A stretch of 33,046 nt of DNA from Clostridia bacterium (GTDB lineage Bacteria; Bacillota; Clostridia; Christensenellales; Borkfalkiaceae), in NCBI GenBank assembly GCA_029061465.1, contig JAIDRY010000150.1:1-33046 (forward strand), written 5' to 3'. Below the pieces are notes generated by a model. That model did not search any database. It saw only the letters and a program-made list of their open reading frames with translations, and was not told where the DNA came from. This document shows, piece after piece, positions 1 to 33,046 of this stretch (position 1 is its first letter; every line of letters begins with the position of its first letter). The position numbers and the translations under genes were made by a program.

Positions 1-17
1 CCCTTAGTATTTTAAAT

Positions 18-2030
18 TTAATTTGTGGATTTAGTCCAAGTATAATAATAAGTGCTTCCCATAAATTTATGGTATTCCTCATTTATTAATTTTGCCGCTT
101 TTTTCGCATCTGATAAATCTGCTGATTTTATTTTCCGCACTATTTCATTTTTGATTCCGCAACTTCGTTGCCATCCGACGGTATCTTCAAAAATAACGCT
201 CGTCAATTCGCTACAGCCGTTAAACGCCCAGGCTTCTATTGTGGTAACGCTACGTGGAATAGTGATACTTGATAAACTTGAACAATCGGAGAAAGCCGCA
301 CATCCGATAGTTGTAACGCTATCGGGAATAGAAATACTTTTTAATCTAAAACAATCATTAAATGCGGAATCGCCGATAGTGGTAACGCTTTTTGGTATTG
401 TTACGCTTGTCAAACTTGAACATCCGCGGAAAGTGTTATCGCTTATTGCAGTAACGCTATCAGGAAAAGAAATACTTTTTAAACTGATACAATCTTCGAA
501 TGCGGCTTCACCGATTACGGTAACGCTGTTGGGTATGGACACGTTTTCCAAATAGTCGCAGCCATTAAACGCATAACTCCCGATAGAGGCGACGCCGTTC
601 TGAATAGTAACGCCATCAAGTGATTTACAATCGTTGAAAGCATAGCTTTCGATAGAGACGACGCTTTTCGGAATAGTAATGCTATTGAGCGATATGCAAT
701 CACTGAACGCATAACGGCAAATATAATTTACGCTATCGGGAATAGAAAAGTTATGAAAAGCTCTACAACCGTTAAACGTGTAATCAGCTATTCCTTTTGT
801 CCCGCTACGTAAAGTAACGTTATCTCTTATTTCTGACGAATAACCGATAGCCCAATTATCAACGTAAATCACGCCGTCTTCGTTTTCTTTAATACCGGTG
901 CAACCGTAAAAAGCGTTGCGTTCGATAGAGGTAACGGTGGAGGGAATTGAAACCTCGGTAATTTCTCTGCAATTCTCAAATGCGTAGCTGCGTATATTCG
1001 TAACGCTTCCATCGGTCGGGATAACGCTGTTTTTACAGCCAAATTTTAACGTTTTAGATTGAGTTGTTATAATACAATTACCCGAGCTGCGATATGTTTT
1101 ATTATTGCCGTCTACCGTTAAACTTTCAATATTGTTCAAGCAATTTTCAAAAGCCGATTCACTGATATAGGTTACGCCGCTCCCGATTTTTATACTTGTA
1201 AGACTGCTACAATTTTTAAACGCATAATCGTCAATTTCTTTAATGCCGTTTGGTATAGTTATACTTGTCAGCGACGTACAATTTTCAAAAAATCCCTCGT
1301 ATACCCATTCGGGTGGGGTTGGTAAGCCTCTGACTTGATAATCCCGATAGTCTGTCGAATCCTCATTATTCTCATCATCTACGTAGCGGTAATACGGTAA
1401 AGAGGGAATTTGGTTGCTTAATCGTATGTTCGCGAGATTTGTACAATTATAGAATAACCCTTCGCCAACGCTTTTCACGCTATCGGGAAGATATATTTCC
1501 GTCAAATCCGTACAGCCGCGGAACACTCTGTTTGCAATTCCTTTTGTGCCGTTACGGAGAGTGAGGGGACCGGATATCGAATCCGTATCGCAACTGACAA
1601 CCCAGTTATCTACGTATTGCACGCTGTTTTCGTTTTGTATAACACCGTCGCAATTTTTGAAAACGTCCACGCCCATATCGGTAACGCTGTCTGGGATAGA
1701 TATTCTTTTTAAATTAACGCAGTTGCTGAACGCGGAATCCCTTATATAAGTAATGCTGTCGGGAATAGTTATGCTTTCTAATTTCTTACAGCTGGAAAAT
1801 GCAAATTTGCCTATACCGTTAACGTTTTTATTTTTGTACTTAGAAGGAATTACAACGTTAGTTACTTCTCTGTTTTCTATGCCGACAACCCAGCATTCAT
1901 CAATAACGTAATAGCATTCTATTATCAACCCGTCTTTTGTTGTGGCTTTATAAGTGCATGCACTAAGTCCTGCCACACAAGCAATCAAAGCGGATATGGC
2001 AAAAGCAATAGCTAAAATTGTCTTTTTCAT
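18..2030 (-). CDS. BspA-like leucine-rich-repeat (LRR_5) surface lipoprotein
   Basis: 670 aa; N-terminal signal with lipobox-like LSAC; many ~23-aa repeats of the form SVTxIGxxAFxxCxxLxSIxIP. Confidence 0.9.
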   Translation of the reverse strand: MKKTILAIAFAISALIACVAGLSACTYKATTKDGLIIECYYVIDECWVVGIENREVTNVVIPSKYKNKNVNGIGKFAFSSCKKLESITIPDSITYIRDSAFSNCVNLKRISIPDSVTDMGVDVFKNCDGVIQNENSVQYVDNWVVSCDTDSISGPLTLRNGTKGIANRVFRGCTDLTEIYLPDSVKSVGEGLFYNCTNLANIRLSNQIPSLPYYRYVDDENNEDSTDYRDYQVRGLPTPPEWVYEGFFENCTSLTSITIPNGIKEIDDYAFKNCSSLTSIKIGSGVTYISESAFENCLNNIESLTVDGNNKTYRSSGNCIITTQSKTLKFGCKNSVIPTDGSVTNIRSYAFENCREITEVSIPSTVTSIERNAFYGCTGIKENEDGVIYVDNWAIGYSSEIRDNVTLRSGTKGIADYTFNGCRAFHNFSIPDSVNYICRYAFSDCISLNSITIPKSVVSIESYAFNDCKSLDGVTIQNGVASIGSYAFNGCDYLENVSIPNSVTVIGEAAFEDCISLKSISFPDSVTAISDNTFRGCSSLTSVTIPKSVTTIGDSAFNDCFRLKSISIPDSVTTIGCAAFSDCSSLSSITIPRSVTTIEAWAFNGCSELTSVIFEDTVGWQRSCGIKNEIVRKIKSADLSDAKKAAKLINEEYHKFMGSTYYYTWTKSTN

Positions 2031-2058
2031 AAATTACCTGAATATCATTATATGAATA

Positions 2059-2087
2059 AGTTTATCATATATCGACGTGTTAGTCAA
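2059..2087 (-). promoter_or_regulatory. Putative sigma-A promoter for the LRR lipoprotein
   Basis: minus strand TTGACT - 17 bp - TAAACT, with TG one base before the -10 (extended -10). Confidence 0.45.
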
Positions 2088-2118
2088 TAATTTAGTCATT
2101 CGCCTATAACTTCACACC

Positions 2119-2148
2119 GAATATTACGTTTTATCACTGACATACAAT
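2119..2148 (+). promoter_or_regulatory. Putative sigma-E (mother-cell sporulation) promoter upstream of yunB-like gene
   Basis: GAATATT - 15 bp - CATACAAT, close to the sigma-E consensus as remembered (KMATATT / CATACAHT). Confidence 0.6.
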
Positions 2149-2153
2149 ATTGT

Positions 2154-2819
2154 ATGGCGCGCGTTAAAAATAAAAAATTCAGAAGATTTAAAGTATTTTT
2201 AGTAATATTCTGTTTGCTTATCATAGGCGTACTCGTCTATTTTCAGCGCAACGTAACGCGCGTACTCATCTCTATAAGCGAAGCGACTATCCGTTCTATA
2301 ACGACGGTTGCCGTCAACGACGCGATATATTATACCCTCAACGACACTATGCGGTATGAGGATTTAATTTATATCGAGCGGGACGAGGCGGGCAACGTTA
2401 TGTCTATTACGACGGACAGCCTTAAAATTAACCGCATAGCCCGCGACACCGCTTATCTCTCGCAGGAAAATCTGAACAAGATGAGTGCAGAGGGAATAAT
2501 GGTGCCTATAGGCGCGTTGACGGGTATGGAGGCTTTGGCGGGCTTCGGTACTAAGATAAACATAAAGATAATCCCTATATCCAACGTAGAGTGCCGCTTT
2601 GTTTCAAAGTTCGTTGACGCGGGGATAAACCAGACAAAGCACTCCTTATATCTTGAAATCGTTTCGGATATTTCCATAATCCTGCCGTCGAAAAGCACAA
2701 ACTTAGCTTCCACAATAGAAGTGCTCATATGTGAAAGCGTAATTGCAGGTAAAATCCCCGACGTCTATCTTCAAGGCTCGCTCTTAGGTAGCGGCGGCGC
2801 ATTAGTTCCCAACAAATAA
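2154..2819 (+). CDS. yunB: Sporulation protein YunB-like
   Basis: 221 aa, single N-terminal TM followed by a conserved YunB-like domain (IMVPIGALTGMEALAGFGTKINIKIIPIS, DAGINQTKHSLYLEI). Confidence 0.85.
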   Translation: MARVKNKKFRRFKVFLVIFCLLIIGVLVYFQRNVTRVLISISEATIRSITTVAVNDAIYYTLNDTMRYEDLIYIERDEAGNVMSITTDSLKINRIARDTAYLSQENLNKMSAEGIMVPIGALTGMEALAGFGTKINIKIIPISNVECRFVSKFVDAGINQTKHSLYLEIVSDISIILPSKSTNLASTIEVLICESVIAGKIPDVYLQGSLLGSGGALVPNK

Positions 2820-2847
2820 TAAAGCGGCGCGAATGTTCAATATCACG

Positions 2848-2880
2848 AAAACGGACACAGTTTCAACTGTGTCCGTTTTT
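2848..2880 (+). terminator. Rho-independent terminator downstream of yunB
   Basis: AAAACGGACACAGTT-TCA-AACTGTGTCCGTTTTT, perfect stem with T-run. Confidence 0.9.
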
Positions 2881-2979
2881 ATATGCCCGTTACTTTGGAT
2901 AAAAACTGTGCGAAAGATTACATAATATCGCAACCTTTACAAATAATTATAACAATTAAAATTAATTGGCGGTGAAAAA

Positions 2980-3585
2980 GTGTATCGTACACCAACTCAT
3001 TTAGGAATAATACCGGACGGAAACAGGCGCTGGGCAACTGAAAACGGATTAAAAAAAGAGGACGGATATAGGCACGGACTGCTTCCCGGGCTTGAACTGC
3101 TCCGCGCCGCAAAACAGCGTGGAATAAAAGAGCTGACGTATTACGGATTTACAGTAGATAACTGTAAGCGCCCCAAAGAGCAGTTTTCGGCTTTTTCAGA
3201 CGCGTGCTGTGAAGCCGTTAAATTAATAGAAAACGAGGGCGTTTCCGTCTATGTCGCGGGCAATACCAAATCGTCTTGCTTTCCTTCGCGGTTATTGCCT
3301 TACACAAAGAGGGAAGACGTAACCGACGATAAAATGCGCGTAAACATTTTAGTAAACTACGGCTGGGAATGGGATATGAAAAATGGCTGGCCCTCACGAG
3401 AAATTCCTAGAATCGATATGGTTATACGCTGGGGAGGAATGTGCCGGTTGTCTGGCTTTCTGCCCATTCAGACGGTCTATTCCGATTTTTATATAGTAAA
3501 GGATTTTTGGCCCGACTTCAAAGAGGAGCATTTAGATGCCGCCCTTGATTGGTATGCCAGTCAGGACGTAACCCTGGGAGGTTAG
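2980..3585 (+). CDS. Short, divergent cis-prenyltransferase (undecaprenyl diphosphate synthase family)
   Basis: 201 aa, GTG start; HLGIIPDGNRRWA, NCKRPKEQF, IRWGGMCRLSGFLPIQTVYSDFY and FWPDFKEEHL match UppS landmark motifs, but the central region is shortened. Confidence 0.8.
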   Translation: MYRTPTHLGIIPDGNRRWATENGLKKEDGYRHGLLPGLELLRAAKQRGIKELTYYGFTVDNCKRPKEQFSAFSDACCEAVKLIENEGVSVYVAGNTKSSCFPSRLLPYTKREDVTDDKMRVNILVNYGWEWDMKNGWPSREIPRIDMVIRWGGMCRLSGFLPIQTVYSDFYIVKDFWPDFKEEHLDAALDWYASQDVTLGG

Positions 3586-3627
3586 ACAAAAATGTTCCAA
3601 GCCGCATTGGACATTTTATAAATTAAT

Positions 3628-3656
3628 TTGCATTTTCCCCCGAAACGTGATATATT
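3628..3656 (+). promoter_or_regulatory. Putative promoter for the beta-helix lipoprotein
   Basis: TTGCAT - 17 bp - TATATT in GTGATATATTAT; the same core occurs at 5785-5813. Confidence 0.5.
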
Positions 3657-3708
3657 ATTTTGGCTACAATTATTAATGCAAAAAGCTGCGTTCCGACGGG
3701 AGGAAAAT

Positions 3709-5766
3709 ATGAAATTTAAGAATGTATGTGCCGTTATTATTTCTGCACTTTTGGCTGTCGGTGCGACCGCCTGCGGCGTCGGAAATCCCGACGACGATAA
3801 CACCGTTGATAATTCGAATGCAAATTTTATAATCAACGGAAATACCGCTACCTTACGTTGGGATAAATATGACGGCGCTAACGGTTATTCAATCGAGAAA
3901 GCGTCTTCGCGTTACGGCAATTACGAGTATCTGGATTACGTGGACGGCGCTTCCGTCGCGGAATACGTAACGGGCGACGTTACCGCTTATTACAGAGTAA
4001 CGGCTTTTACCGCAAGCGGAGAAAGGGTAATAGGAACGTACAGTTACGAAACCGAACTGTTCGGAAACAATACGTACATATATGCTCCCACGGACGACGC
4101 GGAAAAGATACAGGAAGATTTCGACGCATTTTACAAAATGACGTTTGACGAAAGCAACGGCGTTGCGCGCGGCGAGTTCCGAAGCGATAGGTTTGCCGCA
4201 CTGTTCAAAGCGGGCAGTTACGACGTAAGTGCTGACGTCGGATACTATACGGCAATTTACGGTTTGGGACAAACTCCGTCCGCGGTAGAGTTGAGCGGAA
4301 TGAACGTAACCAGTCCGGTATCGTTATGCAACTTTTGGCGTACCGCGGAAAATCTTGCAATTAAGAATAATGTTACGTGGGCGGTTTCGCAGGCTACGAG
4401 CTTGCGTCGGGTTTACGTAAAAGGAAACCTCGATTTATGGGGCGCAAATATAAGAGAGAACAGCACGTCGGGCGGCTTTATTGCTGATGTTAAGGTGGAC
4501 GGCGCTGTATCGTCAGGAACTCAACAGCAATTTTTAACGCGCAACTCACACTTCGGAAGTTGGTCGGGCGGCGTGTGGAATATGGCGTTTGTGGGAGTAG
4601 AAGGCAATAATATACCCGATAATAAATGGCTTGGCGCGGGTAGCAATTTCACGAATATCCCGCTTAGCGGAGCGATGCGCGAAAAGCCGTTTCTAACGTA
4701 TGACGAGGAGCTTGGATACAGCGTGTTTGTTCCTGATGCAACGGAAAATACGCGAGGAATAAGTTGGGGCGGAACGGCTATGCCGTCCGGAAGCTACCTG
4801 CCGCTTGACGAGTTCTATGTTGCGCGGAGCGACAGAGATACGGCAAAAACAATAAACGCAGCGCTTTCGGCAGGCAAAAATCTTATTTTGACGGCGGGGA
4901 TATACGAGCTAGACGCTCCGCTCGAAATTGGGCGCAACAGCACCGTCGTTCTCGGTTTGGGGCTTGCCACTTTGCGGGCTTCCGACAAAAATACGGATAC
5001 GCTTATGCGTGTTTCCGCCGTGAATAACGTTTGTATAGGCGGGTTGCTCTTCGATGCGGGCAAGCATACGGAAACGCTGTTGGAGGTCGGCTCTTCGGCT
5101 AAGGAGACTGCGAACGCAAGCACTCCGGTTACACTCAGCGATTTGTTTTTCAGAGTAGGAGGGTGGACGCAAAGCGCCGTTTCGGTGAAAACGTGCGTCG
5201 TGATTGACGCCGACCACGTGATAGGGGATAACTTATGGATATGGCGTGCGGACCACTCGGCGCTTCGGATAGGCAATTCGGGATTGTTTGAGGGGGTTGC
5301 CTGGGATTTGAACCCTGCCGATACGGGAATTATCGTAAACGGCGATAACGCTACGTTTTACGGTTTGTTTGTAGAGCATTTCCTGAAATATCAGACGGTA
5401 TGGAACGGTAACGGCGGAACGACTTATTTTTATCAGTCGGAGCTTCCGTACGACGTTCCCGATAGGGCGAGTTGGTCGCCTGACGGTACAGCAAACGGCT
5501 ATGCAAGCTATTACGTGTCGGAAAACGTAAAAACACATACGGCGTATGCGCTGGGCGTATATTCTTTTTTGCGCGATGCCGCCGTTACGCTTGACAGTGC
5601 TATCGTATGCCCTCAAACCGACGGAATGTCGTTTGCCCACATAGTAACGGTATGGTTGAGCGGAAACGCTGATACGGCTGTTAAAAGCATTATCAACGGT
5701 ACGGGCGAAGAAGCAAACAAGGGGCACAGAGTTTCCGTATTGGAAAGTTACGCTCCCGAAAAATAA
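3709..5766 (+). CDS. Secreted lipoprotein, right-handed beta-helix-like family often annotated 'adenylyl cyclase' in actinobacteria; N-terminal FN3-like region
   Basis: ATG at 3709 preceded by GGGAGG (the ORF caller's 3628 start is upstream of this and overlaps the promoter); MKFKNVCAVIISALLAVGATAC lipobox; SGGVWNMAFVGVEG, MREKPFLTYDEELGYSVFVP, INAALSAGKNLILTAGIYEL, TGIIVNGDNATFYGLFVEHF. Confidence 0.75.
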   Translation: MKFKNVCAVIISALLAVGATACGVGNPDDDNTVDNSNANFIINGNTATLRWDKYDGANGYSIEKASSRYGNYEYLDYVDGASVAEYVTGDVTAYYRVTAFTASGERVIGTYSYETELFGNNTYIYAPTDDAEKIQEDFDAFYKMTFDESNGVARGEFRSDRFAALFKAGSYDVSADVGYYTAIYGLGQTPSAVELSGMNVTSPVSLCNFWRTAENLAIKNNVTWAVSQATSLRRVYVKGNLDLWGANIRENSTSGGFIADVKVDGAVSSGTQQQFLTRNSHFGSWSGGVWNMAFVGVEGNNIPDNKWLGAGSNFTNIPLSGAMREKPFLTYDEELGYSVFVPDATENTRGISWGGTAMPSGSYLPLDEFYVARSDRDTAKTINAALSAGKNLILTAGIYELDAPLEIGRNSTVVLGLGLATLRASDKNTDTLMRVSAVNNVCIGGLLFDAGKHTETLLEVGSSAKETANASTPVTLSDLFFRVGGWTQSAVSVKTCVVIDADHVIGDNLWIWRADHSALRIGNSGLFEGVAWDLNPADTGIIVNGDNATFYGLFVEHFLKYQTVWNGNGGTTYFYQSELPYDVPDRASWSPDGTANGYASYYVSENVKTHTAYALGVYSFLRDAAVTLDSAIVCPQTDGMSFAHIVTVWLSGNADTAVKSIINGTGEEANKGHRVSVLESYAPEK

Positions 5767-5784
5767 AAATTTTTATAATACCTC

Positions 5785-5813
5785 TTGAAAAAGTAAAAAT
5801 ACTGTGATATATT
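5785..5813 (+). promoter_or_regulatory. Putative promoter for GH16 and possibly downstream genes
   Basis: TTGAAA - 17 bp - TATATT with TG extension, in GTGATATATTAT. Confidence 0.55.
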
Positions 5814-5893
5814 ATAAATGCTATATGTTGCATACGTTAATATTGTCTGGCAGGCAAACGTACCGTTATATGTTTACGTGAAAACGGGGGATT

Positions 5894-7300
5894 ATGAAGG
5901 GTAATTTTTTCAGAAAAACGATTATCGGTCTTCTGACTGTGATTTTTGCGTTTGCATTTAGCGGTTGCGGACTTTTTGACTCCGTAAACGGCGGGGACAA
6001 TCATAAGCCTGCCGTATACATATCTCAAAACGAAATAACGCTTGCCGTGGGCAATACGGTTCAGCTACATGCGGTTTCCACTGACGGAAGCGCCGTTGTA
6101 TGGGAATCGAGCAACAGCGGAATTGCTACCGTTGCAGACGGTTTGGTTACGGGCGTTTCAAAAGGCGAGGCTGTAATTATGGCTTCTACCGATTCCGTAA
6201 TGGCGGTCTGTACGATAAAAGTAACGGGTGCGGTTGTAGCGCCCCCGCACGGTGAAACGCTTGTGCTTTCGCTTGCAGAGTTAAGTCTGGAAGTCGGCGA
6301 TACCGTTAAGCTGGTTGCAAAATCGTCGGTAGACGGCGCCGAAATAATCTGGGACTCCTCAAATAAAACGGTAGCGAACGTTGCGGGCGGTATCGTTACG
6401 GCGCATACGGCGGGCAAAACGACTATTACCGCAAATACCGGAACGGCAGTGGCAAGCTGTGAAATAACGGTTACCGATAAGGACTTACAAGGTTTGCAAA
6501 AGCCCGGATATAAGCTTGTATGGAACGACGAATTCAACGGTAATTCACTTGATACGCAAAAATGGAACTACCAAACGGGCACGCGGGACATTTATCACGG
6601 TTACGATACGCAGGTTTGGAACTGGGGTAACGGCGAGCTTCAGTATTACACGCAGGATTCGGTAAGGGTTTCCGACGGCTCTCTTATAATCACGGCGTCG
6701 AAACAATCCGTCGAAGATAGGGAATACAAGTCGGGTAGAATTCTCACCCGCGACCTTGCTTCCTGGACGTACGGTTACTTCGAGGCGAAAATAAAAACTC
6801 CTACGGGGGACGGTATGTGGCCTGCATTCTGGATGTTGCCGCAACCCTCCACGTATGCGAATGTGGAAAACAAGTACGGCGGTTGGCCGTATAACGGTGA
6901 AATCGATATTATGGAGGCAAGGGGGAGACTGCAAAACGTAGTAGATACTACTTTGCATTTCGGCCCTGTGAGCGACGGAACCTGGCAGAGCGATTATAAA
7001 ACAAGCTCGAAAACTCTTTCCTCGAATACCGACAGGTGGCATACGTATGCCGTAGATTGGACGCCGACTTATATCGCGTGGATTATCGACGGAACGGAGA
7101 CCTTCCGAGTTTCGAGCAATCACTGGTATTCGCGTTCGGCGGCGGCTGACGGCAACGAGTCGGCTCCGTTCGACCAACCGTTTTATATAATTTTAAATCT
7201 TGCGGTCGGCGGTCAGTACGACGGCGGCGTGGCTCCGTCCGCGTCGTTCGGTTCCGCAAGTATGTACGTAGATTACGTACGTGTATACGAAAAGGCATAA
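5894..7300 (+). CDS. GH16 family endo-beta-1,3-glucanase (laminarinase-like) lipoprotein with two Big_2 Ig-like domains
   Basis: FAFSGCG lipobox; two Big_2-type repeats (VWESSNSGIATVADGLVTGVSKGEAVI; IWDSSNKTVANVAGGIVTAHTAGKTTI); GH16 catalytic motif NGEIDIMEARG; FWMLPQ; LNLAVGG. Confidence 0.93.
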   Translation: MKGNFFRKTIIGLLTVIFAFAFSGCGLFDSVNGGDNHKPAVYISQNEITLAVGNTVQLHAVSTDGSAVVWESSNSGIATVADGLVTGVSKGEAVIMASTDSVMAVCTIKVTGAVVAPPHGETLVLSLAELSLEVGDTVKLVAKSSVDGAEIIWDSSNKTVANVAGGIVTAHTAGKTTITANTGTAVASCEITVTDKDLQGLQKPGYKLVWNDEFNGNSLDTQKWNYQTGTRDIYHGYDTQVWNWGNGELQYYTQDSVRVSDGSLIITASKQSVEDREYKSGRILTRDLASWTYGYFEAKIKTPTGDGMWPAFWMLPQPSTYANVENKYGGWPYNGEIDIMEARGRLQNVVDTTLHFGPVSDGTWQSDYKTSSKTLSSNTDRWHTYAVDWTPTYIAWIIDGTETFRVSSNHWYSRSAAADGNESAPFDQPFYIILNLAVGGQYDGGVAPSASFGSASMYVDYVRVYEKA

Positions 7301-7372
7301 ATTTTTGCCGTATTAATTACAGGTGAAACCTACGAAAAGTAGTAATTTCATATAAAAGTTATGGAGGAATAA

Positions 7373-9097
7373 ATGATGTTAAAGAAAGGCAAATTGGGAA
7401 AACTTTGGGCGCTTGCTTGTTCTATTCTTGCGTGCGTTCTCATTTTCTCTGTATCGGCTTGTGACACGGATAAGCCGAAGGAAGAAGTAGACGTTACGCT
7501 CAGCAAAACCACCGCTGAATTGGTTGTCGGCGAAACGACTACGGTATCCGTAACCTCGGCAACGACCGCGGAGATAGAGTGGAGCGTTGACAAACCGGAA
7601 ATCGCTACAGTTGAAGGCAGCGGCACGGGCAACAAGCTCGGCACCGTTAAGGCAGTTGCGGCAGGTACCGCAAAGGTTACCGCTAAGGCGGGTGATAAAA
7701 CGGCTGTTTGTACCGTTACGGTTACCGCTCCCGCAGAACCCGAAACGGTTACCATAAAACTCGGCGATACGGCTGTGGGCAGCGACGCACAATCATTACA
7801 CGTCGGCGATACCCTTGCGCTTACCGCTACGGCTTCAAAGGGTAGTACCGTTACGTGGGAAAGCAGCAAGACGGACGTAGCAACCGTATCAAACGGCACC
7901 GTTACGGCAGTAGCCGCAGGCGAAACGGTTATCAAGGCAAAGGTCAGCGACAGCGAATATGCTACAGTTACCGTTAATGTTATCGCACCCACGAACGTTG
8001 AGTACGGCGGCGAAGCTGAATTTGATATCGGTTGGCGCTATTGGAACGGCGACGGCGACGCTGTCGTAGCTTCCTGCGTAAACTATTCCGATAACAACGA
8101 AGTTCAGATTAAGTATACTATGGCCGCAGGTCAGCCTTACAGCGTACAGCTTTTCTATAAGGATAAGACGGCAGGCACAGACCATAACTTGTCTCTTACC
8201 GTTGTTTCCCCGATAGCGGCAAACATAACAGTTAACGGTGCTAAGCAGGAGCTTGTAGTAGGCGAAAACAAAGTAACCGTTGAAAACTATACAGGTTCTA
8301 CTATCGTAGTTTGTTTCGGCGCATGGGGACCTCCTGACCAACCTGTTTTCGGTACCGACTTATTGTTTGTATTTAAGGATATAGTAATAACTTCCAATGC
8401 GGACACGGAGCTTGTTGCCCCTTCGTTCAGCTATGCGGCTGATACCAAAATTATTACTATCACCGATGCAACTAACGCGGCTGAAAAAGTAGAAAAGTAC
8501 GTGCTCGGCTTGTTTGCCGACGCTGCGGACGAATCTCCCGCTTACACGGTTGACGTTACTAGCGGCGAGGCAGTTAATTTGTCTACGATTCCTTCCGGTA
8601 CGTACGTGCTTAAGTTAAGAGCGGTAAACAGCTCCGCTATGGTCATCAATTCCGGTTGGAGTACGACAACTGCGGACCTTGTATGGGCTAACGACAAGAC
8701 CCCGCTTGAATATAGCACACAGGATAACGTTGTTGCAGGTTCAAATACGTGGTATTACTGGAACCGTAACTGGGATATCAATTGTCATGCTGAGGAATGC
8801 TATATACAAGGCGACACCATCAAAGTTGTCGGATTAACTGATAACTTAATGGAAAACTGGAGCTTCCAGCTGTTCTATAAAGGCGAAGCTGGCAAGAAAC
8901 TTACTATGACGGTTACTGCTCAAAACGCCGGTTCAATCACCATTGGCGGCGTAGTATATGCGCTTGAAGCGGGCGTAGCTCAAGAGGTAGTGGTTAACGA
9001 TATTACGAATCTTGGAATACAATTCGGCGGCGGCGAAGGTGGTGCTGCGAACAACCTTCAGGGCGACGTTACTTTCAGCAATATCGTAATTGAATAA
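7373..9097 (+). CDS. Big_2-containing lipoprotein with two putative carbohydrate-binding modules
   Basis: VSACDTDK lipobox; two Big_2 domains; duplicated C-terminal module with YWN...QLFYK; RBS GGAGG. Confidence 0.8.
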   Translation: MMLKKGKLGKLWALACSILACVLIFSVSACDTDKPKEEVDVTLSKTTAELVVGETTTVSVTSATTAEIEWSVDKPEIATVEGSGTGNKLGTVKAVAAGTAKVTAKAGDKTAVCTVTVTAPAEPETVTIKLGDTAVGSDAQSLHVGDTLALTATASKGSTVTWESSKTDVATVSNGTVTAVAAGETVIKAKVSDSEYATVTVNVIAPTNVEYGGEAEFDIGWRYWNGDGDAVVASCVNYSDNNEVQIKYTMAAGQPYSVQLFYKDKTAGTDHNLSLTVVSPIAANITVNGAKQELVVGENKVTVENYTGSTIVVCFGAWGPPDQPVFGTDLLFVFKDIVITSNADTELVAPSFSYAADTKIITITDATNAAEKVEKYVLGLFADAADESPAYTVDVTSGEAVNLSTIPSGTYVLKLRAVNSSAMVINSGWSTTTADLVWANDKTPLEYSTQDNVVAGSNTWYYWNRNWDINCHAEECYIQGDTIKVVGLTDNLMENWSFQLFYKGEAGKKLTMTVTAQNAGSITIGGVVYALEAGVAQEVVVNDITNLGIQFGGGEGGAANNLQGDVTFSNIVIE

Positions 9098-9121
9098 TTC
9101 AAGAGGTATCTAACTCATAAT

Positions 9122-9151
9122 GACGGGGCGGCGGCTTGTCGCTGCCCCGTC
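9122..9151 (+). terminator. Strong GC-rich hairpin between the Big_2 lipoprotein and GH3 genes (partial terminator or mRNA stabiliser)
   Basis: GACGGGGCGGCG-GCTTGT-CGCTGCCCCGTC, 12-bp stem with one G-U, followed by a weak T-rich tract. Confidence 0.6.
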
Positions 9152-9210
9152 TACTTTCTTACAAATTATAATTTTAGTTTCAACATTCAAAAACAAGGAG
9201 ACAATGCAAT

Positions 9211-12198
9211 ATGTCTAAAGGAAGTGGCGGAATTTTTAAACGCAGTAAGGTAAAACTAATTGTTTTATCGGTAGTTGCTGTTTTTTGTGCCATTCTTATG
9301 GTCGCCGGTAATATTGTTTTAAGTATGTTAAACCCCATTCTTCACAGGGTATTTTCTGGCGACGGTATCAGCGTTTCAGGTTCCTCATCGGTGCTTTCCG
9401 AGGCGGACAAAGTCGTACGCAAAACCGCGGAAGAGAGTATGGTGCTCTTATACAATGAGGACGGCTATCTCCCTCAGCGCAATCTTAAAAAAGTAAACCT
9501 GTTCGGCTGGGGCGCAACCGACGGCGGCTTTCTTCTTACGGGCGGCGGCAGCGGCGGCGCTACGATACTCGATAAGGACAGAAACGGTAACGACCGTATA
9601 AAGGTAGACCTTACCGACGCATTTACCGAGGCTGGTATAGAATACAATACTACGCTTACCAATGATTACGTAGGTTTCAGCAGCTTTGACGCCGATTACC
9701 GCAAAGGCGGTACTACCGGTGCGAACGTTGCGGAAAGCCTCAAAAATCCCGATGCGGGCTGGTACACAGCCGAGCGCATGAATCAGGCGAAGAATTATTC
9801 CAAAACCGCCGTTGCGGTTATCAGCCGCTGGGGTGCTGAAAACGCGAGCAGTCAGGAATTGAAATCTCTTAGCGGCTATGCGGACGGTTCGTTTTTAGAG
9901 CTTACCGCAGAAGAAACAGCCATGTTCAACGCGCTTGAAACGCATCAGTTCGACGTAATCGTCGTACTCAACGTTTGCAATAATATTGAACTCGGTTTTA
10001 TCGAGAATTATAATTGCATAAAGGCGTGCATTTTTGCTGGCATTCCCGGTCAGTCGGGCGCAATTGCTATACCCGAAATTATTAACGGTACAATCAATCC
10101 TTCGGGCAGAACGAGCGATACTCTCGCTTATGACTATCAAACCTGCGACCCCACGTACATAAACGCCGTGAGGGCGGGCAACGATATCGTGTATCAGGAA
10201 GGTATCTACTTCGGATATAAGTGGTACGAAACTGCCGACGCGGAAGGTTTCTTTGAAGCGCATGGCACTTCGTATGATAAAGTAGTGCAGTTCCCGTTCG
10301 GTTACGGCCTCTCATACACAAGCTTCGATTGGAAACCCGATTTTTCCGAAGTTGTGTCGCTTACCGAAAAGGGAGAGTATAAGGTTACTGTAAAGGTAAC
10401 TAATACGGGCTCGGTTGCAGGCAAGGACATAGTTCAGCTTTACGGACACGCACCGTATACTAACGGCGGAGTGGAAAAGGCGGAACGCGTACTTCTCGAC
10501 TTTGTAAAAACGCCGCTTATCGAGCCGGGCAAATCGGAAACGGTTACTCTTTCATTCAGCGCGTACGACCTTGCTTCCTACGACGACTACGGCAAGAATA
10601 ACGGCAATCATACGGGCTACGAGCTTGACGCAGGTTCGTACAGAATTTCCGTTATGAAAAACGCACACGAATATAAGCACGAGGAGCCTGTTGAGGGCGT
10701 AAACGGAGACTATAAAGATATCGGTCTAGGTAACCAAATCGTTTATGACAAAGACCCTGTTACGGAGGCTTCCGTAGTAAACCGTTTTACAGGAGCCACG
10801 GCTTACGCTTCCTGCCCGATAGACGGCAAAGATAATATTTCGTATCTCTCACGTGCGGACCACTTTGCCAATTTCCCGATAAATGCGGCAACCCGCAGCG
10901 GCGGCACGCCGACCGTGGAGCAGATTAAATCGGCAAGTAAGGCGTTGTACGACAGTAACAAGGTCAACGCGGGCGTTCAATATGGACAGAACGCAAATAT
11001 GTACCTCGTCGGCACAAAGAACGAAGACGGCAACGTTGAGAGAGTTTCTCTCAGCACGTTGCAGGGTGAAGGTGGTTCTTCACAAGCTCTTTCTTACAAT
11101 AGCGTTATTCTTGAGTTCCTTATGGAAGACTACAACTCCATGCTTTGGGATTCTCTTTTAAGTCAGGTAACGCAGCAGGAAACGCGCGACCTTATCGGTA
11201 AAGGCGGTTTCCAGACTGTAGCCCTTTACAGCGTAGGCAAAACGTATTGTAAGGATAAGGACGGCCCCGCAGGCTTCAATAACAGCGTTGACGACGTGCT
11301 CGAGGCAAAGAGTGACCAATATACGCTGTTTTGCAGTGAGTCGCTTACGGGTTGTAGCTTCAACAAAGAAATTGCATATTCGATAGGCGAGGCACAGGCA
11401 AAGATAGCAGGCTTTGTAGGGTTCCAGGGCTGGTACGGTCCCGGCGTCAATCTTCACCGTTCGGTTTATAATTCGCGCAATTACGAGTATTACAGCGAGG
11501 ACGCCGTTCTCAGCGGCAAGCTCGCGGCAAGTACTATTTCCGCCGCTTACGATAACAATATGTATTGTTATCTCAAACACTTTGCCGTAAGCGAAGCGGG
11601 CAGCAATCCTAAGAACCTAAACACGTGGCTAACCGAGCAGGCGCTCAGGGAAAGCTATCTGCGCCCCTTTGAAATTGCGGTAAAACACGGCAAAGCAAAC
11701 GCTATGATGAGTGCATTCAATAATGTCGGCGGAGTGCTTTCGGGCTATAACTACGCATTGCTTACTGGCGTTTTGCGTAACGAGTGGGGCTTTAAGGGCA
11801 GCGTGATAACCGACTGGTTTATGAAGGACGGATATATGAACGACTACGAAGCAGGCGTGCTTGCGGGCAACGACTTATGGCTCAACGGTACGTTCAACGA
11901 CCCCGCAACCCTCAACCTCGACGATAAATACGTAGCCTGCGCCGCACGTCAATCTGTTAAGAATATTTTATACACTTATATAGACACTAACCTCACGGCA
12001 AGCGACGTTATTGTAAATGCCGCGCCTCATTCGGCGCTTTTGGACGCATTGTGGGCTATTGCCAACGTTGTATTGTCGCTCGGTTTTATCGCGTGCATAG
12101 TATTTATCGTTTTACCGTTTACCCGCAAAGACGTAAATAAACAAATACCCGACAACGCAACTGCCGCAGAAGATAACGACAGTCCGTCGGCAGCATAA
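9211..12198 (+). CDS. GH3 family beta-glucosidase-like enzyme with permuted domain order, membrane anchored at both ends
   Basis: N-terminal TM; GH3_C-like region (TAEESMVLLYNEDGYLP), FN3-like region (KVTVKVTNTGSVAGKDIVQLY), then GH3 catalytic region (DGPAGFN, GPGVNLHRSVYNSRNYEYYSED, LKHFAVSE, GFKGSVITDWF); C-terminal TM. Confidence 0.92.
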   Translation: MSKGSGGIFKRSKVKLIVLSVVAVFCAILMVAGNIVLSMLNPILHRVFSGDGISVSGSSSVLSEADKVVRKTAEESMVLLYNEDGYLPQRNLKKVNLFGWGATDGGFLLTGGGSGGATILDKDRNGNDRIKVDLTDAFTEAGIEYNTTLTNDYVGFSSFDADYRKGGTTGANVAESLKNPDAGWYTAERMNQAKNYSKTAVAVISRWGAENASSQELKSLSGYADGSFLELTAEETAMFNALETHQFDVIVVLNVCNNIELGFIENYNCIKACIFAGIPGQSGAIAIPEIINGTINPSGRTSDTLAYDYQTCDPTYINAVRAGNDIVYQEGIYFGYKWYETADAEGFFEAHGTSYDKVVQFPFGYGLSYTSFDWKPDFSEVVSLTEKGEYKVTVKVTNTGSVAGKDIVQLYGHAPYTNGGVEKAERVLLDFVKTPLIEPGKSETVTLSFSAYDLASYDDYGKNNGNHTGYELDAGSYRISVMKNAHEYKHEEPVEGVNGDYKDIGLGNQIVYDKDPVTEASVVNRFTGATAYASCPIDGKDNISYLSRADHFANFPINAATRSGGTPTVEQIKSASKALYDSNKVNAGVQYGQNANMYLVGTKNEDGNVERVSLSTLQGEGGSSQALSYNSVILEFLMEDYNSMLWDSLLSQVTQQETRDLIGKGGFQTVALYSVGKTYCKDKDGPAGFNNSVDDVLEAKSDQYTLFCSESLTGCSFNKEIAYSIGEAQAKIAGFVGFQGWYGPGVNLHRSVYNSRNYEYYSEDAVLSGKLAASTISAAYDNNMYCYLKHFAVSEAGSNPKNLNTWLTEQALRESYLRPFEIAVKHGKANAMMSAFNNVGGVLSGYNYALLTGVLRNEWGFKGSVITDWFMKDGYMNDYEAGVLAGNDLWLNGTFNDPATLNLDDKYVACAARQSVKNILYTYIDTNLTASDVIVNAAPHSALLDALWAIANVVLSLGFIACIVFIVLPFTRKDVNKQIPDNATAAEDNDSPSAA

Positions 12199-12223
12199 AA
12201 TTTTGATAAGGAGTGAAATAATA

Positions 12224-14008
12224 ATGAAAAAAATGATACTCAGAAAACTGTGTACGGCAGTTTGCGCTCTGCTAACTTTCGTTTTAGTTTTCTCTTTCGC
12301 GGCTTGTAATCCCGAAAGCACGGACGATAGTATTACCCTGAATACGAATTTCCTGACGATTGACGTCGGTTCAACGTCGCCTTTGCTCGTTACGTCGACT
12401 GTAACCGAAGACGTCGTATGGACTTCGTCGGATGAGTCTAAGGTAACCGTAGAAGGAAGTGGCAGCGGCAAAAGAATGTGTATGGTCAGCGCGGTAGCCA
12501 ACGGCACCGCTACGGTAACGGCAACTTCGGGTGATAAATTCGCAACCTGTTCGGTTACCGTAGTTGATGCGGAAACGGTTACTATTACGCAGAACGGTTC
12601 CGCGGCTTCGTCCGTTTCTCTTAGCGGAAAAGGCGCTACCGCACAGCTCACCGCAAAATCTTCCAGAGACCATGATATAACCTGGGAAACTAATAAACCT
12701 ATGATTGTTTCCGTATCCGATAACGGTTTGGTAACGGCGGTAGCCGAAAGCGGCACCGCAGTACTTACCGCTCGCTGCGGGCAGCATACCGACGTGTCCC
12801 AAAACGTTACGGTCGTTGTAGGAACTGGTGTTGACGCCGCTTATAATCTCGAACAGGGCGACGAAAATAACAGCTTCGGCAACAAAAACTCCAACGATAA
12901 CCCCGGCCTTTGGATGTACTGGAATCAGTTTGGCAACGTAGCCAGCGCTACTTATGAAAACGGAGTGGTTAGCTTAACGACTTCCGGAGTTGAAGAGGGC
13001 GCGTGGTGGTATAACGTTCAGTTATTCTACACGGCAACTGCCGAAGATAAGGACACCAAAGGTAACGCTCTAAAGAGCGGCACCATGTATCAGGTTACGT
13101 TCGATATCGATACGACGATGGGCGGCGGTATCACCGTAAACGGTTATCCGCTTCAGCTGAAAGAGGGCGTGAATCACTGCACAGCTTATTATATGCATTC
13201 GGTTACCGCGTTCTCGATGCAACTCGGAATTGACGGCGTGGGTTGCGACCTTACCAATGCAACATTGAAGCTTTCCAATATCAAATGGACGCCTGCGGAG
13301 AAGGTGAACCTCACTGCGCCTTCGTTCAGCATTACGAATAACGTTATTACCATTAACGATAATAACCCCGCAGGCAGCGTAGGTAGATACATTCTTGTTT
13401 TGTATAATGATGCAGGTACTTCCGTCGGAAGCGTAAAGGTTACGAACGGCGCTACCGTAGACACGTCGAAAATTCGTCCCAACGGCACGTATATCGGGAA
13501 ACTGATTGCGAAAGCCGCAAACGAGCAATTTATCAATGCTCCCGAAGCTACCTCACAGAACGCTTCCGTGGTCGTAAATAACGAGCATGTTGCATACACG
13601 ATTGGAAATGGCGGAGAAGCAACTGCGCTTGATGAAATGGGCACGTGGACTTATTGGACCGAAAGCTGGGTTGCTTTCAATGGTACGGTTACCGACGAAA
13701 AAGCGAACATTACGTTCAGCAACAATACCGGTAACTGGTACGATACGCAGTTATTCTATAAGATGCCCGGTAAGAATGTAGGCGATTCGTACTCCGTTAA
13801 GCTTCATTTTAATAACATTCCCAAAGAGGGTAGGGTTTCGGTCAACGACGTTGTGTACACCTTAAAGCAGGGCGACAACGTGATAGATTTGAATATTACC
13901 GAATCGGGCGGAAAGTCGATACAAGTTATTTTCGGCGTAGTGAACGAAAGCAACAGACAGGATTTCGGTACGCTCACCAATCTTGAGCTGTATATCGAAT
14001 TAGTATAA
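12224..14008 (+). CDS. Paralogous Big_2-containing lipoprotein with two putative carbohydrate-binding modules
   Basis: ATG at 12224 with AAGGAG at ~12208; FSFAACNPE lipobox; same architecture as 7373..9097; module motifs YWNQFG...VQLFYT and YWTESW...TQLFYK. Confidence 0.8.
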   Translation: MKKMILRKLCTAVCALLTFVLVFSFAACNPESTDDSITLNTNFLTIDVGSTSPLLVTSTVTEDVVWTSSDESKVTVEGSGSGKRMCMVSAVANGTATVTATSGDKFATCSVTVVDAETVTITQNGSAASSVSLSGKGATAQLTAKSSRDHDITWETNKPMIVSVSDNGLVTAVAESGTAVLTARCGQHTDVSQNVTVVVGTGVDAAYNLEQGDENNSFGNKNSNDNPGLWMYWNQFGNVASATYENGVVSLTTSGVEEGAWWYNVQLFYTATAEDKDTKGNALKSGTMYQVTFDIDTTMGGGITVNGYPLQLKEGVNHCTAYYMHSVTAFSMQLGIDGVGCDLTNATLKLSNIKWTPAEKVNLTAPSFSITNNVITINDNNPAGSVGRYILVLYNDAGTSVGSVKVTNGATVDTSKIRPNGTYIGKLIAKAANEQFINAPEATSQNASVVVNNEHVAYTIGNGGEATALDEMGTWTYWTESWVAFNGTVTDEKANITFSNNTGNWYDTQLFYKMPGKNVGDSYSVKLHFNNIPKEGRVSVNDVVYTLKQGDNVIDLNITESGGKSIQVIFGVVNESNRQDFGTLTNLELYIELV

Positions 14009-14025
14009 TCGCATTAATCTGCAAT

Positions 14026-14061
14026 AAAAAAAAGGAAGTTTGTTTAAACTTCCTTTTTTAT
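14026..14061. terminator. Bidirectional terminator between convergent genes
   Basis: AAAAAGGAAGTTT-GTTT-AAACTTCCTTTTTT with A- and T-tracts on either side. Confidence 0.85.
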
Positions 14062-14085
14062 TTATAATAAATTTGTGTTAAATTT

Positions 14086-15471
14086 TTAAAACGAATAGTC
14101 TTGCTTTCTGCGTTTCTTTGCGTAGATTATCGTGCAAGCGCTAACGGTTGCAACCGTAATGCCGAAAGATAAAGAAATTATCACGTCATACAAAGTATCA
14201 GAAATATCCTGTTCAACAACGTAGGTTTCTTCGCTCTGAATTATCCGCAATCCTTCGTTTATATAATATCTTACGTTGACTATCGGCATTTCACCTACGG
14301 GAGTGTCTATATCGTAGACGTCAAATGACCATACGGAGAAGGGATAAGTCTCGCCGTACAAAACGTCCCAATAAAATCCGTAAGGCGACGATTTGGTGTA
14401 GTAACGTCCGTAAAACCCGTTACCTAAGTCGTATTTGACGGTTGCATCGGGATTAGTAGGGAAAGAAAGATAATACTCGCCGACGGGAACCACGTCGCTA
14501 TTGAAACCGCCTTCCTCGATTACGAGCGTTTGCATATGAGTTTGCAAAGCGCGGTAATCGTCGTTACTGTATATTGTTTTACAGCCTTCGGGGAAGGCAA
14601 TGTAGAGGGAGAAGAAAATTATTAAAAGTACGCCGAACGGAATAGTGCCGAAAGCACAAATTTTTTTCAAAAGCTTTGAGTTATGCCTTATGATTTCGCG
14701 TTGACTTTCGTTTGCAAGCTTTTTACCTGCGGATTTCTCAATGCACAGATACCCTGTTAAAATCAGCATCCCGACGATAAAATTTGAAAGGAATACGCCG
14801 ATATATGCATCGCGCACGGCAATTTCCACGTTCAGAATGTAATAATTTTGCGGGTTTAATATTGCAAACAGCAAAAGGAAAATAACGGCGGCGGCAATAA
14901 AGGGAATAGCACATATTGCAACCGACTTTGCCGCCCTGTGCTGTGCCGTAAATAAAATCGCCTTTTTTTCGTCAGTATAGTCCTCGTTTAAAACTACGCC
15001 TTCGGCAAGTTTTAACGAATTTTTAAAGTAGAACAGACAGGCAAGACACGCTATCATTCCCGCTAGACCCAAAACCCAGAATAAAACGTCCAGCCAGGCG
15101 GGAGAAGATGTATATAAAAGTAATATACAACCTAATTCTATAAATAACGACGCGCCCAGCGCTAACCCCGTTAAAAGCGCCGCCTTTGCCGAAAACCTGC
15201 CGAAACGGTTTTTACTTGCCGCGCGCATTGCATTGTCGGATATGGCGGGTTTTTGAAATTCGCCGCGTTCACCGCGCAATAGCTCGTCAATCGTTACGCC
15301 GTATAAATCGGCAATGGCGGGCAACAATAATAGGTCGGGCATAGTTCTGTCCGTTTCCCACGAGGATAACGTTCTGTTTGAAATGTTGAGTTTTTCTGCA
15401 ACTTCCTGTTGTGTGTAGCCGTTGGCTTTTCTTAGTAGTGCCAAAAATTCGCCTGTGGTTTGTTTAGCCAT
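14086..15471 (-). CDS. XRE-family HTH regulator with multiple C-terminal TM helices
   Basis: N-terminal HTH (LRKANGYTQQEVAEKLNISNRTLSSWETDRTMPDLLLLPAIADLYGVTIDELL); hydrophobic segments follow. Confidence 0.88.
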   Translation of the reverse strand: MAKQTTGEFLALLRKANGYTQQEVAEKLNISNRTLSSWETDRTMPDLLLLPAIADLYGVTIDELLRGERGEFQKPAISDNAMRAASKNRFGRFSAKAALLTGLALGASLFIELGCILLLYTSSPAWLDVLFWVLGLAGMIACLACLFYFKNSLKLAEGVVLNEDYTDEKKAILFTAQHRAAKSVAICAIPFIAAAVIFLLLFAILNPQNYYILNVEIAVRDAYIGVFLSNFIVGMLILTGYLCIEKSAGKKLANESQREIIRHNSKLLKKICAFGTIPFGVLLIIFFSLYIAFPEGCKTIYSNDDYRALQTHMQTLVIEEGGFNSDVVPVGEYYLSFPTNPDATVKYDLGNGFYGRYYTKSSPYGFYWDVLYGETYPFSVWSFDVYDIDTPVGEMPIVNVRYYINEGLRIIQSEETYVVEQDISDTLYDVIISLSFGITVATVSACTIIYAKKRRKQDYSF

Positions 15472-15491
15472 AATATCACCTCACGCTTATA

Positions 15492-15520
15492 ATTCTACAC
15501 GCGGAAGATAAAAAAATCAA
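15492..15520 (-). promoter_or_regulatory. Putative promoter for the XRE membrane regulator
   Basis: minus strand TTGATT - 17 bp - TAGAAT. Confidence 0.45.
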
Positions 15521-15554
15521 CGGACAAAATGTGGAAACGCTCTACAAAACAAAG

Positions 15555-15584
15555 AACCGCCCGCCAAATTAATGGCGGGCGGTT
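15555..15584 (-). terminator. Terminator downstream of pheT
   Basis: minus strand AACCGCCCGCC-ATTAATTT-GGCGGGCGGTT followed by CTTTGTTTTG. Confidence 0.85.
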
Positions 15585-15590
15585 TAAAAA

Positions 15591-18002
15591 TTATCTTAAT
15601 TCTATTCCCAGCTTGAATTTCAGGTTACTTAAAATCTTTTTGACGAAGCCGTCTATTTTATTTTCTATCGGCTCGTCTTTCGGCGTAAAGGTTATTTTAA
15701 ACGCCATGGATTTTTTATCTTTTCCCACCTGTTCGCCGATATAAACGTCGAATAGCGCCGCATCGGTTACGTATTTGCAAGCGGAATAAATTTCCTTTTG
15801 TATTTCGGCGCAGGTAAGCTCCTTGTCGCAGGTCAGCGCAAGGTCGCGCGTAACCTCCGCAAACTTTGAAAGCGGAACGTACTTGAACGGCTTTGCGTGC
15901 GTTTTCAGCTTATCGTAATCTATCTCGCCAACGTAAGCCAACCTGTCAAGCGCAAACTCTTCCGCAACCTTCGGCGAAAGCATACCGAAGTAACCTATCT
16001 CTTCGCCGTCGCAAATAATCTTTGCTGTAATGCCGGGGTGGAGGAAGGGCTTTTCCGTGCGTTCGAATTCAAATTCTACGTTCAGCATAGAACCTATATT
16101 TTCGATAACGCCCTTCATATCGAAGAAGTCGCCCTTGCCCCAGGTGCCTAGCGTCAACACGCTTTTCTCTTCGGGGAAGTCGGAAACAGGGAGGCTCTTT
16201 GCAATGAACGCCTTGCTTAATTCAAACAGCTTTCCTTCCATATTTCCGCGCCTTAAATTGCGTACTATTACGTTGACCATCGAGGGGGCAAGCGTAGTGC
16301 GCATGATAGACAAATCTTCACTTATGGGGTTTAAAATTTTAATCGCGTTTCTCTCGGGTGCGGCGGGCGCAAAATGCAGCGTATCCAAATCCTTTTTGGA
16401 GTAGAAGGAGTAAGTGGAAATTTCATAATAGCCCTTTGAAACAAGCTGTTGCTTTAACCTTGCCTCGGCTTTCTGTTCGTCTGAAAGTCCGCCGTTGGTA
16501 ATTGAAGCCGCCGGCATAAACGTGCCTTCTATATTGTCGTAGCCGTAAAATCTTATAATTTCTTCCGCAATGTCGGGATAGCCGTCTATATCCTCGCGGT
16601 ATCCCGGAACGGAAATGGAAAGGTCGTCGCCTGAAATTTTCGCGTTGAAGTTAAGGCTGTTTAAAATTCTCAGTATATCCTTATCGGGAACGGTAATGCC
16701 GAGCAGTGCATTTATCTTCGAAACGGAAACTGTCATATGCCTTTCGGCTGTGTGTGAGTTTTCCGTTTTGACGTCCTTATGCAAATCCGTTACCGTTCCG
16801 CACTTCAATTCTTCAATAAGGTGCAATGCGCGCGCCATAGCGCGTTCGGTCGTGTATTCGTTTACGCCCTTTTCGAACAGTGCGGAGGAGTCGGAGTGCT
16901 GTCCGAGCGCGCGCGCCGTCTTTCTCACGCTGTCGCGGGCAAACTTCGCCGCCTCGAAAAAAACTTCCGTTGTGTCGTTCTTTATTTCGCTGTTAAGTCC
17001 GCCCATAACGCCCGCAAGCGCAACGGGCTTTTCACCGTCGCATATTACGAGGTTATCGTTTTTAAGCTCGAATTCGTTTTCGTCGAGCGTAATAATCTTT
17101 TCACCGTCTTTCGCGCGCCTTATAACCACCTCGCGCCCCGAGAGCGTTCTCAAATCGAACGCGTGCATGGGCTGACCGAGTTCAAGCAAAATAAAGTTTG
17201 TTATATCTACTATATTGCTTATCGAACGCAGTCCGCAGAGCGCAAGCCTTTTTCTAAGCCAAGCGGGAGAGGGGGCGATTTTTACGTCCTTTACGTAGTG
17301 CCCGATATAGCGGGGGCATACGTCGGGCGCAAGGTCGGTAATCTTAATATCTTCGTATTTGCCTTTAACGGCGGTGTATCCGTAATTCGGCTCTTTAATC
17401 TTTTTTCCAAGCACGGCGGCGACTTCACGCGCAATGCCGAAAATGCTCTGGCAGTCGGGGCGGTTTGCGGTAACTCCGATATCGAATATATAATCGTCAA
17501 GCCCTAATAAGGGTTTAACGTCCGCGCCGTTTTTACAACTTTTATCAAGAAGTAAAAGTCCGCAGTAGTCCGCGCCGTCGTACATATCGCCGTTTACGCC
17601 GAGTTCCGCACCCGAACAAAGCATACCGTTTGATTCTATCCCGCGCAGCTTACCCTTTTTAATCGTCATTACGCCCTCGACGGTAACGTGGTCTTTCGCC
17701 GTTGCGTAAACGGTAGCGCCTACGAGAGCGCAGGGCGCTTTAATTCCTTTTTTTACGTTGTCAGCGCCGCAGCATATCTGATAAGTGCCCTTGTCGCCGC
17801 AGTCAACCTTGCATACGTGTAGGTGTGTGCCTTCGACGGGTTCACATTCGATAACCTCGCCTACGACGATGCCCGAAATATCCTTGCCTATATCTATAAG
17901 TTCCTCGACCTCGAATCCGCAGGAAAACAAAAGCTCCTGCAATTTTTCAGCCGTAACGTCTATATCTACGTAATCTCTCAACCAACTTAAAGGTGCTTTC
18001 AT
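15591..18002 (-). CDS. pheT: Phenylalanine--tRNA ligase beta subunit
   Basis: 803 aa; MKAPLSWLRDYVDID, tRNA-binding domain, GQPMHAFDL, PheT B5 and FDX-ACB features; adjacent to pheS. Confidence 0.97.
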   Translation of the reverse strand: MKAPLSWLRDYVDIDVTAEKLQELLFSCGFEVEELIDIGKDISGIVVGEVIECEPVEGTHLHVCKVDCGDKGTYQICCGADNVKKGIKAPCALVGATVYATAKDHVTVEGVMTIKKGKLRGIESNGMLCSGAELGVNGDMYDGADYCGLLLLDKSCKNGADVKPLLGLDDYIFDIGVTANRPDCQSIFGIAREVAAVLGKKIKEPNYGYTAVKGKYEDIKITDLAPDVCPRYIGHYVKDVKIAPSPAWLRKRLALCGLRSISNIVDITNFILLELGQPMHAFDLRTLSGREVVIRRAKDGEKIITLDENEFELKNDNLVICDGEKPVALAGVMGGLNSEIKNDTTEVFFEAAKFARDSVRKTARALGQHSDSSALFEKGVNEYTTERAMARALHLIEELKCGTVTDLHKDVKTENSHTAERHMTVSVSKINALLGITVPDKDILRILNSLNFNAKISGDDLSISVPGYREDIDGYPDIAEEIIRFYGYDNIEGTFMPAASITNGGLSDEQKAEARLKQQLVSKGYYEISTYSFYSKKDLDTLHFAPAAPERNAIKILNPISEDLSIMRTTLAPSMVNVIVRNLRRGNMEGKLFELSKAFIAKSLPVSDFPEEKSVLTLGTWGKGDFFDMKGVIENIGSMLNVEFEFERTEKPFLHPGITAKIICDGEEIGYFGMLSPKVAEEFALDRLAYVGEIDYDKLKTHAKPFKYVPLSKFAEVTRDLALTCDKELTCAEIQKEIYSACKYVTDAALFDVYIGEQVGKDKKSMAFKITFTPKDEPIENKIDGFVKKILSNLKFKLGIELR

Positions 18003-18012
18003 AATTCCCTCC

Positions 18013-19035
18013 TTAGCTCTTGAACTGCTTTAAAAATCTCGTATCACCCTCGAAGAGGAGCTTCATATTGTTAATTCCGAATTTAAGCATAGCTATTCTC
18101 TCGATACCCATACCGAAAGCAAAGCCCGTATATTCGTCGGGGTCTATACCGCAGCCTTCGAGTACGCGCCTGTTTACCATACCCGCGCCGAGCACTTCAA
18201 TCCAGCCCGTGCCCTTGCAAAGACGGCAACCCTTACCGCCGCATTCGAAACAGCTTACGTCGACTTCAACCGAAGGCTCGGTGAAGGGGAAGTAAGAGGG
18301 GCGCAGCCTCGTTTTAACGTCCTCGCCGAAAATCTTGCGGGCAAACTCGTCGAGCATACCTTTAAGGTCGCAAAGGGTAATGCCCTTGTCGACAACCAAG
18401 CCTTCCATCTGCGAGAACATAGGCGAGTGCGTAGCGTCGTCGTCGCTTCTGTAAACCTTACCGGGGGAAAGTATTTTAATGGGCGGCTTTTTATTTTCCA
18501 TAACCCTTATCTGCCCCGCGGAGGTCTGCGTACGCAAAAGCAAATCCTTTGAAAGGTAGAAGGTGTCCTGCATATCCCTTGCGGGGTGGTCTGCGGGAGT
18601 GTTCAAAGCCGTGAAATTGTAATAGTCGTTTTCAATTTCAGGTCCCTCGAAAACCTCGAAGCCCATTCCCGCAAATATGGAAATAAGCTCGTTTCTTATA
18701 AGAGTGTTGGGGTGCAACGCTCCGTCGGGTGCAACTCTTCCGGGCAGAGTTACGTCTATTTTCTCGTCCGAATATTTCTTTTTCAGCTCGAATTCTTTAA
18801 GGCGCTGTTCTATAACCGCAAATTTCTCTTCCGACCACTGTCTTAAAGCGTTTAACAGCTTGCCCATAGAGGGGCGCTGTTCGGGTGGCACGTCGCGCAT
18901 ATTTTTCATAAGTGCGGAAATTTCGCCCGTCTTGCCCAAAAATCTCATTTTGATTTCCTGCAAAGTCTTGCTCGACTGCACGTCTTTTACGGCTTCGTCG
19001 ATACTCTTTTCGATTTCGTCAATCTTTTTCTGCAT
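18013..19035 (-). CDS. pheS: Phenylalanine--tRNA ligase alpha subunit
   Basis: Start at [11 protein letters not shown] with [51 protein letters not shown]. The ORF caller's N-terminal extension to 19143 runs through hairpin-rich leader sequence. Confidence 0.97.
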
Positions 19036-19058
19036 AAAAACTCCTTTTAATTCTTCAC

Positions 19059-19092
19059 AAATATTGCCGTCTATTCTGCGTCGGCAATATTT
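19059..19092. repeat. 11-bp perfect inverted repeat in the pheST leader
   Basis: AAATATTGCCG (19059-19069) and CGGCAATATTT (19082-19092). Confidence 0.85.
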
Positions 19093-19117
19093 CGTGATTT
19101 GATGGCTTCTCGCCCTC

Positions 19118-19160
19118 GTGCCGCAATTTCTAAGGGCACACAAATATATAATTGCGGCAC
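19118..19160. repeat. 11-bp perfect inverted repeat in the pheST leader
   Basis: GTGCCGCAATT (19118-19128) and AATTGCGGCAC (19150-19160). Confidence 0.85.
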
Positions 19161-19254
19161 TTCACCTCGCTCAGGTGCAGGTATGCACAAATAGGGTGCG
19201 ACTGCGCAAAAGCGCGGTTTTGCTTGCGCCGTTAATTATTTTAAGGTTTTCGAA

Positions 19255-19515
19255 AAAATAAAAACCCCGTGCGTTATGCACAGGGCGAATTAATTATTTG
19301 TTCGCGGTACCACCTGATTTCGCGGCTATTATTGCCGCCTTGTTTTCTCGTTAACGCAGAGGAAGCGGAGCAGACTACTTGTTTCCGTTCGTCCGTCGGC
19401 TCACAAGTGAATACCGCTTAAACCCAATGGAAAATCTTTCAGCCGTTTTCGGATTTTCCTCTCTGAAAAGGGTGGTATAAAGCGTCTGTCTTGGTCACAG
19501 CCTTTATATTAATTA
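19255..19515 (-). ncRNA. T-box leader controlling pheST
   Basis: minus strand AGGTGGTACCGCGAA T-box sequence; terminator CCCTGTGC-ATAAC-GCACGGGG-TTTTT; candidate UUC (Phe) specifier at 19409-19411 in GGTATTCAC. Confidence 0.92.
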
Positions 19516-19522
19516 CGGCTAT

Positions 19523-19552
19523 ATTATAATTGCCGTTTCAATTATTGTCAAA
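19523..19552 (-). promoter_or_regulatory. Sigma-A promoter of the T-box/pheST transcript
   Basis: minus strand TTGACA - 17 bp (plus-strand offset estimate) - TATAAT consensus hexamers. Confidence 0.85.
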
Positions 19553-19558
19553 CGATTT

Positions 19559-20077
19559 TTAGTAGATACTTCCGCCGAAACTGTCGTATGCGACTATAAC
19601 AGGGAAATCTTCGACTTCAAGTCTGTACACGGCTTCGGATAAAAGCTCGGGGAAGGCAATACATTCACTCTTTTTAATTGCGTTTCCGTACAGTGCGCCC
19701 GCGCCGCCGATTGCCGCAAAGTAAACGCTCTTATTTCTTTTAAGCGCTTCGCGCGTCTCATCGTTCATTTCGCCCTTGCCTATAATGGCTCCCAGTCCCA
19801 TGTCCAGAAGTCGGGGTGCAAAACCTTCCATTCTTGCGGAGGTGGTGGGGCCGCAGCTTCCCGAAGCCTTATCGGGTTTTGCGGGACAGGGACCTGCGTA
19901 GTATATAACTGCGTCCTTTAATTCAAACGGCAGCTTTTCGCCGCTATCCAGAATATTGATTATCTTTTTATGTGCGCAGTCCCTTGCGGTGAGTATAACT
20001 CCGCTTAAACTCACGCTGTCGCCAGCACGCAGGGATAAAATATCGGTTTCGGTCAAAGGCAGGTTAAACTTTCTCAT
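19559..20077 (-). CDS. fumB: Fumarate hydratase class I, beta subunit
   Basis: LPLTETDILSLRAGDSVSLSGVILTARDCAHK; GPCPAKPDKASGSCGPTTSARMEGFAP; ATG overlaps the end of the alpha-subunit gene. Confidence 0.9.
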   Translation of the reverse strand: MRKFNLPLTETDILSLRAGDSVSLSGVILTARDCAHKKIINILDSGEKLPFELKDAVIYYAGPCPAKPDKASGSCGPTTSARMEGFAPRLLDMGLGAIIGKGEMNDETREALKRNKSVYFAAIGGAGALYGNAIKKSECIAFPELLSEAVYRLEVEDFPVIVAYDSFGGSIY

Positions 20078-20913
20078 AAAACCTCCTTTTCGCAGCGTAC
20101 GCAGTGGCACTGGATATTCACCGCTACGGGCAATCCCGCAATGTGGGTGGGCGCGTATTCACAACTAACGCCGAGCGCCGTCGTGTCGCCGTGAAATCCC
20201 TGACAACCTATTTTAAGCTTATTAATTCTGCTTAGCGCCTCGCACTCGATTTCGGCTATTTCTTTTCTGGGGTTAGCCGTGCCTATATCACGCGACAAGG
20301 CCTTTTTTGCAAGATACGCGCAGGTATCGAAAGTCCCGCCTATTCCCACGCCGACGTAAACGGGAGGGCAGGGTCGCGACCCCGCAAGCTTTACGGTTTC
20401 CACAATACAGTTTATAATTCCCTCAACGCCTTGAGCGGGTTTAAGCATATACAGCTTCGACATATTTTCACTGCCGAAACCTTTTGGCATAAACGTAATT
20501 TTAATGTTCTCGCCGTCAACTATTTCCGTGTGAATAACGGCGGGGGTATTGTCGCCCGTGTTTTCGCGGGTTATTGGGTCGCAGACGGATTTTCTGAAAT
20601 ATCCGTCCGAATAAGCTCTGCGCACTCCGTCGTTTACTGCGGCAGTCAAAGATTTGCCCTCCAAGAAAACTCCCTGACCTATTTCGAGAATAACTACGGC
20701 AATTCCCGTGTCCTGACAAACGGGCATATTTTCTTCATGTGCAATAACGCTGTTGTCTACAAGCGTTTCCAGCGCAAAGCGTGCCGCTTCGCCGCTTTCA
20801 ACCTCGCACGCAAAGTTTAAAGCTTCTATACAGGAAGGCGTTAAATTTACGCCCGCCCTTAAAGCCATTTCGTAAATTTTGTTTTCGATTTCAACCGTAT
20901 TTATCTTACGCAT
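20074..20913 (-). CDS. fumA: Fumarate hydratase class I, alpha subunit
   Basis: MPVCQDTGIAVVILEIGQ; GSENMSKLYMLKPAQG; VGVGIGGTFDTCAYLAKKAL; GFHGDTTALGV. Confidence 0.92.
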   Translation of the reverse strand: MRKINTVEIENKIYEMALRAGVNLTPSCIEALNFACEVESGEAARFALETLVDNSVIAHEENMPVCQDTGIAVVILEIGQGVFLEGKSLTAAVNDGVRRAYSDGYFRKSVCDPITRENTGDNTPAVIHTEIVDGENIKITFMPKGFGSENMSKLYMLKPAQGVEGIINCIVETVKLAGSRPCPPVYVGVGIGGTFDTCAYLAKKALSRDIGTANPRKEIAEIECEALSRINKLKIGCQGFHGDTTALGVSCEYAPTHIAGLPVAVNIQCHCVRCEKEVL

Positions 20914-20956
20914 AAAATAATTTTATTATATTTTTGAGTAAATGTAAAATAATTAT

Positions 20957-20985
20957 TTGACTAAAATTCCAAATTGAACTATAAC
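20957..20985 (+). promoter_or_regulatory. Putative sigma-A promoter for the CPBP protease gene
   Basis: TTGACT - 17 bp - TATAAC; projected TSS falls at about the 20992 ATG. Confidence 0.5.
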
Positions 20986-20991
20986 AAAAAT

Positions 20992-21924
20992 ATGGTAAAC
21001 AATTCACCTGCTCAAAATTACAACGCTTTACATAAGCCCGCGTCGGATACGGGCGGTTTAATTCTGAGCATTTCAGTGCTTGCGATGTATCTCGTAAGCC
21101 TTATATTCGGACTTATTATACAGGGCGTAGAGGATATGCCCGCTGATTTAAGTCTTTACTTAAGTTATCTTGCCGCGCCGATTGGAATAACCGCGGCTGT
21201 TTTCGGTACGCTCAGATATAAAAACGTACAGTTTAAAAGCGTGTTTCCAGTCAGTTGCCACCCTAAATATTACCTTATAGGCGTTCTGTTTATTTTCGGG
21301 CTGTTGTTCAGCGTAAGTATGATTGACGCACCCGTACTTGAACTTTTCAAAGCGTTAGGTTATGAGGAAAGGGGAGCGGAAAGTTACTTCCCCGACCTTT
21401 CCGGTGCAAACGTTCTTATTGCACTTATAATAATAGCGGTTATACCCGCATTAGTGGAAGAAACTCTGTTCCGCGGCGTAATACTTAACGCGTGCGAGGA
21501 GAGTATGGGCACTATCCGCACTATATTCGTCGTCGGGTTTTGTTTTGCCCTCTTTCACGCCTCGCCCGAGCAGACGGTTTATCAGTTTATAGCGGGGTGC
21601 GCTTTCGCGTTAATTGCAGTGCGTTCAGGCTCGATACTTCCGTCGATAGTAATGCACTTTATAAACAACGCGCTTATAATCATCTTCGCCGCATGCGGAC
21701 TGTACGATGAAGCGGGCGCGCTCATTATGTCGGACGACGCGTTCCTCGTCGTTACCGTACTTTCGGCGGCGAGCTTTATCGTCGCGGTGGGTTTGTTGAT
21801 TAAGGACAGTAAACCCTGGAAAAAAGGACGTGAGGGCGGCGTTGCGCAGTTCTTCTTATTCGCTTCGGTGGGAATAGTTATTCTTGCCGTCAGCTGGGTA
21901 CTTTCATTTTTCGTGATTGAATAA
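20992..21924 (+). CDS. CPBP-family intramembrane metalloprotease
   Basis: Multi-TM; EETLFRGVILNA, FALFHASPEQ, IVMHFINNAL; in-frame ATG at 20992 preferred over the TTG at 20974, which lies within the promoter. Confidence 0.88.
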   Translation: MVNNSPAQNYNALHKPASDTGGLILSISVLAMYLVSLIFGLIIQGVEDMPADLSLYLSYLAAPIGITAAVFGTLRYKNVQFKSVFPVSCHPKYYLIGVLFIFGLLFSVSMIDAPVLELFKALGYEERGAESYFPDLSGANVLIALIIIAVIPALVEETLFRGVILNACEESMGTIRTIFVVGFCFALFHASPEQTVYQFIAGCAFALIAVRSGSILPSIVMHFINNALIIIFAACGLYDEAGALIMSDDAFLVVTVLSAASFIVAVGLLIKDSKPWKKGREGGVAQFFLFASVGIVILAVSWVLSFFVIE

Positions 21925-21925
21925 A

Positions 21926-22363
21926 ATGCAGAAAATAAATATAGTGTGCGTAGGTAAAATCAAGGAAGAATTTTACCGCTCGGCAGTAACCGAATATTTA
22001 AAACGGCTCCAAAGATTTGCAAAGGTGGAAATAAAGGAGCTTGCGGAGGGCAGAGATATAGAGGACGAAGCCCCCGCAATATTACGAAGCTTAAAGGGCT
22101 TTATTATCGCGCTGTGCATAGAGGGCAAAAAGCTTTCAAGTGAAGCGCTTGCCGATGAAATTAAAAAGCTCTGCGACAGGGGAGAGGAAATAACCTTTAT
22201 AATAGGCTCTTCCTGCGGACTTTCCGAAAGTGTAAAAAATGCCGCGGACTTGCGCCTGTCCTTTTCGGATATGACGTTTCCGCACCAGCTTATGCGCGTA
22301 ATTTTATGCGAACAAGTGTACCGCGCTTTTATGATTAATTCCGATAGTGCCTATCATAAGTAA
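21926..22363 (+). CDS. rlmH: 23S rRNA (pseudouridine1915-N3)-methyltransferase RlmH
   Basis: MQKINIVCVGKIKEEFYRSAVTEYLKRL; FIIGSSCGLSESV; terminal EQVYRAFMINSDSAYHK. Confidence 0.95.
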   Translation: MQKINIVCVGKIKEEFYRSAVTEYLKRLQRFAKVEIKELAEGRDIEDEAPAILRSLKGFIIALCIEGKKLSSEALADEIKKLCDRGEEITFIIGSSCGLSESVKNAADLRLSFSDMTFPHQLMRVILCEQVYRAFMINSDSAYHK

Positions 22364-22390
22364 TATCGCCGCCCGTAATAATCATATAGT
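22361..22390 (+). promoter_or_regulatory. Possible sigma-E-like promoter upstream of M14 peptidase
   Basis: TAATATC - 15 bp - CATATAGT; same spacer and same 5-nt gap to the start codon as at yunB. Confidence 0.35.
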
Positions 22391-22395
22391 GTTAT

Positions 22396-23127
22396 GTGAT
22401 TTACGAAGAAATATCGGCATTTTACAAAAGCTACTCACAAAAAAAATGCGTCATAGGCTATTCCGTACACGGCAGGGAAATTTACGCATTTCACGTCGGG
22501 GCAGACACGGGCAGGCAGTTTATTGCGGTGTACGCCGTTCACGCAAGGGAATGGATAACCGCGCGACTTGCGCTCAGACATATTAAAAAGGGCGTCAAGG
22601 GCGGAGGCGGCTGGATAATTCCGCTCCTTAATCCAGACGGTGCGATTTTATCGCAAACAACAATGCCGCTCTGGAAAGCCAACGCGCGCGGTGTTGATTT
22701 AAACTGCAATTTTGACGCGGACTGGGGACACGGCAGACTGAATACGACGCGCCGCGGTAGTGAAAACTGTATAGGGGACAATCCCTTTTCCGAACCGGAA
22801 ACAATAGCGCTTCGCGACTTCACAAAAAGAATCCGTCCGTACGTTACGCTCAGCTTTCACACCAAGGGTGAAGAAATATACTGGGAATACGGCGGGCGCG
22901 GAGATATCCGCGGTGCGGAAATTATAAGCAAGGTTACTGGCTACAAGGTGGAGCGCGTATACGGCTCGGCTGGCGGCTATAAGGACTGGTGCATTTTAAA
23001 ACTGCATATCCCCGCGTATACAATCGAGTGCGGCTCGGACGGGCTTGCTCACCCGATAACAAAATTAAAACGACTGAAAAGGTGCTATAAGCTTTTAAAA
23101 GTTTTTGTGGACAAATATGGAAAATAA
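22396..23127 (+). CDS. M14-family zinc carboxypeptidase (gamma-D-glutamyl-meso-DAP peptidase-like)
   Basis: GTG start; AVHAREWITARLALRHI, LLNPDGA, NARGVDLNCNFDADWG, SFHTKGEEIYWEYGG, AYTIECGSDG. Confidence 0.88.
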   Translation: MIYEEISAFYKSYSQKKCVIGYSVHGREIYAFHVGADTGRQFIAVYAVHAREWITARLALRHIKKGVKGGGGWIIPLLNPDGAILSQTTMPLWKANARGVDLNCNFDADWGHGRLNTTRRGSENCIGDNPFSEPETIALRDFTKRIRPYVTLSFHTKGEEIYWEYGGRGDIRGAEIISKVTGYKVERVYGSAGGYKDWCILKLHIPAYTIECGSDGLAHPITKLKRLKRCYKLLKVFVDKYGK

Positions 23128-23581
23128 ATTTATGCAGGAAGCCTTAAAGGAGGCGGAAAAGGCGTTTAACGAGGGGGAGGTCCCCATAGGCGCCGTAGTC
23201 GTCGCGGACGGCAAGGTCATTTCGCGCGGACACAACAGACGCACGAAAAAGCAGATTGCAACCGCCCACGCCGAAGTCGAGGCTATCGAAAAGGCTTGCA
23301 AAAAACTCAAAAGCTGGCGCATACCCGAATGTGAAATTTACGTTACTTTGGAGCCCTGTCCCATGTGTATGGGCGCAATGCTCAACGCGCGTATCAAAAA
23401 GTGCTATTTCGGTGCGCCCGAGGGGAAGGGCAGAACGTTGACGAACGAAATTGCAAGCGCCAACCTTGTAAACCACGTAATAGAGGTTGAAGGCGAAGTT
23501 ATGGAAGAGGAGTGCGCTGCAATTTTGTCAAAGTTTTTCAAAGAAATGCGCCTTCGTACCAAAACCGAAGGTGAAAATTAA
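23117..23581 (+). CDS. tadA: tRNA-specific adenosine deaminase
   Basis: MQEALKEAEKAFNEGEVPIGAVVV; AHAEVEAIEKACKKL; TLEPCPMCMGAMLNARI. Confidence 0.95.
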   Translation: MENKFMQEALKEAEKAFNEGEVPIGAVVVADGKVISRGHNRRTKKQIATAHAEVEAIEKACKKLKSWRIPECEIYVTLEPCPMCMGAMLNARIKKCYFGAPEGKGRTLTNEIASANLVNHVIEVEGEVMEEECAAILSKFFKEMRLRTKTEGEN

Positions 23582-23595
23582 ACTCTTTCATTTTG

Positions 23596-23625
23596 TTGAC
23601 AACTAATCTTAGTTCATTATACAAT
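23596..23625 (+). promoter_or_regulatory. Putative sigma-A promoter of prs
   Basis: TTGACA - 18 bp - TACAAT. Confidence 0.6.
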
Positions 23626-23712
23626 TAAAATCGGCTTTGTAAGTCTTATTAAAATAGAATAGAAGAGGGCAAACTCTTTTAAAATATTTTTAATCACTAC
23701 GAAGGAGACCTG

Positions 23713-24660
23713 ATGATTAACCACGGAAACGAAATTAAGATTTTTTCGGGTAATTCAAACAAACCCCTTGCCGAAAAGATTGCGGCAAAGCTGAACACCA
23801 CGCTCGGGGCAATGGAAGTAACGCACTTCTCCGACGGAGAAATTTACGTTCGTTTTGACGAAACTATCCGTGGAATGGACGTTTTCCTTATTCAGTCCAC
23901 AAGCTATCCCGTAAACACCAATCTTATGGAACTTCTCATAATGATTGACGCGGCAAAGAGAGCGAGCGCGGGAAGAATTACCGCCGTAATTCCCTATTTC
24001 GGTTACGCGCGTCAGGACAGAAAGGCGCGTTCGCGTGAGCCCATTACGGCTAAACTCGTGGCTAACCTCATCACAAGCGCAGGCGCGGACAGAGTTCTTA
24101 CTATGGACCTGCACTGCATGCAGATACAGGGCTTCTTCGATATCCCCCTCGATAACCTCGTAGGCGGACCCACCTTATACAATTATTTCAAACCCAAGGT
24201 AGACGATAACTTCGTCGTCGTTTCCCCCGATATAGGCTCCGTAGCCCGCGCAAGAAAGGTTGCGGCTAAAATGGACGCTAAAATGGCTATTATCGACAAG
24301 CGCCGTCCCAAGGCGAACGTTATGGAGGTAATGAACATAATCGGCGACGTCAAGGGCAAAAACTGCCTTATGGTTGACGATATGATTGACACCGCGGGCA
24401 CGATTGTTCAGGGCGCAAAGGCGTTAAAGGAAGCGGGGGTAAACGAAATTTACGCTTGCTGTTCGCACGGCGTTTTGTCGGGACCTGCAATAGAAAGACT
24501 TGCCGATTCCCCTATAACCGAGCTTGCAATCTTGGACACTATCGACATTCCGAAGGAAAAGATGCTGCCCATATTCAAAATCATCACCACGGCGCAGATA
24601 TTCGCTTCGGCAATAGAAAACGTTTACCTCGACAAATCAATGTCTAAAATATACGATTAA
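23713..24660 (+). CDS. prs: Ribose-phosphate pyrophosphokinase
   Basis: [41 protein letters not shown]-binding loop [14 protein letters not shown]. Confidence 0.97.
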
Positions 24661-24675
24661 AAACACGTTAAATTT

Positions 24676-24705
24676 AAAAGCCGCCTTAATAAAGCGGCTT
24701 TTTTA
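24676..24705 (+). terminator. Terminator downstream of prs
   Basis: AAAAGCCGC-CTTAATAAA-GCGGCTTTTTT. Confidence 0.85.
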
Positions 24706-24716
24706 AAAGGAAAAGT

Positions 24717-25280
24717 ATGTACGTAATAGTGGGGCTTGGAAATCCCGAAGAAAAGTATTTAAAAACCTTTCATAATATGGGCTATATCGCGGTGGGCGAC
24801 GTTGCAGCAAAGCTTGGGGTTAAGTTCAAAAAAAAGGAATGCGAAAGCTACGTTGCGGAAGCCAACGTTAAGGGCAAAAAAGTAATTTTAGCCCGCCCCG
24901 TAACGTATATGAACGCCAGCGGCAGAGCGGTTAAACAGCTTCTCGCCAAATACAAAACGGACGCAAGCAAATTAATCGTTTTATACGACGACTACGATAT
25001 TCCCAAGGGCAGCGTGCGTATCCGTCCTTCGGGCAGTGCCGGCACTCACAACGGTATGCGTTCGGTAATAGCGGAAATAGGCACGCAGAACTTCACGCGC
25101 ATACGCATAGGCATACGCGATAGCGAAGTTAATATTCCCATAATAAACTACGTTTTATCCGAAGTAAAAAAAGAGGACTACGAGCTGTTTATATCGGCTT
25201 GCGGCAGAGCAGCGGACGCGGCTATTTCCATAGCCGAGGGCGAAAGCGTGGAAAATACAATGACGCGCTTCAACGGATAA
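24717..25280 (+). CDS. pth: Peptidyl-tRNA hydrolase
   Basis: MYVIVGLGNPEEKYLKTFHNMGY; KPVTYMNASG-like RPVTYMNASGRAV; SAGTHNGMRSV. Confidence 0.96.
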   Translation: MYVIVGLGNPEEKYLKTFHNMGYIAVGDVAAKLGVKFKKKECESYVAEANVKGKKVILARPVTYMNASGRAVKQLLAKYKTDASKLIVLYDDYDIPKGSVRIRPSGSAGTHNGMRSVIAEIGTQNFTRIRIGIRDSEVNIPIINYVLSEVKKEDYELFISACGRAADAAISIAEGESVENTMTRFNG

Positions 25281-25299
25281 TCAGTCAGGGGCAACGCGC

Positions 25300-28200
25300 T
25301 TGATAAAAAATTTTTTCACCTTTAAAAACTTAAACGGGGAATACCCCCAGCTTGAAGAAGATATCCGCCTCGGCACGCCGACGGCGGTTTTCGGCTTATC
25401 CGATTATCATAAATATCTTGTCGCGTCGCTTGCAAAGCAAACCGTTTTATATATAACACCGGACGCACTTTCCGCAAACCGCGCATACGAAGCGGTAAAG
25501 ATTTTGTCGGGTAAAAAATGCACCTGCCTTTCCGCAAAGGACGACGTCGTTTTATATAAAGACGCTCTATCAAAGGATGCGCTTTTCCGCAGGATATGCG
25601 CCGTTTACGAGCTTTTGCACGGTGCTGAAATAGTCGTTGCCGAAGTTGCCGCAATAATGCAGTTATTCCCCGATAAAATCGACGCGGTAACTTTTGAAAA
25701 GGGCAAGGATTTGGACTATAATACTTTGCCGAAAACTCTCGTCGAAATGGGCTATACCCGCGAATATTCGGCGGACAGCAGGGGGTGCTTTGCCGTACGC
25801 GGCGACATTCTCGATATTTACCCTGTGAACTGCGAGAACCCGGTCCGCATAGATTTCTTCGGCGACACTGTTGAAAAGATAAAGCCCTACGATTTTACTA
25901 CGGGCGAACGGCTTGAAGAGGTGGATAGCCTCACCGTCGTTGCCGCAACCGACATCCACACGGACAGGGACGAGATTGCAAAAATTATTCCCTATCTCAA
26001 CGCCGAGGCGAAAAAAGCGCCCGATACCAAATCGTACGAAAGGGCAAAGGCGATAATAGAGGATATATCCGAAAAGTCGGGGCTGTCCTCCGCGTTTTCG
26101 GGCGCGTCCTTTTTAATGCCTCTTTTAAGCCGCACTAAAAATATTTTCTCGCTGTTGCCCGAAAGCTCGCTCATAATTTTCGACGAATGTAAATCTTTAA
26201 ACGACGTTATGGACGGCGCATATAAGGAGCATACCGAAAGGGTTGCGGAGTTAAAGAAGGGCGGTGAAGCGTTTACATTTTCACAAAATCAGCTTGTCGA
26301 CCCGCAGACTTTGATTGATGGCTTTAAAAATTACCGTTGCCTTGCCTTACAGACTTTCACTTCGTCCACGGCTTTTTTCCGTCCGTTAAAGACTTATAAT
26401 CTCCGTTCGGCGCCCGTGCCGTCATATCTCAACGGTATGCCGCAGTTCGTAACCGACGTAAAAGGCTGGCTTGCAAACGGCTACAAAATAATCGCGTTCA
26501 CGGGCAGCGTACAACGGTACGACCGCCTTTCCGATATTTTATCCGACGAGTATCTGCCCGTATATCCCGTTCCCGACCGTGCGGAAGCTTTGCGCGGAGT
26601 TGCGCTCAGCTCCGAGGAGCTTGCCCACGGACTAATACTTCACGACAGCAAAACGGTAATTGTAGGCAGCGGGGATTTATATACCAAATCCGTAACCAAG
26701 CGTATTAAAAAGCGCCGCGGCGATATGTTCGTTTCGCCCGAAATAGGCGACTATTGCGTGCACGAAAAGCACGGCATAGGCAGAATTATCGGCACTAAAA
26801 AAATTGAATCCACCGACGGAATAAAGGAATACCTCGCCATAGAATACAAGGGCGCGGATATCCTTTACGTTCCCGTCGAGCAAATGGATATCCTCTCCAA
26901 ATACGTTGGCGACGGCAATCCGCCCCTTTCGAAAATAGGCGGCGCCGAGTTCGACAGGGTAAAGGAGAGGGTAAAGCAGTCCATAAAAAAACTCGCCTTC
27001 GATTTAAAGGAGCTGTATGCCGAGCGCACCTCGCGCAAGGGCTTCTGTTTCCCTGAAAATATTGCAATGATGGAGGAGTTTGAAAGCTCTTTCGACTATG
27101 AAGAAACGCCCGACCAGCTCAACTCTATTGAAGAGATAAAAGCCGATATGTGCTCGGATAAGGTAATGGACAGACTTCTGTGCGGCGACGTCGGCTACGG
27201 CAAAACGGAAGTTGCTTTGCGCGCAACATATCTTTGCGTGCTCGGCGGTAAACAAGCCGCTTTTATGTGCCCCTCGACCGTGCTTTCCGAACAACATTTC
27301 AATACGGCTTTGGAAAGGTTCAAAGAATTCGGCGTGAGGGTGGAAGCGTTAAACCGCTTTAAAACTCCTCAACGTCAAAAGCACATATTAGCCGAGCTTG
27401 CAAACGGCAATATCGATTTAATTATAGGCACGCACAGACTGCTTTCGGACGACGTAAAGTTTGCAGACCTTGGGCTTTTGGTTCTGGACGAAGAACAGCG
27501 TTTCGGCGTCGAGCACAAGGAAAAAATCAAAAACGTCAAAAAGAATATAGACTGCCTTACGATGACGGCAACGCCCATACCGCGCACCCTGCATATGTCG
27601 CTTGCGGGTATCCGCGATATATCCACCATAAACACGCCGCCTTTAAAAAGATTACCCGTCCAGACCTACGTAGTGGAGGAAAGTGAAACGCTTATCCGTG
27701 ACGCGTGCATACGCGAAATATCCCGCGGCGGTCAAGTATTCATTTTGTATAACAGGGTTGAAAGCATTTCCTCTTTTGCGGGCAGAATTACGGAAATAGT
27801 GCCGGAGGGTAAAATTTGTTACGCTCACGGCAGAATGGACAGGGACAACCTTGAAAACGCGGTATTCTCTTTCTACCGCGGCGAAAAAAATATTCTCGTT
27901 ACGACTACGATAATAGAAAACGGAATAGACCTTCCCAACGCAAATACGATAATAGTTATCGATGCGGACAGACTTGGCATATCTCAGCTCTATCAGTTGC
28001 GCGGAAGAGTGGGCAGAGGCTCACGCCTTGCGCAGGCGTACTTTACGTTTAAGCCCTCCAAGGTGCTGACAAGCGACGCTACCGAAAGGCTCAAAGCTAT
28101 TATGCGGTTTACCGAACTCGGCTCGGGCTTCAAGATTGCAATGCGCGATTTGGAAATACGCGGTGCGGGCAACGTGCTCGGCGCCGAACAGCACGGTCAT

Positions 28201-28713
28201 ATGGATAAAGTCGGTTACGAGCTTTATTCCAAGCTGTTAAAGGAAGAGCTGACGGGCGACAAGCAGCTTTCTTGCGAGCTTGACGTTAAAGCCACGGCTT
28301 ATATTCCCGAAAAATATATCGAAAGCAGTGCGGGCAGGCTCGACTGCTATAAGCAGATAGCGGAGATAAGAACGGTCGACGACTACAAGCGCGTGTGCCT
28401 TTCCATAGAGGACAACTACGGCGTAATGCCCGACGAGGTTTTAAACCTTCTCATAATCGCCGTGCTCAAATCGTTTGCGGGTAAGTTCAACGTAAAGAAA
28501 ATTTGCGTAGACTCGCACGAGGGCACGCTCGAGCTCCCGTCCGTGCAGTCGCTTCAGGACGGAAAACTAAGCGCGGCGCTTCAAAAGTATGCGGGCAAAG
28601 CAAAGCTTTCAATGGCCAAAGCGCCTTTAATAGTTTTTACACCTGCGGCAACGCCTGCAAAAACTATGCTTGCAATGACGAAATTTTTGAAATTTGCGCT
28701 AAGTTTTAATTAA
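25300..28713 (+). CDS. mfd: Transcription-repair coupling factor Mfd
   Basis: 1137 aa; CarD-like domain (GDYCVHEKHGIGRIIG), RLLCGDVGYGKTEVALRA, LDEEQRFGVEHKEKIK, TMTATPIPRTLHMSLAGIRDIS, QLRGRVGRG. Confidence 0.97.
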   Translation: MIKNFFTFKNLNGEYPQLEEDIRLGTPTAVFGLSDYHKYLVASLAKQTVLYITPDALSANRAYEAVKILSGKKCTCLSAKDDVVLYKDALSKDALFRRICAVYELLHGAEIVVAEVAAIMQLFPDKIDAVTFEKGKDLDYNTLPKTLVEMGYTREYSADSRGCFAVRGDILDIYPVNCENPVRIDFFGDTVEKIKPYDFTTGERLEEVDSLTVVAATDIHTDRDEIAKIIPYLNAEAKKAPDTKSYERAKAIIEDISEKSGLSSAFSGASFLMPLLSRTKNIFSLLPESSLIIFDECKSLNDVMDGAYKEHTERVAELKKGGEAFTFSQNQLVDPQTLIDGFKNYRCLALQTFTSSTAFFRPLKTYNLRSAPVPSYLNGMPQFVTDVKGWLANGYKIIAFTGSVQRYDRLSDILSDEYLPVYPVPDRAEALRGVALSSEELAHGLILHDSKTVIVGSGDLYTKSVTKRIKKRRGDMFVSPEIGDYCVHEKHGIGRIIGTKKIESTDGIKEYLAIEYKGADILYVPVEQMDILSKYVGDGNPPLSKIGGAEFDRVKERVKQSIKKLAFDLKELYAERTSRKGFCFPENIAMMEEFESSFDYEETPDQLNSIEEIKADMCSDKVMDRLLCGDVGYGKTEVALRATYLCVLGGKQAAFMCPSTVLSEQHFNTALERFKEFGVRVEALNRFKTPQRQKHILAELANGNIDLIIGTHRLLSDDVKFADLGLLVLDEEQRFGVEHKEKIKNVKKNIDCLTMTATPIPRTLHMSLAGIRDISTINTPPLKRLPVQTYVVEESETLIRDACIREISRGGQVFILYNRVESISSFAGRITEIVPEGKICYAHGRMDRDNLENAVFSFYRGEKNILVTTTIIENGIDLPNANTIIVIDADRLGISQLYQLRGRVGRGSRLAQAYFTFKPSKVLTSDATERLKAIMRFTELGSGFKIAMRDLEIRGAGNVLGAEQHGHMDKVGYELYSKLLKEELTGDKQLSCELDVKATAYIPEKYIESSAGRLDCYKQIAEIRTVDDYKRVCLSIEDNYGVMPDEVLNLLIIAVLKSFAGKFNVKKICVDSHEGTLELPSVQSLQDGKLSAALQKYAGKAKLSMAKAPLIVFTPAATPAKTMLAMTKFLKFALSFN

Positions 28714-28729
28714 AATTTATAAAAAAGAT

Positions 28730-28758
28730 TTGCTATACCGTTAAAAATATATTATAAT
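28730..28758 (+). promoter_or_regulatory. Putative sigma-A promoter of the lipoprotein gene after mfd
   Basis: TTGCTA - 17 bp - TATAAT. Confidence 0.65.
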
Positions 28759-28800
28759 GATACTTGGTATTTTTGCATTTAATTTATTCGGAGCACAATA

Positions 28801-30945
28801 ATGAAGAGTAAAAAAATTATCGGTGGTATACTTGCGGCTTCTGTTGCGGCTGCCGCAGTACTCGGCGGTTGTTCACAGATATCGTCAAACCAGACGGCTG
28901 ATATGAATCAGGTTTTGGCTGAAATTAACGTTACCAACGCCGCGGCTATCGACAAAAATTTAAAAGAATACGCGGATGCGGTAGGTACCTCAAAGGTAAT
29001 AAAAAGGGAACTCGTAACGTATTTTATTAACGCGGGTTCAAACTATATCAACAATTACGGTTGGTCGTATAATCAGACTTTTACCTATTTTATGGACCAA
29101 CTCGTTGATAACGCAGTTCTCGTTCAGTACGCAACCTTGTATCTTCTGAAGGACAAGGCTGCACGCGATAATCAGTCCGCCGCAACCGTTATTTCGGAAT
29201 ATAATTCAAAGCCCACAAAGGTTGAAAAGTATAAATATCTTTTGGGTGAAGATTCCGACGACGTTAAGATAGCTACCTATACGCTTATGAAAGCTATAAA
29301 CAACGCTATCGACAGGAAGGAAAAGAAGAACGACAGCAGTTCTTCGTCGGGCGAGGGCACCCGTTCAACCCCTTCGGGCGTAGATACGGAAAAGGATAAT
29401 TACTATCCCAAAGATAAGGACGGTAAACTTAACTACAACGTATACACCGGTTACGAGAAATATCTTCTCAGTCAAAGCGGCGCTTACAAGGATGACGCTG
29501 TCAAAGGCACCTCTCGCGTAAGTAGAATAAGTGCTTATATCGACTTTTTGGATGATCTCAGTTCGCTCGGTTATAACCTCGTTAACAAAAACGAGGAAAA
29601 CATCCGCGACGTGTTATCTTTAAACTACATTCAGGAAGAGCTTGAAACCCAGCTTGAACAGCGTATACTTAACAAGTATTACAATATGTTTGAAGCGGAA
29701 AAAGAAACTGAGCTTGTTAACGCAGGGAAGGGTAAGTATTCTTATATCAATTCCGTATATAATGACCTCCTCGATTATCAAAAATCCGCATACGCTACTG
29801 AAAGCGCGGTAAGCTCGGCTCTCGGCAACATGTCTGATTCCGAGTTCATTCTCTACACGCCGGACACTTCCGACGAGGGCACTTTCGGCTACGTCTACAA
29901 TATATTGCTTCCTTTCAGCGCTTCGCAGAGTGCAAGGCTTACCGAGCTTCAATCTCTCTACAAAGACGAAGATTTGGACGGAGGCTACAAGCCCGAATAT
30001 TATATTGCAAGAAATAAACTTTTAAAACAGATTACTACAACCGACCAGCGTTCGGCTTGGTTCAACGGTGAAAACGACTACGCCTTTAAAGCGGATGACT
30101 ATTATAAAGGTGAGGGCGCAAGCGGCTGGTTGTTCTTCGAAAACAATATAACAAATCCCGATAGCTACGAAGCTCTTTCCAAGTATTACGGCAAGTATTC
30201 GTATAAAGGTATGGTAGTTGAAAAGGAGAAAGACGGCGGTTATATCCTCGTTCCCGACAAGCTTACCATTGACGATATGCTTAAAGAATTTATCGGCTAC
30301 GTAGACTACGCTACCGGTACCAGTAACAGTAACTTCTCTAAAAACGCAAACTACTACGACCTTTCAAAGGATACCCTTTATAAGGACGAGGACGGCGACG
30401 ACAAGATAGATTATAATAACTTTATCTACGCGAAAGGTAAGCTCGACCTTGAAGGCTCCGAAGCGCAGATAAGGGCAAGCCTGTTGTATACAGGTGAGGA
30501 TAACACATATTATAATGCACTTTCCGCCGTTAACGAGCTTCAATATGCGTATACAACCGATACGGCTGTGCTTTCACAGTATATAGGCTATTCGGTAGAC
30601 GCGGGCGACACCAGCTATATTAAGGAATTTGAATACGCCGCACACGAGGCAATCAAGGGCGGTGCAGGTAGCTGGGCTGTCTGCGCAGGCGATTACGGCT
30701 GGCACTTGATTTACGTAACGTACACCTTCGACAATACTGGCGTTGCGCAGTATACTCCCGATTGGGAGGCTAACGTAGATAAAAAAGGCACATTCGAAAA
30801 CCTTTTCTATGAAATGGTTAAGAGCAAGAACATCAGCGATATTTCCACTACAAGAAGCACTCAGATAATCAAGGAATTCAAATCCGACAATACTGTAACT
30901 AAGTGGCAGTCAAGGTATCAGGATTTACTCGATATTCAAAACTAA
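28801..30945 (+). CDS. Large lipoprotein, possibly a divergent PrsA/SurA-like foldase
   Basis: AAAVLGGCSQ lipobox; C-terminal AAHEAIKGGAGSWAVCAGDYGWHLIYVTYT resembles the end of a parvulin domain; located after mfd. Confidence 0.55.
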   Translation: MKSKKIIGGILAASVAAAAVLGGCSQISSNQTADMNQVLAEINVTNAAAIDKNLKEYADAVGTSKVIKRELVTYFINAGSNYINNYGWSYNQTFTYFMDQLVDNAVLVQYATLYLLKDKAARDNQSAATVISEYNSKPTKVEKYKYLLGEDSDDVKIATYTLMKAINNAIDRKEKKNDSSSSSGEGTRSTPSGVDTEKDNYYPKDKDGKLNYNVYTGYEKYLLSQSGAYKDDAVKGTSRVSRISAYIDFLDDLSSLGYNLVNKNEENIRDVLSLNYIQEELETQLEQRILNKYYNMFEAEKETELVNAGKGKYSYINSVYNDLLDYQKSAYATESAVSSALGNMSDSEFILYTPDTSDEGTFGYVYNILLPFSASQSARLTELQSLYKDEDLDGGYKPEYYIARNKLLKQITTTDQRSAWFNGENDYAFKADDYYKGEGASGWLFFENNITNPDSYEALSKYYGKYSYKGMVVEKEKDGGYILVPDKLTIDDMLKEFIGYVDYATGTSNSNFSKNANYYDLSKDTLYKDEDGDDKIDYNNFIYAKGKLDLEGSEAQIRASLLYTGEDNTYYNALSAVNELQYAYTTDTAVLSQYIGYSVDAGDTSYIKEFEYAAHEAIKGGAGSWAVCAGDYGWHLIYVTYTFDNTGVAQYTPDWEANVDKKGTFENLFYEMVKSKNISDISTTRSTQIIKEFKSDNTVTKWQSRYQDLLDIQN

Positions 30946-30954
30946 GGGCTTTTT

Positions 30955-31779
30955 ATGGAAATTTGGCAGGCTGTAATACTCGGGCTTGTACAGGGACTTA
31001 CTGAATTTTTACCCGTTTCCTCGTCAGGACACATAGCGTTCTTTCAGGGTATTTTCGGAATAAGCGGCGACGACATCGCACTGTTCTTTATGATTTTACT
31101 TCACCTCGGCACGCTTGTGGCGGTGGTGATAGTATTCTGGCGGGATATCCTCGACTTATTCAAAAAACCGTTTAAAACTCTCGGACTTTTGGTTTTGGCG
31201 ACTATCCCCGCAGGGATTACGGGAATTTTGGTCGAAGTTCTCGACCTAGACGGAATTTTGCTTGCGCGCTCTGCAATGGGGATAGTACTTGCGGTTTTCT
31301 TCCTCGTTACGGCAACAGTGCTGTTTATCACAGAACGTATTGCAAAGAGTAGGGATAACGAATTGCCGCTCTGTTTAAAAACAACGCTTCCTATGGGCTT
31401 GGCGCAGGCGCTTGCCGTTCTTCCCGGAATATCGCGCAGCGGCTCTACAATCTGCGCGGGCACTATTGCGGGCTGTAAAAGGGACGAGGTTGCAAAATTC
31501 TCGTTTATGATGAGTATTCCCGTAATACTCGGCAGCTTCCTTGTAGAACTAGTTTTGGGGCTTCACAGCGGTGAAATCCAGCAAAGCTTTTCAGCAGGCG
31601 GGGCAACCCTCGGTTGGAGCGTGGCACTCGGTTTTATCGTTTCTGCGGTGTCGGGGCTGTTTGCAATAAAGGTTATGCTTAAAATTATCGCTAAGGCAAA
31701 TTATAAGTGGTTCAGCTTATATCTCGTGCTTATGTCGGTAACCTGCTTAATCCTTCATTTCACATATTTTAACGTTTAG
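30955..31779 (+). CDS. uppP: Undecaprenyl-diphosphate phosphatase
   Basis: AVILGLVQGLTEFLPVSSSGHI; LPGISRSGSTICAGTIAG. Confidence 0.96.
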   Translation: MEIWQAVILGLVQGLTEFLPVSSSGHIAFFQGIFGISGDDIALFFMILLHLGTLVAVVIVFWRDILDLFKKPFKTLGLLVLATIPAGITGILVEVLDLDGILLARSAMGIVLAVFFLVTATVLFITERIAKSRDNELPLCLKTTLPMGLAQALAVLPGISRSGSTICAGTIAGCKRDEVAKFSFMMSIPVILGSFLVELVLGLHSGEIQQSFSAGGATLGWSVALGFIVSAVSGLFAIKVMLKIIAKANYKWFSLYLVLMSVTCLILHFTYFNV

Positions 31780-31781
31780 TC

Positions 31782-31810
31782 AAAAGCACACTGAAAAGTG
31801 TGCTTTTTTT
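31782..31810 (+). terminator. Terminator downstream of uppP
   Basis: AAAAGCACAC-TGAAAA-GTGTGCTTTTTTT. Confidence 0.88.
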
Positions 31811-31822
31811 AATAAAAATCAC

Positions 31823-31851
31823 TTGACAACAAACTGTAATTATTGTATAAT
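31823..31851 (+). promoter_or_regulatory. Sigma-A promoter of the ABC transporter operon
   Basis: TTGACA - 17 bp - TATAAT. Confidence 0.85.
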
Positions 31852-31878
31852 CACAGTAATATCACAAGAGGTGTTATT

Positions 31879-32655
31879 ATGGGTGAAATTTTAAAAGTCG
31901 AAAAGCTTTGTAAAACGTTTAAACTCTCACGCAAACAACAGCGTATCGAAAAGAGTAATTCAGCCGTTAAAGAGGCGGTAAAGGATTTGTCTTTTACGGT
32001 TAACAGCGGTGAAATTTTCGGTTTACTCGGACCTAACGGTGCGGGCAAAACTACGACCTTGCGTATGCTTGCAACGCTCATAAAGCCTGATAAAGGCAAC
32101 GCGTTTATCGACGGTAAAAGTATTGTGTCGCAGGAAGACGACGTGCGCCGTAAAATCGGCTTTCTCACTTCCGAATTAAAGCTTGAAGATTTCTTCACGC
32201 CCGATTATCTTTACACGTTTTTCAGCGAGCTGTACGGAGTGGATAAGTCGGTTGCGCAGTCAAGGAAAGTAACTCTATTTCAGAAGTTCGGTATAGACAA
32301 ATTTGCGCAGGTTAAATTCGGCAACCTTTCAACGGGAATGAAGCAAAAGGTTTCGCTTGTCATATCCATAGTCCACGACCCCGAAGTCATAATTTTCGAC
32401 GAGCCTACTAACGGACTTGACGTGCTTACCGCAAAGGTCGTAACCGACTTTTTGGAGGAGCTCCGCGCACAGGGCAAAACGGTCATTCTGTCAACTCATA
32501 TTTTCAGCCTTGTAGAAAAGCTGTGCGACAGAGTTGGTATCATAATCGACGGCAAATTGCAGGCAATCGACACGCTTGAAAACTTAACGAAAGAAAAAAA
32601 TCTCGAAGATACTTTCTTCGAGCTGTACGACAGGGTTACGGGAGGCAGAATATGA
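31879..32655 (+). CDS. natA: ABC transporter ATP-binding protein (NatA-like)
   Basis: ATG at 31879 with AAGAGGTG RBS; Walker A GLLGPNGAGKTTTLRML; signature NLSTGMKQKVSL; Walker B VIIFDEPTNGLDV. Confidence 0.9.
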   Translation: MGEILKVEKLCKTFKLSRKQQRIEKSNSAVKEAVKDLSFTVNSGEIFGLLGPNGAGKTTTLRMLATLIKPDKGNAFIDGKSIVSQEDDVRRKIGFLTSELKLEDFFTPDYLYTFFSELYGVDKSVAQSRKVTLFQKFGIDKFAQVKFGNLSTGMKQKVSLVISIVHDPEVIIFDEPTNGLDVLTAKVVTDFLEELRAQGKTVILSTHIFSLVEKLCDRVGIIIDGKLQAIDTLENLTKEKNLEDTFFELYDRVTGGRI

Positions 32656-33046
32656 AAAACGTAATAACAATAATTAAAAAAGAGTTTGCACGTTTTTTCA
32701 AGGATAAGCGAATGGTGATAACCGTGCTTTTACCCGGTATTTTAATCTACGCGTTATATTCAATTTTAGGTACGGTTATGGCGGACTTGGACAAAACTCC
32801 CGAAGACTACAAGCCCACCGCTTACATTTCCGCGCCCTCAAATTACGAACAAATTTTAAACGTCGTTACTGATAATAAACAGGACTACGTTCTGGAAACG
32901 GCTAAAAAGGCAGTGGAAGAGGGCAGCTTGGATATAGCCGTCGTTTTCCCCGAAAACTTTAACGAAACGTACGGCACGGCAAATCCGCCCGAAGTTAAAA
33001 TTTATTACAATTCTTCAAATAGCGGTTCGCTGGCGGGATATAATAT
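32652..33046 (+). CDS. natB: ABC transporter permease (NatB-like), truncated by window end
   Basis: ATGA overlap with the ATPase gene; MKNVITIIKKEFARFFKDKRMVITVLLPGILIYALYSIL; no stop before window end. Confidence 0.8.
   Translation, partial: MKNVITIIKKEFARFFKDKRMVITVLLPGILIYALYSILGTVMADLDKTPEDYKPTAYISAPSNYEQILNVVTDNKQDYVLETAKKAVEEGSLDIAVVFPENFNETYGTANPPEVKIYYNSSNSGSLAGYN

Follow-up and report, generated by a model that had tools for sequence, protein, structure and literature searches.

The closest described counterparts of the locus studied here are the beta(1,3)-glucan utilisation loci (1,3GULs) of Bacteroides (PMC7157763) and the mixed-linkage glucan locus of Blautia producta (PMC10318527). 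The Bacteroides loci have SusC/SusD and a hybrid two-component regulator, use GH158 and place their GH3 in the periplasm, whereas the operon described below lacks SusC/SusD and such a regulator, contains GH55 and encodes a membrane-stapled GH3. The Blautia locus is closer in that it belongs to a Gram-positive gut Firmicute and has a cell-anchored GH16 endo-glucanase, but it encodes an ABC importer together with a GH94 phosphorylase, digestion being completed in the cytoplasm; here, no importer is linked and the GH3 is predicted to be extracellular. Ideas about glycan use in uncultured gut Clostridia are for the most part guesses from the annotation of single genes. In this work we analyzed a stretch of 33,046 nucleotides (the window) from a Coproplasma-like gut Clostridia bacterium, and its sequence makes it likely that five genes form a surface-saccharification operon for beta-1,3-glucan.

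An earlier note on this DNA had described five consecutive co-directional genes for surface proteins, and all five ORFs were confirmed to be intact and to run in the same direction. The first ORF opens at 3628 and the fifth at 12203; ribosome-binding sites and homologue starts point to ATG 3709 and ATG 12224, respectively, as the likely starts. The following features were distinguished:

3709..5766, + strand: GH55 lipoprotein (phmmer, active-site mapping, homologue starts, ribosome-binding site)
5894..7300, + strand: GH16_3-type laminarinase-like lipoprotein with two Big_2 domains (Pfam, best PDB match, motif)
7373..9097, + strand: predicted glycan-binding lipoprotein 1 (Pfam, module profile, AlphaFold model, Foldseek)
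9122..9151, + strand: GC-rich intergenic hairpin with a weak U tract (stem, shuffles, same place in relatives)
9211..12198, + strand: permuted-domain GH3 with a transmembrane (TM) segment at each end (Pfam, catalytic-residue alignment, hydrophobic segments)
12224..14008, + strand: predicted glycan-binding lipoprotein 2, paralogue of lipoprotein 1 (Pfam, module comparison)
14028..14059, + strand: Rho-independent terminator closing the gene set (stem, T-rich tail, shuffles)

The products of genes 1, 2, 3 and 5 have a signal peptide followed by a lipobox-type cysteine, in agreement with their description as lipoproteins, and the Pfam search confirmed GH16 with Big_2, the two Big_2 lipoproteins and the GH3. 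The five genes would be transcribed together as an operon. No Rfam family match and no tRNA were found in the window. An XRE-type regulator gene lies 3' of the operon; it is convergent and was rejected as the operon's regulator.

The first protein had been called a beta-helix-like lipoprotein and left without a family; its lipoprotein nature stood, and it can now be assigned as a GH55 enzyme. Its signal peptide and lipobox are followed by an Fn3-like region and by the GH55 catalytic region (approximately residues 182-695, numbered from the ORF opening at 3628), and it was this region that gave a family-level match to SacteLam55A (PDB 4pew; phmmer E=4.9e-108), with 212 identities in 478 aligned positions that span most of its length. 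Gene 1 differs from SacteLam55A in encoding a lipoprotein with an N-terminal Fn3-like region. The active site (residue roles from PMC10637969) is kept except for one residue: the general acid Glu502 and Tyr505, the relay residues Gln174, Ser198 and Glu480, the subsite -1 residues Trp446, Asp449 and His481 and the aromatic block Phe152, Trp444 and Trp446 are all identical in gene 1 (P0001). The exception is the relay/subsite position Thr149, which is Leu233 in the window's enzyme and its closest relatives (the window's subclade), Thr in the paralogues at L087-L089 and Glu in a fungal enzyme; Tyr194 and Trp196 of SacteLam55A are not kept. The Leu may impair or alter the enzyme and counts against the beta-1,3-glucan reading. 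Thr149 is one residue of the set, and the family similarity stands, activity being less sure.

The Big_2-GH16 lipoprotein (gene 2) was recovered as such, with a Pfam GH16 match of 2e-19 (70 bits against a cut-off of 22). Its best PDB match is the laminarinase 3iln (E=1.9e-49), and its catalytic motif E336-x-D338-x-x-E341 (EIDIME; bulged ExDxxE) is invariant across 17 homologues. The nearest structure thus suggests a laminarinase-like enzyme of GH16 subfamily 3. Since a GH55 enzyme and a GH16_3 laminarinase-like lipoprotein occur together, beta-1,3-glucan is the likely substrate.

Genes 3 and 5 had been read as paralogous Big_2 lipoproteins with repeated modules, and each proved to contain two CBM4-like modules of about 140 residues. 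In lipoprotein 1, two Big_2 domains precede a CBM4-like module (204-342), an Fn3-like spacer and a second module (440-574); lipoprotein 2 has the same architecture, with modules at 211-365 and 462-598 (numbered from the ORF opening at 12203). The module profile matched the CBM4 structures 3p6b (4e-6, over a short stretch) and 3k4z (1e-4) and, over nearly its full length, the module of Thermotoga laminarinase Lam16A (1gui; 7e-4). The AlphaFold model of a single module (pLDDT 91.7, pTM 0.87) had surface glycan-binding protein B (SGBP-B) of Bacteroides thetaiotaomicron as its best Foldseek match (9.8e-5), with TM-scores of only ~0.5. This model was preferred to one of the two-module region folded as one piece, for which pTM was 0.52 and the Foldseek matches were uninterpretable. 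In Pfam, the modules stayed below the gathering score of CBM_4_9, with scattered weak matches only; this and the TM-scores weigh against the beta-1,3-glucan reading. Profile and model together suggest that the modules are distant relatives of CBM4, likely a new CBM family or a distant CBM4 branch overlooked by Pfam, and that they may bind glucan.

Gene 4 indeed encodes a GH3 with two TM segments, seen as hydrophobic stretches at residues 14-32 and 950-968. Its domain order is permuted (PF01915 at 77-336, PF14310 at 407-483, PF00933 at 705-872, that is, C-domain, Fn3, TIM barrel). The nucleophile D868 and the acid/base E210 align with D242 and E458 of 2x40, which we take to be the nucleophile and the acid/base, respectively, of that enzyme. 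Both residues are invariant in 32 sequences, and TM segments at both ends were found in 30 of 32 GH3s with a length of at least 900 aa; the predicted topology places the catalytic part outside the cell. The domain order is common to gene 4 and the GlyA1 subfamily (PMC5104943; PDB 5k6l), which also comes from gut Firmicutes and whose catalytic residues gene 4 keeps. Gene 4 differs from GlyA1 in its two terminal TM segments, the word "transmembrane" being absent from PMC5104943, and the literature searched, with most subscription journals outside its scope, held no description of two-TM permuted GH3s. It should be noted that neither beta-1,3-glucan nor laminarin is hydrolysed by GlyA1 (PMC5104943), another point against the beta-1,3-glucan reading.

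The search for the same gene order in relatives, proposed in the earlier note, showed that the neighbourhood is conserved. One relative (L070/L054) has all five genes in the same unbroken order; in a second, G009, the order is divided between two contigs (L086 and L055). The core of GH16, CBM lipoprotein and GH3 was found in L056, L071, L072, L073, L074 and others, and recurs in many MAGs of related gut Clostridia, including Candidatus Coproplasma avistercoris; GH55-GH16 pairs also occur at the paralogous loci L087 and L088. The gene order is kept while the proteins are only 51-75% identical, which would not be expected by chance. Some relatives, such as the one with L064, keep a GH3 homologue without the cassette, which also weighs against the proposed function.

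These data bear on a broader beta-glucan system, in which the main substrate would be mixed-linkage (beta-1,3/1,4) glucan of cereals or plant walls, the GH16_3 being a generalist endo-glucanase and the GH3 acting on beta-1,4-linked products. Most relatives' cassettes have no GH55 at the locus, two of the module profile's CBM4 matches are cellulase modules, BuGH16 and BtGH16 of the Bacteroides 1,3GULs also cleave mixed-linkage glucan (PMC7157763), and GlyA1 favours cello-oligosaccharides and is active on lichenan (PMC5104943). However, GH55, described for beta-1,3(/1,6)-glucans, is part of this operon and of its counterparts in the closest relatives, and the best GH16 matches are laminarinases; we regard this system as improbable.

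The GH55 assignment, the GH16 match and the conserved neighbourhood support the earlier proposal that the locus binds and degrades beta-1,3-glucan at the cell surface. Glucan of fungal, algal or plant source would probably be captured and cut to glucose there. On the outer side of the membrane, the two multi-module lipoproteins would grip the polysaccharide with CBM4-like modules carried by Big_2 stalks. Internal beta-1,3 bonds would be cleaved by the GH16_3 lipoprotein and the chains shortened from their ends by the GH55 lipoprotein, and the doubly anchored GH3 would turn the released oligosaccharides into glucose beside the membrane. Glucose or short oligosaccharides could then enter through an importer whose genes lie at another genomic site. 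A non-nutritional role, either attack on glucan-walled organisms (fungi, oomycetes) or remodelling of the cell's own surface glycans, could be suggested by the GH55 enzymes of mycoparasites, which attack fungal walls (PMC12590764). It seems very improbable: an exo-acting surface glucosidase with binding lipoproteins fits a nutrient pathway, no toxin or lysis genes are found among the five, and L074 has a gene for a ROK-family kinase close to its cassette (a ROK gene is found elsewhere in the window's genome).

As had been noted, no sugar transporter and no SusCD pair is encoded within the locus. The related cassettes examined also lack a sugar transporter, and a linked ABC importer with cytoplasmic phosphorylase is absent from the operon and was not recognised in them. 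Transporter content was sampled family by family. No PTS_EIIC match was found in six genomes, leaving PTS import unsupported as an uptake route, and the window's genome has no BPD_transp_2 permeases. It does contain two SBP_bac_1 proteins and 15 BPD_transp_1 matches. The SBP at C53 (L095) is a candidate importer component, its match assigning no specificity; the importer at C76 adjoins an alpha-amylase gene, suggesting that it serves starch. Possibly, oligosaccharides rather than glucose are imported by an unlinked ABC importer and the GH3 trims residual products, as in a Blautia-type locus with its importer elsewhere; Blautia producta does take in oligosaccharides freed by its GH16 (PMC10318527). 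This variant touches the last step only and overlaps with the preferred scheme of surface saccharification. We consider it rather unlikely, as no importer is linked to the locus or to those of relatives, and the GH3 is the conserved partner and lies outside by predicted topology.

A GC-rich hairpin absent from the earlier note was found between the CBM-lipoprotein gene and the GH3 gene (9122..9151; 13-pair stem, weak U tract, z = -4.4 against shuffles). A hairpin occupies the same gap in eight of nine loci checked; the alignment of the relatives' hairpins is gappy and pairs are not countable, so that this conservation is one of position. A dispersed repeat was rejected, the window-type sequence occurring only once in the window's genome. 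The hairpin is a candidate internal terminator or 3'-stabilising stem-loop, which would probably keep membrane GH3 at a lower level than binding protein and glucanase. It resembles the internal terminators that set stoichiometry downstream of SBP genes in cellulolytic Clostridia (PMC9045158). These also have a long GC-rich stem with a weak U tract and lie between genes for an extracellular binding protein and a membrane protein, there an SBP and a permease, here a CBM lipoprotein and a membrane glycosidase. The gene set ends in a strong terminator (14028-14059; 14-pair stem, T-rich tail, z = -3.8 against shuffles).

For a lineage seen mostly as MAGs, the locus provides a complete pathway, open to testing, for beta-1,3-glucan from dietary yeast, fungi, algae or callose. 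It also raises the question whether a Gram-positive cell that completes digestion at its own membrane can dispense with a dedicated oligosaccharide importer. Should glucose be freed outside, neighbours may share it, with a bearing on cross-feeding. No operon of this kind was described in the literature searched, most subscription journals being beyond its scope. The cassette works like a PUL but is not a Sus-type PUL. We tentatively suggest, with somewhat less than even confidence, a distinct Gram-positive strategy repeated across Coproplasma-like Clostridia, whose genomes have many doubly anchored permuted GH3s. In this strategy, such GH3s and multi-CBM lipoproteins, expandable from one to seven modules, would together complete saccharification on the outer face of the membrane; a dedicated importer would be lacking, and a terminator-like hairpin would fix how much binding protein is made relative to membrane glucosidase. 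Compared with the known systems, the parts are mostly familiar, but their assembly, shared by related gut bacteria, seems to be a variant not described before.

The five co-directional genes for surface proteins described in the earlier note are all intact and lie within 3628-14008 of the window, which is contig C58 of a MAG of 1.73 Mb (254 contigs, 81% complete). The stop-to-start gaps of genes 1-4 are 127, 72 and 113 bases, and that between genes 4 and 5 is 25 bases when the likely ATG start of gene 5 at 12224 is taken. Given these gap sizes and the strong terminator following gene 5, the five genes read as one operon. Two features of its predicted transcript were located:

9122-9151: GC-rich hairpin of 13 pairs with a poor U tract, in the gap between genes 3 and 4
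14028-14059: strong terminator, 3' of gene 5

Elsewhere, the window encodes a BspA-type leucine-rich-repeat lipoprotein at its edge (18-2030, minus strand) and, 3' of an mfd-like gene, a lipoprotein-like protein of 714 aa (28801-30945, plus strand) that has no Pfam match. It also carries a homologue of the sporulation protein YunB (2154-2819, plus strand), which suggests that sporulation genes may be retained in this lineage.

A conserved gene order in relatives, which had been named as a check on the locus, was recovered: genome G049 (loci L054/L070) carries all five genes in the same order, with protein identities of 62, 57, 60, 75 and 51% for genes 1-5. In G009 the genes are split between two contigs, one ending in GH55-GH16 (L086) and the other carrying CBM lipoprotein-GH3-CBM lipoprotein (L055), an arrangement consistent with the same five-gene order. 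The GH16-CBM lipoprotein-GH3 core was found in L056, L058/L071, L059/L073, L072, L077 and L074, and is cut by contig ends in L057/L075, L079, L081 and L082; L071 belongs to Candidatus Coproplasma avistercoris (G033), placed in the window's genus. A looser version with GH5 is present in a rumen Bacilli MAG (L078), and GH55-GH16 pairs occur in L087 and L088. The exceptions are L060 (GH16 and the CBM lipoprotein, without GH3) and L064 (GH3 alone). Directly 3' of three cassettes, a regulator and a sensor-like gene were observed (L072, 11967-14100; L071, 14674-16792; L077, 15285-17420), suggesting signal-linked control; the L072 pair is a LytTR response regulator and a GHKL-domain protein. Such a pair is absent from the window.

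Searches of gene 1 against Pfam and NCBIfam gave no match. With phmmer against PDB, its residues 182-695 matched the GH55 enzyme SacteLam55A (4pew, 4.9e-108). When the active-site roles of PMC10637969 were mapped (SacteLam55A numbering), the general acid Glu502 and its partner Tyr505, the relay residues Gln174, Ser198 and Glu480, and the subsite residues Trp446, Asp449 and His481 with the aromatic block all proved to be retained. Leu replaces Thr149; the closest two relatives share this Leu, as do some of the paralogues, and other paralogues have Thr. Gene 1 is taken as a GH55 beta-1,3-glucanase, its activity being slightly in doubt, and by analogy with SacteLam55A it is most likely exo-acting.

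Gene 2 combines GH16 with two Big_2 domains. The best solved-structure relatives of its GH16 are laminarinases, and the ExDxxE motif is invariant in the 17 sequences compared. The window's genome encodes another GH16 lipoprotein, 814 aa long (L068, G000:C218, 750-3194), adjoined by a further GH16 fragment at the contig end.

Genes 3 and 5 are paralogues composed of a signal peptide with lipobox, two Big_2 domains, a CBM4-like module, an Fn3-like spacer and a second module. An HMM that we built for the module finds two copies in each protein and one to seven in relatives. None of these modules exceeds the Pfam CBM_4_9 cut-off; a profile of 41 modules matches CBM4 structures 3p6b (4e-6) and 3k4z (1e-4), as well as 1gui, the module of laminarinase 16A (7e-4). 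The predicted model of a single module (pLDDT 91.7, pTM 0.87) gave as best Foldseek matches 7kwb and 7kwc, surface glycan-binding protein B of B. thetaiotaomicron (about 1e-4), followed by matches including CBM modules, with cupins also listed and moderate TM-scores of about 0.5. We take 7kwb to be the protein known by that name in the literature. With a threshold of E <= 1e-6, modules were present in 14 of the order's 297 genomes; a phylum sample of 399 genomes added seven others, with weaker scores. Lipoproteins of this family reach 1500-1800 aa in L072 (4058-8557, six modules), L076 (163-5010, seven) and L080 (6224-11677, one among other domains).

The GH3 of gene 4 has the order C-domain, Fn3, TIM barrel, the same permuted order as in GlyA1 (PMC5104943), whose structure 5k6l is among its top matches. 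D868 and E210 are invariant in the 32 sequences compared. A hydrophobic segment is present at each end, the N-terminal one preceded and the C-terminal one followed by basic residues; 30 of 32 long GH3 homologues from the fetched loci have both segments. We found no description of this two-TM permuted architecture in the searchable literature. It looks ordinary for the window's genus, because GH3 homologues are abundant there (many matches per genome of 1.1-2.8 Mb); in genomes of this genus they often adjoin lipoprotein genes. Since GlyA1 does not cut beta-1,3-glucan (PMC5104943), we infer this specificity for gene 4 from its context.

Hairpins at the position of 9122-9151 were revealed in L070, L055, L071, L073, L074, L076 and L056, that is, in eight of nine loci with the window; L072, with a gap of 30 bases, has none. 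Stem sequences differ in the more distant loci, and z-scores in the six gaps tested were -2.4 to -6.5. In a small test with mechanically called ORFs and a threshold set after viewing the data (-18 kcal/mol or better), hairpins followed CBM-lipoprotein genes in 10 of 12 gaps, compared with 15 of 42 other gaps (Fisher p about 0.007). With duplicates removed, the count after CBM-lipoprotein genes was 8 of 10 and p about 0.015. Gaps before CBM genes had none (0/7). The hairpin at 9122-9151 is a candidate internal terminator or processing site. Internal terminators that follow SBP genes, with long stems rich in GC and few U residues, raise SBP over permease (PMC9045158), and the title of PMC4423207 gives a similar outcome through RNA processing for the cellulosome; by this analogy the hairpin probably shifts expression towards genes 1-3 relative to the membrane GH3.

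The reported absence of a transporter holds: the operon contains none, and none was recognised in the related cassettes. PTS_EIIC had zero matches in six genomes. The window's genome has one ROK gene and two SBP_bac_1 proteins, one encoded next to genes for permease, ATPase and alpha-amylase (L094) and one at L095. As MFS and sodium symporters were outside the search and the assembly may lack roughly one fifth of the genome, the lack of a dedicated importer has been established for the locus alone.

In the best reading of the locus, the CBM lipoproteins would capture the glucan, GH16 would make endo cuts, GH55 would trim chain ends and GH3, at the outward-facing side of the membrane, would release glucose, to be taken up through an importer encoded elsewhere. 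Each enzyme family in the operon is already known; what sets the locus apart as a variant is the way these parts are assembled, together with the hairpin and the divergent CBM lipoproteins. The locus would work like the Bacteroides beta(1,3)-glucan utilisation locus 1,3GUL (PMC7157763) without being a Sus-type PUL. The mixed-linkage glucan locus of Blautia producta differs from it in importing oligosaccharides (PMC10318527).
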